Positions 1 through 64,000 of a DNA stretch of 64,000 nucleotides are shown piece after piece (the first letter of the stretch is position 1; the number at the start of each line of letters is the position of its first letter). Made by a program: the position numbers and the translations under genes. The notes under the pieces were generated by a model. That model was not told the origin of the DNA. It did no database searches and was given only the letters and a program-made list of their open reading frames with translations. Origin of the DNA: an uncultured Alphaproteobacteria bacterium (GTDB taxonomy: Bacteria; Pseudomonadota; Alphaproteobacteria; RF32; CAG-239); contig CALXYB010000001.1 of assembly GCA_944392835.1 (NCBI GenBank), positions 1 to 64,000 on the forward strand, written 5' to 3'.

Positions 1-171
1 CTTATGCTTTTAATGGAAATTGAAAGCGACAGAAGCTATTTAAGCCTTGAGGAATTATCCAAAAATACTTTAGAAATATTTATAAAAGAACTAAAACAAT
101 CCTTGAAAACTGTTTTTTTGCATAGTCAAAAAACCAAAAACCACTCAAAGCAGATAAATTTTTCCCTGTAA
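1..171 (+). CDS. C-terminal fragment of an unrecognised protein (5' end outside window)
   Basis: An open frame runs from the first base to a TAA at 169-171, giving 56 residues. It is rich in Leu, Lys and Glu (for example SLEELSKNTLEIFIKELKQ) and is probably helical. No family is recognised. It lies just upstream of a tRNA-Thr 3' remnant, so it may be the last gene of an integrated element (inference). Base composition is AT-rich, like the next 2 kb. It could also be a chance open frame, since its start cannot be seen. Confidence 0.4.
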   Translation, partial: LMLLMEIESDRSYLSLEELSKNTLEIFIKELKQSLKTVFLHSQKTKNHSKQINFSL

Positions 172-176
172 TAAGT

Positions 177-220
177 TGGTGGTAGCTTGTTTTAGCGTGG
201 TAGCTCGGTGGTAGCTCAGC
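177..220 (+). repeat. Short tandem GGTGGTAGCT-type repeats, left arm of an inverted repeat
   Basis: The motif GTGGTAGCT occurs three times in about 40 bases. The last two copies form a 20-bp block at 197-216 whose exact reverse complement lies at 1441-1460. The pair frames the tRNA remnant and the M55 peptidase gene. Such repeats could be integrase or excisionase binding sites or element ends (inference). GTAGCTCAG resembles a tRNA D-arm, but no tRNA folds here. Confidence 0.6.
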
Positions 221-279
221 TAAAAAATCGCTAAAATTTCAAGATTAACACATTGATTTATAAAGATAATATTTTACAA

Positions 280-334
280 GCGCAGTCGATTTGTAATCAG
301 TGGGTCCGCGGTTCGAGTCCGTGTGTCGGCACCA
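280..334 (+). other. 3' remnant of tRNA-Thr(TGT), probable attachment site
   Basis: The segment contains a TTTGTAA anticodon loop (anticodon TGT), a five-pair T-stem around TTCGAGT, the acceptor strand TGTCGGC, discriminator A and CCA. The 5' acceptor strand and D-arm are missing upstream. One C-A mismatch is present in the anticodon stem. A bare 3' tRNA half is the normal footprint of a tyrosine-recombinase element that integrated into a tRNA 3' end and left a copy at its far border. The intact tRNA would lie outside the window. Confidence 0.75.
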
Positions 335-391
335 GTTTCCAAGCCCCTGAATTTCAAGGGCTTTTTCTTTTATTTAGCCTATTAGGTTCAA
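333..391 (+). repeat. Direct repeat copy 1 (tRNA-downstream terminator region)
   Basis: About 59 bases starting CAGTTTCCAAGCCC and ending TAGCCTATTAGGTTCAA recur at 1347-1404 with only a few differences: one C/T, one T deletion, and GG to AA. Both copies hold an AAGCCC...GGGCTT hairpin followed by T-rich sequence, which fits an intrinsic terminator behind a tRNA. The two copies bracket the M55 peptidase gene. Confidence 0.8.
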
Positions 392-417
392 GTTTATTAT
401 CTTTTATGGAAAAGAAT

Positions 418-1302
418 ATGAATATATATATTTCAAGTGATATGGAAGGTATAGCCCAAACAAAAGAATGGTTGGATGTTCGTAAAACAGGTCCTAATTA
501 TAAAAAATTTCAAAAAGTACAAACAGACGAACTTAAGGCTATCGCAGAGAGCTTATCTTTGCAGAATAAAATTGTGATTAGAGACGGACACGGAAGTGCT
601 AAAAATATTATAAAAAATCAGTTTTCTTCTAATGTACAGATTATTGATTATTGGGACGAAGATCCAACTAATATGATGAAAGGTATTAATACATCACCTT
701 TCGATTTTGCTATATTACACGGTTATCACGCTGCTGGAGGTTCAGGGTTATCCCCTTTAGCTCATACCTTTAGTTCTCGCAATTTTGAGAAATTAACCTT
801 AAATGGTGAAATTGTTGGAGAAACTACATTTAACATTTTAACTGCCGCATATTTTCATATTCCGGTTATTTACGTTTCAGGTGATAATGGTGCTGTAGCA
901 GAAGCAAAAAAAATTTGTCCGAATATTATTGGAACCATTGTTAAAGATTTTAGTATTGATTCTTTTTTATCGACCGAAGATACTATCAACTCCATAAAAA
1001 AAGATTTTGTTTTAGCTTTACAACAGTATAAAGAAAATCCTCATTTATTTGAGATAAAATTACCAGATACTTTTGAATTTACCTTAGAATATAAAGATAG
1101 CGAACAAGCTATACTACATCTAAAGAAATTACCAAATGTTTTTCAGGTGGATAAAAACACATTAGCCTATAAAACTAATGATTACTATGATTTATTGTCA
1201 GTAATGCGGTTAATGAAACTGCAAATTGATAAAAGGCCTAGAATAATATCAAAATTAATTAACGCTTTATGCAAGATGACAAGGATTATCAGTGGACATT
1301 AA
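418..1302 (+). CDS. M55 family D-aminopeptidase (DppA-like)
   Basis: The 294-residue product opens MNIYISSDMEGIAQ, the metal-binding N-terminus of family M55 zinc D-aminopeptidases. It also has RDGHGSAKN, where Asp and His are typical ligands, LHGYHAAGG, and an HTFSSRNF segment near the nucleophile region. The family hydrolyses D-Ala-containing peptides and is often linked to dipeptide or peptidoglycan-fragment use. The frame is open further upstream through the tRNA remnant. ATG 418 is chosen because GGAAAAG lies just before it and the family motif starts there. There is no signal peptide, so it is probably cytosolic. It sits alone between two copies of a direct repeat, so it looks like cargo. 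The DNA is AT-richer than the core genes. Confidence 0.85.
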   Translation: MNIYISSDMEGIAQTKEWLDVRKTGPNYKKFQKVQTDELKAIAESLSLQNKIVIRDGHGSAKNIIKNQFSSNVQIIDYWDEDPTNMMKGINTSPFDFAILHGYHAAGGSGLSPLAHTFSSRNFEKLTLNGEIVGETTFNILTAAYFHIPVIYVSGDNGAVAEAKKICPNIIGTIVKDFSIDSFLSTEDTINSIKKDFVLALQQYKENPHLFEIKLPDTFEFTLEYKDSEQAILHLKKLPNVFQVDKNTLAYKTNDYYDLLSVMRLMKLQIDKRPRIISKLINALCKMTRIISGH

Positions 1303-1346
1303 GGCTAGCAAACAATAAACTCGATATTGCTAATTTGTAATAAGCT

Positions 1347-1404
1347 CAGTTTCCAAGCCCTTGAATTTCAAGGGCTTTTCTTTTATTTAGCCTATTAAAT
1401 TCAA
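1347..1404 (+). repeat. Direct repeat copy 2 (terminator region)
   Basis: This is the near-identical partner of 333-391. It contains the AAGCCCTTGA...TCAAGGGCTT hairpin with a TTTTC tail and probably terminates the M55 gene. It lacks the tRNA 3' half found before copy 1, although AATTTGTAATAAG just upstream faintly resembles the tRNA anticodon region. It may be the original chromosomal terminator or a product of a second recombination. Confidence 0.75.
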
Positions 1405-1440
1405 CTCAAAATAGCGTTTTTATCCCCTTTTTATAGCTCA

Positions 1441-1460
1441 AGCTACCACCGAGCTACCAC
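1441..1460 (-). repeat. Right arm of 20-bp perfect inverted repeat
   Basis: AGCTACCACCGAGCTACCAC is the exact reverse complement of 197-216. The pair spans about 1.26 kb, enclosing the tRNA remnant, both direct repeats and the M55 gene. The rest of the gap from 1303 to 1628 shows only AT-rich promoter-like sequence. Confidence 0.7.
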
Positions 1461-1522
1461 TAACCCAAAATTATCATTAAAATTCAATAAATTACTACAC
1501 GTCAATTTTATCAACATATTTT

Positions 1523-1551
1523 TTGAATATTCAATAAAATTGCCTTATATA
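1523..1551 (+). promoter_or_regulatory. Predicted sigma70-type promoter for the acetyltransferase
   Basis: TTGAAT at 1523-1528 and TATATA at 1546-1551 are separated by 17 bases, about 80 bases upstream of the acetyltransferase start. The surrounding DNA is very AT-rich, so a chance match is possible. Confidence 0.45.
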
Positions 1552-1628
1552 AAATAACTTGTATATATATTATTTAATCTTATCATTGTAAACTAAGTTG
1601 TAATTTATATTTATTAGAAGGAAAAGAA

Positions 1629-2189
1629 ATGTCTGAAAAAGAAAAAATGCTAAAGGGAGAATGGCATAACGCTAATTTTGATGAAGAATTACTTGAAGAA
1701 CGAAGCAAAGCAGAATTACTTTGTTTTAATTTTAATATGTCAAAACCAGGAAGCAAAGAACAAACATCAATATTAAAAGATTTACTAAAAACAGAACCAG
1801 CTGAAGGTCTAACTATACTCTCTCCTGTCTATTTTGATTATGGTTATCATACTCATTTGGGAGAAGGAACATTTGTCAATCATGGCTGTTATTTTATGGA
1901 TGGTGGAACTATTAACATTGGTAAAAATGTATTTATTGGCCCATTTTGTGGTTTTTATACTGCAAGTCATCCATTAAAATTCGCACCGAGGAATAAGGGA
2001 CTTGAAAAAGCATTACCAATATCTGTAGGAGATAACTGTTGGTTTGGAGCGAATGTAACTGTCTTACAAGGAGTAAGCATTGGTAAAGGTTGTGTAATTG
2101 CTGCAGGTAGTGTTATAATCAACGATATACCTGATAATTGCCTTGTCGCTGGTGTTCCAGCTTGTATTAAAAAGCATATTGAGCAATAA
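1629..2189 (+). CDS. Sugar O-acetyltransferase, maltose/galactoside acetyltransferase family
   Basis: The 186-residue protein has the Maa/LacA/NodL layout. A helical N-terminal cap (MSEKEKMLKGEWHNANFDEE) is followed by a left-handed beta-helix of hexapeptide repeats: GEGTFVNHGCYFMDGGTINIG, then IGPFCGFYTASHP with the conserved catalytic-region His. A C-terminal coil follows (VGDNCWFGANVTVLQGVSIG, GCVIAAGSVI, VAGVPAC). Such enzymes transfer acetyl from acetyl-CoA to a sugar hydroxyl in the cytosol. The start has the Shine-Dalgarno GAAGGAAAAG. It stands alone in AT-rich DNA next to the element border, so it may be acquired. The exact substrate cannot be read from sequence. Confidence 0.9.
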   Translation: MSEKEKMLKGEWHNANFDEELLEERSKAELLCFNFNMSKPGSKEQTSILKDLLKTEPAEGLTILSPVYFDYGYHTHLGEGTFVNHGCYFMDGGTINIGKNVFIGPFCGFYTASHPLKFAPRNKGLEKALPISVGDNCWFGANVTVLQGVSIGKGCVIAAGSVIINDIPDNCLVAGVPACIKKHIEQ

Positions 2190-2283
2190 ATTTAGGATGA
2201 CAGATTATTAAACATTTCCCATATCAAATTATAAGTTTGTTATATAGTTATCTTTTCTTAATCTCCTTAATTTGCAAATTGAA

Positions 2284-2314
2284 AGTCTTGCAGAAAAACT
2301 GCAAGGCTTTTTTG
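2284..2314 (+). terminator. Intrinsic terminator after the acetyltransferase
   Basis: CTTGCAG and CTGCAAG pair around an AAAAA loop, extended by flanking pairs, and a T-run follows. Confidence 0.75.
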
Positions 2315-2464
2315 CTAACAATCAGCAATTTTAAAAACATAAATAACAAAATCATCAAACACAAATTCATAAAAAAAATTTTCCCGATTTAAATTGATAT
2401 TTAAACATTTTTATACCATATTAAAAACGAATATATGAAAAAGTTAGAAAGATGAGAGGTTTTG

Positions 2465-3427
2465 ATGGCATTTAAGACAAAACGAATATTGAAAAAAATT
2501 GTTTCCTGGTCCGGGCTGTTTTTCTTTGCCGTTGCGGCATATATGATTTATCACCAATTATCAAAATACAAATTGGAAGATATTAAAGAAGCCCTGATGA
2601 GCATTCCTCCGCATAATCTCTTTTGGGCTTGTATGGCCTCCTTTGGCGGCTATGTCGCTTTATCCTCTTATGACTTTTTGGCAATCAAATACATCGGACG
2701 CAAGCTCGCACCTTGGAAATGGATTTTTGCCGGCTTCATCGGTTTTTCCGTCAGCAACAATGCCGGACACGCCATTGTTTCCGGCGGTGCCATTCGTTAT
2801 CGCTTATACACCAGATGGCGTTTTCACGCTTCCGAGATTGTCCGCATGGTAACTTTCTCCGGTTTCACCTATCTGGTTGCTTGCTTTTTCCTCATCATTT
2901 TGGGATATTTCCTAACCCCCAACCACGCTTTCGGTGAGGGCTCTGTTTCGCACCTCACCACCGTAACCGTAACCATCATCTCCGCCATCGGTCTGCTCAT
3001 TTATTTCGGCGCTTCGCTGTTTTACAAAAAGCCGATTATCATCAAGGAAGTTGAGTTTGACATTCCTTCGTTCAAAATGGCTTTGGCTCAGGTCATCATC
3101 GGCGGCGCAGACATCCTTATGGCCTCTCTGGTGCTGTATTTCTCGCTCATTCCGTTTATGGACATTCCGTTTGATGTCTTCATCGGCGTCTTCATCATTG
3201 CGCAGGTTTTGGGCGTTTTCAGCCAAGTTCCGGGCGGCTTAGGTGTTTTTGAGGGCTTGTTCTTATACATCATCCCCGGAGACCATAACCAAGCCCTGAT
3301 TTTTGGCGCGCTGATTGCTTACCGCATCATCTATTATCTCTTGCCGTTGGTTATTTCGGGCATTGTGCTGTTCTCTTATGAATGGGGCATAAACTTTGTC
3401 CGCACGCGCCGGCTTTTGCGCAGATAA
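2465..3427 (+). CDS. YbhN/UPF0104-like (lysylphosphatidylglycerol synthase TM region) membrane protein
   Basis: The 320-residue polytopic membrane protein has about eight hydrophobic segments. It carries signatures of the flippase-like region shared by YbhN and MprF: SNNAGHAIVSGGAIRYRLY near residue 100 and VPGGLGVFEGLFL near residue 265. It has no cytosolic LPG-synthase domain, so it is the transport-like half only. Family members are linked to lipid handling in the inner membrane, but the substrate here is unknown. The ATG at 2465 is preferred over the adjoining TTG, with GAGAGG upstream. It is a single gene with its own terminator, converging on the histidine kinase. Confidence 0.85.
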   Translation: MAFKTKRILKKIVSWSGLFFFAVAAYMIYHQLSKYKLEDIKEALMSIPPHNLFWACMASFGGYVALSSYDFLAIKYIGRKLAPWKWIFAGFIGFSVSNNAGHAIVSGGAIRYRLYTRWRFHASEIVRMVTFSGFTYLVACFFLIILGYFLTPNHAFGEGSVSHLTTVTVTIISAIGLLIYFGASLFYKKPIIIKEVEFDIPSFKMALAQVIIGGADILMASLVLYFSLIPFMDIPFDVFIGVFIIAQVLGVFSQVPGGLGVFEGLFLYIIPGDHNQALIFGALIAYRIIYYLLPLVISGIVLFSYEWGINFVRTRRLLRR

Positions 3428-3433
3428 GCTCAC

Positions 3434-3464
3434 AAAAAAGCTCCGCCGCAACGGAGCTTTTTTT
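3434..3464. terminator. Bidirectional terminator between convergent genes
   Basis: AAAGCTCCG and CGGAGCTTT form a stem with A-rich and T-rich flanks, so it can act on either strand. It lies between the YbhN-like gene and the histidine kinase stop. Confidence 0.85.
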
Positions 3465-3468
3465 ATTA

Positions 3469-4821
3469 TTATTCCTCTTTGAAAACACGCACCCGAAAAC
3501 CACCGTCCGCATTTTCAAAACAAACCTTGCAAGCCGAGCTTTCCGCCACACGCCGCACGATGGACAACCCCAAGCCGCTGCCCGAAACTTTTTGCCCTGC
3601 CGGACGGAAAAATCTCTCACTCAAATGCGCTAAAGCTCCCTCTTCTACCGAAACACCGGAATTAAACACTTGCAACGCACCGTCCGTAATCTCAATTTTT
3701 ATATTTGCACCTTGCGGACTATATTTCAAAGCATTATCCAACAAATTGCGCAAAACCAAACCCCACAAGAGCGGACTACCTTGTTCTACGGGACCAAAAC
3801 CGGACACATTCGCCTTAATCTCAATCTCTTTCTCTTCAGCCAAAGAGGCATAATCAGCTTTCAAATCTGCCAAAATCTGCTTCCAATCTATCAAACCTTT
3901 GGCTTCATCATAAACACCCAAAGATGTATCCACTTTAGAAAGCACCAAAAGCTGCTCCACCAAACGCGCCGAACGCTCAATCCCTTTTTGCAACTTTGTC
4001 AAAGCTTCCGCACGCATTTTTTCATCATCGCCGGACATCTCCGCCAGCTCCAACTGCACCTGCAGAGCCGTCAGCGGTGTGCGCAGCTCATGCGCGGCAT
4101 CCGCCACAAAACGACGCTCTCCCGCAATCATTCCCTCAATCCGGCTCAGCTGCATATTCATCGCCTTAACCAAAGGCAAAATCTCAGACGGAATATTTTT
4201 GTCATCAAGCGGCGACAAATCTCCGCTGCCGCGCTTTTGCAGATTCTCGGCCAAGCCGCGTAAGGGGCGAAATTCTCTGGTCAATATGCCGATAATCATA
4301 ATCAGCAACACCAACAACCCCAAAGCCCAAGGCAGCATAAACTCCTCGGCCATATCCCAGACCACTTCCGCACGATATTCTTCTTCCTGCCCGACCGCGA
4401 TATAAAACTTTCCGTCAGCCGACCTCAGCCAAACAATACGCCAAGCATCATCGCCATCCACAATCTGTCGGATAAAACTCCCCTCAGCCGGCAAGAAACC
4501 AAAACCTTTGCCGTTTTCATTATCATGAAAAACCATTTGTCCGTTGCGGTCAAAAATCGCAAAGCCGATAGCCTCGTCTTCTTCCTCGGCATTATGTACA
4601 TGCTTGAGCATTTTATCCGTAATCTTTTGCGCGCCGGCGGACAAACCGCTCCAGTCCGCACCGGCCATCTGTCTGGCCAAAGCCATCTGATATGTATCAA
4701 AGAACTCATCAACTTTTTCTTTGGTTTCCAGCCACGAAAAGACGCCCGCGCCGAGCCATACAACACAGGAAATCACCATAAAATAAACAATCAAACGCAA
4801 CCGTAAACTCAATTTTTTCAT
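3469..4821 (-). CDS. Sensor histidine kinase, QseC-like
   Basis: The 450-residue protein has an N-terminal membrane segment ([19 protein letters not shown]), a periplasmic region and a second segment ([14 protein letters not shown]) near residue 170. A HAMP-like linker follows. The dimerisation/phosphoacceptor motif is [12 protein letters not shown], with the ATPase N-box [11 protein letters not shown] and G-box GSGLGLSIV. It should autophosphorylate on the His of HELRTP and pass phosphate to the response regulator encoded just upstream, whose stop overlaps this start by 4 bases (ATGA type). The gene order (OB-fold protein, regulator, kinase) matches ygiW-qseB-qseC of enterobacteria. The stimulus is unknown. 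Confidence 0.9.
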
Positions 4822-5477
4822 GCGTCCTCCAGTATGTAGCCGATTTTATTAACCGTTTTTACCACATCTTTGCCAAGCTTTTTGCGCAAATGGTGAATAT
4901 GCACCTCAACCGCGTTGCTTGAAACTTCTTCGTCCCAGGAATAAATCTTATTTTCAATCACTTCCTTGGACAACACTCTGTTTTTGTTTAACAACAAAAG
5001 CTCCAATAAGGCCAACTCTTTGGGAGCTAAAACAATCTCTTTGCCATTTTGCAAAACCTTACGCGTCTGCGGATTAAACTCAATATCTTTATACTTAATC
5101 ACGGCCGCCGCCTGCCCGCCGCTCCGCCGAATAAGCGCATTAAGTCTGGCCTGAACTTCTTTTAGGGCAAAAGGCTTGCCCAAATAATCATCCGCACCGC
5201 TGTTCAAACCGGCAATCCGTTGGTCAACATCACCGCGCGCAGTCAAAATCAGCACCGGCTCATTTTTGTTCTGCCGGCGCCAATCTTGCAAAATCTCTAA
5301 CCCATCTTTTTTCGGTAAGCCCAAATCAAGGATGACCGCGGCATACGGAGTTTGTAACAAAGCCTCTTCGCCTTCCGCGCCATCAGTGAACCAATCAACA
5401 CTGAAGCCGAGTTTTTCAAGACCGATTTTCAAACCATCCCCGATTAAAGGGTCATCCTCGATAAGCAATATTCGCAT
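4818..5477 (-). CDS. OmpR-family response regulator, QseB-like
   Basis: The 219-residue protein has a receiver domain (acidic pair EDD at residues 7-9, phosphoacceptor in [18 protein letters not shown], and Lys in LGKPFAL). A winged-helix DNA-binding domain follows, with [23 protein letters not shown] and [13 protein letters not shown]. It is the partner of the overlapping histidine kinase gene. It probably binds direct repeats upstream of the operon, and a matching 11-bp-spaced repeat is visible at 5923-5942. The N-terminus [20 protein letters not shown] is close to the QseB/PmrA branch. Confidence 0.92.
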
Positions 5478-5491
5478 TTGGGCTCCTGTTC

Positions 5492-5851
5492 TTATTTCTT
5501 CAGAGCGATGCTGTCCACATCAATTTTGGTATCTTTGAACATTTCTTTGTCAACTTCACCATTCAAGATAACCGTATCTTGCGGAGTAACATTCAGCCCT
5601 CTCCAATCCTCGTTATCAATTTCAACCGTAACAGAACCGGAAGCATCTTTAAACAAATATTTTTCATCGCCTAAGCTTCTCTCAATCTGACCAACCAAAA
5701 CAACCGCCGTATCATCATTGAGCTTCAAAGCATCAGCCACGCTCATCGGCTGCAAACCGGGTCCCTGAAAACCACCATTCATCTGAGCCGAAGCGGCACC
5801 GCTCATACCCAAGACCAAAGCCAAAGCTGAAACTGCAAAAATCTTTTTCAT
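5492..5851 (-). CDS. YgiW/YdeI-family periplasmic OB-fold stress protein
   Basis: The 119-residue protein has a cleavable signal peptide ([23 protein letters not shown]). The BOF (bacterial OB-fold) domain follows: [35 protein letters not shown], and INGEVD-like LNGEVDKE. Family members are exported and linked to tolerance of peroxide, metals or cationic peptides. The gene lies 14 bases upstream of the QseB-like regulator and is first in the operon, exactly as ygiW precedes qseBC in Escherichia coli. A role in envelope stress sensing together with the kinase is inferred from that conserved order. Confidence 0.88.
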
Positions 5852-5922
5852 GTTTTTTCTCCTAAATTAAAATATAAAAGTTTAAGTTGTTCGTTATTAC
5901 ATTGTCAGTACAACAATCCAAA

Positions 5923-5942
5923 CTTAAGGAACGCTTAAGGAA
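5923..5942 (-). promoter_or_regulatory. Candidate response-regulator operator (direct repeat)
   Basis: CTTAAGGAA occurs twice, separated by CG, giving an 11-base period of one helical turn. Tandem half-sites with this spacing are typical of dimers of OmpR-family regulators. It lies 72-91 bases upstream of the ygiW-like start, at the head of the operon that encodes the QseB-like regulator, so autoregulation is a reasonable inference. Confidence 0.55.
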
Positions 5943-5961
5943 AAAAATTTTTTTTGATTTT

Positions 5962-6933
5962 TTAAAATTCGGTCAGAAAAATCCGCGAAACATCAACAAT
6001 TCCGCGCCCTCCGATAGGAAAAGAAAAAATCGGTGTCGTATGTCCAAAATCCACATTTGCCACAATCGGCAACCCATCAAGCTCTTTTTTTGAAAGCAAA
6101 ATCTCTTCCAACAACGCCCGATTCATTTCATTTTGCGGCTCAAAACGCCCCAACACCAAAGCCTTAACTTTCTTAAAATCAGGGTGCAAAGCCAAAGCCT
6201 GCAGATTTCGGTTAAAAACCCAAACTTCTTGCTCGGCACAATGCTCTAAGAATAAGATACTGTCGCGAATATCCGGAAAATAAGGCGTGCCTTTAAGCTC
6301 GTCAAAAAGCCCTAAATTTCCGCCGACGATTCGCCCTTCGGCCTTACCGGCACGAATAACCCAAGATCCATCGTTCTTCACAAATTTACGTTTTTCTTGA
6401 TCCAGATACCACTCATCATCCGACCAATCATCGGATGGCAAAACCTCAAATGCTTCTGTCTGGAAAAAACATTTTTTGAAATATTCAATCGTATATTCCA
6501 AACCCTTCAACATTCCGAAAGTTGAAAAATGCGGACCTGAATAAGTAACCATTCCCGTTTGAGCCGTAATAGCATTGCACAAAGCCGTAATATCCGAAAA
6601 ACCGCAAAGAATTTTCGGATTCTTACCAATCAAATCATAATCAATCTGCGCCAACAACTCCGTAGAATTAAAACCGCCGATAGCTGTCAAAATAGCATCA
6701 ACGGATGTATCTGCAAAAGCCTCGTGCAAATCATCAAGCCGAGATTGAACGGAAGAAGAACAAAACTTGTTGTTCTCCTCAACATTTTTGCCGAAAGAAA
6801 CGCTTAATCCCATCTCAGCCAAGCGTTCAATGGCAATTTTCCGGCAATCTTGCCCGATAATTCCCAAACTTCTGGACGGCGCAATCACCCGAATATGAGA
6901 ACCTTTTTTAAGCTTTTTCGGCACAATCATCAA
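5962..6933 (-). CDS. S66 family LD-carboxypeptidase/MccF-like peptidase
   Basis: The 323-residue cytosolic protein has the family start KKGSHIRVIAPS, AILTAIGGFNSTELL, the nucleophile motif GFSDITALC, LFLEHCAE and a C-terminal His in NVDFGHTTPI. Together these give the Ser-Glu-His triad of S66 peptidases. LD-carboxypeptidases trim the terminal D-Ala of tetrapeptides in murein recycling, while the MccF branch cleaves microcin C-like acyl-adenylates. The sequence looks nearer the MccF branch, but this cannot be settled by eye. Two Met codons open the frame and either could be used. The next gene upstream ends nine bases before it, so the two may be co-transcribed. Confidence 0.85.
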   Translation of the reverse strand: MMIVPKKLKKGSHIRVIAPSRSLGIIGQDCRKIAIERLAEMGLSVSFGKNVEENNKFCSSSVQSRLDDLHEAFADTSVDAILTAIGGFNSTELLAQIDYDLIGKNPKILCGFSDITALCNAITAQTGMVTYSGPHFSTFGMLKGLEYTIEYFKKCFFQTEAFEVLPSDDWSDDEWYLDQEKRKFVKNDGSWVIRAGKAEGRIVGGNLGLFDELKGTPYFPDIRDSILFLEHCAEQEVWVFNRNLQALALHPDFKKVKALVLGRFEPQNEMNRALLEEILLSKKELDGLPIVANVDFGHTTPIFSFPIGGRGIVDVSRIFLTEF

Positions 6934-6942
6934 TCAAATCTC

Positions 6943-8532
6943 TCACGCTCTTTGCTTGCTTTCCATCGTCAATATTTTTCCGCTTTGTTTTTTGGGGCAA
7001 TAATCTGAAGCATTTTTCATCAAATCCGAACGTCCATAAACACAGTTAGAAGTTGCAAATAAATACATCTTATTTTCATCTGTCACCTCATCTCGTTCAC
7101 CAACAATAATAAAATGGGCGCTTTCATTTTTGTGCTGAAAAGCATGAATATCAAAGCTATATTCATGATACATAATCATCAAACCCAAATGGTCCAAATT
7201 ATTTTTCTGTGCGGCATTATCATAATTTTTAACAGACGAAAGTCTATCCCAATGATGGATATCAACTTTATAAGGCTTTCCCTCACATTTCACATAATCG
7301 GGATTAACACTTTTATTTTCAATCATACTTTCAGCCCAAAGCCCAATAAAAGCAGGCTTAATGCCATTTTCCTTAAAATCTTCATCAAGCTTCTGATAAA
7401 TATTTTCACATTGTCTGATAAAAATCTCCAAATCCACTTTATTGCCATATTCAAAATCGTCTTTCTCGGTTTCGCTGGCAAAATTATTCAACCAAAATTT
7501 TTGCTTCTGAGCATAAGATAATTCTTGCGCGCCACCAACAGATAAAATCATACCGAATTTTTGCGCAAATTCCTCATAGGGAGCATCATGAACATCCATA
7601 CAAATATCCGAAAACTGCACCGGTTGCTTTGAGTTCTCTTTTGCAAACATACACCAATAATCCCCCGGCACAAACTCATAGGCTGTTTTTGGGTCTATTC
7701 CTTTTTGGATACATTTTTCCGCCACCACATTTTTCAGTTTTTGAAAATTTGCGCTGTCTTTGACCGCATACCAAACCGGACAAAGCGGTTGCCCTTTCTC
7801 ATCCACACCAAAAAAGTCATAATCCTCTATCTTTGCGCTGATTTTAGGCAGCCTTTTACGTTCCAAAACTTTCAAAAAAGCCGGAGATAACTGCTTTTTA
7901 TTGATTTTTCCGTCTGATCCTTTAGGAAAATAAAACTTTCCGGCCGCCATAGCTCTCAACATTTTAGAGGCTTGCGCTTCCGGAAGATTATCTCTGGAAA
8001 CAATGTCCTTAAAATAAGTTTGGTGCAAATATTCATACTGCTCAGCACGAATTTCGTCGGCTTCAGCTTTTCGCCAAAGTTGCTCCATACATTCCAACCT
8101 AACGGCAGATGGTCTGGACGGCAAAGCTTTAGGGTTTGCGCTTAACAAATTTTGCACATCTTGCTCGGCAGCCGAACAAACATATCTCCGCTCCAAAGCA
8201 CCTTTATATTTTCCGACAATAAGAGCCAAGCGCCTCTCGCTGTTACAATTTGAGAGTTTGTTTTGTAGCCTGTCTTTCTCGGACTTTGGCGCAATCTTAA
8301 CCAACAAAGCCTTAACCGCCGCCGGACTTTTTCGGCAAATTGCCTCCGCATCTTTAAGCAAACTCTCCATAAAGCTGATTTCATCAACTGGCTTTGTCTT
8401 TGCCATATTCTGACGACTATATGGTGTTGTAACAACCGTCTGCGAAAAAGTTTGCGACGTTGGTCTTGCCACAGGTCTTTGTATTCTTGGTCTTTTCTTT
8501 TTTTCGGGGGCTGCGCCCGCTTGGTTTTCCAT
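6943..8532 (-). CDS. Unrecognised 529-residue protein with possible HNH-like C-terminal region
   Basis: The N-terminus is basic and low-complexity (EKKKRPRIQRPVARP), with no signal peptide or membrane segment. A long, mostly helical middle follows. Near residues 440-485 the sequence runs KVDIHHWDRL, NNLDHLGLM, then YHEYSFDIHAF. That is a His-His pair, an Asn in a following helix and downstream His residues. The spacing resembles HNH/His-Me finger nucleases, but this is only an eye-level match. About 60 residues follow, with Cys at NCVYG and DYCPK. It lies nine bases upstream of the S66 gene and diverges from a small gene at 8679. It could equally be a lineage-specific protein of another function. 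Confidence 0.75.
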   Translation of the reverse strand: MENQAGAAPEKKKRPRIQRPVARPTSQTFSQTVVTTPYSRQNMAKTKPVDEISFMESLLKDAEAICRKSPAAVKALLVKIAPKSEKDRLQNKLSNCNSERRLALIVGKYKGALERRYVCSAAEQDVQNLLSANPKALPSRPSAVRLECMEQLWRKAEADEIRAEQYEYLHQTYFKDIVSRDNLPEAQASKMLRAMAAGKFYFPKGSDGKINKKQLSPAFLKVLERKRLPKISAKIEDYDFFGVDEKGQPLCPVWYAVKDSANFQKLKNVVAEKCIQKGIDPKTAYEFVPGDYWCMFAKENSKQPVQFSDICMDVHDAPYEEFAQKFGMILSVGGAQELSYAQKQKFWLNNFASETEKDDFEYGNKVDLEIFIRQCENIYQKLDEDFKENGIKPAFIGLWAESMIENKSVNPDYVKCEGKPYKVDIHHWDRLSSVKNYDNAAQKNNLDHLGLMIMYHEYSFDIHAFQHKNESAHFIIVGERDEVTDENKMYLFATSNCVYGRSDLMKNASDYCPKKQSGKILTMESKQRA

Positions 8533-8678
8533 TCTGCGCCTTTCAATACTTCTTAAGTTATATATATTGTGTTATTTTGAGCCAAATTTGTCAAAATATA
8601 TTTAAGCCCCAAAAAGAAATTCTTTTATTGACAAAATTTCCAAATTATGCTATATGCTTTTGTCTAAACAGTAAGAAT

Positions 8679-9038
8679 ATGGAAAAATTTATGAAATTTT
8701 TTGCTCAACATTTTAATGTGGAGCAAAGTCGTTTGAGCTGGTGTATAATTGAAAAAACCCTCTCCAAGAATTACCACCAATATCTTATCGGATTAGCCAT
8801 TGCTAATTCATCCGTGGTAATCAGCGTTGAAGAAACTTGTCTGAGACGTATTAAAAGAGGTGTTAAAATGCACCCTGCCTCATTGAAAGGTAAAAGGAAA
8901 TTCAGACTTAAATCTGTTGCTCCTATCTATAAAGGAAAGTTTATGGAGCTGACCTTTACCGAAAAAAACTTGCGCGACTTATACTGCGACAAATGGTATG
9001 ACCCGCGCTACAATATCAAAGAAAGCACCGCTAAATAA
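8679..9038 (+). CDS. Hypothetical protein, 119 residues
   Basis: The frame is open from 8460, but that part overlaps the divergent gene and reads as a shadow. ATG 8679 (or 8691) follows a promoter-like AT-rich gap. The product (MEKFMKFFAQHFNVEQSRL...) is basic, with no signal peptide and no recognised domain. The middle holds SVVISVEETCLRRIKRG and the C-terminus LRDLYCDKWYDPRYN. A hairpin terminator overlaps its stop, which supports a real transcript. Confidence 0.6.
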   Translation: MEKFMKFFAQHFNVEQSRLSWCIIEKTLSKNYHQYLIGLAIANSSVVISVEETCLRRIKRGVKMHPASLKGKRKFRLKSVAPIYKGKFMELTFTEKNLRDLYCDKWYDPRYNIKESTAK

Positions 9039-9054
9039 CAGCCGTGCTTTTTTT
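9022..9054 (+). terminator. Terminator overlapping the stop of the 119-residue ORF
   Basis: AAAGCAC and GTGCTTT pair, with GCT/AGC pairing inside, and a T-run follows. Confidence 0.7.
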
Positions 9055-9077
9055 GTTACCCGCAACCAAGAAACTCC

Positions 9078-9096
9078 CCGCTCCGAACCCTTGGTT
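9078..9096. repeat. 19-bp dispersed direct repeat, copy 1
   Basis: CCGCTCCGAACCCTTGGTT recurs exactly at 10164-10182. The two copies flank the gene pair at 9108-9972. Confidence 0.6.
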
Positions 9097-9107
9097 TTTG
9101 CCATTAT

Positions 9108-9320
9108 CTAATATACACGGCCTTTACAAATTTCTTCACTTAATCCGGACGTTATACATTCTTGTATTTGCTGTTGGTCTGCATCCTTAAAGTTATATTC
9201 AACACAAAAATAGAAAGTAATTCCAGCTGCTATACCAACAACGATTAAAGAACAAAAAACAGCCACAAAATATAAAATATATCTACCAATTTTTTTTAAT
9301 ATATTTTTGAATGATTTCAT
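9108..9320 (-). CDS. Small single-span membrane protein (70 residues)
   Basis: The product has a basic N-terminus (MKSFKNILKKIGRY), one long hydrophobic segment (ILYFVAVFCSLIVVGIAAGI) and a short acidic tail with two Cys. ATG 9320 is chosen over 9332 because GGAG sits six bases before it. The start overlaps the end of the upstream gene by 38 bases, so the two are translationally coupled. The family is not recognised. A small membrane partner directly behind a possible effector could be an immunity protein, but that is speculation. Confidence 0.6.
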   Translation of the reverse strand: MKSFKNILKKIGRYILYFVAVFCSLIVVGIAAGITFYFCVEYNFKDADQQQIQECITSGLSEEICKGRVY

Positions 9321-9972
9321 TACAATCTCCATGCGGATGTTTTTTGCCTAACAAACGACCTATTTTATTAGCATAATTATCAGCGTTACTACTGTCAAGC
9401 GTATTAGAGCCTGTTTTTACATCTAGCCACTCTCGCATATCTGATGCTATTTTAGCAATAACAGCACCTCCTTCTCCAAATTGTGCAGCATTACAATTCA
9501 TAACAGCATGTTTAAATTTATCTGTTACCTTCATTTTTTTCGTAGGTATAAAATTTTTACCAATATTGGTTGCTCCTTTTACTGCAGACAAAGTATAATC
9601 AAAAAGATTTTGATTTTTGAAAATTTCCTTTCCCTCTTTTTGCAAAATATAATCATAAATTTCTTTTCCTTCTTTTTCTGTATCCCAATATCTCGGAATA
9701 TCTATATCCATTATGTTCCCCTTAGTATTCTGAGCGATTTTGTAGGAAGCAACATCATTTCCGATTGGCTTGGATAATAAATCGGCTTTTATATTTGAAG
9801 GCTCAAATGTTGGAGCTTTATTTTGAGTTAGGCTCTTCCAACTTTTTTCTATCAGGTTTCGCGGATTATACCTATAACCTTTTTGCTGTTCTCTAAAAGT
9901 AGAGTTTTTGTTTTGCTTTTTCAGCTCTTCTTCAGGGTCGTCTTGAACTATGTATTGAATTAAATTAGACAT
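9283..9972 (-). CDS. Unrecognised 229-residue protein with a DUF6973-like C-terminal motif set
   Basis: The N-terminal half is polar and charged (IVQDDPEEELKKQNKN), with no signal peptide. Around residues 150-215 it shows DKFKHAVMNCNAAQ, EGGAVIAKIASDMREW, then SSNADNYANKIGRLLGKK. This D-x-x-K-H-A, N and D-N-x-x-N-x-x-G-R arrangement resembles the conserved core of DUF6973-type domains, which I recall in secreted or toxin-like proteins; the match is by eye. AAGGAAAAAG precedes the ATG. A terminator hairpin lies between its predicted promoter and start codon. It overlaps the small membrane protein gene downstream. Confidence 0.7.
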   Translation of the reverse strand: MSNLIQYIVQDDPEEELKKQNKNSTFREQQKGYRYNPRNLIEKSWKSLTQNKAPTFEPSNIKADLLSKPIGNDVASYKIAQNTKGNIMDIDIPRYWDTEKEGKEIYDYILQKEGKEIFKNQNLFDYTLSAVKGATNIGKNFIPTKKMKVTDKFKHAVMNCNAAQFGEGGAVIAKIASDMREWLDVKTGSNTLDSSNADNYANKIGRLLGKKHPHGDCNEIIQKYIKKNW

Positions 9973-10006
9973 GGCTTTTTCCTTATTACAAATTTTTTAA
10001 AACAAA

Positions 10007-10038
10007 AAAAATCCGAAGAACCTAATCTTCGGATTTTT
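10007..10038 (-). terminator. Intrinsic terminator inside the leader of the gene at 9283-9972
   Basis: ATCCGAAGA and TCTTCGGAT pair around six bases, with an eight-base T-run on the minus strand. It lies about 35 bases upstream of the start codon and downstream of a predicted minus-strand promoter. It is either an attenuator or the end of a very short RNA. Confidence 0.7.
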
Positions 10039-10066
10039 GGATACACTTATCCTAAGTGATAAATCT

Positions 10067-10095
10067 CATATAACAAAACTTAATACAATTTTCAA
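10067..10095 (-). promoter_or_regulatory. Predicted promoter for the gene at 9283-9972
   Basis: On the minus strand, TTGAAA and TATATG are separated by 17 bases. The predicted transcript would begin near 10060. Its first element is a CACTTA/TAAGTG hairpin (10044-10058), followed by the terminator hairpin at 10007-10038. Confidence 0.45.
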
Positions 10096-10163
10096 GAGGT
10101 AATAAAATATATTAACAACTTTTAGGCTATTTGCCAAGCTCATTGCTCGTCTTCGCCAACTTT

Positions 10164-10182
10164 CCGCTCCGAACCCTTGGTT
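10164..10182. repeat. 19-bp dispersed direct repeat, copy 2
   Basis: This is an exact copy of 9078-9096. It lies between the tRNA-Gln terminator and the leader of the 229-residue gene. A short perfect hairpin, GTGGCG-CTA-CGCCAC, stands just beside it. Confidence 0.6.
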
Positions 10183-10205
10183 CTCATTGGGTGGCGCTAC
10201 GCCAC

Positions 10206-10237
10206 AAAAAAAACCGCCCTCTTGGCGGCTTTTTTTA
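10206..10237 (-). terminator. Terminator of tRNA-Gln
   Basis: CCGCC and GGCGG pair around CTCTT. On the minus strand an eight-base T-run follows, directly behind the tRNA 3' end. Confidence 0.8.
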
Positions 10238-10238
10238 T

Positions 10239-10312
10239 TGGCTGCTTCACCTGGATTCGAACCAAGATTAACGGAGTCAGAGTCCGCTGTCCTACCATTA
10301 GACGATGAAGCA
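10239..10312 (-). tRNA. tRNA-Gln(CTG)
   Basis: The 74-nt cloverleaf on the minus strand has acceptor TGCTTCA/TGAAGCA, discriminator G and encoded CCA. Its D-arm contains TAATGGTAGGA. The anticodon stem GCGGA/TCCGT frames the loop CTCTGAC (anticodon CTG). The T-loop is TTCGAAT. It reads CAG codons. Confidence 0.93.
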
Positions 10313-10392
10313 ATTTGCAGAACAAGGGAATATTTATGCCATTTTATCCCACAAGTCAACAACTTTTATAAAAAATATTCCCCTTTTAAGAC

Positions 10393-10418
10393 AAAGCCCC
10401 GCCTTTAAGCGGGGCTTT
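10393..10418 (-). terminator. Terminator of aspS
   Basis: AAAGCCCCGC and GCGGGGCTTT form a perfect stem around CTTTAA, just after the aspS stop. Confidence 0.8.
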
Positions 10419-10422
10419 AATC

Positions 10423-12192
10423 TTATTTCTTTTCATCCTCAACAACTTTAATATGCAGTTCATCAAGCTGTTGTTGCGTAACATAGTTTGGTGCCTGCAT
10501 CATCAAATCCTGAGCCTTACCGTTCAGCGGAAACAAAATCACATCGCGAATAATCGGCTCATCCAAAAGCAACATAACCAAACGGTCAACACCATAAGCC
10601 GAGCCCGCGTGCGGAGGTGCGCCAAACTTAAATGCGCTAATCATACCGCCGAACTTATTGTCAACCACACTATGGTCATAACCGGCAATCTCAAATGCCT
10701 TATACATAATCTCCGGCTTGTGGTTGCGTACCGCACCGGACAACAACTCAACACCGTTGCAAACAAAGTCATATTGATAAGCATAAATCTCCAACGGATT
10801 TTTGTTGTTCAAAGCCTCCATTCCGCCTTGCGGCATAGAGAACGGATTATGCGAAAATTCTACCGCGCCGGTTTCCTCATTTTCCTCATAGAACGGAAAA
10901 TCAACAATCCAGCACATCTTAAACGAATTCTCATCAATCAAGCCCAGCTCTTCGCCGACCTTGTTGCGCAAACGACCGCTGAACTTATCAAACTTCATAC
11001 CTTTTCCGGCCATAAAGACGATGGCATCACCTTCTTTAGCGCCTGTTGCCGCCTTAATCTCCTCAATCTTTTCAGCATTCAAGAGCTTGGCAATACCTTT
11101 CGCACCCGCAGAAGCAAAAGCCAAATAAGCAATACCACCCATACCTTCCTCTTTGGCATAAGCATCAAGCTTATCAAAGAAAGATCGCGGTTTTTCACCG
11201 GCACCGGAAATCAACATTGCTTTAATAACTTTACCCTCGTTAGCCAAGTTATCATAAACGCTAAAGCCTGATTCGCCAAACAAAGCCGAAACATTTTTCA
11301 AAATAAGCGGATTCCGCAAATCCGGCTTATCCGAACCATAGTTCATCATCGCCTCACGGAAAGGAATATGCACAAAAGGAGCTTGGTCAACTTTTTTACC
11401 ATTGGCAAATTCGTTAAAAATTGTGCCCAATGTATGTTCAATAACCTTAAACACATCATCTTGGGTGGCAAAAGACATTTCCATATCCATCTGATAAAAC
11501 TCACCCGGCGAGCGGTCTGCTCTGGGGTCTTCATCACGGAAGCAAGGCGCAATCTGAAAATACTTATCAAACCCCGAAACCATCAAAAGCTGCTTAAACT
11601 GTTGCGGTGCTTGCGGCAAAGCATAAAACTTTCCGGGATTGATGCGTGAAGGTACCAAAAAGTCGCGCGCGCCTTCCGGAGAAGAAGCCGTCAAAATCGG
11701 GGTCTGATATTCCGTAAAGCCCTGCTCACGCATCAACTCGCGAGAGCGCTGAATAACCGCCGAACGCAACAAAATATTTTTATGAATACGATCTTTGCGC
11801 AAATCCAAAAAACGATACTTGAGGCGCATTTCTTCCGGCGCGTCATCTTCAATCGCCACTTGGAAAGGCAAAACCTCCGCCTCGGAATAGACTTCCAAAC
11901 CGCTGACCTTAATTTCAATATCGCCGGTCGGAATATTTTTGTTAATGCTCTCGCGCATCATAACCTTGCCCGAAATTCCGATAACCGATTCGGGACGGAT
12001 AGCCTCAATCTTTTCAAACAAATCTGAAGAGCTATCAAACACACATTGCGTAATTCCGTAATGATCTCGCAAATCCACGAAGCACAGATTACCCAAATTT
12101 CTCTTGCGGTGAATCCAGCCCGCAAGCTTAACTTCCTTATCAACGTCCGAACTTCTGAGTTCGCCGCAGGTATGTGTACGATAGCTACTCAT
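10423..12192 (-). CDS. aspS: Aspartyl-tRNA synthetase
   Basis: The 589-residue class IIb enzyme charges tRNA with aspartate. An N-terminal OB-fold anticodon-binding domain ([26 protein letters not shown]) is followed by the catalytic core. Class II motif 2 ([22 protein letters not shown]) and motif 3 ([13 protein letters not shown]) are present. A bacterial GAD insertion domain sits between them. Length fits the bacterial type. Whether it is discriminating or also charges tRNA-Asn cannot be decided here. It is transcribed alone, with a terminator. Confidence 0.97.
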
Positions 12193-12350
12193 AAAAAACC
12201 TCTTATTTTAATTATTTGTTTTAGACTTAATTGTTAGAACTAAATCAGCCCAAATGCAAGCAAAACTTCAAGAAAAACAAAAACAACTTGCAACAAACTC
12301 AAAAAAATATTAAACATCAATCACAAACAAAATAAGCGGATTAGATTATA

Positions 12351-13511
12351 ATGAGATTAATTGACACCAACCAAGCCTTAACCGAATTTTGCCAAGAGCT
12401 GATAAACGAATCTTTTATTGCCGTAGATTTAGAATTTCTGCGCGAAAAAACCTACTATGCCAAACTCTGCCTCATTCAGGTTGCCTCGCCAAACCACGCG
12501 GCAATCATTGACCCTTTGGCGGAAATAGATTTATCCGCTTTCTTTGCCCTAATGAAAAACCCGAATATTACCAAAGTTTTCCACTCCGGCCGTCAGGATA
12601 TTGAGATTATTTATAACCAAAGCGGCTTTATCCCTGAACCTTTGTTTGACACACAAATTGCCGCTCAGGTTTGCGGTTTTGGAGAAGCCGTCAGTTATGA
12701 AAATCTGGTCAAAAGCGTTTTAGGCATACAATTGGATAAGAGCAGCCGCCTTTCGGATTGGAGCTTGCGCCCGTTGGACACCAAACAACTGGAATATGCG
12801 CTTTCGGACGTAACGCATCTGGTCAATATCTACACCTTTTTGCAAAACAAACTTTCTGAAACCGGTCGCTTGCATTGGTTGGATGAAGAAATTGCCATAC
12901 TCAAATCGCCCGATACCTACATTGTCCGCCCGGAGGATGCTTGGCAAAAAATCAGACACCGCTCGCACAACAGCAAAGTTCTAACTATTCTGCGCGAACT
13001 TGCCGCTTGGCGCGAACGCCGCGCACAAAGCAAAAACACTCCCAGACAAAGCATCATCAAAGATGATTGCCTCATCAACATTGCCGCCGCCTGCCCCACC
13101 TCTAAGGAAGAATTGGAAAAGATTCGTAACATCCGCAAAGATGTTGCCTCTGGCAAACTCGGAGATGAAATCCTTGAGATTATCAATATTGCCTTGCAGA
13201 TTCCCTCCTCCGCTTACATCAAGCCCGAGCATGACAAACCCCTGCCAAACGGAGCCAATGCACTCTATGAGCTTTTGCGGATGCTCTTAAAGATTCGTGC
13301 TCAGGAGCAAGGCGTTGTTGCCAAGCTCATTGCCTCTGATGAGGATTTAAAGAACTTTGCCGTTTCCGCCAATGAAAACAACCCCATTCTCAAAGGCTGG
13401 CGGTTAGAGATTTTTGGAACGGATGCTTTAGCCTTGCGTAAAGGTGAGCTTAGCATCTCATACAACCCTTCCAAACATAACATTGAGCTCATCAAAAAAG
13501 CCGGAGACTAA
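12351..13511 (+). CDS. rnd: Ribonuclease D
   Basis: The 386-residue 3'-5' exoribonuclease trims tRNA 3' ends. The DEDD nuclease domain shows DLEFLREKTYYAKLCLIQVA (Asp-Glu pair), FHSGRQDIEI and TQLEYALSDV-like KQLEYALSDVTHL. An HRDC-type helical region follows (AWQKIRHR, LRELAAWRERRAQ, CLINIAAACP). It begins with ATG after an AT-rich gap, divergent from aspS. Its 3' end runs into the shared terminator with the ArsR-type gene. Confidence 0.93.
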   Translation: MRLIDTNQALTEFCQELINESFIAVDLEFLREKTYYAKLCLIQVASPNHAAIIDPLAEIDLSAFFALMKNPNITKVFHSGRQDIEIIYNQSGFIPEPLFDTQIAAQVCGFGEAVSYENLVKSVLGIQLDKSSRLSDWSLRPLDTKQLEYALSDVTHLVNIYTFLQNKLSETGRLHWLDEEIAILKSPDTYIVRPEDAWQKIRHRSHNSKVLTILRELAAWRERRAQSKNTPRQSIIKDDCLINIAAACPTSKEELEKIRNIRKDVASGKLGDEILEIINIALQIPSSAYIKPEHDKPLPNGANALYELLRMLLKIRAQEQGVVAKLIASDEDLKNFAVSANENNPILKGWRLEIFGTDALALRKGELSISYNPSKHNIELIKKAGD

Positions 13512-13523
13512 CTCCGGCTTTTA
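13494..13523. terminator. Bidirectional terminator between rnd and the ArsR-like gene
   Basis: AAGCCGGAG and CTCCGGCTT pair around ACTAA, with A- and T-rich flanks. It overlaps the rnd stop codon. Confidence 0.85.
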
Positions 13524-13525
13524 GC

Positions 13526-13816
13526 TTATTTATAAGGTTGATTATATATCTTGTCCAAAAGTTGCAGTAACTTCAAAGCTTTTTCACTTTTAATGGAATA
13601 AAAAATTGTTTGTGCCACGCGTCTCGTCTTCACCACATTTTCGGCGCGTAAAATAGCCAAATGCTGAGAGAGCGCGGATTGGCTGAGCCCGACAACTTTT
13701 TCCAGCTCAGAAACATTCATCTCGCCTTGCATCAAATGATACAAGATTTCCAATCTTCTGGCATTTCCCATTGCTTTCAGCAACTTAGAACCCGGCATTA
13801 TTGCTAAATTTTCCAT
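13526..13816 (-). CDS. ArsR-family winged-helix transcriptional regulator
   Basis: The 96-residue protein is one winged-helix domain. ARRLEILYHLMQGEMNVSELEKVVGLSQSALSQHLAILR is the classic ArsR helix-turn-helix, followed by the wing (VVKTRRVAQTIFYSIKS). No Cys metal-site motif (ELCVCDL type) is present, so it is probably not a heavy-metal sensor. It is more like the SmtB-fold redox or biofilm regulators, but the ligand is unknown. It diverges from xseB and may regulate nearby promoters. Confidence 0.88.
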   Translation of the reverse strand: MENLAIMPGSKLLKAMGNARRLEILYHLMQGEMNVSELEKVVGLSQSALSQHLAILRAENVVKTRRVAQTIFYSIKSEKALKLLQLLDKIYNQPYK

Positions 13817-13989
13817 TGCTTTTCTCCCTCATTTACCAGTTTCTAATTTAGCATATTTCAATAGCCAAAAATAGTTATAGACAAACCAATTGATATATAT
13901 ACTTGTTGATGATGTCTGAAAGTTTATATTCCGAGTTGCCAGAAGAAAATTATTATAATATGATGGCCTAAACATAAAGGATTAGGAAG

Positions 13990-14238
13990 ATGACAGAAGA
14001 ACAAAACATAAAGGACTTGAGCTTTGAAGAAGCTCTTATGCAGCTTGAAAACTTGGTCAGGGAACTTGAAAGCGGCCGCATTAAGCTAGACGATGCCGTA
14101 GCCGCCTATGAACGCGCCGTTAACTTAAAGAAACTCTGCGAAGCCAAACTCAAAGCTGCTCAGTTGAAAATTGAAAAGATTGAAATTTCTCCAGAAGGCG
14201 AAATGAAATTAAGCGAGCTTGATAAAATAGAAGAATAA
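13990..14238 (+). CDS. xseB: Exodeoxyribonuclease VII small subunit
   Basis: The 82-residue coiled-coil protein has the family core LSFEEALMQLENLVRELESGRIKLDDAVAAYERAVNLKKLCEAKLKAAQ. It pairs with XseA, encoded separately at 29049, to form the nuclease that degrades single-stranded DNA. It lies 14 bases before ispA, the common xseB-ispA order of proteobacteria. A GGAAG ribosome site precedes the ATG. Confidence 0.95.
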   Translation: MTEEQNIKDLSFEEALMQLENLVRELESGRIKLDDAVAAYERAVNLKKLCEAKLKAAQLKIEKIEISPEGEMKLSELDKIEE

Positions 14239-14252
14239 GCAGGACGAACATT

Positions 14253-15152
14253 ATGACCGACATTAAAGAAAAACTCTCAACCTTTACCCAAGATTTCAAC
14301 AACCGTTTAGGCGAATTTTTTCCGCTTCCGGAGGGGCCGGAAAAAAGAGTTGTTCAGGCTATGGAATACTCGGTCATGAACGGCGGCAAACGCTTGCGCC
14401 CATTTTTGGTAACCGAATGCGCAGCGCTATTTGGCATTCCGGCAGAAAATTCCTTTCGCACGGCGGTAGCGCTTGAAATGTTGCACTCCTATTCGCTGAT
14501 TCACGATGACCTTCCGGCGATGGACAATGATGATTTGCGCCGCGGCAAACCCACCTGCCACAAGCAGTTTGACGAAGCCACCGCCATTTTGGCCGGAGAC
14601 GGGCTTTTGACTTATGCCTTTGAAATCATCAGCGATGAAAAGACTCATCCCCGTCCGGTTATTCGTAGCCGTTTGGTGCGTTTATTGGCTGAAGCCGCCG
14701 GTGCTTTCAATGGTATGATTGCCGGACAAATGCTTGACATCTATGCCGAAAATCTTAAAAATCCCAACAATGCCGAAAAGCTTATCAAAAACATTGAGGA
14801 GATGAAAACCGGTCGCCTGTTGCGCTATGCTTGTGAAGCAGGTGCTGTTTTGGGTAACGCGCAAGGCGAAAAATATCAGGCCTTGATAGATTATTCGCGC
14901 CGCATCGGCATAGCCTTTCAGATTGCCGATGATATTTTGGATGTTGAAGGCGACCAAGCCATCGTCGGCAAAAAGCTCAACAAAGATGCCGAACAAGGCA
15001 AAATAACCTTTGTCAGCATCTATGGCTTACCCAAAGCCAAACAAATTGCCAAAGACTTTATCACAGAGGCCGAACAAGTTCTGGACATCTTCGGAAACAA
15101 GGCCAAAACCTTAAAGGAATTGGCACGTTTCATCATTGAGCGCAAATCCTAG
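14253..15152 (+). CDS. ispA: Polyprenyl (farnesyl/geranylgeranyl) diphosphate synthase
   Basis: The 299-residue trans-prenyltransferase condenses isopentenyl diphosphate with allylic diphosphates. The first Asp-rich motif is HDDLPAMDNDDLRRG and the second is FQIADDILDVEGD. GGKRLRPFL and DGLLTYAFEI are also conserved. The product feeds undecaprenyl phosphate and quinone synthesis. The 3' end overlaps the convergent exonuclease gene by 42 bases. Confidence 0.94.
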   Translation: MTDIKEKLSTFTQDFNNRLGEFFPLPEGPEKRVVQAMEYSVMNGGKRLRPFLVTECAALFGIPAENSFRTAVALEMLHSYSLIHDDLPAMDNDDLRRGKPTCHKQFDEATAILAGDGLLTYAFEIISDEKTHPRPVIRSRLVRLLAEAAGAFNGMIAGQMLDIYAENLKNPNNAEKLIKNIEEMKTGRLLRYACEAGAVLGNAQGEKYQALIDYSRRIGIAFQIADDILDVEGDQAIVGKKLNKDAEQGKITFVSIYGLPKAKQIAKDFITEAEQVLDIFGNKAKTLKELARFIIERKS

Positions 15153-15734
15153 CTTGCGCAAGCCTATTAGAAGAGAATATACATCATAAAACGCATTATG
15201 AACATCCAACCCCAAAGAGGCAAGCTCATCTGCGCCGCCAAGTAGGCGTGCAACCTCACCGGAACATTGATTGGTAACATTTAAGTTTCTGTGAGCATAC
15301 TCACGTTTAAACCATGGTGCAAGATTGCGAAAATCAGGATGATGGGCATCTTTTTTGCCCCACAACTCCAAATTATCTTGCATAACTCTACCGTCAGACA
15401 AACTTTTGGCCGGCTCATTCCAGGCATGAGAAAAACAAATACAATCCCCGACAAAAGCCTTAAATTTTTCATAAGCCTCTAAATAGCCGATTCCTTCTAC
15501 CGCCAATTTTTCATCCGTAATTCCGGTCAGTTTGATGAAATATTCCGTAAGCTTAGGTCTGAAATGCGGCTTAACATAAACATTAAATTCTTCCGCCACG
15601 CTCAAATCTTCAGTATTAACTTTCAAGGCCGCAATCTGTACGATTTCCGCTTTTTTCTTATTTTCGGGCGTATCGGTCAAGAAACCGTTCCAAGAAGCAT
15701 ATTCCGTGTCAAAAATGACAAACTGTTTCATCAT
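15111..15734 (-). CDS. DEDDh-type 3'-5' exonuclease
   Basis: The 207-residue protein starts FVIFDTEYASW, with the catalytic Asp-x-Glu. It continues with FNVYVKPHFRPKLTEYFIKLTGIT, CFSHAWNEPAKSL and HNAFYDVYSLLIGL (His and Asp of Exo III). The pattern resembles ERI1/KapD-like exonucleases more than the DnaQ proofreading subunit. The substrate, DNA or RNA, is unknown. It shares 4 bases with the pheA stop, so it is coupled to that gene, and overlaps the ispA 3' end on the other strand. Confidence 0.85.
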   Translation of the reverse strand: MMKQFVIFDTEYASWNGFLTDTPENKKKAEIVQIAALKVNTEDLSVAEEFNVYVKPHFRPKLTEYFIKLTGITDEKLAVEGIGYLEAYEKFKAFVGDCICFSHAWNEPAKSLSDGRVMQDNLELWGKKDAHHPDFRNLAPWFKREYAHRNLNVTNQCSGEVARLLGGADELASLGLDVHNAFYDVYSLLIGLRKLGFALNDETCQFL

Positions 15735-16561
15735 AAATACCTATACTGATTAGCCCTATATGTCCCCAAAACATGGATTGATTCGGAAAAGAATTTTAGC
15801 TCATCAAACGCGTTCTGAAAAGCTTTTCTTGAAGGATGCGATTCTATCTCGGCATAAAACTGTGCCGACACAAATTTTCCCTCCAACAAATAGCTCTCAA
15901 GCTTGGTGATATTAATACCATTTGTGGCAAAACCACCCAAAGCCTTATACAATGCCGCCGGAATATTCTTAGCCTTAAAAATAAAAGAAGTAATAAACTT
16001 GCTTCCGTCATCTTCGGGAAGTTTTGGCTCCTTAGACATAATCAAAAAGCGGGTTGTGTTATTCTGTGCATTTTCAATATTCGCGGCAGCCACTTCCAAA
16101 CCATAAATTTCTCCGGCCAAAACAGATGCAATCGCCGCAATCGACTTATCTTGAAATTTAAGGACATCTTGGCAACTCAAAGCCGTATCAATTCTGGCAA
16201 CCGGTTTTATATTGTGTTCTTTCAAAAAATTAGCACATTGTGCCAAGGCTTGCGGATGAGAAGAAGCCGTCTTAACTTCAGAAAGTTTTGTCCCCGGCAA
16301 AACCAAAAGCTGATGATGCACCGGCAAAAAGAACTCTCCGATAATCTGCAAACCTGTCTGAGGCAATAAAAAATGCACGTCAGACACACGTCCGGCATTT
16401 GAGTTTTCTACCGGAATCATAGCCAAATTGACCTCACCTTCGGCCACCATCTTCATAGCCTTTTCAAATGTATCACAAGACACATATTCTTCATTGGGAT
16501 AAACAGTCATTGAGGCAATATGAGAATACGCACCTGCCACGCCCTGATAAGCGATTTTCAT
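15731..16561 (-). CDS. pheA: Prephenate dehydratase
   Basis: The 276-residue monofunctional enzyme converts prephenate to phenylpyruvate for phenylalanine synthesis. The dehydratase domain has YQGVAGAYSHIA, IPVENSNAGRV and the TTRFLIMSKE motif. An ACT regulatory domain follows, with INITKLESYLLEGKFVSAQFY, the usual Phe-feedback site. There is no chorismate mutase domain, which would have to be encoded elsewhere. It is followed with a 4-base overlap by the exonuclease gene. Confidence 0.94.
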   Translation of the reverse strand: MKIAYQGVAGAYSHIASMTVYPNEEYVSCDTFEKAMKMVAEGEVNLAMIPVENSNAGRVSDVHFLLPQTGLQIIGEFFLPVHHQLLVLPGTKLSEVKTASSHPQALAQCANFLKEHNIKPVARIDTALSCQDVLKFQDKSIAAIASVLAGEIYGLEVAAANIENAQNNTTRFLIMSKEPKLPEDDGSKFITSFIFKAKNIPAALYKALGGFATNGINITKLESYLLEGKFVSAQFYAEIESHPSRKAFQNAFDELKFFSESIHVLGTYRANQYRYL

Positions 16562-16641
16562 TTTCTTTTTGCTCCTTAAAAATAACTTGCGTCAGGCAAG
16601 TTTATATAATATAACAGCCTGAAAATAAAGGACGAAAAAAC

Positions 16642-17724
16642 ATGAAAGTGGATATTTTTGATTTTGACTTAGACCGCAGCCTGATTGCAGACAAGCCGGC
16701 CAACCCGAGAGATACTTCCAAGCTTTTGGACCTCTCTGAAGAAGACAAGATAACGGACCGCATTTTTTATGAGCTTCCGGACATTCTGCATAAAGGAGAT
16801 GTCTTGGTTTTCAATGACACCAAGGTCATTCCCGCTCGCCTATACGGACAACGCGGAGAGGCTCTGGTTGAAGTAACACTTTATCATCCGGTAGATGGCA
16901 TCCGCTGGCAGTCTTTCATCAAAAATGCCAAACGCTTGCATGTTGGCGACACCGTCTTTTTCTACACAAACGAAATCACAGCCAAAGATTCGGACTTCAG
17001 CGCCAAAGTTCTGGAAAAAAACGGCGAAGAAGGCGTTTTGCTCAAATTCAACTGCGACCCGAAAGACTTAGCTCATTATCTGGAAAAATACGGCTCAATG
17101 CCCCTGCCTCCCTACATTAAGAGAGAAAAACCAACCACAGGTCTCTGGAGCAAATACAACGACAAAGAAGATTATCAAACCGTTTATGCCAAACACGAAG
17201 GTGCTGTTGCAGCACCAACAGCAGGTTTACACTTCACACCACGCGTATTAGATGCTTTGGAGAAAAAAGGCATCAAGAAAGTCTTCTTAACCTTGCATGT
17301 CGGCGCAGGAACTTTTTTGCCGGTTAAGGTAGAAGATACCAAGGACCACAAAATGCACGCCGAATACGGCATCATCACACCCGAAGCTTGTGAAGTGATA
17401 AATCAGGCTAAAAAAGATGGCAAACGCATAATTGCCGTTGGCACAACATCTTTGCGTTTACTTGAAAGTGCCGCTGATGATAAAGGCGTTTTGCATCCCT
17501 TCACCGGAGAAACGGATATTTTCATCACCCCGGGCTACAAGTTCAAAATCATTGATTATATCATCACCAATTTCCACTTGCCGAAATCCACGCTGTTTAT
17601 GCTCATCTGCGCCATCGCCGGCACGGAACGTATGCAAAAAGCATATCATTATGCCATGGAGCACAAATACCGTTTTTATTCCTACGGCGACAGCTCTATT
17701 TTGAAATGCGTAAATAAAATTTAA
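16642..17724 (+). CDS. queA: S-adenosylmethionine:tRNA ribosyltransferase-isomerase
   Basis: The 360-residue enzyme adds the ribosyl part of SAM to preQ1 at tRNA position 34 to make epoxyqueuosine. Conserved features include FDLDRSLIADKPA, DVLVFNDTKVIPARLYG, EGAVAAPTAGLHFT, LHVGAGTFLPVK and TNFHLPKSTLFMLICA. Length and ends match the family. AAAGGACGAAAAAAC precedes the ATG. Confidence 0.97.
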   Translation: MKVDIFDFDLDRSLIADKPANPRDTSKLLDLSEEDKITDRIFYELPDILHKGDVLVFNDTKVIPARLYGQRGEALVEVTLYHPVDGIRWQSFIKNAKRLHVGDTVFFYTNEITAKDSDFSAKVLEKNGEEGVLLKFNCDPKDLAHYLEKYGSMPLPPYIKREKPTTGLWSKYNDKEDYQTVYAKHEGAVAAPTAGLHFTPRVLDALEKKGIKKVFLTLHVGAGTFLPVKVEDTKDHKMHAEYGIITPEACEVINQAKKDGKRIIAVGTTSLRLLESAADDKGVLHPFTGETDIFITPGYKFKIIDYIITNFHLPKSTLFMLICAIAGTERMQKAYHYAMEHKYRFYSYGDSSILKCVNKI

Positions 17725-17762
17725 ACTTCTTCCGGACTATATTAGTCTGAGGAGGAAAAAAC

Positions 17763-18938
17763 GTGCTCAAACTAAATATAAGTCCGGAAAAAATCTTGCC
17801 CCTGCTGAAGAATACGCTTCTTCCGGCACTTCTTTTCGGAGCTGCCGTCATCGGCTTTTATGCCGCCAACCCCTTAGCTGAAAATGGTTTGCTCACTTTG
17901 CACAGCCTTTTTTATGTCTTGTGCTTTACCTCATTCTTAATTCTTTTATACTTTGACACCCGCAAACCGGCTTTTTTCATCCTAACAACCCTTTTAGGAT
18001 ATATCTTAATCAACTACATCAAGAAAAACAGCGGCGAGAGCTTTCAAACTTCAGCCGAATATCTGCATTTATGCTTTTTTGTCCCGATAAACCTAATAGT
18101 CTTTTACTTTCTGCCTGAAGGAAAACTCTTGCAAAAAGACAATGTCTGGCTACTTCTTTCGGTCTTCGCCCAATTCACCATTGCCGAAAAACTAAGCCAC
18201 GCAGGTATAGCTCCAAGCCTAAATCTTGCAGAGACCTCATTTTCAGGGCTCAATACACTAAGCCTGATTTTATTTGCACTGATGATTATTGCCTTTTTCG
18301 TTCGTTCTTCCCTGAGCGGCAGCATTGGAGAAACAGCTTTACTTTTTGCCGGATTTGAAATCTTTTTAGGTTTTTATTACGCCTTCTTACCTTCTGCCAT
18401 AACCATCTTTTTTTCAGCCGCAATGTTAACCATCCTCATTGCCATCATCACAGATATTTACCACACAACTTATACCGATGTCTTAACCGGCCTCTCCAGC
18501 CGCAAAGCCTTTGTAATCAACGCCCCGAAATTTCCGCTCAAATACTCAGTCGGCATTGTCTGCATTGATGACTATGACAAACTCGGACAAGTCTTTGGTC
18601 GCTCAGGGCAAAACGCCCTCACTAAAATGATAGCCAACCGTATAACGGAAACCGAATTTGAAAATCAGGTTTATCGTTATACCTCGGACGAATTTGTCAT
18701 TATTTTTAAGAAAGAAGACAAGAACGAAGGCTTTGACAGATTGGAAAAAATCCGCCGAGCAATCGCTTCTGCCGAATTTATGCTAGGCCGCCGCAAAAAG
18801 CCCTTAAAATTAACAGTTTCTTGCGCCGTATCTGAAAAGAAAAGAAGCGATGCCAACACCTTTGAGGTTTTGGTTCGCGCACATAAGGCTCTGCAAAAGA
18901 CCTATAAGTTTACGCAAAACGTAACCTCAAAGGCCTAA
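17763..18938 (+). CDS. Membrane protein with degenerate GGDEF domain
   Basis: The 391-residue protein starts at GTG, with a strong GAGGAGG upstream. About seven hydrophobic segments fill residues 15-230. A C-terminal GGDEF-fold domain begins at DVLTGLSSRKAF. The active-site signature reads RYTSDEFVIIF, with Thr-Ser replacing the two glycines, and the usual DxDxFKxxND is altered to CIDDYDKLGQV. It is therefore unlikely to make cyclic di-GMP and may be a binding or structural domain (inference). It converges on lgt and overlaps that gene's stop by 4 bases. Confidence 0.85.
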   Translation: MLKLNISPEKILPLLKNTLLPALLFGAAVIGFYAANPLAENGLLTLHSLFYVLCFTSFLILLYFDTRKPAFFILTTLLGYILINYIKKNSGESFQTSAEYLHLCFFVPINLIVFYFLPEGKLLQKDNVWLLLSVFAQFTIAEKLSHAGIAPSLNLAETSFSGLNTLSLILFALMIIAFFVRSSLSGSIGETALLFAGFEIFLGFYYAFLPSAITIFFSAAMLTILIAIITDIYHTTYTDVLTGLSSRKAFVINAPKFPLKYSVGIVCIDDYDKLGQVFGRSGQNALTKMIANRITETEFENQVYRYTSDEFVIIFKKEDKNEGFDRLEKIRRAIASAEFMLGRRKKPLKLTVSCAVSEKKRSDANTFEVLVRAHKALQKTYKFTQNVTSKA

Positions 18939-19732
18939 TTTTTCCGCTTTGCCAACCAAAACATAACACTTAAACCAAGCAAGATAAGCGGCACGGACAA
19001 AATCTGTCCCATCGTAATTCCGTTGAAGAAGAAGCCCATCTGCTCATCTGGCTCCCGAAATTGCTCCATCGCAATCCGAAACACACCATATAAAGCCACA
19101 AACAGAGCGGAAACAAAACCATGACGTTTGCGTACCCATTCATAACGCCACAAAAAGTTCAAAACAGCAAACATAACCAAACCCTCAAATAAGGCTTCAT
19201 AAAGCTGGGAGGGGTGTCTGGGCAAATATCCGCCGCTCGGGAAACGCACTGCCCAAGGCACATCGGTAACTCTACCCCAAAGTTCATCATTGATAAAATT
19301 GGCAATCCGCCCGCAAAAGATGCCTATCGGCGCATACAGCACCACCAAATCTGTCATCTGCAAAAAGCTATAGTTAATTTTTCGCGCAAAGAACCACAAA
19401 GCGGCAATAACGCCCAAAACACCGCCATGAAAAGACATTCCGCCCTGCCAAAGCGCAAAAATCCGAAGCGGATTTTCTAAAAAATACCCTTTTCCGTAAA
19501 AAAGAACATATCCCAAACGTCCGCCGAGAATAATACCTAAAGTCAGATAAAAAATCAGGTCCTCAATATTAGCTTTGGTCAAACCCAAATCATATTTTTT
19601 AACATTTTTCCCGATTAAATACCAGCCGATTAAAATCCCGAATAAATAAGCCATAGAATACCAGCGAATGGCAATCGGCCCGATTGAAAACATAATCGGC
19701 GAAATATCCGGAAAATTAAGACCTGTCATCAT
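18935..19732 (-). CDS. lgt: Prolipoprotein diacylglyceryl transferase
   Basis: The 265-residue inner-membrane enzyme attaches diacylglycerol to the lipobox Cys of prolipoproteins. It has several membrane segments and the Lgt signature GRIANFINDELWGRVTD, plus MSFHGGVLG and RHPSQLYEA. The frame is open 20 codons further upstream. ATG 19732 is preferred because AAGGAAG lies about ten bases before it and MTGLNFPDISPI is the normal family start. It serves lipoproteins such as that at 57120. Confidence 0.95.
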   Translation of the reverse strand: MMTGLNFPDISPIMFSIGPIAIRWYSMAYLFGILIGWYLIGKNVKKYDLGLTKANIEDLIFYLTLGIILGGRLGYVLFYGKGYFLENPLRIFALWQGGMSFHGGVLGVIAALWFFARKINYSFLQMTDLVVLYAPIGIFCGRIANFINDELWGRVTDVPWAVRFPSGGYLPRHPSQLYEALFEGLVMFAVLNFLWRYEWVRKRHGFVSALFVALYGVFRIAMEQFREPDEQMGFFFNGITMGQILSVPLILLGLSVMFWLAKRKN

Positions 19733-19987
19733 TTCCAACTTCCTTTTTGCATTAATGATTAAAACTATATTAACAAAAAAAAATATATCCACACCTAAAA
19801 AATTTCAATTTACACCGAAGCATATTAACTGATTGATTTAAAATAACTTTTTGTTTTGGTTTTTTTTATTTTTCAAATAAGGTGGAAAACTTTTTTTAAT
19901 TTATTGTAATCTGCGACTCGGTAATGCAATCTGATTTCATACGACAACGCGAGCAACCATTTTAACCCTTCGGTGGAGAAGTTCACA

Positions 19988-20485
19988 ATGAATCCGGCAC
20001 AGAATTTAGCCCTTCCCAATAACCCCATTGATATGATTGAAACCATATTCAGCACCCGCTCTTTTGAGCTTGAACGCAGAGGACTTAATGAGGTTGTGGT
20101 TGAGGTTCAGGGCAAATGGAACAATATGCTTCTCTTCTTTGCTTGGGAACAAAATATGCGTTGCCTACACCTTTCTTGCCTGATGGATATTGAAAGCACC
20201 ATTGAGGACCGCAGCAAGATTTTTGAGCTTTTGGCTCTAGCCAATGAGGAACTCTGGGTCGGTCATTTTTCCTACTGGACCGAACAAAATATGCCGGTTT
20301 TCAAACATTCGGTTATTATCAATGATGAAGAAGAAATGGTTGAAAACAAAATCTCCCAAATCATAGACATCGCCATCAAAGAATGCGAAAGAATGTACCC
20401 GATTTTCAAAGTCGTACTAACCAAAGGCATGGACCCCAAACAAGCGCTTTATCCAATGATGATGGAAACCAAAGGCAACGCTTAA
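19988..20485 (+). CDS. YbjN domain-containing protein
   Basis: The 165-residue soluble protein has the YbjN-type pattern: ELERRGLNEVVVEVQGKWNNMLLFFAWEQNMRCLHLSCLM, then LALANEELWVGHFSY and MPVFKHSVII. These domains have a type III secretion chaperone-like fold. Their function is unclear, although effects on stress and motility are reported. ATG 19988 is chosen over the in-frame GTG at 19973, because GGAGAAG lies seven bases before it. It is transcribed alone and ends in a terminator. Confidence 0.85.
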   Translation: MNPAQNLALPNNPIDMIETIFSTRSFELERRGLNEVVVEVQGKWNNMLLFFAWEQNMRCLHLSCLMDIESTIEDRSKIFELLALANEELWVGHFSYWTEQNMPVFKHSVIINDEEEMVENKISQIIDIAIKECERMYPIFKVVLTKGMDPKQALYPMMMETKGNA

Positions 20486-20490
20486 AAAAC

Positions 20491-20535
20491 AAAAAAAGGT
20501 CTTTATCGTAACCGATAAAAACCTTTTCTTTTTCT
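20491..20535. terminator. Terminator between the ybjN-like and ACP-like genes
   Basis: AAAAGGT plus TTTATCG pairs with CGATAAA plus ACCTTTT around TAAC. Flanking A- and T-runs allow use from both strands. Confidence 0.8.
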
Positions 20536-20543
20536 GTTTTGCG

Positions 20544-20786
20544 TCAAGCAAATTCTTCAACCACTTTCACCAAATCGCCAAATGTTTCAACATCCTTTTC
20601 CCAACAATAAGGCAAATAAACATTCAGTTGGTCTTCTATCAATTCGGCCAGATAAAGCATATCATACCAATCAATTCCAAGCACAATAAGCTCCGTTTCG
20701 TCCCTGATGTCAGACTTGGCGATTACCACTCTGAATTCTCTAATCAGCAACTCTTTCAGTCGCTCTTTTCTTTCTTCTTTGTTCAT
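20544..20786 (-). CDS. Acyl-carrier-protein-like protein lacking the carrier serine
   Basis: The 80-residue protein (start MNKEERKERL) has an ACP-like helix pattern: LKELLIREFRVV, DETELIVLGIDWYDMLYLAELIEDQLNVYLP, then TFGDLVKVVEEF. At the site where carrier proteins have Asp-Ser-Leu, it has Asp-Trp-Tyr. No phosphopantetheine can attach there in the usual way, so it is probably a structural or regulatory relative. Upstream in-frame codons to 20879 overlap the neighbouring membrane protein gene and are not used. It lies eight bases after that gene, so it is probably an operon partner. Confidence 0.7.
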   Translation of the reverse strand: MNKEERKERLKELLIREFRVVIAKSDIRDETELIVLGIDWYDMLYLAELIEDQLNVYLPYCWEKDVETFGDLVKVVEEFA

Positions 20787-20794
20787 AATAATTA

Positions 20795-21064
20795 TTATTT
20801 TTGTTTTGTTTTTAAATGCTTGCCGCACATATAGATAAACCATACCACGACAACTATTACCCAATTCGTCCACATCCAACTTTCAAGATGCGTTGGCTCA
20901 TTCACAATGACCGCTATCTCTGTAATAAAGACACAGGTCAAAATGTTTAACAACATCGCAGGCACGCGCGGATGAACTTTTCTAAGCTTTAGCATTCTTA
21001 ATGTCATCCAATAAGCCAAAATAACCGCACCAGCGATTCCTAAAACCAAAAACAAAGTTTTCAT
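20795..21064 (-). CDS. Small membrane protein (89 residues)
   Basis: Starting at MKTLFLVLG, the product has three hydrophobic segments: TLFLVLGIAGAVILAYW, MLLNILTCVFITEIAVIV and WVIVVVVWFIYMC. A basic loop (RMLKLRKVHPRV) separates the first two, and the tail is basic (KHLKTKQK). No family is recognised. It lies just upstream of the ACP-like gene. Confidence 0.65.
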   Translation of the reverse strand: MKTLFLVLGIAGAVILAYWMTLRMLKLRKVHPRVPAMLLNILTCVFITEIAVIVNEPTHLESWMWTNWVIVVVVWFIYMCGKHLKTKQK

Positions 21065-21153
21065 AAATATTGAATTTAAAATAATACATACGCATAGTGA
21101 TAAATAAATATGCGTTACAATAAACATTTTTGTCTAAATTGTAAATTAAAATT

Positions 21154-22110
21154 TTATTTTCGGATGGAACGAACCCAAGTTTTCACATTCCGATTATGCT
21201 CGCTTAAGCTTTTGGCAAACCTATGACCACCTTTGCCGTCTGCCACAAAATACAAATAATCGCTCTCTGCCGGATGCGCTGCAGCCATAATCGCTTCGCG
21301 TCCCGGATTACAAATCGGCCCCGGAGGCAAACCATAATTCAGATAAGTATTATAAGGGCTATCTATTTTCAAATCTTTCTTTTTCAAACTGCGTCCGAAA
21401 GAAGTTTCGCCTTCCGTAATAGCATAAATCACCGTCGGATCTGTCTGTAGCCTCATTCCTTTGCGCAAACGGTTTAAGAAAACCGAAGCCACCAAAGGTC
21501 TTTCATCAGCGATTCCCGTCTCTTTTTCAATAATGGAAGCCATCGTCAGCAAATCAGATATATTTTTAATCGGCAAATTATCATCTCTTGCAGCCCAAAC
21601 CTCTTCCAAAGTTTTCTGCATTGCTGCTTTTGCTTGCAAGATAATGCTATTACGGCTTGCGCCTAATTCAAAACTATAAGTTTCAGGCAAAAGTTCGCCT
21701 TCTTTGACATCAATATCAATTTCGCCTTCCAACCCCGGATAAGTCGCAATCAGATACATAATCTGCCCGCTAGTCAGTCCTTCGGGAATAGTGATTTTGC
21801 GCAAAAAGACTTCGCCTTTAGAAATCTTATCCATCGCTTGCTTTAAGGAAACACCTGGTTCAAACTGATATTCTCCGGCTTTCAGATGTTTATCCAAGCC
21901 ATTCACTCTGGCCATAATCTTAAACAACCAAGCTTTATCAATAACCTGAGCTTCCTCAAGCTTGGCCGCAACCATATTTAAAGATGCACCCTTGGGTACA
22001 ACCACATTAACAACACTAAGGAGCGGACCGCTTTGCGCAATCCACTCCTTAACTTGCCAATAAGCATACACCGACAAAACGGCCAGAATAATTGCAATAA
22101 TCTTTTTCAT
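21154..22110 (-). CDS. mltG: Endolytic murein transglycosylase
   Basis: The 318-residue protein has an N-terminal membrane anchor (IIAIILAVLSVYAYW) and a LysM-like region (VVPKGASLNMVAAKLEE). The YceG/MltG catalytic part follows, with the glutamate in LLTMASIIEKETG, and NRLRKGMRLQTDPTVIYA, YNTYLNYGLPPGPICNPG and YLYFVADGKGGHRF. It cleaves nascent glycan strands at the membrane and sets their length. It follows fabF by 21 bases, a frequent proteobacterial order (acpP-fabF-mltG). Confidence 0.95.
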   Translation of the reverse strand: MKKIIAIILAVLSVYAYWQVKEWIAQSGPLLSVVNVVVPKGASLNMVAAKLEEAQVIDKAWLFKIMARVNGLDKHLKAGEYQFEPGVSLKQAMDKISKGEVFLRKITIPEGLTSGQIMYLIATYPGLEGEIDIDVKEGELLPETYSFELGASRNSIILQAKAAMQKTLEEVWAARDDNLPIKNISDLLTMASIIEKETGIADERPLVASVFLNRLRKGMRLQTDPTVIYAITEGETSFGRSLKKKDLKIDSPYNTYLNYGLPPGPICNPGREAIMAAAHPAESDYLYFVADGKGGHRFAKSLSEHNRNVKTWVRSIRK

Positions 22111-22131
22111 CGGTGTTTTTCAGCCCAAAAA

Positions 22132-23400
22132 TTAAGCTTCGTATTTTTTGAAAATCAACGAAGAGTTTGTACCGCCGAAACCAAACGAGTTGGACATAAC
22201 GGCTTTCAAAGCCTTCGGTTTAGCTTTTAACGGAACCAAATCCATATGAGCAACCTCATCTGCCGGATTCTCAAGGTTTAAGGTCGGCGGACAAATTTGG
22301 TCCTGCAAAGCCTTAACCGACAATACAGCCTCAACCGCACCGGCAGCACCGAGCAAATGTCCGATGGCAGACTTTGTTGAAGACATAGAAACATTCTTCA
22401 TATCTTCACCAAACAAACGCTCAACAGCCAAAGCCTCGCCAACATCACCTGCCGGCGTAGAAGTTCCGTGCGCATTGATATAGCCAATATCGCTCAGTTC
22501 AATACCATGCTCTTTCGCATGAGCCGCAGCCTGCTTCATTGCACGATATGCACCATCACCGGAAGGAGCGGTAATATGATAAGCATCTCCGCTCATACCA
22601 TAACCGACCACTTCGGCATAAATCTTCGCACCACGAGCCTTTGCATGCTCCAACTCTTCCAGAACCAAAGCACCGGAACCTTCACCCATAACAAAACCGC
22701 TACGTTCCTTATCCCAAGGACGAGAAGCCTTCTCCGGAGCATCATTGAAAGAGGTCGTAACCGCACGCAACCGAGAGAAACCTGCCAAAGACAAAACATT
22801 AACAGCAGATTCGGCACCACCTGCGACCATAACATCGGCATCACCCATAGCAATAATACGCATTGCATCGCCAATAGCATGTGTACCGGTAGAACATGCC
22901 GTAACACAAGCATGGTTCGGACCTTTATACTTATAAGCGATTGAAAGGTTACCCGAAATCATATTAATCAAGCAAGCCGGAATAAAAAACGGCGACATTT
23001 TATGACAACCGGATTCGTTAAATATCAGCGAATTTTCATAAATTGTCTGCAAACCGCCGATACCTGAACCCATCATCACACCGGAACGGAATTGATCTTC
23101 ATCAGTTTCGGGTTTCCAACCGGAATCCTCAATAGCATCACCGCCTGCAGCCAAACCGTAAAGGATAAACTTATCAACCTTTTTCTGATCTTTGGGAGCC
23201 ATAACAGTGTCCGGATCAAACTGATTAGCTTCTTTGCCGAAAGGTACCTGACCGGCAATCTGACAAGGAATATCTTTCAAATCAATATTATCAATTTTTC
23301 TGATACCGGATTTACCTTCCAAAATATTTTTCCAGTTAAAATCCACACCTCTACCGAAAGGAGAAACCATACCAAGTCCGGTAACAACAACTCTTCTCAT
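22132..23400 (-). CDS. fabF: 3-oxoacyl-[acyl-carrier-protein] synthase II
   Basis: The 422-residue thiolase-fold condensing enzyme starts RRVVVTGLGMVSPFG. It has the active Cys in ACSTGTHAIG and catalytic His residues in NAHGTSTPAGD and SAIGHLLGAAG. It elongates acyl-ACP with malonyl-ACP. It lies downstream of acpP but a terminator stands between them, so it may also have its own promoter. Confidence 0.96.
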   Translation of the reverse strand: MRRVVVTGLGMVSPFGRGVDFNWKNILEGKSGIRKIDNIDLKDIPCQIAGQVPFGKEANQFDPDTVMAPKDQKKVDKFILYGLAAGGDAIEDSGWKPETDEDQFRSGVMMGSGIGGLQTIYENSLIFNESGCHKMSPFFIPACLINMISGNLSIAYKYKGPNHACVTACSTGTHAIGDAMRIIAMGDADVMVAGGAESAVNVLSLAGFSRLRAVTTSFNDAPEKASRPWDKERSGFVMGEGSGALVLEELEHAKARGAKIYAEVVGYGMSGDAYHITAPSGDGAYRAMKQAAAHAKEHGIELSDIGYINAHGTSTPAGDVGEALAVERLFGEDMKNVSMSSTKSAIGHLLGAAGAVEAVLSVKALQDQICPPTLNLENPADEVAHMDLVPLKAKPKALKAVMSNSFGFGGTNSSLIFKKYEA

Positions 23401-23473
23401 TAATTAACTCCGAATAAGTTATACCATAAAGCAGACATACTCAAACATCCGCACAATTAACGTTTTTTTATAT

Positions 23474-23500
23474 GAAAAAACTCGCTTAGTCAAGCGAGTT
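23474..23500 (-). terminator. Terminator after acpP
   Basis: AACTCGCTT and AAGCGAGTT pair around AGTC. On the minus strand a T-run follows. It partly separates acpP from fabF, which would raise acpP output relative to fabF. Confidence 0.75.
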
Positions 23501-23527
23501 TCATCAATTGTACAAAGCCTGTACGAC

Positions 23528-23761
23528 TTATGCGTTCTTAGAAAGATAGTCGATAGCGTCTTTTACAGTCAGAATTTTTTCAGCAGCTTCGTCAGGAATT
23601 TCGCAACCGAATTCTTCTTCAAAAGCCATAACCAATTCTACTGTATCCAAGCTGTCTGCGCCCAAATCATCAATGAAGCTAGCTGTATCAGTAACTTTAG
23701 ATTCTTCAACGCCAAGGTGTTCAGCAACAATTTTCTTAACGCGATTAGCTGTATCAGTCAT
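23528..23761 (-). CDS. acpP: Acyl carrier protein
   Basis: The 77-residue acidic protein has the phosphopantetheine site [20 protein letters not shown] and the usual four-helix layout, from [13 protein letters not shown] to [11 protein letters not shown]. It carries acyl chains for fatty-acid synthesis. MTDTANR at 23761 is the standard start; the few extra upstream codons are ignored. Confidence 0.97.
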
Positions 23762-23816
23762 ATGGATAAACCTCAAAAAATATTAAAACAAATTTATCAG
23801 ACCTCTCGGCCTGTGA

Positions 23817-23844
23817 TTGACTAGTTAGCACAAATTTATATAAT
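23817..23844 (+). promoter_or_regulatory. Strong predicted sigma70 promoter
   Basis: TTGACT at 23817-23822 and TATAAT at 23839-23844 are 16 bases apart, a near-consensus pair. It points away from acpP and would start a transcript near 23851. Confidence 0.6.
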
Positions 23845-23877
23845 TTGACAAGCATTATTTTTAAAGAGGCATTCAAG

Positions 23878-23931
23878 ATGAAGCAAAAAGGGGCAAAAAA
23901 GAAGAAAAAACTTATATTTTCAGGCAGTTAA
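23878..23931 (+). CDS. Possible 17-residue Lys-rich peptide
   Basis: ATG 23878 opens MKQKGAKKKKKLIFSGS and stops at 23931. It lies about 27 bases after the predicted transcript start and is followed at once by a terminator-like hairpin. AGAGGC lies upstream at a long distance. It may be a leader peptide, a small protein or a chance ORF inside a small RNA. Confidence 0.3.
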   Translation: MKQKGAKKKKKLIFSGS

Positions 23932-23965
23932 AAAAGTGGATAATTTTTAGTTTTTCCACTCTTTT
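23930..23965 (+). terminator. Terminator-like hairpin after the micro-ORF
   Basis: AAAAGTGGA and TCCACTCTTTT form a stem around a T-rich loop and a T-run follows. With the promoter at 23817 it bounds a transcript of about 110 nt. Confidence 0.55.
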
Positions 23966-24042
23966 GAACGAAATATTGACAATTTTAAGTTAAGGAAATA
24001 ATCATTATATGTGGTTAAAATTATGGTTTTAAGGTAACGCAA

Positions 24043-24342
24043 ATGAAAAAAATTTTTTATATTGTTCTAATTATCGTCGCTTTGATGGTCATCAGTCGCT
24101 TTGTTAAACAAGGCAACCAAACCGTTCCAACTGAAGTTATTGCCGCAGAAGAAGTTATTCCGGCAGAGGTTGCCGCAGAAGAGACAACCGTTGTTGAGGA
24201 AAACGCTGATATTGCCGTAGACGAAAACGGCAACCCGATTTCTGACGAAGAAACCATCAGCGAAGCTGAAGCCATCACCATAGAAGAAGCTGCAGAACCT
24301 TCTGAAGACGAAATTCCGGCTGATGCCATTCCGGTTGAATAA
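24043..24342 (+). CDS. Small membrane-anchored acidic protein (99 residues)
   Basis: A short hydrophobic N-terminus (IFYIVLIIVALMVISRF) is followed by a very acidic Glu/Ala-rich tail (EVIAAEEVIPAEVAAEE...). This gives a membrane anchor with an extended disordered domain. No family is recognised. It stands alone with a strong terminator. Its composition recalls the acidic repeat protein at 57975. Confidence 0.65.
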   Translation: MKKIFYIVLIIVALMVISRFVKQGNQTVPTEVIAAEEVIPAEVAAEETTVVEENADIAVDENGNPISDEETISEAEAITIEEAAEPSEDEIPADAIPVE

Positions 24343-24360
24343 GTAATTTAGAATTATTAC

Positions 24361-24392
24361 AAAAAGGTCATCATTTTTGATGACCTTTTTTG
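24361..24392 (+). terminator. Terminator of the acidic small protein
   Basis: AAAAAGGTCATCA and TGATGACCTTTTT form a long perfect stem with a T-run. Confidence 0.85.
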
Positions 24393-24448
24393 TTGTATAA
24401 AAAAATTTTCTCCCTATATTATGCCTGAAATATAAATGAACTGAAATT

Positions 24449-24620
24449 TAAATTGCTGAATGCAAGTTGGAATAATGAGCAAAATTGCTCTGAATGCAAA
24501 GCTCCAAAACAAAATCTTGGATGGTGATGTAGTCAGAGTGATTTCAGCGGCGAAAAAAAATTCTAGCGTACAAAGAAGTACGTGAATTTTTTGAGACCAC
24601 GCAAAATTGCTCTGAATGCG
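24449..24620 (+). repeat. Repeated motif in the ldh leader
   Basis: GCAAAATTGCTCTGAATGC occurs exactly at 24479-24497 and 24601-24619. A shorter version, AAATTGCTGAATGC, lies near 24450. The first exact copy sits in the palindrome GAGCAAAATTGCTC. The copies flank the hairpin at 24553-24593. The 309-base gap 24343-24651 has no gene beyond these elements and the preceding terminator. Confidence 0.65.
24553..24593 (+). ncRNA. Structured hairpin element, copy A
   Basis: An inner hairpin CGTAC-AAAGAA-GTACG is enclosed by an outer stem AAAAAATTC/GAATTTTTT. The core AGCGTACAAAGAAGTACGTGA recurs with one change at 52657-52677, where the outer stem has a different but still complementary sequence. 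It lies about 60 bases upstream of ldh. It may be a structured leader, a small RNA or a DNA repeat. Confidence 0.5.
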
Positions 24621-24651
24621 CAGCAGACAAGATTTAAAAAGGAGATATGTA

Positions 24652-25617
24652 ATGAAAGTAGGAATAATAGGTGCCGGTTCGGTTGGTGCTGCAACAGCTT
24701 TTGCCTTGATTATGAGAGGGGTTGCTCGCAAAGTTGTTTTGATTGATGCGAATGAAAAGAAAGCTCAGGCTGAAGCTATGGATATTGCGCATGCCGCTCC
24801 TTTTGCTTATGCCAATAAGGTTAAAGCCGGAACTTATGAAGATTTGGAAGGTGCCGAAGTTGTTATCGTTACAGCCGGAGCCAACCAAAAACCCGGAGAA
24901 ACCCGTATTGATTTGTTAGGACGCAACGCTAAAATTTTTGAAAGCATTATCCCGCAAGTTGCTCAACATGCACCAAATTGCATTTTGATTATTACCTCCA
25001 ATCCGGCTGATATCATGACCGAAGTCGCCATTAAGCTTTCAGGCTTCCCGCGTGAACGCGTTATCGGTAGCGGTACGGTATTGGATACTTCTCGTTTCCG
25101 TACATTACTCGGATATCATTTAGGCGTATCTCCGAAATCCATTCACGCCAATGTTTTGGGTGAGCATGGCGACAGCGAAGTTTTAATCTGGTCAAACGGC
25201 GATGCCGGTTCGGTCCAGATTGAAGAATTGGCTTTGATGGAAAACAAGCCCTTAACTGCCGAAGTTAAGGCTCAGATTGATGATTGCGTCCGCAATGCTG
25301 CCTACAAGATTATTGAAGGCAAAGGTGCAACTTATTATGGCATTGCCGGTGCTTTGTGCCAAATCTGCCAAGCCATCTCCAACAACGAATATGCTATTCT
25401 AACGGTTTCCAGCCATCATGATGATGTTGAAGGGATTAAAAATGTTTGCCTTTCCTTGCCAACCGTTGTCGGCAAACGCGGCATTCATGGCGTAATCTAT
25501 CCCAAACTTTCTGAAAGCGAGCATAATGACTTACGTTACAGCGCTCAGAAAATTAAGGAATATTCTGACCAAGCATTGGAAATCGTAAACAAAGATTTAG
25601 CCGGAAATCAGAAATAA
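24652..25617 (+). CDS. ldh: L-lactate dehydrogenase
   Basis: The 321-residue NAD-dependent enzyme reduces pyruvate to L-lactate. Features are the Rossmann start KVGIIGAGSVGAATA, the mobile loop TAGANQKPGETRIDLLGRN, TSNPADIMTEV, GSGTVLDTSRFR and the catalytic His in LGEHGDSEV. Gln before KPGETR marks lactate rather than malate dehydrogenase, which has Arg there. ATG 24652 follows AAGGAGATATGTA. It implies a fermentative branch from pyruvate. The long repeat-bearing leader may regulate it. Confidence 0.93.
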   Translation: MKVGIIGAGSVGAATAFALIMRGVARKVVLIDANEKKAQAEAMDIAHAAPFAYANKVKAGTYEDLEGAEVVIVTAGANQKPGETRIDLLGRNAKIFESIIPQVAQHAPNCILIITSNPADIMTEVAIKLSGFPRERVIGSGTVLDTSRFRTLLGYHLGVSPKSIHANVLGEHGDSEVLIWSNGDAGSVQIEELALMENKPLTAEVKAQIDDCVRNAAYKIIEGKGATYYGIAGALCQICQAISNNEYAILTVSSHHDDVEGIKNVCLSLPTVVGKRGIHGVIYPKLSESEHNDLRYSAQKIKEYSDQALEIVNKDLAGNQK

Positions 25618-25686
25618 GCTTAATAACACATTTCTGATTTGATTTTATCCTCCTTTTGCCGTATATTGCGCGGAGGAGGATTTTTT

Positions 25687-26730
25687 ATGGTAGAAGTCGT
25701 AACACTCGGATGTCGCATAAATTCTTATGAGTCAGAAGTTTTGAAAGAAAAACTTGCCGCTCTGAATAATGTCATTATCGTTAACACCTGCGCCGTAACC
25801 GGCGAGGCCGAACGCCAATGCCGCCAAACCATCCGCAAACTTCGCAAAGAAAATCCCGATGCTCGCATTATTGTTACCGGCTGCGCAGCACAAATCGCAC
25901 CGCAAAAATTTGCCGCCATGCCTGAGGTTGACTTGGTCTTAGGCAATAAGGAAAAGGCCGAAATTGAAAAATATCTGTCCTCAGATATTTGCGAAAAAAC
26001 CATTGTCGGCGATATCTTTTCTTATGATGATTATGACCGCTACCTGATTACGGGTTTTGAAGGCAGACACAGAGCCTTTGTGCAGATTCAACAAGGTTGC
26101 AACCATCGCTGCGCTTATTGCATTGTACCCTATGCCCGCGGCAACAACCGCTCGGTTAAGGAAGAAGACATCATCAAGCAGATTAAAGAACTTTTGGCAC
26201 AAGGTTTTAAAGAGATTTGCCTAACAGGTGTTGATGCTTGTTCTTATAAACCTTCTTTCAGCGGCTTGGTTGCTCATATTTTGGAGCAAATCCCTGACCT
26301 CCCTTCTCTGCAGTTCGGTTCTCTGGACCCTGCCGCCATAGATAAGGATTTTATTGCTCTGGTGGGCAAATATAAAAACATTCATCCGCATTTTCATCTT
26401 TCCGTTCAGTCCGGCGACAATCAAGTTTTGAAAAAAATGCGCCGCCGCCATAGTCGTGAGGATGTCATCAAGCTTTGTAATGCCATTCGCGCCGTCCGTC
26501 CGGAAGCCACTTTCGGCGCTGATTTTATTTGCGGTTTTCCGACCGAAACGGATGAAAATTTTATGAATACGGTCAAATTGGTTGATGAAGCCCAAATAAC
26601 CAAACTGCACGTCTTCCCATATTCTGAGCGTCCCGGAACACCGGCTGCAAATATGCCGCAAATTCCTGTAGAGATTCGCAAAGAGCGCGCCCGCATTTTG
26701 CGCGAACACGGAGAACCTATAAATGACTAA
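25687..26730 (+). CDS. mtaB: tRNA t6A37 methylthiotransferase MtaB-like, without TRAM domain
   Basis: The 347-residue radical-SAM enzyme should convert t6A37 to ms2t6A37. The N-terminal domain binds a 4Fe-4S cluster (VVTLGCRINSYES, NTCAVTGEAERQCRQ, TGCAAQ). The radical SAM motif is GCNHRCAYCIVPYARG. LSVQSGDNQVLKKMRRRHSR, GADFICGFPTETDENF and FPYSERPGTPAA are typical of the family. The protein ends soon after, at ILREHGEPIND, so the usual C-terminal TRAM domain is missing. ATG 25687 follows GGAGGAGG. Its end overlaps the ftsY start by 8 bases. Confidence 0.88.
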   Translation: MVEVVTLGCRINSYESEVLKEKLAALNNVIIVNTCAVTGEAERQCRQTIRKLRKENPDARIIVTGCAAQIAPQKFAAMPEVDLVLGNKEKAEIEKYLSSDICEKTIVGDIFSYDDYDRYLITGFEGRHRAFVQIQQGCNHRCAYCIVPYARGNNRSVKEEDIIKQIKELLAQGFKEICLTGVDACSYKPSFSGLVAHILEQIPDLPSLQFGSLDPAAIDKDFIALVGKYKNIHPHFHLSVQSGDNQVLKKMRRRHSREDVIKLCNAIRAVRPEATFGADFICGFPTETDENFMNTVKLVDEAQITKLHVFPYSERPGTPAANMPQIPVEIRKERARILREHGEPIND

Positions 26731-27640
26731 TTTTTTTCAAAAACTGGGCTTAGGCCTCAAAAAATCTTCCGATAAACTCACCTCGGGTATTAGTGATATT
26801 TTCACCAAGCGGAAAGTAGATTCGCAAACCTTAGAGGAGTTGGAAGAGCTTTTGATAACTTCTGACTTAGGTGTCAAAGCCAGCACCAAGATTATTGCTA
26901 ATTTTGGTGAACGCCGCCTAAACAAAGACGCAACTTCTGCCGAAATCAGAAGCGAACTGGCCGCAGATATTGAGGCGATTCTCAAGCCTTGTGAACAAAA
27001 TTTGGTTATAGATAACAACATTAAACCTTTTGTTATTCTGATGGTTGGGGTTAACGGCGCAGGTAAAACCACCACCATCGGCAAACTAACCGCCAAGTTT
27101 AAGCAAGAAGGCAAACAAATTTCCTTCATTGCCGGAGACACCTTCCGTGCCGCCGCCGTTGAACAATTGGAAGTCTGGGGTAAAAGGAATGATATCAGAG
27201 TTTATAAAGGCCCAAATGGATGCGATGCCGCGGGCTTGTGCTTTGACGGCTTGAGCGAAGCCATAAAACAAGGAGATGACATCGTTTTTATTGATACGGC
27301 AGGAAGATTGCAAAACAAAGCAGGCTTAATGGATGAGCTGAAAAAAATCATCCGCGTTATCAAAAAAGTTATTCCTGAAGCGCCGCACGCCACCTTATTG
27401 ACGATTGATGCCACCACGGGACAAAACGCTTTGGCGCAAGTCCAAACCTTCAAAGAAATGGTAGATGTTTCGGGGCTGATTATCACCAAGCTTGACGGCA
27501 CAGCTAAAGGCGGCATTTTAGTAGCCGTAGCAGAAGAACAACCTACTCCGATTCATTTCATCGGCATCGGCGAAGGAATAGATGATTTGGATAAATTTAA
27601 TGCTCATGATTTTGCCAATAGCATAATGGAATTAGAATAG
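26723..27640 (+). CDS. ftsY: Signal recognition particle receptor FtsY
   Basis: The 305-residue SRP GTPase has an N-domain (LEELLITSDLGVKAS) and G-domain motifs GVNGAGKTTTIGKL, DTFRAAAVEQLEVW, DTAGRLQNKAGLMDELKK and TKLDGTAKGGI, ending IGIGEGIDDLDKFNAHDFANSIM. It docks ribosome-SRP complexes at the membrane. The acidic N-terminal A-domain is absent; this short form is known in several lineages. It is coupled to mtaB and followed by an unusual hairpin array. Confidence 0.96.
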   Translation: MTNFFQKLGLGLKKSSDKLTSGISDIFTKRKVDSQTLEELEELLITSDLGVKASTKIIANFGERRLNKDATSAEIRSELAADIEAILKPCEQNLVIDNNIKPFVILMVGVNGAGKTTTIGKLTAKFKQEGKQISFIAGDTFRAAAVEQLEVWGKRNDIRVYKGPNGCDAAGLCFDGLSEAIKQGDDIVFIDTAGRLQNKAGLMDELKKIIRVIKKVIPEAPHATLLTIDATTGQNALAQVQTFKEMVDVSGLIITKLDGTAKGGILVAVAEEQPTPIHFIGIGEGIDDLDKFNAHDFANSIMELE

Positions 27641-27644
27641 ATAT

Positions 27645-27760
27645 CCCCCTGTAAACTGGGGGTTCTATAACAGCTACAAACCTTACGGTTTGACCACGCT
27701 CGTTGGCGTGGAGCGGTGTTGTTCCAACACCTTGGCATTCAGCCCCGAGTAAACTCGGGG
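27645..27760 (+). ncRNA. Array of five adjacent hairpins (possible IS200/IS605-derived element or TnpB-type guide RNA scaffold)
   Basis: Five stems follow one another: CCCCC/GGGGG (27645-27662, TAAA loop), AAACC/GGTTT (27678-27691), CCACGC/GCGTGG (27694-27711), GGTGTTG/CAACACC (27715-27731) and CCCCGAG/CTCGGGG (27743-27760, TAAA loop). The first and last share GTAAACT and a TAAA loop, like the paired end palindromes of IS200/IS605 elements. The inner part resembles TnpB omega-RNA scaffolds. There is no tnpA or tnpB nearby. It starts five bases after the ftsY stop. The last hairpin may also terminate ftsY. Confidence 0.5.
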
Positions 27761-27783
27761 TTTTCTGTAAGGCAACTAATAAG

Positions 27784-27819
27784 CAAAAGCCTGTTCTCAA
27801 AAAAGAACAGGCTTTTTTT
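27784..27819. terminator. Bidirectional terminator
   Basis: AAAAGCCTGTTCT and AGAACAGGCTTTT form a perfect stem. It lies between the hairpin array and the convergent 191-residue gene. Confidence 0.85.
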
Positions 27820-27823
27820 CAAC

Positions 27824-28399
27824 TTAATCAGCATCGCAGACCACCAACCAACTAAGCTTTTCCTTAGGATTAATCCCTTCTATCCTAAAATCTGGATAAT
27901 AATACATCACAGATTCAAGTCGGTCAGAATTGTTCAAACAAGTTAAACAATCGCGTTCATTATCAATAAAACAAGGAAGAGAAAAAACATACCGCAATTT
28001 CTCCAAATCCTCAAGGTGTCTTTTGGCATCTAACACATAGGTCAGTTCCCTCTCTTGAGGAACACGCCATGAATAGGATGAAATTTTAGGAAGAGTCTTG
28101 ATAAAAGCTTGCACTTGCTCAAAATTTGCGTTTTTTAACCCCCGAGCCAATACCCAAAGCTCTCTCTCCTTACATAGCGGAAAATTGCATACGGAACTGA
28201 TACGAAAAGCAATAGGATTTTTAGCCAAATCAATTCGACGCGAGACTTCACCATCTTCATAATAAATATCTAACGGTGAACCTTCTTTAATTATTTCCAT
28301 TTGAGAAAATAATTCATACAACTCATCTTCATTAATACAATGCTGTGTGCAAAAATCTTGGAGTAAATTAATTTTGCACAATCTTTCTTCATTTGTCAT
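27824..28399 (-). CDS. Hypothetical protein, 191 residues
   Basis: No family is confidently recognised. The C-terminal half shows SYSWRVPQERELTYVL and then a Cys-rich stretch (CFIDNERDCLTCLNN), faintly like DUF1566/Lcl-type domains in which a W-R-x-P-x-x-x-E-L motif recurs. There is no signal peptide or membrane segment. It lies 78 bases downstream of the HigA-like regulator on the same strand, so the two could be co-transcribed, but it does not look like a HigB toxin. Confidence 0.65.
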   Translation of the reverse strand: MTNEERLCKINLLQDFCTQHCINEDELYELFSQMEIIKEGSPLDIYYEDGEVSRRIDLAKNPIAFRISSVCNFPLCKERELWVLARGLKNANFEQVQAFIKTLPKISSYSWRVPQERELTYVLDAKRHLEDLEKLRYVFSLPCFIDNERDCLTCLNNSDRLESVMYYYPDFRIEGINPKEKLSWLVVCDAD

Positions 28400-28477
28400 A
28401 ACATGATAATTTAATGTTAATAATAAAAAATATTGTTTTTTTAATTTAGCTAAAAAAACATATAGCGCAAGAAAATT

Positions 28478-28786
28478 TTATCTTTTAGCCTTTACCGTAT
28501 CTTGAAGGATAGGAATTTCTTTCAACTTGCGTTGCAAAGAACGCTCAGCCAAAATCAAATCATACTCCAATTGCAATTTGGCAAAATATCCCTGCTTAAC
28601 TTCAAAAAAATGACAAAGAAGGATATCCGTTTCCGACGTAATCCGACGTTTACCAGAAATAATTTCATAAATTCTGGTCCAAGTAACATTCAAATAACGG
28701 GATAATTCCATAGGAGAAATACCATTTTTAGCACAAAGTCGCTTCATTTCGACAACACCTTGATTGGCAACAACTTCTGTTTTCAT
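28478..28786 (-). CDS. HigA/VapI-type helix-turn-helix antitoxin-like regulator
   Basis: The 102-residue protein (start MKTEVVANQG) has NGISPMELSRYLNVTWTRIYEIISGKRRITSETDILLCHFFEVKQGYFAKLQLEYDL, the XRE-family pattern of HigA antitoxins (antidote to RelE-like HigB). No HigB gene is adjacent on either side, so it is an orphan or its partner is unrecognised. The region upstream holds a tandem repeat and a long palindrome that fit autoregulation. In-frame codons upstream to 28843 are ignored because the family start is at 28786. Confidence 0.8.
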   Translation of the reverse strand: MKTEVVANQGVVEMKRLCAKNGISPMELSRYLNVTWTRIYEIISGKRRITSETDILLCHFFEVKQGYFAKLQLEYDLILAERSLQRKLKEIPILQDTVKAKR

Positions 28787-28825
28787 TTTTTTACCTTTTT
28801 TCAAAAAGCTTAAAGAGCGGCAAAC

Positions 28826-28875
28826 TAGCAATAAGAGATGCAAATTATCAATTTAGCAATAAGAGAGGCAAATTA
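28826..28875. repeat. Tandem 22-bp direct repeat upstream of the HigA-like gene
   Basis: TAGCAATAAGAGATGCAAAT at 28826 recurs at 28854 with one change (GATG to GAGG). The period is 28 bases. It lies 40-90 bases before the regulator start. Confidence 0.75.
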
Positions 28876-28891
28876 CCTATTTATTTCACCT

Positions 28892-28923
28892 TATATTATC
28901 GCCTATCGATAGGCGATAATATA
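28892..28923. promoter_or_regulatory. 32-bp perfect palindrome, candidate operator
   Basis: The half-site TATATTATCGCCTATC is followed by its exact complement, centred at 28907/28908. It lies between the HigA-like gene and xseA, which diverge. HigA-type regulators bind palindromes, so this is the likely operator. A DNA cruciform or a transcript hairpin is also possible. Confidence 0.65.
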
Positions 28924-29048
28924 TATAAATATTTATGTAAAAGTCAAGAATTAAATATAAAATCAAAATTTTTCACATCACAAAAAATCTGCCCTTAACA
29001 AAGAAAATATTCACTTTTATAATAGCACCAAGTTTTAAGGATAAGAAA

Positions 29049-30422
29049 ATGGAAGATTTATTAAACCTAATGCAGCCTCAAACACCCAAACTGCCTGAAT
29101 ACACGGTCAGTGAGATTTCGTTTGAGATAAAAAAATGCGTGGAAACCACCTTTAGCCGCGTGCGGATTCGTGGTGAGATTTTTGGCGCCAAAAGAGCCGA
29201 TTCCGGACATTGGTATTTATCCCTAAAAGACCCGAATGCGGTTTTATCCGCCGTTGTTTGGAAAGGTGTTGCCTCAAAATTTACTTTCAAACCAGAGGAT
29301 GGCTTAGAAGTTATTGCCACGGGAAAGATAACCACCTTTGCCGGAAAATCATCTTATCAGTTGGTTATTGAGCAAATGGAAATAGCCGGCACGGGAGCTT
29401 TGCTTAAATTATTAGAGGAACGCAAACAAAAATTTGCTGCCGAAGGCTTGTTTGACCAAGCTCACAAAAAGCAAATTCCTTTTCTGCCGGACGTTATCGG
29501 TGTTGTAACTTCCGCAAGCGGTGCTGTGATTAGAGATATCATCCATCGCGTCCGCGACCGTTTTCCAAGCCGCATTATTGTTTGGCCGACACCGGTACAA
29601 GGCGAAGGCGCTGCCGACAAAATCGCCGCCGCAATTAAAGGATTTAATAATCTAGCTAAAGGCGGAACGATTCCAAGACCCGATGTCTTAATCGTTGCCC
29701 GAGGTGGCGGAAGTCTGGAAGATTTGTGGCCTTTCAATGAGGAAGTTGTCATCCGTGCGGTTTATGATTCGGAAATTCCACTCATTTCGGCTGTCGGACA
29801 TGAAACGGATACGATGCTGATTGACTATGTTTCAGACCTACGCGCCCCCACCCCGACCGGTGCCGCCGAATTTGCCGTTCCGGTCAAGGCCGAAATCTCA
29901 GCAACCTTGCAAACCGCGCAAAGCCGTTTGGCAAACGGCATTAACCGTTATTTTGAAGAGCGCCGCAACCGCTTGGAAGGCTTGAGCCGAGGCATTCCGA
30001 ACTTGGAACAAATTTTAGCCGAGAGCCGCCAAAAATTTGATGATAGAGTGGAGCGCTTAGAACTTGCTTTCAAAAATATGCTCCGCAATAAACAAAACCA
30101 AATTGCCCAAATAAGCCTAAAACCTTATCATATTTTGAATATATTTGAGAAAAAGCAAGAAAATTTAAAGAATTTGGCTCTTAGACTTGAATCAGTATCA
30201 ATTGATTCGGTTTTAAGCCGAGGTTTTGCTTGGGTAAAGGATAATCGGCAAAAAACGGTTTATTCGGTAGCACAAGCCCAAAAAAGCCCGACGCTTGAAA
30301 TCAAATTTATTGACGGCAGCATCAAAACCAGAACGGATAAAAAGAAAAATGACACATTACAAGGCGATTTGTTTGACTTTTTTAATGGCAGCTCTTCTGC
30401 CGATTCAAGCGCAGGCAATTGA
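29049..30422 (+). CDS. xseA: Exodeoxyribonuclease VII large subunit
   Basis: The 457-residue protein has an N-terminal OB-fold ([24 protein letters not shown]) and the Exo VII catalytic region: [80 protein letters not shown] coiled-coil tail follows. With XseB (13990) it degrades single-stranded DNA. Its last 74 bases overlap the M23 peptidase gene start. Confidence 0.96.
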
Positions 30423-31185
30423 GCTCTGCGGCAAAAAAGCGCAAGGCGAGATTCTGAAAGGCTATGCTACGGGGGCTTCTAAGATATTATTCAATAACCA
30501 AGAATATATGGTTTCGCCATCAGGGAACTTTCTGATAGCCTTCGGGCGCGATGCGCAAAAAGAACAAAAACTAACCGCCGTCTCCGACAAAAACGGCAAA
30601 CAAGATTATAATTTTACCATCACGCCGACCAAATGGGATATTCAAAACATCAAAGGTGTTCCGCAAAAGAAAGTAACCCCTTCGGAAAAAGACCAAAAAG
30701 AAATCACCCGAGAAAGAAGCGACCTTAAAAAAGCTCTGGCTCATAAAACAGATAAAAATTATTGGGAAAAAGGCTTCATTCTGCCGGTTGAAGGACGCAT
30801 CAGCGGAAAGTTCGGCGGACAAAGAATTATGAACGGCAAGAAGATGAATCCGCATCAGGGATTAGACATTGCCGCTCCGGAAGGCACGCCGGTTAAAGCC
30901 GCCTCAAACGGCATTGTGCGAATGAGCGGCGGCAATTATTTTTATACCGGCAACACAATTGTCATTGACCACGGACACGAACTTTACACAATTTATGCCC
31001 ACCTAAAAAGCGCTGATGTCAAGGTCGGAGACTATGTCAAACAAGGACAAATCATCGGCAAAGTCGGCAAGACGGGACGTGTTACGGGAGCGCATTTGCA
31101 TTGGGGTGCCACACTAAACGGCACCAGATTTTTGCCGACATCACTATTACATATGAATAATGCTGATTTTTGTTTTAATTTATAA
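30349..31185 (+). CDS. Exported M23 family (LytM-type) metallopeptidase
   Basis: The 278-residue protein has a signal peptide ([17 protein letters not shown]) and a central linker. The M23 domain shows [34 protein letters not shown] (first ligands), [15 protein letters not shown] and [11 protein letters not shown]. These hold the zinc ligands HxxxD and HxH. It should cleave peptidoglycan cross-links or act in septal hydrolysis. ATG 30349 lies inside xseA, so the genes are coupled. Confidence 0.9.
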
Positions 31186-31233
31186 ACAATTATTATAAAC
31201 TAACACAAAATACAAAGCGGAGAAGAGGTAATC

Positions 31234-31656
31234 ATGGAAAACGCGCACAAACAGTTAGCTTGGGATACGTTAACCTGTCTGGTGGTTGATGACGATAAGT
31301 TTTCAAGAACATTCACCAAGACGGCGCTATACCAGATTGGCATGAAAAACACGCGGGAAGCCGCCTCTGCCAATGAAGCAATTGAAATGTTAAACAGCTT
31401 CAAAATAGACATTATTTTGCTTGACCAGCAAATGCCGGACAAAACCGGACTTGAGCTTGCAAGAGAGCTGAAAAGCAGTAATAACCCCCACCTAAAAAAT
31501 CTGCCCATAATTATGATTACCGTTGACACCAAAGAAAAAACCGTTTTAGATGCTCGCGATTTGGGCATTCAGGAATATCTGGTCAAACCGATTTCTCCTC
31601 TGGCTCTCAAAAAAAGAATTTTAAACGCTTTTGGTATCAAACAGGAAAGAGTATAA
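31234..31656 (+). CDS. Single-domain CheY-like response regulator
   Basis: The 140-residue receiver has LVVDDDKFSRT (acidic triad), the phosphoacceptor Asp in IILLDQQMPDKTG, MITVDTKE in place of the usual Thr/Ser-Ala, and Lys in YLVKPISP. There is no output domain. It may act by protein contact, for example on a motor, kinase or phosphorelay. No chemotaxis gene adjoins it. AGAAGAGGTAATC precedes the ATG and uppP follows three bases after its stop. Confidence 0.9.
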   Translation: MENAHKQLAWDTLTCLVVDDDKFSRTFTKTALYQIGMKNTREAASANEAIEMLNSFKIDIILLDQQMPDKTGLELARELKSSNNPHLKNLPIIMITVDTKEKTVLDARDLGIQEYLVKPISPLALKKRILNAFGIKQERV

Positions 31657-31659
31657 GAA

Positions 31660-32484
31660 GTGACGAACATCCAACTTTTGCTTTTGTCAGCCCTGCAAGG
31701 TTTGACAGAATTTTTGCCGGTAAGTTCTTCCGGTCACCTGATTTTATTTTCCAAATTCACATCTTTTCCAGATCAAGGCTTAGCCTTGGACGTCGCCATG
31801 CATGTCGGCTCCATCATTGCCGTAATGATATATTTTTCGGAAGAAATTTGGGCTATGATAAAAGGCGTATTCAAAACCTGGTTTGTCCCGAACTTCAAAA
31901 ACGCCGGAGCTAAGCTTTTTTGGCTGATAGTGATTGGAACAATTCCGGCGGTTATTGCCGGCTTGGCGCTGAAAACTTATGGTATGGAATGGTTAAGAGA
32001 CAGCCGCATCGTCGGTTGGACAATTTTAGGCTTCGGCATCGTTTTGTTCATCGCCGACCGCATCGGCATGACCATCCGCAAAGTTGAACATTTGGGCGCT
32101 TTAGATGCTCTGCTGATTGGCTTAGCACAATGTTTGGCTCTCATTCCGGGTACAAGCCGTTCCGGCATAACCATTACCATGGGACGTTTTTTGGGCATGG
32201 AAAGAAGAGAAGCTGCCAAATTTGCAATGTTGCTGTCCATTCCGACCATTGCCGCCGCCGGACTTTTAGTTGGCTGGGAATTATATACGGCCGGAAATTT
32301 TCAACAAATTATCTATGCTATTGACGGCATAACCTATTCCTTCATTTTCTCTATCTTAGCCATCTATGGCATGATGTGGTGGCTAAAGAAATCCACCTTT
32401 TTGCCTTTCGTAATTTATCGGGTTTGCTTAGGTGGTTATTTGCTCCTAAATTCATATGGCTATCTTGATAATTTTTTGAAATAA
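31660..32484 (+). CDS. uppP: Undecaprenyl-diphosphatase
   Basis: The 274-residue polytopic membrane protein has the BacA motifs LQGLTEFLPVSSSGHLIL and IPGTSRSGITITMGRFLGM. It dephosphorylates undecaprenyl diphosphate to recycle the lipid carrier for cell-wall synthesis, and its loss gives bacitracin sensitivity. The start is GTG at 31660, just after the receiver gene. Confidence 0.95.
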   Translation: MTNIQLLLLSALQGLTEFLPVSSSGHLILFSKFTSFPDQGLALDVAMHVGSIIAVMIYFSEEIWAMIKGVFKTWFVPNFKNAGAKLFWLIVIGTIPAVIAGLALKTYGMEWLRDSRIVGWTILGFGIVLFIADRIGMTIRKVEHLGALDALLIGLAQCLALIPGTSRSGITITMGRFLGMERREAAKFAMLLSIPTIAAAGLLVGWELYTAGNFQQIIYAIDGITYSFIFSILAIYGMMWWLKKSTFLPFVIYRVCLGGYLLLNSYGYLDNFLK

Positions 32485-32531
32485 GGCTTGCAATTTAGAG
32501 CAAATTAGGATACAAGGATATCCGAAACAAA

Positions 32532-32617
32532 GCCCTGGTGGCGAAATTGGTAGACGCGCATGCTTCAGGTGCATGTTGCCTCAGGCAGTGGAAGTTCGAG
32601 TCTTCTCCAGGGCACCA
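32532..32617 (+). tRNA. tRNA-Leu(CAG)
   Basis: The 86-nt class II tRNA has acceptor GCCCTGG/CCAGGGC, discriminator A and encoded CCA. The D-arm reads GGCGAAATTGGTAGACGC. The anticodon stem GCATG frames a loop with CAG. A long variable arm (TTGCCTCAGGCAG) and T-loop TTCGAGT follow. Confidence 0.93.
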
Positions 32618-32620
32618 TAC

Positions 32621-32650
32621 AAAAAAAGCTCCCAACGGAGCCTTTTTTTG
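32621..32650 (+). terminator. Terminator of tRNA-Leu
   Basis: GCTCC and GGAGC pair around CAAC, with A-run and T-run flanks, directly after the CCA end. Confidence 0.8.
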
Positions 32651-32691
32651 TATGGTGAAAAGAACTTGTTAATTTGTGAAGCCGCGAACAG

Positions 32692-32744
32692 CGTGCAGTG
32701 GAACAAGCAATGCGACAGCATTGTCGCGGACAGTCTTCTCCACC
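32692..32744 (+). repeat. Degenerate partial copy of the tRNA-Leu 3' end
   Basis: GCAGTGGAA and AGTCTTCTCCA match the tRNA-Leu variable-arm/T-arm region, but in place of GTTCG there is an insert with the hairpin CAATGC-GACA-GCATTG. It cannot fold as a tRNA. It may be a decayed attachment site or duplication. Confidence 0.35.
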
Positions 32745-32750
32745 CCACAA

Positions 32751-32787
32751 AAAAACTCGTTACTTTTCATAAAGCAACGAGTTTTTA
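32751..32787 (-). terminator. Terminator of the 111-residue membrane protein gene
   Basis: AAAAACTCGTT and AACGAGTTTTT pair, with CTTT/AAAG pairing inside. The minus-strand T-run fits the gene that ends at 32801. Confidence 0.8.
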
Positions 32788-32800
32788 TCACAACCTTTTT

Positions 32801-33136
32801 TCACAAATCTGAAATTCTCTGGGAAAGCTTGATTGACTTAACCAAAAGCGCCGTGAACAGAAGCTGCTCCAAAAGCAATCCTACAGCACAGATAAAATAC
32901 CATACATTTTGCTCTTCCATGCAAAAATGCATAAATATCACGCCCAAAGAAACCAAAAAAGCAAAACCCAAAAGAGATTGAAGTTCTACAATCTTTTTCT
33001 CACATACAACCTTGTCAATAACTCTATGCGAAAGTTTTTTCACATATTCAACTTTGCTTTGGAGTTTTGATATCTGCCTAAAAGCATAAATCTGAATTCC
33101 CAGGCACAAGACAATAAAAATAGCAATTAACCACAT
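32801..33136 (-). CDS. Membrane protein with a coiled-coil-like linker (111 residues)
   Basis: An N-terminal hydrophobic segment (LIAIFIVLCLGIQIYAF) is followed by a charged helix (RQISKLQSKVEYVKKLSHRVIDKVV) and two more hydrophobic segments (LLGFAFLVSLGVIFMHF and VWYFICAVGLLLEQLLFTALL). No family is recognised. It stands alone with its own terminator. Confidence 0.6.
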   Translation of the reverse strand: MWLIAIFIVLCLGIQIYAFRQISKLQSKVEYVKKLSHRVIDKVVCEKKIVELQSLLGFAFLVSLGVIFMHFCMEEQNVWYFICAVGLLLEQLLFTALLVKSIKLSQRISDL

Positions 33137-33343
33137 AATTTTTAGATTTTAGAATAAATATTTTAATTGCCCTTAAAATATCATCTTCATATTCTTTGTC
33201 AACACATTAGACAAAAACAAATTCTTTTTTCATTAAACATCAATTTATTCTTGAATATCTCAACAAAACGCATATAATTCAAAAACTTTTTGAATATTAT
33301 TAAGATTACTAACTATATTGTCTAACAAAAAAATTATTAAGTT

Positions 33344-33631
33344 ATGAAGCTTTTTAATCTTCTCGTTCTTTTAAATTTTGTTGAACGAATTACCATTCCG
33401 CCGGCAATCTGTACACTCGTTCCCACATGGAGAAAATCTTCACCAGCCAAGACTACAGAAAAATTGCCCACAAGCAATCCGCCTCAGACTGATGCTATGA
33501 ATCGTAGACATTGCGGACAATCCCAACAAAGTGCTGTCCTAAGACAAAAGACACGAAAAACAACCAGCAAGCTTATGGGCTTGGAAAGAAAGAAACTTGC
33601 CAAACCCAAGAAGTCAAAGAAAAGAGCTTAA
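33344..33631 (+). CDS. Doubtful 95-residue ORF, possibly a broken gene
   Basis: The frame encodes a hydrophobic start (MKLFNLLVLLNF) and a Lys-rich end (KKLAKPKKSKKRA). A terminator follows 13 bases after its stop, which suggests a transcript ends there. A parallel frame in the middle (MEKIFTSQDYRKIAHKQSASD, from 33429) also reads as protein-like, so this may be a frameshifted remnant. Apart from it, the gap 33137-33720 shows no feature except the terminator. Confidence 0.25.
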   Translation: MKLFNLLVLLNFVERITIPPAICTLVPTWRKSSPAKTTEKLPTSNPPQTDAMNRRHCGQSQQSAVLRQKTRKTTSKLMGLERKKLAKPKKSKKRA

Positions 33632-33643
33632 AAACACAACTGC

Positions 33644-33680
33644 AAACAGGGCTTCTGATTTATCAGAAACCCTGTTTCTT
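33644..33680 (+). terminator. Terminator upstream of mutY
   Basis: AAACAGGG and CCCTGTTT pair, continued by TTCTGAT/ATCAGAA, with a T-rich tail. Confidence 0.75.
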
Positions 33681-33720
33681 TATCCATAGACTTTTTCATA
33701 TTTTTTATTATACTCTGCTT

Positions 33721-34722
33721 ATGTCAAAAACAGATTTATCTACATCTCTTCTCAAATGGTACCAACATAACGGACGCGATCTTCCTTGGCGTATCAAAGG
33801 TGGCGCGCACCCCGACCCTTATGTGATTCTGGTATCAGAATTTATGTTGCAGCAAACCACTGTTAAAACCGTCATACCTTATTTTGAACGCTTTATGAAG
33901 CGTTTTCCAACTATTGAATCTTTAGCGCAAGCAGAGCTGGAAGAAATATATCTTTATTGGCAAGGACTAGGATATTATACCCGAGCCCGCTCCTTACACA
34001 CCACGGCACAAATAATTATGAATGACTATAACGGCAAATTTCCGCAAACCAAGCAAGAAATTCTTAAGCTCAAAGGCTTCGGTCCTTACACGGTAGCAAG
34101 TTTTCTGGCTTTGGCTTTTAATCAACCTGAAACTGTTATTGACGGTAATGTAACCCGTATCATTTGTCGTTTATATCATCTCACAAAACCAACTGACAAA
34201 ATTACGGATAAAATCCGCCAGCTTGCGGAAAATTTAACCGATTCCGCCCATGCTTCTGATTACGCCTCTGCCATCATGGATTTAGGCGCTCTTGTTTGTA
34301 CTCCGAAAAATCCTCTATGCAACCAATGCCCATGGTCCGACTTTTGCCAAAGCAAAAACCTTCCGGATTTAGAAAAAATCCCCTACAAAACCAAAATCTC
34401 AAAAACCGAAAAAAACGGATTCGTATATCTGATTTTCAATAATAAAAACCAAATTTTCATTCGCAAACGCACAGAGCCGGGACTTCTAACCGGTTTATAC
34501 GAATTTCCGTGGAGCGAAACACCGCTTTACCCTGAGGCCGAGGATACAGAGCTAAATATCTCACATATTTTTACCCATATCAAACTCAGCTTGAACATCC
34601 AAACCCTTCATAAAAACACCTCTCCGACCAAAGGCATTTTTGTTGATATAAGCGAGCTATCAAATTATCCCCTCTCTACCTTGATGAAAAAAGTAATAAA
34701 CATCTGGCTGAAAAAATCATAA
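33721..34722 (+). CDS. mutY: A/G-specific adenine DNA glycosylase
   Basis: The 333-residue base-excision enzyme removes adenine opposite 8-oxoguanine. It has PWRIKGGAHPDPYVILVSEFMLQQTTV, the helix-hairpin-helix LKGFGPYTVASFLALAF with catalytic Asp in VIDGNVTRI, and an iron-sulfur loop C-x6-C-x2-C-x5-C (CTPKNPLCNQCPWSDFC). A C-terminal NUDIX-like recognition domain follows. ATG 33721 is preferred. A longer open frame upstream crosses a terminator and lacks family sequence. Confidence 0.95.
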   Translation: MSKTDLSTSLLKWYQHNGRDLPWRIKGGAHPDPYVILVSEFMLQQTTVKTVIPYFERFMKRFPTIESLAQAELEEIYLYWQGLGYYTRARSLHTTAQIIMNDYNGKFPQTKQEILKLKGFGPYTVASFLALAFNQPETVIDGNVTRIICRLYHLTKPTDKITDKIRQLAENLTDSAHASDYASAIMDLGALVCTPKNPLCNQCPWSDFCQSKNLPDLEKIPYKTKISKTEKNGFVYLIFNNKNQIFIRKRTEPGLLTGLYEFPWSETPLYPEAEDTELNISHIFTHIKLSLNIQTLHKNTSPTKGIFVDISELSNYPLSTLMKKVINIWLKKS

Positions 34723-34869
34723 GTTTTCAACATACATACCTGAAAGTATATATTTTTTATTGCAATATTAGTGAGTTAAACTAGAATATAGTTATAAATG
34801 AACTATAACTGTAGAAATACTCAGTTAAAAGCATTATAATTATACTGTTCATACATAAGGGAGGCCCGC

Positions 34870-35052
34870 ATGGAAGTAGAAACTTTAACCCTCGAAAACT
34901 TGCGTATTCAGCATGCCCATCTTGATGCTGTCATAAAAGAAGAAGAATCCCATATCTGGAAAAATTGCATTAGAATTGAAGAACTCAAAAAACAAAAACT
35001 CAGAAAAAAAGACGAAATGCTCCGCCGGATTATGAGTCTAACAGATGCCTAA
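34870..35052 (+). CDS. DUF465 (YdcH-like) small protein
   Basis: The 60-residue helical protein has the family pattern: LRIQHAHLDAVIKEEE followed by ELKKQKLRKKDEMLRRI. The function is not established. GGGAGGCCCGC lies just before the ATG, giving a strong ribosome site. It is transcribed alone with a terminator. An AT-rich inverted repeat (TATAGTT/AACTATA) near 34786 lies in its promoter region. Confidence 0.8.
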   Translation: MEVETLTLENLRIQHAHLDAVIKEEESHIWKNCIRIEELKKQKLRKKDEMLRRIMSLTDA

Positions 35053-35071
35053 TTCTTGCATATAAAAAAAG

Positions 35072-35105
35072 AAAAAACGGCTGCTTTTATGCAGTCGTTT
35101 TTTTG
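35072..35105 (+). terminator. Terminator of the DUF465 gene
   Basis: AAAAAACGGCTGC and GCAGTCGTTTTTT pair around TTTTAT, with one mismatch. Confidence 0.8.
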
Positions 35106-35166
35106 CTGTTATTTAACCTTTGCTATGCTACACTGACACAAAATAATAATCCTAAAGGAAAAAGAC

Positions 35167-35523
35167 ATGCCCATACTCATCCTTTTCTGCCTACTCTTAA
35201 CCTCAAATTATACTCAGGCAGATGTTCGTTTCATCACAGAAACAGAAAACACCGCAGATTATGAAAAATTTCAAAGACTTAACCCCAAATATACAGAACC
35301 TATTGACGATTACGCAATAGACAACGCCAGCCGTTGCAAAGCAGAGGGGTACACTTACAGCAAATGCGCTTCCGGAATGCTATTGGCAGATCCCTGCCCT
35401 TATGATTATAGTCTATATGCCAACTGTTGTCCTGACACTTATCGTTACACAGCCACCGAATGTCGCGCTATGGGAAAAAGTTTAGGAGAATATTCTTGCG
35501 GAGGCTATTATAAATGCGAGTAA
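35167..35523 (+). CDS. Exported Cys-rich small protein (118 residues)
   Basis: A signal peptide (MPILILFCLLLTSNYTQA) is followed by a domain with about ten Cys: SRCKAEGYTYSKCASGM, DPCPYDYSLYANCCPDTYRY, TECRAMG and SCGGYYKCE. This suggests a disulfide-bonded periplasmic or surface protein. The family is not named. A DsbA-like protein at 37442 could oxidise it (inference). AAAGGAAAAAG precedes the ATG. Confidence 0.75.
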   Translation: MPILILFCLLLTSNYTQADVRFITETENTADYEKFQRLNPKYTEPIDDYAIDNASRCKAEGYTYSKCASGMLLADPCPYDYSLYANCCPDTYRYTATECRAMGKSLGEYSCGGYYKCE

Positions 35524-35524
35524 C

Positions 35525-35559
35525 AAAAAAACCGTTGCTAACTAGCAACGGTTTTTTTT
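35525..35559. terminator. Bidirectional terminator
   Basis: AAACCGTTGCTA and TAGCAACGGTTT form a long stem with A/T flanks, between the Cys-rich protein gene and rpsU. Confidence 0.85.
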
Positions 35560-35579
35560 AACTTTCAATTCTAATAAAT

Positions 35580-35786
35580 TTAGAATCCTTCAGTATCTAA
35601 GCGCTTCCGCAGCTGCTTACGGGCACGTCTGATAGCCTCAGCCTGACGGCGAGCCTTTTTCTCAGAGTTCTTTTCATGATGGCGTCTCAGCTTCATTTCG
35701 CGGAAAATACCTTCACGTTGCATTTTCTTCTTCAAAACTTTCAAAGACTGAGCTACGTCATTACCGATAACAGTAACCTGAACCAC
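35580..35786 (-). CDS. rpsU: 30S ribosomal protein S21
   Basis: The 68-residue basic protein has the S21 start [43 protein letters not shown] and an Arg-rich tail. It binds the 30S platform near the anti-Shine-Dalgarno region. It is a single gene with AAAAGGGGTG upstream. Confidence 0.95.
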
Positions 35787-35925
35787 TTAAATCACCCCTT
35801 TTCAACTTATCTAAAGGTTAAACATTGAACTGCTTTTTATCACAGGCTTTCAGAATATGCAAGCAAAAAAGACCACAAACATATATGAGGCTTTTGCCTT
35901 TCAAATAAAATAAAGCAAACTTGCG

Positions 35926-36138
35926 TTAAGCAATAATATTTGGCATAATCCGAGCTTCAACAGTCTTAATTTTTTTCTTCAAACCCGAACGAAGCGTATT
36001 AAGCTGTTTTGCCTGAAAAAAATCAATCGTCTGATTTTTGGCAACTAAATGTCTTATATCCGAACAAACGCGGCGCTCCTCTAGTCTCAGTTCACAAAGC
36101 TGGTGCTGAAGTTTGCCTAAATTGTCGTTATTTAACAT
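35926..36138 (-). CDS. DUF465-like small helical protein (70 residues)
   Basis: The product (MLNNDNLGKLQHQLCELRLEERRV...) has the two-helix pattern of DUF465: a first helix ending in DIRHL and a second with LRSGLKKKIKTVEARI. The match is weaker than for the protein at 34870. The function is unknown. GGAAGGAACT lies before the ATG. Confidence 0.6.
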   Translation of the reverse strand: MLNNDNLGKLQHQLCELRLEERRVCSDIRHLVAKNQTIDFFQAKQLNTLRSGLKKKIKTVEARIMPNIIA

Positions 36139-36271
36139 TAAATAGTTCCTTCCCGAAAAAAAAACGATGAAAACAAAAATTTTTGCTGGAAATAATTCCT
36201 CAAAATTTGTATTAGATTATACAGCATATTTGAAAAAAAATCAACAATAAAGAAAAACTAGGAGTTTTTAT

Positions 36272-37357
36272 ATGAGCAATACAAAGAAAATTGGTATTTT
36301 AACCAGCGGCGGCGATTGCGCCGGCTTAAATGCTGTTATCAGAGCCGTGGTTAATTCTGCCAGCAGACTGGGCTGGGAAGTTTACGGTATCAAGAATGGT
36401 ACGGATGGCTTAACCGAAAAGCCCCTCGCCTACGAAATTTTGACTGTTCACAATTTCTCAGACACCCCTTGGCCGAGAATCAGTGGTTCATACCTTGGCT
36501 CTTTAAACAAAGGTGTCAAAATGGAATCTTTGGAAGAAGTTTCTAAACGATTCGGCGAAGGCGTAAAAACTCTTGGTTTGGATGCTATTGTTGTTGTCGG
36601 CGGCGACGGCAGCATGAACATTGTCAGCAACTATTGCAAAAATGCCGGAGTTAAGATGGTTGGCATTCCAAAAACCATTGATAACGATACTCCGATTACC
36701 GAATTTTCCGTCGGTTTCAACTCTGCTTGCCAAGTTTGCACCTCTGCTATTGATAGCTTAGACGCTACAGCACGTTCACACTCTCGCGCTCTCATTTTGG
36801 AGGTTATGGGTCGTGATGCCGGCCACTTGGCCATGCACTCTGCCTTAGCTGGTGGTGCTGATGTTTGCCTAGTTCCTGAGATTCCCTACAAGATTGATGC
36901 CATTGTAGAAAAATTAAAAGAAATTAAAGTTTCTGGTCGCAACCATGCTGTTTTGGTTGTATCTGAGGGCATTAAGACCGAAAATGGCGAACATATCATC
37001 GGTGCCAAAAACCTCATTGGTGAAAATGTTTACGGCGGTGTCGGACAATATTTGAGCAGCGAACTTAACAAACGTCTACCGGATTTCCAAACCCGCGTAA
37101 CTACTCTGGGCCACTTACAACGCTCCGGTATTCCGACAGCATTTGACCGTATGTTGGCAGCAATTTTTGGAGCTAAAGCTGTTGAGTTACTTGAAAAAGG
37201 CGAAACCAACAAAATGGTTGTATGGGAAGATGGCGAAGCCAAAGCTTATTCTCTGGAAGAAGTTGTTAAAAAAGGCACCACTCTCTTGGATGTACATGGT
37301 GATTATGTCAAAGCAGCCCAAAAGATTGGTATGTATGTTGGCGAAATCAAAGCCTAA
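36272..37357 (+). CDS. pfkA: 6-Phosphofructokinase
   Basis: The 361-residue glycolytic enzyme starts GILTSGGDCAGLNAVIRAVV. It has VVGGDGSMNI, VGIPKTIDNDTP (catalytic Asp), EVMGRDAGHLAMHSALAGGAD and TTLGHLQRSGIPTAFDR. In Escherichia coli numbering, position 104 is Gly, which favours ATP, while 124 is Lys, as in PPi-dependent enzymes; this combination is known in group III ATP enzymes. ATP is the likely phosphate donor. CTAGGAGTTTTTAT precedes the ATG. Confidence 0.92.
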   Translation: MSNTKKIGILTSGGDCAGLNAVIRAVVNSASRLGWEVYGIKNGTDGLTEKPLAYEILTVHNFSDTPWPRISGSYLGSLNKGVKMESLEEVSKRFGEGVKTLGLDAIVVVGGDGSMNIVSNYCKNAGVKMVGIPKTIDNDTPITEFSVGFNSACQVCTSAIDSLDATARSHSRALILEVMGRDAGHLAMHSALAGGADVCLVPEIPYKIDAIVEKLKEIKVSGRNHAVLVVSEGIKTENGEHIIGAKNLIGENVYGGVGQYLSSELNKRLPDFQTRVTTLGHLQRSGIPTAFDRMLAAIFGAKAVELLEKGETNKMVVWEDGEAKAYSLEEVVKKGTTLLDVHGDYVKAAQKIGMYVGEIKA

Positions 37358-37359
37358 TC

Positions 37360-37389
37360 AAAAAGCTCCCTTCGGGGAGCTTTTTTTTT
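37360..37389 (+). terminator. Terminator of pfkA
   Basis: AAAAGCTCCC and GGGAGCTTTT pair around the stable loop TTCG, followed by a long T-run. Confidence 0.9.
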
Positions 37390-37394
37390 AAACT

Positions 37395-37428
37395 AAAAAA
37401 GCAGCCTCAAAAGAGACTGCTTTTTTTC
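37395..37428 (-). terminator. Terminator of the DsbA-like gene
   Basis: AAAAAGCAG and CTGCTTTTT pair, with CTC/GAG inside around AAAA, just after the minus-strand stop. Confidence 0.8.
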
Positions 37429-37441
37429 AACAAACTATAAC

Positions 37442-38164
37442 CTATTTTGCAGCATCAATTTGTTTTTGAATTTCAGCGCCATCAATAGTTTGAAGTTGTT
37501 TGCCGTTCAGGAACAATGCCGGAACACCGCTAACCTGAATTTTTCCGGCCAAATCATTGATACCATTCAAAGCATCATTAACTTTGGCTGAATTCATGTC
37601 AGCTTTCAGCTTTTCCATATCAACGCCGGTAGAAGCAACCAATTCATCAATTTTTGCTTCATCAGGTCTGCCTTCAAAGCTAAAAATAGCATTGTATGCT
37701 TCAAAGAACTTACCCTGCTCATTTGCAGCCAAAGCAGCTTTAGCAGCATACTGAGAAATAGGAGCCACAAATGTCAAAGGCTTAAATACGATTTTAATAT
37801 CCGGATTTGCCTCTGCAATTTGCTTAATTGCCGGATAAACCTTATGGCAATAATGGCAAGAGAAGTCAAAGAACTCAACCAAAACAACATCGGCATCAGC
37901 CGCACCGATAAACGGTGTCTTAGGATCATTATTCAATGCCGGCAAATTAGCTTCAATCATTTTCTGAGCTTCGGCAGCAGCCTGTTCTCTCAATCTCTGC
38001 TCATAGTTTTGCATAGCATTAACAATGATCTCCGGATTATTATTTAATGTTTCTTCAACACTGCCAGCCTGTTTCTGAGCACCATTGTGAATGCTCATAC
38101 CCAGAGCAACACCGGCAAGAACCAAAGCCAACAAAGAAACGTAAAGTGAATTCAATTTACTCAT
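37442..38164 (-). CDS. DsbA-family thiol:disulfide oxidoreductase
   Basis: The 240-residue protein has an N-terminal hydrophobic anchor or signal (LYVSLLALVLAGVALGM). A helical region follows (QNYEQRLREQAAAEAQKMIE). The thioredoxin-fold domain starts VLVEFFDFSCHYCHKVYPAI, with active site Cys-His-Tyr-Cys, and has the cis-Pro segment VSGVPALFLNG. This form (DSBA with N-terminal extension) is like the BdbD/ScsC-Com1 group. It should act in the periplasm as an oxidase or isomerase. Confidence 0.9.
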   Translation of the reverse strand: MSKLNSLYVSLLALVLAGVALGMSIHNGAQKQAGSVEETLNNNPEIIVNAMQNYEQRLREQAAAEAQKMIEANLPALNNDPKTPFIGAADADVVLVEFFDFSCHYCHKVYPAIKQIAEANPDIKIVFKPLTFVAPISQYAAKAALAANEQGKFFEAYNAIFSFEGRPDEAKIDELVASTGVDMEKLKADMNSAKVNDALNGINDLAGKIQVSGVPALFLNGKQLQTIDGAEIQKQIDAAK

Positions 38165-38338
38165 TTTAGTATCCTTAAATTATTATATAATAAAACACCT
38201 AATAATTTAGCTAATCTGAAATTTATTTACAAGCCCATTTTTATAGAATAATTTGCACTTTCAATCCAATTTGCTAAACATTTATTCATAAATTTAGGAT
38301 ACAATAAGCTAAAAAACTTAAACTTAAGGAAGCAAGAA

Positions 38339-38998
38339 ATGTTCCACATAAAAGTTTCACTTTTTGCACGCACCAAATCTCTTGAAAATAAAATAGATTT
38401 ATTTCATGACAAACTCATAGATGCCGCAATGACTTTCAAAAAAGCTATTCATGTTTTTTTGACAGAAAAAAGAGGTGAAAATTATCGTAAACTAAGTAAA
38501 CAAATCAAAACCATTGAGCACGACGCTGACGCACTGCGCCGTGACATTGAAAACAAACTCTACATCCAAAATCTCATTCCCGACCTCCGCGGTGATGTTT
38601 TACATCTGGTTGAAAATTTGGATAAAATTATTAATAAATTTGATGAAGTTACCTACAAATTTTATATAGAACAGCCGGATATTCCAGAAGAATATCACAC
38701 CCGAGTATTAGAACTTTGCGAACAAGTATCAGATTGTGCCGAAAATATGGCCATCGCATCCCGTGCCTTTTTCAGAGATTTTTCAACCGTGCGTGATTAT
38801 TCACAAAAAGTCTACTTTATGGAACATGAAACAGACTTAACTTCAGGAAGAATGTTAGAAGCTATTTTTGATTCTGACTTACCTCTTGCCAACAAACTAC
38901 AACTAGATTCGCTTATTACCGAAGTAGCAGACATCGCCGATATTGCCGAAGACTGTGTTGATGAACTTCTAATTTTCACAATTAAAAGAGATATTTAA
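38339..38998 (+). CDS. DUF47 (PhoU-like) phosphate transport accessory protein
   Basis: The 219-residue helical protein matches the TIGR00153/DUF47 pattern: KQIKTIEHDADALRRDIENKLY, LVENLDKIINKFDEVTYKF and YFMEHETDLTSGRM. It is encoded directly before a Pit transporter (ATG overlap of one base), the usual pairing in bacteria. It is inferred to control phosphate uptake by that transporter. Confidence 0.9.
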   Translation: MFHIKVSLFARTKSLENKIDLFHDKLIDAAMTFKKAIHVFLTEKRGENYRKLSKQIKTIEHDADALRRDIENKLYIQNLIPDLRGDVLHLVENLDKIINKFDEVTYKFYIEQPDIPEEYHTRVLELCEQVSDCAENMAIASRAFFRDFSTVRDYSQKVYFMEHETDLTSGRMLEAIFDSDLPLANKLQLDSLITEVADIADIAEDCVDELLIFTIKRDI

Positions 38999-40053
38999 TG
39001 GATTTAACCTATTTCATATTCTTAAGCAGTGGTTTATTTTTAGGTTGGTCTTTGGGTGCCAATGATGCCGCCAATGTCTTTGGGACTGCTGTTGGTACCA
39101 AAATGGTAAAATTTCGCACGGCAGCTCTCATCTCATCGTTATTCATCATTATCGGCGCTGTTTATGCCGGAGAAGGTGCTAGTGAAACTTTAGGGAAATT
39201 AGGACACATCAATACATTAGCCGGAGCCTTCATGGTTGCTCTTGCTGCTGCCCTAAGTATTTATTGGATGGTTCAATCCGCTCTGCCTGTTTCCACATCT
39301 CAAGCCATAGTCGGAGCCATCATTGGTTGGAACCTCTACAGCGGCAAACCCACAGAAATAGATTTATTTTTCCAAATTGCCGGGACTTGGGTAATTTGCC
39401 CGATTCTTGCTGGCATAATTGCCATTATCATATACTACATCATCAAAAATATTGTCAGACATTCCAAAATACATTTGATTCGTCAAGATTTATATACCCG
39501 TATCGGCCTTATTATTGCCGGAGCTTTTGGGGCTTATGCTCTGGGAGCCAACAATATCGCAAATGTTATGGGCGTTTTTGTTGAATCAGCTCCTTTTCAT
39601 GAAATTAGTTTGGGAAACATTTTACACTTAGATAAGACGCAAGTTCTCTTCCTTATCGGCGGACTTGCCATCAGCATTGGAGTTTATACTTATTCCCACC
39701 GTGTAATAAATACCGTCGGAGACAACCTGATGCATATGTCACCACTGGTGGCTTGGATTGTTGTGGTATCTCAAGGTCTAGTCCTCTTTCTTTTTGCTTC
39801 CCAAGGACTACAACATTTTCTTTTATCACATAACCTCCCGGCATTACCTCTTGTTCCGGTATCCAGCTCTCAAGCCGTTATTGGTGCCATTATCGGAATA
39901 GGCATTGCCAAAGGAGGAAACAACATTAACTGGAGTATCTTGGGACACATAGCCATTGGCTGGGTTTTAACTCCGATTATTGCCGCTTTAGTTTGCTTCG
40001 TCTCACTGTTTTTTCTGGAAAATGTTTTTAACCAAATTGTTTATATTCCATAA
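38998..40053 (+). CDS. PiT-family inorganic phosphate transporter
   Basis: The 351-residue polytopic membrane protein has both PiT signature repeats: GWSLGANDAANVFGTAVGTKMV near the N-terminus and GAYALGANNIANVMGVF in the middle. PVSTSQAIVGAIIG and PVSSSQAVIGAIIG are further paired repeats. It takes up phosphate, probably as a metal complex with protons. It forms a two-gene operon with the DUF47 gene. Confidence 0.94.
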   Translation: MDLTYFIFLSSGLFLGWSLGANDAANVFGTAVGTKMVKFRTAALISSLFIIIGAVYAGEGASETLGKLGHINTLAGAFMVALAAALSIYWMVQSALPVSTSQAIVGAIIGWNLYSGKPTEIDLFFQIAGTWVICPILAGIIAIIIYYIIKNIVRHSKIHLIRQDLYTRIGLIIAGAFGAYALGANNIANVMGVFVESAPFHEISLGNILHLDKTQVLFLIGGLAISIGVYTYSHRVINTVGDNLMHMSPLVAWIVVVSQGLVLFLFASQGLQHFLLSHNLPALPLVPVSSSQAVIGAIIGIGIAKGGNNINWSILGHIAIGWVLTPIIAALVCFVSLFFLENVFNQIVYIP

Positions 40054-40054
40054 A

Positions 40055-40085
40055 AGAAAGGAGCTGAAATCAGCTCCTTTTTTAT
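40055..40085. terminator. Terminator after the PiT gene
   Basis: AAAGGAGCTG and CAGCTCCTTT pair around AAAT, with a T-run. It also lies at the end of the convergent gene at 40093. Confidence 0.85.
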
Positions 40086-40092
40086 TTCCGAA

Positions 40093-40830
40093 TTATAACT
40101 TCAAATTATTCCAACCGCTCTTTTTCGGTTCTGTCTTTTTCGGAGCAGCCTTTTGCGTATCCCAATTACGAATAGGTCCGCTCTGTTTGGCAACCATATC
40201 TTTTTGTGCTTGTGTCTGAGCCACACCGATAGGCAACAACTGTCTCAACATAGCCGGAGAAACAAAAGGAACAGTTTTAGGACGAAAAGACTCAACCATC
40301 ACATCAATAATCTCCGCTGCCGGACTAAAATTATAAGTCTTAAGCTTTCCGCCATAAAAAACCGAGAAAGAATGACAAGGCGAAGACAAAAGCATATCCG
40401 TATAATCCACACCACGCACGAAGCGCAGCATCAAACGAGGCTTTATCACACATTGAGCAACATCGCTTGAGATATTTTCAGGCGTAGCCAAAAACTGCTG
40501 AACAATCATATTCTTCAGATTATCATCCACAATTCCGCAAAATCCCGTAACCGCCATATTATCAATAGTATAGCCCTTGTAACCAGCAGGTTTAGCTGCT
40601 ACTTGGTAACAAAAAACAGCTTCAGAATCTGAAATATTTGCAATCGCACTATTCCCCAAAGCATCAATCATACTCTGAGAAATAACCGGAGGTTGACTGG
40701 TTGTTTCATTTCTCCGCCAAGAATCATTATCTTGCTGAAAAGATTGTACACCACTTCTTTGAGTTTGAGCAGAAACAGGCGCAATCATCCCTAAAGAAAT
40801 CCCCGCCGCTAACAACATTGCAAATTTCAT
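40093..40830 (-). CDS. Exported hypothetical protein, 245 residues
   Basis: A signal peptide (FAMLLAAGISLGMIAPVSA-Q) precedes a Gln/Ser-rich linker. A central domain with four Cys follows (EAVFCYQVAA, VTGFCGIVDD, AQCVIKPRLML, SSPCHSFSVF), and the tail is basic (KAAPKKTEPKKSGW). The family is not recognised. It faces the PilV-like gene and may be a lineage-specific periplasmic protein. Confidence 0.7.
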   Translation of the reverse strand: MKFAMLLAAGISLGMIAPVSAQTQRSGVQSFQQDNDSWRRNETTSQPPVISQSMIDALGNSAIANISDSEAVFCYQVAAKPAGYKGYTIDNMAVTGFCGIVDDNLKNMIVQQFLATPENISSDVAQCVIKPRLMLRFVRGVDYTDMLLSSPCHSFSVFYGGKLKTYNFSPAAEIIDVMVESFRPKTVPFVSPAMLRQLLPIGVAQTQAQKDMVAKQSGPIRNWDTQKAAPKKTEPKKSGWNNLKL

Positions 40831-40922
40831 CTAAACTTCTCCTAAAAACTCTTCAACGCTAATATAATATTAAATAAAAAAACATTTTACACCAAAAATT
40901 CTCAACTTTTCCCCGACCAAAC

Positions 40923-40957
40923 AAAAAAAAGCCTCGCCGAAAGCGAAGCTTTTTTTA
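40923..40957 (-). terminator. Terminator of the PilV-like gene
   Basis: AAAAAGC plus TCGC pairs with GCGA plus GCTTTTT around CGAAA, with a T-run on either strand. Confidence 0.8.
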
Positions 40958-40969
40958 ATGGACAATACA

Positions 40970-43900
40970 TTACCAAGGCTCAGTATATTTAAGATTCGGG
41001 TCATTCAACCTATTGAAGTAACTATTATCACTACCCACAGCGCTTGGTGTTTTGCCACTCATCGGAGCTCTAAAATTAGAGAGCTGATCATAAGTCGTAT
41101 CCACCAAGTTGGAATCAAATGTTGTTCCCAAACCACCTTTTCTATCAAAGTAACAATAAACGGTTGCATAAGCCTCCAGATGTTTTCTGAACACAGGGAA
41201 CAAATTCCAAGCAATAGCATCATTACCGCTTAAGCCTAATCCCAAATCATCCATATATTTTTTATAATATGTATAGGGATACATAAAGCCCATAATTGCA
41301 CTCCACCCCTTAAAGTTATTATCAGAACCGTGAGCATAAACCTTAGCACGCAACCAAGTACTTTTCTGGAAGTACAAAGGTGTCGGAGCATCAGCAGACC
41401 CTGTTGCATAATCATTCGGGTTTTTAGGATAGTTCACAAGCACAATATCTTGCTTTCTGCCTGGCTGTCTGGTTCCGGGGATACCGGCTTGAGCCATTGC
41501 AAAACCGGCAGGCATAATCGTAATAACCTTAGCATATCCGGGAGGACACATTGGAGCCGGCACAACACCCAACCACGGAGAGGTCCAATCCGTATGGTTT
41601 TTTGCCACATAACTATCACTAATCGTCTGACAACTATTTCCGCTTGTCTTACTCGGACATCCTGAAGAATTTTCCCAACTTCCAAAACTCTCAAGATAAG
41701 TATTATCAACGACATAAATACCCTTATTAATAAAATCAGGTAAAATATCGCTCAAACGAGCTCCACCGCGTGTCGTCAACTTAATATCATGCATAACTGA
41801 TGTATATGCGGGATTAACCTGATAAGCATCATAAGTCACACCACGATTAAATCCGCTAACCACACCGCTCGTAATCGGATTGGTCCATCCACGATTAGAA
41901 ACAAAGCGGTCAGCCCTGACATAACCCTTATCATTTCCTGTTGTCGCCGCCTGAGCCTGAACTTGAGCATCCGTAAGTTTTGTTCCGTAAGTAGATTCTA
42001 ACTCAACAACACCTTTACGAACATAAACACTGCCACGTTCTGCCGTAGACTTATCAGCCTCATTTGCATCAACCGTAAACACCTTTTTAACACTAGCTGC
42101 ATTATCTTTAACAATCATCTTTCCGCGTGTAATTTCCACGGTTGAATTTCCGCCACTGTTATTACTAACCTGCGAAACTTGCAATAACTTTTCTCCGGCA
42201 TCTCCGGCCGCATTATCATTATATACAATTAATTCACCATCAACCTTAACTTTAGACTTATTGGCGGTTTTGGGTTCAACTTTCAGCACATAAGCCCCAC
42301 CGGGTTCCTCAACCTGAAAATTCATATTGCGAACACGCGTAATTGCATTAGCGATATCGGTTTGATTCATCTTAGATGCATCGGTATTCTTAATCGTAAA
42401 GCTGTTTACAATAGAGTTAATTGCAATATTAGCCCTATTTGCCCTAAACATTGTATCTTGAATACTAACCTCATTTGTCGTCAGAGCAGGATTCAACGCG
42501 CCCGTATACAAATGAACACTATTATTACCATGAATTTGAACATCTTTCGTCGTGCTAATTTCGGCACCGCTTGCATTAAGCACAGCCTTAGCTATATCAT
42601 TAGCATTCAATGTAATTGTTGCATTTTTCATACTGGATTCGGAAGAAGAAATCTTTAACTTATCCGTCGCCACATTAAAGTCAGGTTGAGCAAAACTTGC
42701 TTTGGTCGCCTCAACATGCAAATTCCACGGACCGGAATATGATGTTGCACCAGCATCCAAAGTCAAAGATTTAAATTTCTGTGTCCGAATTTCTCCGGCT
42801 GTAAAAATTCCGGTAACATCAGCATTTCCCTTAACCGTCAGCTTGTTAGGAGTTCCATCTGTAGAGTTAACGGAAGCGTTCAAATCACCAATCACCGTAT
42901 CCCCGGCAATATTCGTTTTACTATTAATCTTTGTTCCAGCACTATTTACGGTAATTTTACCATTCAACAAATTCAAATCAGACGCACTAGCATTAATAAC
43001 ACTACCATTGTTACCATACTTCAAATTACTGTCTGTAACCGTAAATAAAGTACCATATTGCAAACCGGCATCATTAACTTTGAACTTATTAGCCAATGCT
43101 GTTAAGGCACCACCGATAACCGTATTACCACCGATTGTTGCACCACCGGTTCCTTCAATTAACAAAGCACCATCACTACCCTTGCTTTTATCCGTAAAGT
43201 TAGCCTGATTTTGAGCCGAAATAATCAACTGATTAACATTTGTAATATTATGATGCGTTCCGGCATCAGCGCCAAGTTTCAAATTAGCTTCCATTTGATT
43301 GAGTTTTGCCGTGGAAGGATTTCCGCTCATATCAATACGATACAAATAGTTCTCGTTATTTCCACCGCCGCCTGCTTCAACAATAGGCTGTACAGAAGAC
43401 GTAACAATAGAGCCATTGGTTGTCGTAACACCAAGCTCACTGCTCATATTATCAATAGACCAAATACCTTGCACACCATTGACCTGAACCTTACCGCCGC
43501 TAACTTGAGCATAACCGCCATTTGTTCCGACCATTGAAGCAATACGAGAAGCTCTGAGCATCGGAAAATTTCCTTTTTCCTTCGGCTCTGCCACCACAAA
43601 AGCCGTAACAGCCTTTCTACCACTGGCTTCCGTATACTTAAATGCTACCTTATAATCTTTTGTAAAAGTTTTGGTATCCTGAACATTACCAGAAGAATCT
43701 AAAAAGCCATACGGCAAGTAATCTCTAAAATGCTTAATATCAACCGTTTTTTTACCACCTGACACCAAATCACTATAATTCACAGAGTTATTTACACTGT
43801 TATTGACGGAATTGCCGGCCACAATAGCATTATAGTTATCCCGTACATAGTCATCTACGGCTTTAATCAAGCTACGCATTTGACCTGCAGCATTAATATC

Positions 43901-44038
43901 TTGCAGTTCTGTTGTTCTTTCAGCTGCTTTCCGATATAAAATCGGCGTAACCATAGAAATGAGGGCAAGCATTGCCATAGCCTCCACCATCAGGCTTCCG
44001 AGCTCATTCAGCTTTGCAAATTTGCTTTTCAACATCAT
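40970..44038 (-). CDS. PilV-like (shufflon-type) type IV pilus tip adhesin
   Basis: The 1022-residue protein has a prepilin-like N-terminus, with a short basic leader ending NELG, then SLMVEAMAMLALISMVTPIL, cleaved at Gly-Ser with Glu at +5. The next region (MRSLIKAVDDYVRDNYNAIV, ASRIASMVGTNGGYAQVSGG, YLYRIDMSGNPSTAKLNQM) parallels the constant domain of plasmid R64 PilV. A long Asn/Gly/Thr-rich beta-repeat middle and a C-terminal domain (MCPPGYAKVITIMPAGFAMAQAGIPGT) complete it. ATG 44038 follows GAGGAG. There is no shufflon recombinase or inverted segment nearby. It follows a pilus-type gene by 17 bases. Confidence 0.75.
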   Translation of the reverse strand: MMLKSKFAKLNELGSLMVEAMAMLALISMVTPILYRKAAERTTELQDINAAGQMRSLIKAVDDYVRDNYNAIVAGNSVNNSVNNSVNYSDLVSGGKKTVDIKHFRDYLPYGFLDSSGNVQDTKTFTKDYKVAFKYTEASGRKAVTAFVVAEPKEKGNFPMLRASRIASMVGTNGGYAQVSGGKVQVNGVQGIWSIDNMSSELGVTTTNGSIVTSSVQPIVEAGGGGNNENYLYRIDMSGNPSTAKLNQMEANLKLGADAGTHHNITNVNQLIISAQNQANFTDKSKGSDGALLIEGTGGATIGGNTVIGGALTALANKFKVNDAGLQYGTLFTVTDSNLKYGNNGSVINASASDLNLLNGKITVNSAGTKINSKTNIAGDTVIGDLNASVNSTDGTPNKLTVKGNADVTGIFTAGEIRTQKFKSLTLDAGATSYSGPWNLHVEATKASFAQPDFNVATDKLKISSSESSMKNATITLNANDIAKAVLNASGAEISTTKDVQIHGNNSVHLYTGALNPALTTNEVSIQDTMFRANRANIAINSIVNSFTIKNTDASKMNQTDIANAITRVRNMNFQVEEPGGAYVLKVEPKTANKSKVKVDGELIVYNDNAAGDAGEKLLQVSQVSNNSGGNSTVEITRGKMIVKDNAASVKKVFTVDANEADKSTAERGSVYVRKGVVELESTYGTKLTDAQVQAQAATTGNDKGYVRADRFVSNRGWTNPITSGVVSGFNRGVTYDAYQVNPAYTSVMHDIKLTTRGGARLSDILPDFINKGIYVVDNTYLESFGSWENSSGCPSKTSGNSCQTISDSYVAKNHTDWTSPWLGVVPAPMCPPGYAKVITIMPAGFAMAQAGIPGTRQPGRKQDIVLVNYPKNPNDYATGSADAPTPLYFQKSTWLRAKVYAHGSDNNFKGWSAIMGFMYPYTYYKKYMDDLGLGLSGNDAIAWNLFPVFRKHLEAYATVYCYFDRKGGLGTTFDSNLVDTTYDQLSNFRAPMSGKTPSAVGSDNSYFNRLNDPNLKYTEPW

Positions 44039-44055
44039 TTTTCTCCTCACCTCAA

Positions 44056-44826
44056 CTAAATCGGCGTAATATATACCATGCAATATGAACAAACTTTCGG
44101 GTCAACAATATTTCCTTCATCATCTTTCAAAGCTTCAACACACATTCTGTTAAAAGATTCATTACCGCCTGTTGTATCATTAACCACATATTCAGGTATT
44201 CCAATCCATTCCGTTTCACGTCCGACCAAACGCATAGTATATTTATCTTGCACGCTACCATTGCTAGATTCGTCATAAACTCTCAAAAAAGTTTTTTCTT
44301 CAAAATCTGCATAACCAATATTGACACCGACACCAACCGTATTTTTCAAAGCATTTAACAAATCATTATTGGGTTTTCCGGTTTTGATATTGCGCCATTT
44401 TGGCGGGACACAAGCATAAGTAACCACATAATTATACGCATTGGACTGACTGCAACAACTTGGACTTCCCGGACATCCTGTAACAGAATTTGAATATCCG
44501 GACGATGTCTTATCCAAACAATAAATACGAGAATGAATTTCTTGCCTGCGATTAATCTTGCTTATATCCGAAGGATTACAGCCTTCCAACCCATACGGAA
44601 GATAATTTTTTTGACACAAGATATCAAAGTCAACTTCTCCGGGATAATAAGAGTTAAAACCTAAATCGCGAGCATAATTCTCTGCGGCTCTATGTTGCAA
44701 CAAAACTTTACTGACGATAGCCTCAGCCTGCGGTTCAACATAAATTTCCCGCATATCCGAGCGTGTCGCCAGATTAAACGAATACAAAATTGCAATAAAA
44801 GTTGCTAACACGACCCAAATATACAT
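44056..44826 (-). CDS. PilM-like/minor pilin-like membrane-anchored protein
   Basis: The 256-residue protein starts MYIWVVLATFIAILYSFNLA, one membrane helix, followed by RSDMREIYVEPQAEAIVSKVLLQHRAAENYARDLG. This resembles the short R64 PilM protein, which sits in the inner membrane. The C-terminal domain is longer and Cys-rich (GCPGSPSCCSQSN, VTYACVPP, MCVEALK, VCSYCMVYI). It is encoded just upstream of the PilV-like adhesin and is probably its partner. The rest of a pilus locus is not in the window. The PilM assignment is tentative. Confidence 0.55.
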   Translation of the reverse strand: MYIWVVLATFIAILYSFNLATRSDMREIYVEPQAEAIVSKVLLQHRAAENYARDLGFNSYYPGEVDFDILCQKNYLPYGLEGCNPSDISKINRRQEIHSRIYCLDKTSSGYSNSVTGCPGSPSCCSQSNAYNYVVTYACVPPKWRNIKTGKPNNDLLNALKNTVGVGVNIGYADFEEKTFLRVYDESSNGSVQDKYTMRLVGRETEWIGIPEYVVNDTTGGNESFNRMCVEALKDDEGNIVDPKVCSYCMVYITPI

Positions 44827-45095
44827 ATCTTCAGTCCCGTATCAATCTCTTAACGCTCTTTCTATCATAACATAAGAGCATAGCTTTTTCCACGCATAAA
44901 GCACTAAATTTTATCAAACTTAACATATCTGTAACAATTAAAAAATGCTAATATTCATACAAAACTTTATACACCATAAATACTGAAATAAAGGTTAAAA
45001 TCACAAATGCGTTTAATAAGTCTGTTTTTAGGGTTTAATTATAAAAAAAATACGATAAAATACCAAGCAAACAAATCTATTGTTAAGGCAAAACC

Positions 45096-45629
45096 ATGGT
45101 AAATTTAGACGACGATTTTGATGCCGAAGAAACGGAAGAAGTAAAAAACAAACTTGACCGCAAAAAAATATTGATGTTTTTGCTTCCTGCCCTTATAGCA
45201 ATTGGGTTGGTTGTCAGCTTTTATTCCGTTTTAAGCAAAAAAACCTCCTCTCCGACAGATCTCTCTTATGCCGTGGTAGAACGCCCCACCAGCAACGAAG
45301 ATGGCATATCTCAAAACAAAATAACTATTCTTTACGATATTCCGGAAATCAATGTTCGCATCACAGATGAGGTCGGAACCCCACAAGACATCAGCCTTAA
45401 ACTCAATTTAGAGCTCAACAATATTGAAGATGTCAAAATTATAGAAGGACTGATGCCCAAAATCATTGATGCCGTTATTGCCCACACAATAGAACTCACC
45501 CCTGACGAAATCAGCGGCTCCAATGGACTATATTGGCTTAAAGAAGAACTTTTATACCGAATTAATCTGATTGTATCTCCCGTTGTGGTAACAAACCTCA
45601 ATTTTAAAACTTTCAATCAGAACAAATAA
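45096..45629 (+). CDS. fliL: Flagellar basal body-associated protein FliL
   Basis: The 177-residue protein has an acidic N-terminus (MVNLDDDFDAEETEE), one membrane helix (ILMFLLPALIAIGLVVSFYSVL) and a periplasmic domain (YDIPEINVRITDEVGTPQDISLKLNLEL, LKEELLYRINLIV). It is a member of the stator-associated ring around the motor. It is first in an operon with fliM. The 269-base gap before it (44827-45095) is AT-rich promoter DNA with no other feature seen. Confidence 0.85.
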   Translation: MVNLDDDFDAEETEEVKNKLDRKKILMFLLPALIAIGLVVSFYSVLSKKTSSPTDLSYAVVERPTSNEDGISQNKITILYDIPEINVRITDEVGTPQDISLKLNLELNNIEDVKIIEGLMPKIIDAVIAHTIELTPDEISGSNGLYWLKEELLYRINLIVSPVVVTNLNFKTFNQNK

Positions 45630-45651
45630 CTAAAAAATAAGGACAGCAACC

Positions 45652-46743
45652 GTGGCAGAAGAAAACGTAACAAACAATCAAGAAAAGACATCTCCCAACA
45701 ATGAAGACAAAAATTGGGCCGATGCCATCAAAGTCCGTGGAGAAGAAGAAGTCTCCACAACTTCAAGTGATGCTGCCGATTCCAAAATTCTTAATCAGGA
45801 AGAGATAGATTCTTTATTTGGTTACACCCCAGATGACGAAGATGAAGATTATGAAATGAAAACAGGCGTAAGAGCAATTTTAAACGCCTCTATGGTTTCA
45901 TATGAACGCCTACCGATGTTAGACATCGTTTTTGACCGTTTAATACGTATGATGGCCACATCATTAAGAAACTTTACCCAAGACAACGTTGAAGTTTCAC
46001 TTGATAACATTGAGTCCATGCGTTTTGGCGAATACATTGATTCTCTTACACTTCCGACACTTTTAGCTGTTTTCAAAGCTGAAGAATGGGATAACTATGG
46101 CCTGATGTCCGTAGATTCTTCTCTGGTTTACTCAATCGTAGATGTTTTGCTCGGTGGTCGACGCGGAACAGCCGCCATGCGCATAGAAGGCCGCCCCTAT
46201 ACCACGATTGAATTAAATCTGGTGAAAGATATGATAGAATTAATTTTATCAGATCTCTCCACGTCTTTTGATCCGGTAACTTCCGTTAATTTTGCCTACG
46301 ACAGACTAGAAACCAACCCACGTTTTGCCACAATCACCAGATTATCCAACGCCGTTATTGTCGCCCATTTACGCATAGACATGGAAGATCGCGGCGGCAA
46401 GATTGATTTGATGATTCCCTATGCAACTTTAGAGCCCGTACGTGATTTATTGCTGCAAATGTTCATGGGTGAACGTTACGGCCGTGACACCATCTGGGAA
46501 AACCACTTAATGGAACAACTCTGGGAAACAGATGTTGAAATCAAAGCAATCTTAAAAGAAAAAATGATAAGTTTAGGCGAGATTGCAAAATGGGAAAAAG
46601 GCTCTTTCCTGCCTTTAGAGATGTCTTGTACGGATGACGTTACCATGATTTGCGGCGACGTCCCCCTGCTCAAAGGATGCATGGGCAGAAAATCTGATCA
46701 TGTTGTAATCAAAGTAAAAGATAAGGCCAATCGCAATGGATAG
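45652..46743 (+). CDS. fliM: Flagellar motor switch protein FliM
   Basis: The 363-residue protein begins at GTG. It has the N-terminal EIDSLFG motif (LNQEEIDSLFGYTPDD), which binds phospho-CheY, the CheC-like middle domain (YERLPMLDIVFDRLIRMMATSLRNF, ESMRFGEYIDSL, IVDVLLGGRRG) and a C-terminal SpoA-type domain (LPLEMSCTDDVTMICGDVPLLKG). It forms the C-ring that sets rotation direction. Its end overlaps the next gene by 8 bases. Confidence 0.95.
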   Translation: MAEENVTNNQEKTSPNNEDKNWADAIKVRGEEEVSTTSSDAADSKILNQEEIDSLFGYTPDDEDEDYEMKTGVRAILNASMVSYERLPMLDIVFDRLIRMMATSLRNFTQDNVEVSLDNIESMRFGEYIDSLTLPTLLAVFKAEEWDNYGLMSVDSSLVYSIVDVLLGGRRGTAAMRIEGRPYTTIELNLVKDMIELILSDLSTSFDPVTSVNFAYDRLETNPRFATITRLSNAVIVAHLRIDMEDRGGKIDLMIPYATLEPVRDLLLQMFMGERYGRDTIWENHLMEQLWETDVEIKAILKEKMISLGEIAKWEKGSFLPLEMSCTDDVTMICGDVPLLKGCMGRKSDHVVIKVKDKANRNG

Positions 46744-47224
46744 TTTTGAATTAATCATCAATCTCACCATCATCTGTCTTCTGATACCGACAATTGTTTT
46801 TGCCTATCGGCTCAACAAGAACTTGAGTGTACTCCGTCAAAACCAAAAAAGTTTAGCAGAACTCGTTCAATCCCTTAACGAGGCCACATTCAAAGCAGAA
46901 AACTCCATTCCGAAACTAAAATCAGTAACCGAACATTCCTCAGAAGGTTTGAAAGAAGTTGTAGACAGCGCAAAAACCTTAAAAGATGACCTAACATTTA
47001 TCAACGAGAGAGCAGACAATTTAGCTGACAGACTAGAAATTATGATAAAAGACGGTCGCAATATTCGGGAAGATGTTCCGCAAAAATCCACTGCCGGAAT
47101 TTTTGGTACAAAAAAAGCTTCCGCTAAAAACATTGATGATGTAGAAGAAGATAAGTTCAGTGTTTCAGATTCCCGTTCTGAAGCGGAACTTGAACTTCTA
47201 AAAGCCCTAAGAGCCATAAAATAA
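46736..47224 (+). CDS. DUF6468 domain-containing flagellar-locus protein
   Basis: The 162-residue protein has an N-terminal membrane helix (LIINLTIICLLIPTIVFAYRLN) and a long coiled-coil-like region (LSVLRQNQKSLAELVQSLNEATFKAENSI). Small proteins of this type lie between fliM and motE in alphaproteobacteria. The function is not settled, but the position implies a role at the motor. The start overlaps fliM. Confidence 0.75.
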   Translation: MDSFELIINLTIICLLIPTIVFAYRLNKNLSVLRQNQKSLAELVQSLNEATFKAENSIPKLKSVTEHSSEGLKEVVDSAKTLKDDLTFINERADNLADRLEIMIKDGRNIREDVPQKSTAGIFGTKKASAKNIDDVEEDKFSVSDSRSEAELELLKALRAIK

Positions 47225-47233
47225 GGAATATAA

Positions 47234-47887
47234 ATGTTAAAAAAAATCAAAAATAATTTTCGGATTTTGCCTATTTTCATTTTTCTGGCCGTTTTGACTT
47301 TATCAATTCGTGTCAATAACGTTTTTGATTCCTTAAAACACGCAGACAATCGTTTGTTTGTAATTGGACAAAGTGGAGCCTGGGCAGAAGAAACAGCTTC
47401 TAAAGAAACTGCAGATTTAAGCAAAGTTTTAATTCAAGCTGAACAAGGCAAAACACCAAACGCTGCCGGAGAAAAAGCAAACAACACTTTTACCCAGTCC
47501 GAAATTATGATTCTTCAAGAGCTGGCAGAACGGCGCGAAGCCTTAGACATCAGAAGCCGCGAAATTGATAAGAAGGCCGTCCAACTAAAAGTAGCCGAAG
47601 AAGAGATTGAAAAGAAATTGGCTCAACTACGAGAATATGAGGGCAAATTAAAAAAACTCATTAATGAATATAATGAGAAAGAAAAAGAAAAAATTGCTGC
47701 TCTGGTTAAGATGTATACAAGCATGAAGCCGCAAAGCGCCGCAAGAATCTTTAATACTTTAGATATAGAAACAGCAGCCTCCTTATTGCGAGAAATGAAA
47801 CCGTCTTCAGCTTCTGCTATTGTTTCTCAAATGGAAGCAGTAAAAGCCAAAGCCGTAACGGACCAAATCATCGGTAACAGCATCTAA
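47234..47887 (+). CDS. motE: MotE family flagellar motor protein
   Basis: The 217-residue protein has a signal or anchor (ILPIFIFLAVLTLSIRV). A coiled coil follows (ILQELAERREALDIRSREIDKKAVQLKVAEEEIEKKLAQLREYEGKLKKL). The C-terminal MgtE-N-like domain reads KMYTSMKPQSAARIFNTLDIETAASLLREMKPSSASAIVSQM. In rhizobia, MotE is a periplasmic chaperone for MotC. It lies nine bases after the DUF6468 gene. Confidence 0.85.
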   Translation: MLKKIKNNFRILPIFIFLAVLTLSIRVNNVFDSLKHADNRLFVIGQSGAWAEETASKETADLSKVLIQAEQGKTPNAAGEKANNTFTQSEIMILQELAERREALDIRSREIDKKAVQLKVAEEEIEKKLAQLREYEGKLKKLINEYNEKEKEKIAALVKMYTSMKPQSAARIFNTLDIETAASLLREMKPSSASAIVSQMEAVKAKAVTDQIIGNSI

Positions 47888-47899
47888 TGGAAGGATAAA

Positions 47900-50479
47900 G
47901 TGAGAAACCCAAGACAAAAGGATTCTAAACGTTTAAACCGGCGCGTCGGATTTTGCACGCTGGTTTTTGCGTGTTTTTCTTTTGGGTTTCAGGCTTTTGC
48001 CTCCGTTGAAAATACAGCGGCTGTTTCGCCCATATCCTCAGCACAAATAAAACCCATAGAAACCCGCAGTTCCGCCACGGTTAGCAACAGAAGCGAACTA
48101 GCTTCCCCTCAAATAGAAAGCAAAAGCAGCCAAAGCATCAGCTTAAGTTTTCCATGGAATATTCCGGTTGGATTAGCGGTTTTCCAACGCGGTGATTATT
48201 TATGGATAGTCTTTGACCACGCTCAAAGCATCAATATTGAAGAAATGGCAGCAACAGCAGCCCCTTTAGCTGAAGAGCTTATCCAAATTCCTAACTATCA
48301 AGCCCTTATTTTAAGACTAAAACTTAAGGACAATACATTTTATACTGTCCGTAAAGAAGGCTTGCTTTGGGTTGTTGACTTGTTAAACAAACCTTTTCCG
48401 GATGAGCAACATAAATACATGCAGGCTTTCACACAATATGACAGTCGCAGACAACCCTACCTATTTATCCCGATTTCCAATACCGGAAACATTGTTTCCA
48501 CCTTAGACCCGGAAATCGGAGATACTTTAATTATAGCCCCAAGTATAGATATTGGTATCGGAACTGAACGTCCCTATACCTATCCGGATTTAGATATATT
48601 AAGTTCTTATCAAGGTATTATCGTTGTCTCCAAAACCAATGACATTGTTGTCAATCGTGCAACGACCGGAATTTCTATCCAAGCTTATAACCGTGGGTTA
48701 AATATTTCACATAATCTAGACATACTGAAAAGACAAGCTCTTCTCAGCCAAGAAGAAGCAGACATTTCGCCCCTTAATACAGCAGGTAGAGCCGAGCTTA
48801 TGAGCATGCCCTTTCTTGAAGCGGAAGAACAGCTGAAAAATGACATAGCACAAGCTCCAGAGGAACAAAAAAACAAAGCACGTCTGGAACTGGCAAAATA
48901 CTATGTTATGAAAGGTTTGGGAACAAACGCCCTAAGCATAATTAATTCCATCAAAAAGTCTGATAGCCCCGAAGCCAAAACAGAAAGATTGCATGGGCTT
49001 TCCGGCGTTGCAAACTTTTTAGCCAATCGCTACGAAGCTGCCGTTGAAGATTTTTCCTATGGAAAACTTCCGTCTATTAACGAAGCAGTTTTCTGGCGCA
49101 CATTATCCGAAGCGGCCATAGAATATAAAGATGAACACAACGCCATGCTGCTTTCTTTCATTTCTTTGATTAGAGATTATCCCGATGAAGTCAAAGACCG
49201 CATTGCCTTGGTTGGAGCCAGAATAGCTCTAAACGCCGGAGATGATTTGTCCACCCAAAACTTCATTGACATCTTAAAAAACAGCAAACATCCCGAACGA
49301 TTAGTCCCGGCGGTACACTATCTAACGGCCAAAAAACTTGTTTTACAAGGTTCCCCGATGAGTGCTGTTAATGAATATAAAAAGATTCTTCCTTTAGATT
49401 CGTTAAAATATACATCTCTCGCCCGTAAAGAAATTGTCTCTCTTGGTCTAAAGCTCAATCTATTCCCCATAGACAAAGCCATAGCCGAATATGAAAGATT
49501 ACGCTATGCTTGGGGAGAAAGAACATTTAAATTAAGCTTATTAGATGGTCTGGCCGACATGTATGCGCGCAAAAAAGATTACCATAATGCTTTGCGAACA
49601 TTACAAGAATTGCGAGATTATGCAGACAGCGACCAAAAAGAAGCTGTAGAAAACAGAATGGTTCGCTTGTTTGAAAACATCTATGTCCACAATGAAGCCG
49701 ACAACATGTCAGCGTTAAAAGCACTTGCCCTTTATGATGATTACGAATGGCTCGCCGCTCAAAGCAGCCAATATAATACAATAGTGCAAAAACTAAGCGA
49801 TCGCTTGGTAGCTGTTGATTTGCTGGACAGAGCCGAAAATTTTCTAAGCAATCAAATCAAAAATGTTCCTATGACACCAATAGATCGGGCTAAGACCGGC
49901 ACGCGTCTGGCCTTGGTTTATTTATTCAACGATAAAGATGGAGAAGCTTTGCGTTTACTGGATGATACCGAACATGCCTCCATTCCGGAAACTCTATCTC
50001 TGCAACGTAAAATCATCAGAGCTAAAGCATTGTCTAACATGGGCAAACAACAGGAAGCTCTGGATTTATTAAAAGATGACTACAGCAAAAACGCCATTTT
50101 ACTAAAGAGTGAAATATTCTGGAACGCAGGGCTGTGGGGACCAGCTTCTGATAATATTAAATACCTGATAGAAAAGCCGATTCCGGGGCAGCCCTTAAGT
50201 GAAGAGCAGATTGGTTACATTTTAGATTGGGCTACCGCATTGAAGAAATCAGGAAAAGAAACGGTCATTGTCCGCTTAAGGAACAAATTTATGCCCTATT
50301 TTAAAGATACAAAATATTATAGCGTTTTCAATATTTTAACCGGACAGTTGGAAGAAGATAAGATAGATATTAACTCTATCAATAAAATGATAAATGATGT
50401 TGCCGCTTTCAGTAACTTTACCAAAATTTATGCCGATTCGCTAAAACAAGGTGATACAACTAAGCCCGAGAAGAAATAA
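47900..50479 (+). CDS. Exported tetratricopeptide-repeat protein of the flagellar operon
   Basis: The 859-residue protein starts at GTG with a signal peptide ([18 protein letters not shown]). A beta-rich N-terminal part of about 250 residues follows, then a long stretch of helical TPR-like repeats ([74 protein letters not shown]). It lies 12 bases after motE, where related alphaproteobacteria also keep a TPR gene. It may scaffold the motor in the periplasm (inference). Confidence 0.8.
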
Positions 50480-50481
50480 AA

Positions 50482-52464
50482 ATGGCACAAGATTTCAAAA
50501 TAGAAAGCCCTTTTGCCCCGGCAGGCGACCAACCGCAAGCCATTAAAGAACTTTGCGAAGGCATTAAAAACGGCGAAAAAAATCAGGTTTTATTAGGCGT
50601 TACGGGAAGTGGTAAAACCTTTACCATGGCCAAAGTTATAGAACAAAGCAAACGTCCGGCTCTGATAATGGCTCCGAACAAAATTTTAGCCGCACAGCTT
50701 TATTCTGAGATGAAAGAATTTTTTCCCAATAACCATGTAGAATATTTTGTTTCCTACTATGATTATTATCAGCCGGAAGCCTATGTTCCCAAAACAGACA
50801 CTTACATTGAAAAAGATTCGGCCATTAATGAACAAATAGACCGAATGCGCAACGCCGCCACACGCAATATTTTGGAAAGTAACGATGTAATTATTGTTGC
50901 TTCCGTTTCCTGCATTTATGGTTTGGGCGATGTAGAATCTTATTCTCAAATGACGATTCCGCTCAAAGTCGGAGATGAGATAGAGCCCAAAGAAGTTTAT
51001 CATCGTTTGGCCGAATTGCAGTATGAACGCAATCAACAAAACTTTGTCCGCAGCACCTTCAGGGTACAAGGCGATGTTTTAGACATTTTTCCGGCACACT
51101 ACGAAGACAGAGCCTGGCGAATTTCTTTTTTCGGGGATGAAATTGAAAGTATTTACGAATTTGACTCTTTAACTGGAAAGAAAACCGCCGAATTAAAAGA
51201 AGTAACAGTTTATCCGGCCAACCACTATGTAACGCCGCGCCCTGCTCTTTCTCAAGCTATTGTACATATCAAGGAAGAACTGAAAGACCGTTTGGAAGAA
51301 TTAAAAAGTCAAAATAAGTTATTGGAAGCTCAAAGACTGGAACAACGTACGCGTTTTGACTTAGAAATGCTGGAGGCAACGGGACATTGTAAGGGAATTG
51401 AGAACTATTCGCGCTACCTGACCGGCAGACCGGCAGGAGCCCCGCCACCGACATTGTTTGAATACCTTCCGCCCAATGCCATCATCTTTATTGATGAGAG
51501 CCATATTTCCGTACCGCAAATCGGTGGCATGTATAGAGGCGACTATAATAGAAAATCAACTCTGGCCAACTATGGTTTCAGGTTGCCCTCTTGCGTTGAT
51601 AACAGACCTTTGAAGTTTGCCGAATGGGATGCGATGCGCGGACAAACAATCTTTGTTTCCGCCACCCCCGGAGATTGGGAGTTGGAACAAAGCGGCGGCA
51701 GTTTTGTTGAGCAAGTCATCCGTCCGACAGGCTTGGCTGACCCGGTTTGCGTTGTCCGTCCGGTAGAAAACCAAATTGATGATTTAATGGAAGAATGCCG
51801 CAAAGTCATCGCCAAAGGCGAACGTGTTTTGGTAACAACTCTGACCAAAAAGATGGCGGAAGACTTAACCGAGTATCTCAATGATAACGGCATAAAAGTA
51901 AGATACTTGCACTCTGATATTGATACTTTGGAGCGTATAGAAATCATCCGCGATTTACGATTAGGCATTTTTGATGTTTTGGTCGGCATCAATTTGTTAA
52001 GAGAAGGCTTGGATATTCCTGAATGCTCGCTTGTGGCTATTTTAGATGCGGATAAAGAAGGCTTTTTGCGTTCTACAAGGTCATTGATTCAAACCATCGG
52101 CCGTGCCGCAAGAAATGCGGAAGGAAAAGTTATTCTGTATGCCGATAAAATAACCGGTTCTATAAAGCAAGCTTTAGAAGAAACCCAACGCCGCCGCGAA
52201 AAACAAATGAATTATAATGCCGAACATGGCATTACCCCCAAGACCATTAAAAAGAGCATTTCTTCAACCCTAAAAGAAATGACCGAAACCGACTTTGTCA
52301 AAGATGACAGCAAAGACGTTGAAGAAATCAAGAATATTGATAAAAAGATAAAAGAATATACCAAACTGATGAAAGATGCCGCCGCCAATCTGGAATTTGA
52401 AACCGCAGTAATTTATCGTGATAAGATTAAAGAACTTGAATTCTTGGCAATGAAAAACTTATAA
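50482..52464 (+). CDS. uvrB: Excinuclease ABC subunit B
   Basis: The 660-residue DNA-repair helicase has Walker A ([14 protein letters not shown]), the beta-hairpin [18 protein letters not shown]-like [66 protein letters not shown] and [17 protein letters not shown]-terminal UVR motif ([25 protein letters not shown]) contacts UvrC. It starts two bases after the TPR stop. Confidence 0.97.
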
Positions 52465-52643
52465 TTCAATAGAGCCTAAGTCCCAAAAACATAAAGCCAC
52501 GAGGCACAAAAGATAGATATGCACACCGGAAGCAACGCGGTCCAACAATGATTAGCGCCGCAGCCAACGGCGGTCAAGCTGGCAACAGCTTGCTGTACGG
52601 ATTAAAAAGCTTGGAGAACGAGGTAAATAATAAGAAATAAAGG

Positions 52644-52687
52644 CAAAAGTACCACAGCGTACATAGAAGTACGTGAGGACACTTTTG
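52644..52687 (+). ncRNA. Structured hairpin element, copy B
   Basis: The inner hairpin CGTAC-ATAGAA-GTACG sits inside an outer CAAAAGT/ACTTTTG stem, with CC/GG pairing between. The core AGCGTACATAGAAGTACGTGA matches copy A (24553-24593) at all but one position, while the outer stems differ yet remain complementary. It lies in the 263-base gap between uvrB and rlmH, which has no other feature seen. Confidence 0.5.
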
Positions 52688-52727
52688 ACCTGAAATTTCT
52701 GTATTAGTTACCCGTTATACAAACTTT

Positions 52728-53168
52728 TTACTCACGATGGTAGGGATGATGACTAATAATCGTCTGAATACGATATATTTGCTCGGCTAAAACAGCCCGC
52801 ATAAGCATATGAGGCAAAGTAAGCTTCCCAAAAGAGAGCAACAAATCGGCTTTGGCTCGGGTTGAAGGCAAATGTCCATCTGCACCACCGATAAGAAAAC
52901 AAATTTCTGAACATCCATTTAGCATCCAATTTTCAATTTTTGCAGCAAGCTCAAGACTTTTCATATTTTCGCCACGTTCATCAAGCACAATAACTTTAGC
53001 AGATGGCGGAATATTACTTTGCAAAAATTTAGCCTCTTTTTCTTGGGTTGCATTATCTTTTTCTTTGATAACCACATCCCATGAAGACCGCTTGACATAT
53101 TCCTCAATAATCATAGCCTCCGGCGAATTTTTCTTACATTTACCAATCGCTAAAATTGTTGCTTTCAT
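52728..53168 (-). CDS. rlmH: 23S rRNA pseudouridine-1915 N3-methyltransferase
   Basis: The 146-residue SPOUT-family protein has IVLDERGENMKSLELAAKIE, EICFLIGGADGHLP (knot and SAM site) and the C-terminus LAEQIYRIQTIISHHPYHRE. It methylates helix 69 of 23S rRNA as a dimer. MKATILAIGKCKK at 53168 is the family start. The upstream in-frame codons are not used. Confidence 0.94.
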   Translation of the reverse strand: MKATILAIGKCKKNSPEAMIIEEYVKRSSWDVVIKEKDNATQEKEAKFLQSNIPPSAKVIVLDERGENMKSLELAAKIENWMLNGCSEICFLIGGADGHLPSTRAKADLLLSFGKLTLPHMLMRAVLAEQIYRIQTIISHHPYHRE

Positions 53169-53318
53169 CTTACTTTCTCCCAAAATCATTGTCAGTAAAA
53201 AACATCTTACAAACTTTGTCAACCGACATTGACATTTAGACAAAATAAGCGCATATTGTGCTCAGAAAAATATTAAAAACTCTCTACGATTATGTTTTGC
53301 CCTATAAATATTTGAAAT

Positions 53319-53501
53319 ATGGAAACAAAAAAATCTCAAAACCTTGAGCCAAACGCCGAGGTACAGAAAGAAAATGTAACGCCATCATCTCAATGGCACG
53401 AGGAAGAAACAGAACGCCCAACCCACATCGGCTGGTATTTTGCTGCTCTATTTATCGCCATTTTACTGATGGCTTCAGTAGTGTATTTCAAACCTTTATA
53501 A
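53319..53501 (+). CDS. Small C-tail-anchored membrane protein (60 residues)
   Basis: A polar N-terminal half (METKKSQNLEPNAEVQKEN) is followed by one membrane segment at the end (IGWYFAALFIAILLMASVVYF). The family is not known. It lies ten bases upstream of the next gene and is probably co-transcribed. Confidence 0.6.
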   Translation: METKKSQNLEPNAEVQKENVTPSSQWHEEETERPTHIGWYFAALFIAILLMASVVYFKPL

Positions 53502-53511
53502 ATCTATTTTT

Positions 53512-54096
53512 ATGAAACTGATAAAAAGAATTAAAACTTTCTTGTTAGAAAGAAATTATCTCTGGCTCAACCCCAGATTCAAAGACAAAACACCGGAAGG
53601 ACTTTTGCTGTATAAAGACAGTCGTCCAAACTTGTTCTTCTCCGCGAAAGAATTTGCTTATGCTTTGCACAACCTAACCGGCAAAAAAATCTATATGCCT
53701 CAGGTTCAACATTGTCAAATGAAAGCGCTTCATCCACGTGGGGGAGAGTTTCCGGCTTGGCTATGGAAAGGTAAAAAGTTTTGCTATTTTGCACCGATTG
53801 GAACAAGCGAAATCTTTCTGGCGCTAAACAGACAATATCAAACTTTTCCACTTCGCAGAGCATCTGTTCAAATGGGAAAATATGACACATCTGAAGAAGA
53901 GGCTGAGATTATTCTCTCTTACCGCGTCAGCGAAGAGCTAAAGGTTTATCCTGTATGCGCTCTTTTAAATTCTAAGACCGGCTTACAGTTTGTTTTGGCT
54001 CAATATGCTCCCAAAGACAAACTCCAAACGGCCTTAACCGACATACAAAATTGGAAAAAGAAAAAATTGGATTTACATAGTTGCTCAAATATGTAA
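53512..54096 (+). CDS. Hypothetical protein, 194 residues
   Basis: This is a basic soluble protein with no signal peptide. Aromatic and basic blocks include RNYLWLNPRFKDKTPEGLLLY, PAWLWKGKKFCYFAPIGTSEIFLAL and IILSYRVSEELKVYPVCALLN. No family is recognised. It forms a pair with the small membrane protein before it and ends in a terminator. Confidence 0.6.
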   Translation: MKLIKRIKTFLLERNYLWLNPRFKDKTPEGLLLYKDSRPNLFFSAKEFAYALHNLTGKKIYMPQVQHCQMKALHPRGGEFPAWLWKGKKFCYFAPIGTSEIFLALNRQYQTFPLRRASVQMGKYDTSEEEAEIILSYRVSEELKVYPVCALLNSKTGLQFVLAQYAPKDKLQTALTDIQNWKKKKLDLHSCSNM

Positions 54097-54112
54097 ATTC
54101 TCACAGACAAAG

Positions 54113-54146
54113 AAAAATCCGGAAAATTTATTTCCCGGATTTTTTC
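54113..54146. terminator. Bidirectional terminator
   Basis: AAAAATCCGG and CCGGATTTTT pair around an AT-rich loop, between the 194-residue gene and rsfS. Confidence 0.8.
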
Positions 54147-54163
54147 TTTATCATCAAAAAACC

Positions 54164-54523
54164 TTATCTTGGTTTAACAGCCTGCCACATTTTTTCAATA
54201 CTGTAAAACTCTCTAACCTCAGGCTTAAAGATATGTACAATCACATCAAAAGCATCTATCAACACCCAATCGGCTTTTTCCTCACCCTCTGCCGTAGATT
54301 TATATCCGGCTGCTTTCAGATTCTCCTGCACTTTTTCTGCCAAAGAAGCCACATGGCGTTGCGACGTACCGCTAGCAACCACCATTTGGTTAGCAATAGA
54401 GGTTTTGCCTCTCAAATCAATTACAACGACATCTTCGGCTTTGTTGTCATCCAAGGTCTTAACAATGATATCCAAAACCTTATCTTCATCATTAACTTCT
54501 ATTTTTTTAGCTGTTTTTGCCAA
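54164..54523 (-). CDS. rsfS: Ribosome silencing factor
   Basis: The 119-residue protein has the RsfS/Iojap pattern: DVVVIDLRGKTSIANQMVVASGTSQRHVASLAEKV and DWVLIDAFDVIVHIFKPEVREFYSIEKMW. It binds L14 on the 50S subunit and blocks subunit joining in starvation. It lies eleven bases downstream of obgE. Confidence 0.95.
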   Translation of the reverse strand: MAKTAKKIEVNDEDKVLDIIVKTLDDNKAEDVVVIDLRGKTSIANQMVVASGTSQRHVASLAEKVQENLKAAGYKSTAEGEEKADWVLIDAFDVIVHIFKPEVREFYSIEKMWQAVKPR

Positions 54524-54534
54524 TCTTCAAACTC

Positions 54535-55623
<1,089 letters not shown>

Positions 55624-55739
55624 TCACCCAACATAATTTAAGCGCAAAGAGATAATTTTTCCACTTATTTTGATTTAAGACAAAAACAGAGGGGATGAAC
55701 AAACACCCCCTCCGCCTAAACCTTATTTTTGGTCAAAAC

Positions 55740-55994
55740 CTATTCGGCAACAACCGAAACAAAAGTCTTGTCATCACCTTTTTTGGTGAATACAACTTTG
55801 CCTTCAACCAAAGCAAAAATAGTGTGGTCTTTACCCATACCAACATTCTCACCCGGATGATACTTTGTACCACGTTGACGAATGATGATATTTCCGGGGA
55901 TAACAGCTTGTCCGCCGGATTTTTTCAAGCCCAAACGACGGCCTTCTGAGTCGCGTCCGTTATTGGAACTACCACCTGACTTCTTATGTGCCAT
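55740..55994 (-). CDS. rpmA: 50S ribosomal protein L27
   Basis: The 84-residue protein has the standard start [22 protein letters not shown] and [21 protein letters not shown]. Its N-terminus reaches the peptidyl-transferase centre. There is no N-terminal cleavable extension of the Firmicute type. Confidence 0.97.
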
Positions 55995-56017
55995 GACTAT
56001 ACTCTCCTAAAACTCAA

Positions 56018-56320
56018 TTACTTACCGATAATATCAGTAATTTTAACAATTGTGATGTTTTGTCTGTGGCCGTTTTTGCGGCGATAATTCTGTCTTCTCT
56101 TTTTCTTAAAAACGATGACTTTCGCATCACGAGCCTGTTTCAAAACCGTAGCTTTAACGCTGGCACCAGCAACCAACGGTGTACCAATGGTTTCATCCAA
56201 AGCCAAAACTTCGTTGAAAACTACTTCTTTACCTTCTTCACCGGCGATTTTTTCCAGTTTAACAACGTCGCCAGAGGCAACTTTGTACTGTTTTCCGCCT
56301 GTTCTAATTACTGCGTACAT
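56018..56320 (-). CDS. rplU: 50S ribosomal protein L21
   Basis: The 100-residue protein begins [25 protein letters not shown] and has [27 protein letters not shown]. It leads the rplU-rpmA operon and has a clear promoter at 56370-56397. Confidence 0.97.
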
Positions 56321-56369
56321 TTCAATTCACCTAAATTTTGATTATTTTGTTACATAAATCGTTGTTTGC

Positions 56370-56397
56370 AATATACATAACTTTTTCCAGCTGTCAA
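56370..56397 (-). promoter_or_regulatory. Predicted promoter of rplU-rpmA
   Basis: On the minus strand, TTGACA and TATATT are 16 bases apart, about 50-77 bases before the rplU start. This near-consensus pair fits a strongly expressed ribosomal operon. Confidence 0.65.
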
Positions 56398-56438
56398 TAA
56401 GAATCTATCTAAAAAGTTAACTTTAATGCATATATAAG

Positions 56439-56909
56439 CTATTTAAACAAAATTCTATAGAGTTCCGGCTTCATATATTTTCCCTGCCAGATACCAAGTT
56501 TAGCACGTTTAGCATCTTTCTGCGCTTCTAAATAGGCAACATCGGTACTTTTATAAACAACGGCCCAACCGCTTTTAACCATTTCCAAATTTACGTTAAC
56601 ATTTCCGACAAAACATTCGCTCATATCACGGTTATAAATATCTTTGCCGATAGTTTTACAGCTAAGTTCTCCAAGTTTCATCAAACGCTCCAACTTTTCA
56701 CGAGCCTTGATTCCGCAATTATATTCTTTTCCCTCACTGTCTTTACATGTTTGATAATATTCCGGAGCATCAATATAAGCCAAGCGCACGTTTTGTTCTC
56801 TGAGTTTAATACTATCCCCGTCCACGGCATAAATATTATCCTTAGCAAGACCTGGTTCTATAAACGACAATACCCCCAAGCATACCAAACACACAAAAGA
56901 CCTAAACAT
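56439..56909 (-). CDS. Exported thermonuclease-family (SNase-like) protein
   Basis: The 156-residue protein has a signal peptide (FVCLVCLGVLSFIEPGLA). The SNase domain shows DGDSIKLREQNVRLAYIDAPE, with Arg, Asp and Glu of the active site, and DIYNRDMSECFVGN, where the second catalytic Arg is conserved. MVKSGWAVVYK and AKRAKLGIW complete the fold. It is probably a calcium-dependent periplasmic or secreted nuclease. Confidence 0.88.
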   Translation of the reverse strand: MFRSFVCLVCLGVLSFIEPGLAKDNIYAVDGDSIKLREQNVRLAYIDAPEYYQTCKDSEGKEYNCGIKAREKLERLMKLGELSCKTIGKDIYNRDMSECFVGNVNVNLEMVKSGWAVVYKSTDVAYLEAQKDAKRAKLGIWQGKYMKPELYRILFK

Positions 56910-57119
56910 AAAAAAACCTCACTGTTTCCAATCAAACAGCACTATATAAAGTTTTGCGAATTTATTCAACAAAACTTTTCGCTCCCAACCTTTTCAAGTC
57001 CAATAAAAAGTTGTGAAAAAGTTTGGATAACAGCATTAAAAGATTTGTTATTCTGATATCTTTATCTTATGATAGGCTAAAAGTTTATAAAGTAAGAACA
57101 GTTCAGAGGACAACGCAAA

Positions 57120-57968
57120 GTGTCAAATATTTTTCGCAAAATTTTTGTGTTAAGTATAATGGCAGCCACTTTAACCGGCTGTGAATTTTGGAATCGCAAC
57201 TTACAAGATGTTCTAAACAACCCTTTTAGAAGCTCTCCTGTTCGCGAACCGGCTCCTCTGCGGATGCCTTCTTCCGTAGTTGTTTGCCGCACCAAACAAT
57301 GTGCTCCGGCCAAACTTTCCATGTCCCGAGAATACATTTACAATAGCCTGTTACACTTACTTGATAACAACAACCGTAAAAAAGCGCTTATCTGCCAAGC
57401 CGATGCATCTACTCGTGCCTGCACCGAAACCTTTATATCTATTCCAATCACCGTTGGCATGACCCCAGCTTATATGTACATAGATTCCGTCAAAATTACA
57501 GATGTCTCCATCGCCAAAGGTAACCGTTCTTTGAAACTTGTTTTGAACTATAATGTTACCTACAACGGTCAGTCCCCTGATTGTAAACCGGCTAAATCTC
57601 TTCTCTATGTCAAAAACACAGAGAACATTGTCTTAGAAGACAGCGGCTACATGTGCGGCATGACCACTATTGGCCAAACAATGATAAAGACACTGTTTGT
57701 CATTGACTACATTGATTTGGACTATGGCTATATTGGCGGTTTTTATTCTGTTGGTCTTTCCGGTCCTGCCTATGGCGGAGGAACTGGCTATATGATAATC
57801 CGCTTACCCAAAGACGCCTACCCGCTTAACCCTGACTTAACGGCACAAGCCAAATATGCCACGGGCAACGCAGGACAAGATTACATCAACTCCACCACAC
57901 CTCAGATAAACGAAAGCGACAACAATACCTCAAACGCCAATGTTCAGGTATTTCCGATAACAAAATAA
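57120..57968 (+). CDS. Lipoprotein, 282 residues
   Basis: It starts at GTG after AGAGGACAACGCAA. The signal is lipoprotein-type (IFVLSIMAATLTGC), with the lipobox Cys at about residue 21. The mature part has paired Cys (VVCRTKQCAP, LICQADASTRACTE, DCKPA, MCGM) and a beta-rich Gly/Tyr segment (DLDYGYIGGFYSVGLSGPAYGGGTGYM). The family is not recognised. It is likely membrane-anchored in the periplasm and needs Lgt (18935). The 210-base gap before it shows no feature beyond AT-rich promoter DNA. Confidence 0.75.
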   Translation: MSNIFRKIFVLSIMAATLTGCEFWNRNLQDVLNNPFRSSPVREPAPLRMPSSVVVCRTKQCAPAKLSMSREYIYNSLLHLLDNNNRKKALICQADASTRACTETFISIPITVGMTPAYMYIDSVKITDVSIAKGNRSLKLVLNYNVTYNGQSPDCKPAKSLLYVKNTENIVLEDSGYMCGMTTIGQTMIKTLFVIDYIDLDYGYIGGFYSVGLSGPAYGGGTGYMIIRLPKDAYPLNPDLTAQAKYATGNAGQDYINSTTPQINESDNNTSNANVQVFPITK

Positions 57969-57974
57969 GTTTTC

Positions 57975-60350
57975 TTATTTTCTTCCGTAGCCAAAATATT
58001 GCGGTGTCTGGTAGACAACAATCTTTTCAACATTACTGAATTTCAGTTTAACATTACCATGGCTAACTTCTCCGTTTGCAGAAGGCAATTTTCCATGCTT
58101 GCTCTCAAACTCCTGCAAATCGCGCAGACTCATTGCCACACCGTTATCAAAAGATACATTCCAACCATAAGCGGATGTTCCGACATTGATATGAATATTT
58201 TTTATTTCCTCATTTCCAACAAATTCAGCAGATTGAGAAGCCCCCGAAAATTCAAAATACTTATCATTTTCGTTTCCGCTTAACCATTTCAGCGCATGTT
58301 TATGCAAAGCATCAGCATCGGCATATTCATCTTTTTTCTCCGGCGCAAAAACAGCTAATTTTCCGAGCTGTGCAAAATATATTTGAGCCCCTTCAGGTCC
58401 GCTCAACCATCCGAAAACCGAATTTTCAAAATTCAAAACCTTTCCGGCATGTGATGACAAATCAACATTAACAAAATCATTAACAATCAATCCGGTATCA
58501 TCATCTGTCTGCCCATAAATAAAATGCTTTTGTGCCGGCAAAAACTCACCTTCTGGATTTTGAAACTGATAGACTTCTTCGTTATAAATATTAAGTTTCT
58601 CAGAACCTCTTTTAACAACAGTAGCCATACGAATAGTATCACTTGGCTGTATAATCTCTATTTTTTCATCACTTTGAACCGGAACTAAATTTTGATTAAA
58701 AATAATCAAATGCCAATCACTAAGCTCATGCACATCATCAGCATTCAGCAACAAACTTCCACCCTGCAAATTAAAAAACTGCATTCCTGAATTTTTATCG
58801 GCTATATGTTCTTTAGCCAGCATCTCTGCATGTTGTTCTTCTGTCAAAGCAACCGATTGATATGCCAGCTGAACGACACGTCCCAAGATACTTTCTTTTG
58901 TATCTTCTGATAAAAGATTATTCGTAACCTTTTCTGGTATTTTCGTTTCGGTAGCACCAATAACCTCTGCTTGAGCGGCAACATATGGCTCGCTATCAGC
59001 GCCAACATAAACATCTGCCTCTATTGCATCAACTTCTGAAACAATATTTGCATCAACCATTTGCTCTTGAATAGTTTCAACGACAGGCTCAGGCGCGGCC
59101 TCTACAACAGGCTCAGGCGCTGCCTCTACGACAGGCTCAGGCGCTGCCTCTACGACAGGCTCAGGCGCTGCCTCTACGACAGGCTCAGGCACTGCCTCTA
59201 CAACAGGCTCCGGCGCTGCCTCTACAACAGGCTCCGGCGCAGCTTCTACAACAGGCTCCGGTGTTGCTTCTACAACAGGCTCCGGTGCCACCTCTACAAC
59301 AGGCTCAGGCACTGCCTCTACAACAGGCTCAGGCGCGGCCTCAACAGGCTCAGGTACCGTCTCAACAATAGGCTCCGGTGCCACCTCTACAACAGGCTCA
59401 GGTACAGTCTCAACAACAGGCTCCGGCGCTGCCTCTACGACAGGCTCCGGCGCGGTCTCTACAACAGGCTCCGGTATTGCTTCTACAACAGGCTCCGGTG
59501 CGGTCTCTACGACAGGCTCAGGCGTTGCCTCTACGACAGGCTCCGGTGCGGTCTCTACGACAGGCTCCGGTGTTGCTTCTACAACAGGCTCTTCATCATT
59601 TTGAGACATAATTATTGTTTCTTCTGTAATAACTTGTCTCTCTCCTGCCTCATTATACAAAACCTTTTCTTCATCAGATTCCGTATTTATAGCTTCGTCA
59701 TCCGTTAAATCAGCCCAAATACTTTGTCGTAAAGAACCATCATCCCTACTATCTTTTATACTTGCAACAAGTTCTTCCGGAGAAACTTCTTTGACCTCCT
59801 CAAATCCTGCCGGAGTTGCTGCGGCATCTTCACCTAAAATATCATCTAAAGAAACTTCTTCTACAGGCTCACTTGTCTTACTCTCAAACAAATTTCTGGC
59901 AAAATCATCGCTATAATCTCCATCTAACAAAGTAGATGCATTAACTTCTTGAATCTCTCCATCATCATCCAAAAGAGCATTCAAATCAGCTTCTTCAACC
60001 GGCTGAGATAATGGCTGAACATTTTCGTGTGGTAACTGCCCTTCTGTAGTTTTTTCCACACTTGGCAAATCTGGCGCTGAAGCATTTTGTTGCGGCATTG
60101 GCGGCACAGATAAAATCGGCTCGGGAACTTCTACTGTTGGCGCTAAATTTGCTTCTTGAAACTCTCCTGAATTAACGGCATTTTCTTCATCAACGACTTC
60201 CACATATTCATATTCGGCATCTTCTGGCAGTTCTTCTCCATCTGCCACTTCAATATATTCATACTCATATTCCTCATCTGAGGCCACCGGATTCTCGTTT
60301 ACAACGCCATTCCCTTGAATATTATTAGGATTCTCAAAATCTTCAGCCAT
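57975..60350 (-). CDS. Large acidic protein with PEPVVE repeats (791 residues)
   Basis: There is no signal peptide. The N-terminal 280 residues are very acidic (EEYEYEYIEVADGEELPEDAEYEYVEVV). A low-complexity region then holds about 21 octapeptide units of the type A-P-E-P-V-V-E-A. A folded-looking C-terminal part of about 320 residues follows (FFNLQGGSLLLNADDVHELSDWHLI, GKVLNFENSVFGWLSGPEGAQIYF, GTSAYGWNVSFDNGVAMSLRDL). The family is unknown. The repeat may be a rigid spacer, as in TonB-like Pro-Glu linkers (inference only). Confidence 0.8.
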   Translation of the reverse strand: MAEDFENPNNIQGNGVVNENPVASDEEYEYEYIEVADGEELPEDAEYEYVEVVDEENAVNSGEFQEANLAPTVEVPEPILSVPPMPQQNASAPDLPSVEKTTEGQLPHENVQPLSQPVEEADLNALLDDDGEIQEVNASTLLDGDYSDDFARNLFESKTSEPVEEVSLDDILGEDAAATPAGFEEVKEVSPEELVASIKDSRDDGSLRQSIWADLTDDEAINTESDEEKVLYNEAGERQVITEETIIMSQNDEEPVVEATPEPVVETAPEPVVEATPEPVVETAPEPVVEAIPEPVVETAPEPVVEAAPEPVVETVPEPVVEVAPEPIVETVPEPVEAAPEPVVEAVPEPVVEVAPEPVVEATPEPVVEAAPEPVVEAAPEPVVEAVPEPVVEAAPEPVVEAAPEPVVEAAPEPVVEAAPEPVVETIQEQMVDANIVSEVDAIEADVYVGADSEPYVAAQAEVIGATETKIPEKVTNNLLSEDTKESILGRVVQLAYQSVALTEEQHAEMLAKEHIADKNSGMQFFNLQGGSLLLNADDVHELSDWHLIIFNQNLVPVQSDEKIEIIQPSDTIRMATVVKRGSEKLNIYNEEVYQFQNPEGEFLPAQKHFIYGQTDDDTGLIVNDFVNVDLSSHAGKVLNFENSVFGWLSGPEGAQIYFAQLGKLAVFAPEKKDEYADADALHKHALKWLSGNENDKYFEFSGASQSAEFVGNEEIKNIHINVGTSAYGWNVSFDNGVAMSLRDLQEFESKHGKLPSANGEVSHGNVKLKFSNVEKIVVYQTPQYFGYGRK
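59075..59590 (-). repeat. 24-bp tandem repeats encoding PEPVVE units
   Basis: About 21 imperfect 24-base units encode PEPVVE-type octapeptides. One unit is three bases shorter (PEPVEA). Third-codon positions vary among units. Such arrays can gain or lose copies in frame. Confidence 0.9.
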
Positions 60351-60417
60351 AACATTTCACCTGTAAAAATTGCATTTTTCAGTAAGTTTAATACATATAT
60401 GTTAAAATGCCTTTAAC

Positions 60418-60451
60418 AAAAAAATCGGCAGAAAAAACTGCCGATTTTTTT
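60418..60451. terminator. Terminator upstream of the repeat-protein gene
   Basis: AAAAATCGGCAG and CTGCCGATTTTT pair around AAAAAA. It lies between the histidine kinase stop and the repeat-protein start, so it ends transcription from the kinase operon. Confidence 0.85.
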
Positions 60452-60563
60452 GCAAACATAATAACTTACCTCCATCCCGACCTTTCAGTTTTGTCAGTCA
60501 TTAGCCACTCTGACATTCGGACCAACATAAACCTTATTGAAAGTATAACGTCGGATATGGCCG

Positions 60564-61922
60564 TTATAGGGGAATACTGACGAGAACCCTCAAGCCTCCT
60601 ATCGGACTATCCAGAAGCTCAATTTTGCCTCCGTGAGATGTTATAATATCTTTGGCAATTGCCAAGCCCAAGCCGACACCGCCGGTTTCTTTGTTCCGCG
60701 AACCCTCAATCCGATAAAACGCCTTAAAGACATCTTCTCTTTTATCTGCGGGGATTCCCGGACCATCATCATCAACGGCGATTTCCAACTTATTGTTATT
60801 GCTTTCCAAGCTAACTGCAACAGTTTTACCGTAGTCAAAAGCATTGGAAATAATATTGGTCAAAGCGCGTTTTAAGGCTTGCTCTCTACCTTGAATAGCA
60901 CTGACTTGGTCATTTGTAGAATAACGAATAAGAGCCTTTGTATTTCTGAACTTGTTAATAATACTCAACAACAATTCGTTCATATCCACAAACGTAGATT
61001 TCTCTCCACCTTCTCCGCTAACAAAGGACAAATAGCCATCCAACATTTTTTCCATTTCGGCAATATCATTTAAGAAATCTTCTTTGTCTTGTCCTTCCTT
61101 CATCATTGTAGATTGCAGCTTCATTCTGGTCAAAGGCGTACGCAAATCATGCGACACACCGGCCAACATTTGTGTTCTTTCGCTAATCTGTCTTTGAATA
61201 CGTTCTTTCATCTTAATAAAGGCAATACCGGCACGACGAACTTCAATAGAGCCAAAAGGTTTGAAATCTTTGTTATCAATACCTTTACCAAAATCTTCCG
61301 AAACTCTTGCCAACTCGGCAATAGAACGCACTTGGATACGCAGGAACAAAACCGCAACCAAGAACAACAGTAAAGAAGTACCAACCATCCAAGCCACAAA
61401 ACCAAAGATAGAAGACGAGAAAATATTCTTAGAAGACGTAGAAAACTGGAACAACCCGTCCGCAGTATCAACAAAGACCACCATATCATATTCGCCTTTG
61501 CCCATATAAATACTGCTTATGGCATCAGGAAATTCTCTGCGCAAAGAATCTTCCAAAAATCCCGTAACCAACTTGCTGTTTCTGCTCGTTTTGTTCAATA
61601 CGGTATGTTTTTCATCATTGCTATAATATTTCAAATTAATGTCAAAAATTGAATGACTTAAACTCTGAATTTCAGGCAGTTTATCGGGAGATTTTTCCAC
61701 CAACTGCATCATAAAAGCCATATCAGAGGTCAAGTTTGAAGACAATCTCTTACCCACTCTACCCCAACTTCCGTCAAAGAATGCAACAATGGAAACAACC
61801 TGCACCACAATCAACGGAATAAAAATAAGCAACATCGTTCTGAAAAACAAAGTCTTAGGCAACAATTTGAGTTTCAAATACCTCAAGCCATTGTCCACTT
61901 TTTTCGGAAATGTCAAATGCAT
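60564..61922 (-). CDS. EnvZ-like sensor histidine kinase
   Basis: The 452-residue protein has two membrane segments (TMLLIFIPLIVVQVVSIVAF and VAWMVGTSLLLFLVAVLFL) around a periplasmic sensor. A HAMP region, the His motif GVSHDLRTPLTRMKLQ, N-box NIISNAFDYG and GGVGLGLAIAKDII follow. It resembles the EnvZ branch. ATG 61922 is chosen over 61970 because AGGAGAAAG lies right before it. It follows its regulator gene by 97 bases. Confidence 0.9.
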   Translation of the reverse strand: MHLTFPKKVDNGLRYLKLKLLPKTLFFRTMLLIFIPLIVVQVVSIVAFFDGSWGRVGKRLSSNLTSDMAFMMQLVEKSPDKLPEIQSLSHSIFDINLKYYSNDEKHTVLNKTSRNSKLVTGFLEDSLRREFPDAISSIYMGKGEYDMVVFVDTADGLFQFSTSSKNIFSSSIFGFVAWMVGTSLLLFLVAVLFLRIQVRSIAELARVSEDFGKGIDNKDFKPFGSIEVRRAGIAFIKMKERIQRQISERTQMLAGVSHDLRTPLTRMKLQSTMMKEGQDKEDFLNDIAEMEKMLDGYLSFVSGEGGEKSTFVDMNELLLSIINKFRNTKALIRYSTNDQVSAIQGREQALKRALTNIISNAFDYGKTVAVSLESNNNKLEIAVDDDGPGIPADKREDVFKAFYRIEGSRNKETGGVGLGLAIAKDIITSHGGKIELLDSPIGGLRVLVSIPL

Positions 61923-62019
61923 ATACTTTCTCCTAAAGTCAATAACTGCACTTGATATTAAACCAATCAAAAATAAAAGCCAGTAAAATAAATTAACAAA
62001 GAATTACAAAAAGGAAAAC

Positions 62020-62709
62020 CTATTCCGGCAACAACATATAACCCTTACCGCGAACGGTTTGCAGATAACGCGGATTTTTAGAATCTTTTTCAATTTTCTT
62101 GCGCAGACGTGTTATCTGCACATCAATAGAACGCGGGCTCTGTCCGGCACCAAGCATTTCAGCCAGCTTCTCGCGCGTAAAAATCTGTCCGGACTTTTGC
62201 CCCAAAATTCCGAGCAACATTTGCTCCACCGGCGTAATATGAATAACTTGCCCTTGTTTTGTATGCAGCTCTTTTTTGTTCAGATCATAAACACAAAGCC
62301 CCAAATCCATTTTGGTCTTTAGCTCTTCGTCAATTTGCGGAGTTCTTTTCAAAATATTCTTAATCCGCAACACCAATTCCAACGGTTCAAAAGGTTTGGG
62401 CAAATAATCATCCGCACCGGCCGAAAGCCCACTGATTCTATCTGCCGTTTCACCCATAGCCGTCAACATAATAACCGGCAAATTGCTCTCTGTTCTAAAC
62501 TTTTGCAAAAATTCCAAGCCACTTTCATTGGGCATCATAATATCCACAATCAGCAAATCAAACTTATACTCTTTAAGTCTTTCTCTGGCTTCTGCCGCAT
62601 CTTTTGCTGTGGAAACATAGAACCCGCTTTCGCGCAAAAATCTCTGCAAGAGCGCACGCAAGCGGGTATCATCATCAACGACCAGAATATGTGTCTTATC
62701 CTTATTCAT
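62020..62709 (-). CDS. OmpR-family response regulator
   Basis: The 229-residue protein has a receiver (HILVVDDDTRLRALLQRFL, phosphoacceptor in LLIVDIMMPNESG, MLTAMGE, LPKPFEPLEL) and a winged helix (GQIFTREKLAEMLGAGQSPRSIDVQITRLRKKIE). It is the partner of the EnvZ-like kinase. The pair sits behind pgsA, a frequent alphaproteobacterial context. A TTG two codons upstream is a possible alternative start. Confidence 0.92.
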   Translation of the reverse strand: MNKDKTHILVVDDDTRLRALLQRFLRESGFYVSTAKDAAEARERLKEYKFDLLIVDIMMPNESGLEFLQKFRTESNLPVIMLTAMGETADRISGLSAGADDYLPKPFEPLELVLRIKNILKRTPQIDEELKTKMDLGLCVYDLNKKELHTKQGQVIHITPVEQMLLGILGQKSGQIFTREKLAEMLGAGQSPRSIDVQITRLRKKIEKDSKNPRYLQTVRGKGYMLLPE

Positions 62710-62723
62710 GGTCAAAAACCAAA

Positions 62724-63407
62724 TTATTTCTTAGCTTTTTTAGCTGTCTTTTTGCCTGCGGCCTTCTTTGTTGCAACAGCTTTTTTCTTAGCCGGAGCTT
62801 TTACCTCAGCAACTTTTTTAGCTACAACGGCATTCTTTTTTTCAGCCTTCTTCTCTTTCTCAATTTTCTTAACATAATTGAGACTCTTTTGAAAATATTG
62901 GTAACCCGTAATAAAGGTCAAAACACCGGCAATCCAAAGCAAAATCTCACCGATTCCGCCCCAAAGCCAAAAACCTTTCAAAAGCATCATAGACAAAGCA
63001 GTCATCTGAAAACCTGTTTTCCACTTTGCCAAACGTGTAACCGGCATACCGACTTTAACTTCCATCAAAAACTCGCGCAAACCGGAAACCAAAATCTCTC
63101 TGCACAAAATGACAATAACCGGAATATAACTCAGCTTACAAACCACCATCCCCGGCACAGCCAAGATTACGACCAAAGCAGACGTAACCAAAAGCTTGTC
63201 GGCAATTGGATCAAGCAAACGACCGAAAGCCGAAGTTTCGTTGCGTGCACGTGCCAAATAGCCGTCTAAATAATCGGTTATGGAAGCAACAATAAACAGC
63301 ACTGCCGCCAACAACTGCCAAACGGAAGCCTGAATATAAACCATCATAAAAATAACCGGAATAACCACAATACGTGAGATGGTCAAAAGATTAGGTAAGC
63401 TATACAC
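62724..63407 (-). CDS. pgsA: Phosphatidylglycerophosphate synthase with a Lys/Ala-rich tail
   Basis: The 227-residue membrane enzyme joins CDP-diacylglycerol and glycerol-3-phosphate. It has the CDP-alcohol phosphotransferase motif D-G-x2-A-R-x8-G-x3-D-x3-D (DYLDGYLARARNETSAFGRLLDPIAD). Typical length is about 180-190 residues. Here some 40 extra residues form a basic tail (KAPAKKKAVATKKAAGKK), similar to histone H1-like tails. It lies just upstream of the OmpR-type gene. Confidence 0.92.
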   Translation of the reverse strand: MYSLPNLLTISRIVVIPVIFMMVYIQASVWQLLAAVLFIVASITDYLDGYLARARNETSAFGRLLDPIADKLLVTSALVVILAVPGMVVCKLSYIPVIVILCREILVSGLREFLMEVKVGMPVTRLAKWKTGFQMTALSMMLLKGFWLWGGIGEILLWIAGVLTFITGYQYFQKSLNYVKKIEKEKKAEKKNAVVAKKVAEVKAPAKKKAVATKKAAGKKTAKKAKK

Positions 63408-63469
63408 TTTCTGCGTCCTTTTATAAAAATAAATTAGCGAAATTTTGCCCTTATCATAAGACAGATTTT

Positions 63470-64000
63470 TTATTTGTGGAAGTAATTAAAAATCTTTTCC
63501 GCCGTTTTTTTGCTGATTCCCTCCACTTTTTCCAAATCCTTAAGTGAGGCCTGTGAAATTTCTTCCACCGAACCAAAATAATTCAGCAAATCCTTTTTAC
63601 GACGAGCACCGATTCCATCCACCTCATCCAAGCGTGATTTTGAAATAGATTTTGCCCGATGTTTGCGGTGTGTTCCAATCGCAAAGCGGTGTGCCTCATC
63701 ACGCAAATTTTGCATATAAAAAGCTATCGGAGATTGGAACGGCAAAGCAAAACTTTCCCGTCCGACCATATGGTAAAATTCCTTACCCGCATTTCTCTCC
63801 GGACCTTTAGAGATAGCAATAATCACAATCCCCGACAAGTCAAAATCTTTTAAGGATTCGTGCACAGCATGCAACTGCCCCAAACCACCGTCCAGCAGAA
63901 TAACATCGGGCTTATTTTCCGGTGTCATCCGTTCAAACCTTCTGGTTAAGACCTCCTTCATCATTGCAAAGTCATCATTGGTGATGTCCGGATTTTTGAT
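63470..64000 (-). CDS. uvrC: Excinuclease ABC subunit C, C-terminal part (5' end outside window)
   Basis: The visible 176 residues include the end of the RNase H-like nuclease domain (PDVILLDGGLGQLHAV, AISKGPERNAG, LRDEAHRFAIGTHRKHR). The helix-hairpin-helix tail follows (LDEVDGIGARRKKDLLNYFGSVEEISQASLKDLEKVEGISKKTAEKI). This half makes the 5' incision with UvrB bound. The frame stays open to the window edge. It is followed by pgsA, a common order. Confidence 0.95.
   Translation of the reverse strand: MKNPDITNDDFAMMKEVLTRRFERMTPENKPDVILLDGGLGQLHAVHESLKDFDLSGIVIIAISKGPERNAGKEFYHMVGRESFALPFQSPIAFYMQNLRDEAHRFAIGTHRKHRAKSISKSRLDEVDGIGARRKKDLLNYFGSVEEISQASLKDLEKVEGISKKTAEKIFNYFHK

Follow-up and report, generated by a model that had tools for sequence, protein, structure and literature searches.

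The array of hairpins found 3' of ftsY in the window (the whole stretch of 64,000 nucleotides that was analysed) is very probably a palindrome-associated transposable element (PATE) of 142 bp that travels as the passenger of an IS200-group transposon and would be mobilised in trans by the TnpA of the latter. Such elements were described in Haloquadratum walsbyi as having palindromes near the termini, no terminal inverted repeats and no target duplication, being too short for a transposase, and having ends like those of IS605-type transposons (PMC3119063). All these traits are also present in the 142-bp element: its termini (GATATCC... and ...CTAATA) show no inverse complementarity, the palindromes near both of them are related to an IS200/IS605 element, no transposase is encoded in its 142 bp, and its copies are dispersed, mobile and inserted with no target duplication. 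It differs from the PATEs of H. walsbyi in its bacterial host family, in a partner that carries tnpA only (IS200 group), in having three core stems, of which two covary, and in a strong preference for sites beside terminators. We have here a PATE family outside haloarchaea, nearly identical over 13 alphaproteobacterial genera of the gut. The first-pass annotation had already suggested a non-autonomous IS200/IS605 derivative (PATE), and this reading is upheld by the dispersed copies, the empty sites, the lack of duplication and an autonomous partner with the same ends.

Structure of the element and its conservation

The complete element, GATATC...CTAATA, occupies positions 27640..27781 (+), slightly more than the 27645-27760 first assigned to it, its limits being fixed by the empty site of three same-genus genomes. 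Five stem-loops are found in it. The left-end subterminal hairpin (27645..27662, +) has a TAAA loop and equals that of the autonomous partner except for one base of the window copy. Core stem 2 (27677..27692, +) is mostly invariant and overlaps a stretch resembling the 3' end of tnpA (CAGCT.CAAAC), while core stems 3 (27694..27711, +) and 4 (27715..27731, +) have compensatory changes among copies. The right-end subterminal hairpin (27743..27760, +), also with a TAAA loop, has the flanks CATTCA and TCTGTAAGGC, both common to the autonomous partner. The RNA folding of the hairpin region reaches -60.2 kcal/mol (z -5.2, with none of 200 shuffles equal) and the DNA folding -33.6 (z -6.2), with z -5.4 for the opposite DNA strand. 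These z-scores bear out the five clean stems in 116 bases reported earlier, and the loop pattern said to be shared by the outer two stems is indeed found, as a (G)TAAA(C) loop repeated directly, in the same orientation.

Covariation in the fold was tested on 30 diverse copies with 500 shuffles. Bases pair in 94.7% of the cells, 14 pairs show double changes (50 cells), and the score is reached by no shuffle, while slid structures collapse. Covariation is seen in both end stems as well as in core stems 3 and 4; core stem 2 is nearly constant. Maintenance of the stems could reflect single-stranded DNA folding in transposition or a role as RNA, and we favour the DNA reading.

Insertion at ftsY and empty sites

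The site at ftsY is unoccupied in three genomes of the same genus (G012, G013 and G014), reading GAATA/AGCAAAAGC, where the slash marks the joint. The ftsY end is GGAATTAGAATAAGCAAAAGCC... in these genomes, whose FtsY proteins are 97-98% identical to that of the window, and GGAATTAGAATA followed by 142 bases and AGCAAAAGCC... in the window. From these exact empty sites in three relatives we conclude that the insertion was clean and generated no target duplication, the boundary being ambiguous within the shared AATA. This AATA (27636..27639, +), kept in the empty sites, is the 5' target and the proposed left cleavage site. The ftsY stop is TAA in the relatives and was turned by the insertion into TAG (27638..27640, +), made of the target TA and the first G of the element, with the FtsY protein unchanged.

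A second PATE insertion (G012) also has an empty counterpart in sister genomes, and so does an insertion of an autonomous copy (trmB-like gene, G013); the right end of this autonomous copy is cut by the end of the contig, and the absence of duplication is an observation on PATE copies only. Mobility of the element is shown by these pairs of empty and filled sites. Every empty counterpart (ftsY, the trmB-like gene and the second PATE site) already carries a terminator. At ftsY, it is an intrinsic terminator adjoining the insertion (~27785..27820, +), a sixth hairpin that belongs to the target and lies outside the element since it is present in the empty sites. It is bidirectional, serving ftsY and the convergent gene at 27824-28399 (-). 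The latter is an uncharacterised gene of 191 aa, and near it there is a 121-aa open frame (28478-28843, -) which, judged by eye, resembles a regulator of the HTH antitoxin type.

Copies and spread

At least 97 stretches in public genomes contain a word of 20 bases taken from the right hairpin, nearly all of them in alphaproteobacterial or unclassified proteobacterial MAGs; a match in Vibrio was discarded as the palindrome alone. When aligned, the stretches turn out to be one and the same element of ~142 bases, set in flanks that are unrelated to one another. The window copy matches the family consensus at 99% over 27640-27781 (BLAST), and a search of the whole window genome found a single copy, the one at ftsY. 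Near-identical copies are present in 49 of the 126 genomes of the window's family, covering 13 of its 16 genera, and copies identical in all 142 bases occur in 7 genera. Among those of the seven genera that are listed, FtsY is 66-79% identical to the window's, and such a difference from the 142/142 identity of the element suggests recent horizontal movement. The element at ftsY was probably acquired via horizontal transfer. A lack of copies elsewhere, one of the refuting conditions named by the first-pass annotation, is contradicted by this dispersal.

Outside the family, 289 genomes sampled from the class gave a single match, a weak one of 27 bases. No copy was found in plasmids or by an exact scan of IMG/VR. 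Five matches were labelled as phage, of which three were opened (MT839539, MT838190 and MT835812, all "Bacteriophage sp." from human faeces). MT839539 and MT835812 hold housekeeping-type genes (nagB-, msrB- and dnaB-like by eye). We take the three records, which are unverified scaffolds from viromes, as probable bacterial contamination rather than phage vectors. Many copies lie at contig ends, and such repeats break MAG assemblies. Two genomes (G020 and G021) have several PATE copies and no detected TnpA, which could be a matter of assembly loss or of another mobilising enzyme.

The autonomous partner

Several sister genomes, G013 of the same genus among them, have an autonomous IS200-group element of 558 bp. 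This element has a Y1 HUH tnpA gene, located on the opposite strand, and no tnpB. Its left end is identical to the PATE family consensus in 30 of 30 bases, from which the window copy departs by one base, and the next stretch of similarity between both elements is the 3' end of tnpA that was mentioned for core stem 2. The right end is also common to both (CATTCA-hairpin-TCTGTAAGGC-TAATA), with a hairpin whose sequence differs between the PATE and the autonomous element. The partner TnpA scores 122.9 bits with the IS200/IS605 transposase model NF033573 (cut-off 55) and resembles the solved TnpA structures of the ISHp608 and ISDra2 types. The partner shares its ends and its TnpA with the IS200-group elements, which have TnpA only; the 142-bp element differs from them in being geneless and in choosing targets where ATA has a hairpin on its 3' side. 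The likeness to IS608 and ISDra2 (IS605 group) lies in the insertion 3' of a short target, the subterminal hairpins and the related Y1 TnpA, whereas these have a tetra- or pentanucleotide alone as target, instead of ATA and a hairpin, and tnpB is missing here.

TnpA was not found in the search of the window genome, where present mobility is doubtful for this reason, considering also that a multicopy IS may be lost in MAG assembly. A lack of tnpA, which the first-pass annotation would have held against a PATE, thus applies to the window genome and not to its sister species.

By analogy with IS608 and ISDra2, mobilisation would be carried out in trans by the partner TnpA through a single-strand mechanism. 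The left and right subterminal hairpins would be the sites bound by the Y1 (HUH) TnpA. This enzyme would cut out the top strand in the form of a single-stranded circle, to be inserted 3' of an (A)ATA target with no target duplication. At ftsY, the insertion took place after the stop codon and before the terminator, changing TAA to TAG.

In 7 of 7 autonomous copies (L171, L173-L177 and L183) a C directly follows the last conserved bases (AATAC, AAAAC or AAGAC). Nearly all PATE copies lack this C, and the IS and the PATE may therefore have different right cleavage sites. A second autonomous subfamily (L178-L182) has a TnpA ~70% identical and the left hairpin CCCCGGGTAAACCCGGGG. Other Y1 transposases of the same genomes (L099-L103) were assigned to other IS; they have different ends (e.g. 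ACTACCGGCCTAGCCGGTAGTT), indicating that several IS200-type families coexist.

Target choice

ATA lies to the left of each of the 79 unique copies (AATA in 54), and also of the autonomous copies listed. To the right of the insertions there is a hairpin preceded by a run of A, usually the terminator of the opposite-strand gene or a shared bidirectional one. Using as controls the unoccupied intergenic NATA/A sites of the same loci (joint before the last A), a stable hairpin follows 52 of 56 intergenic insertions (93%) and 617 of 3843 controls (16%; p 5e-36), the genes being called by a simple rule on open frames and a few of the insertions being possibly orthologous. The distance from the joint to the first GC pair is 5-9 nt in 45/56 insertions and 242/3843 controls. 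As these statistics show, the insertions are located directly 5' of a hairpin that is usually an intrinsic terminator. A hairpin also follows, by eye, the right ends of at least 5 of the 7 listed autonomous copies (L171, L174, L175, L177 and L183). The right-hand gene is on the minus strand in 41/44 insertions and 156/199 unoccupied hairpin sites (p ~0.03), an excess too weak to take the direction of transcription as the cause of the strand bias, most of which is accounted for by sequence and hairpin.

The left end of the element itself has 5 nt from joint to stem, about the spacing observed at the target hairpins, and such a fixed spacing is more easily explained if TnpA treats the hairpin of the terminator as though it were its left end. 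We tentatively propose that TnpA chooses its target by structure as well as sequence, that is, ATA and then, after 5-9 nt, a folded hairpin, as a rule that of an intrinsic terminator, that it may read in place of its own left-end hairpin. We see as less likely, even if worth serious attention, a plain IS200-type passenger associated with terminators by selection, for which only the insertions between genes and outside operons survive. Selection must act against genic insertion, and most insertions are convergent or located after a terminator. A contribution of selection for harmless sites is to be expected in any case, and part of the preference could come from the survival of such insertions and not from enzyme choice. 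The difference of 93% to 16%, however, was obtained among intergenic sites alone, and it persists when only convergent gene pairs are compared, with a hairpin in 21/22 insertions against 134/377 controls and the 5-9 nt spacing in 19/22 against 59/377 (p 5e-12).

An IS200-type transposase that finds terminator hairpins, as suggested by these data, would link the recognition of transposon ends to that of the target. If hairpin-guided targeting is true, the transposon and its passengers would have a built-in harmless landing site. In the open-access literature we found no previous description of IS200/IS605 elements that target terminator hairpins. Group IIC introns, retroelements that use reverse splicing, also insert beside intrinsic terminator hairpins; the terminator-adjacent insertion is alike and the sequence is unrelated.

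Other readings of the hairpin array

Dispersed extragenic palindromes and a transposase of the Y1 superfamily are shared with REP/BIME repeats moved by RAYT (TnpA-REP). It is very unlikely that the array is one of them, since its outer hairpins are direct and not inverted, the partner TnpA reaches only 29.1 bits with the RAYT model NF047646 (cut-off 80) against the 122.9 bits of its IS200 fit, and there are autonomous copies in which tnpA itself lies inside the mobile unit bearing the same ends as the PATE.

A series of stems on the same strand, covariation in the core stems and IS200/IS605-type ends could also be expected of an orphan omega or guide RNA of a TnpB or IscB encoded elsewhere, with the stems as scaffold and the 3' flank as guide, as the first-pass annotation had offered in second place. 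We give this reading hardly any credit. The tnpB search that it called for, in the window genome and 11 relatives, gave no TnpB Zn-domain (PF07282) above cut-off in any of the 12 genomes, only matches of 21-24 bits covering part of the profile. Rfam at gathering and relaxed thresholds returned no credible family, guide RNAs included, the best sub-threshold hits being generic terminator-like sRNAs. Furthermore, the autonomous partner encodes TnpA alone, and the 3' flanks are local terminators that differ from site to site. Repeats such as these PATEs can be misread as structured RNAs.

A structured 3' UTR of ftsY encoded by the host, or a terminator of this gene made of several hairpins, compatible with the position directly after the ftsY stop and with the TTTT after the right hairpin, is refuted practically beyond doubt by the empty sites, where the array is absent at ftsY in spite of FtsY proteins nearly identical to the window's, and many genomes have this sequence downstream of unrelated genes.
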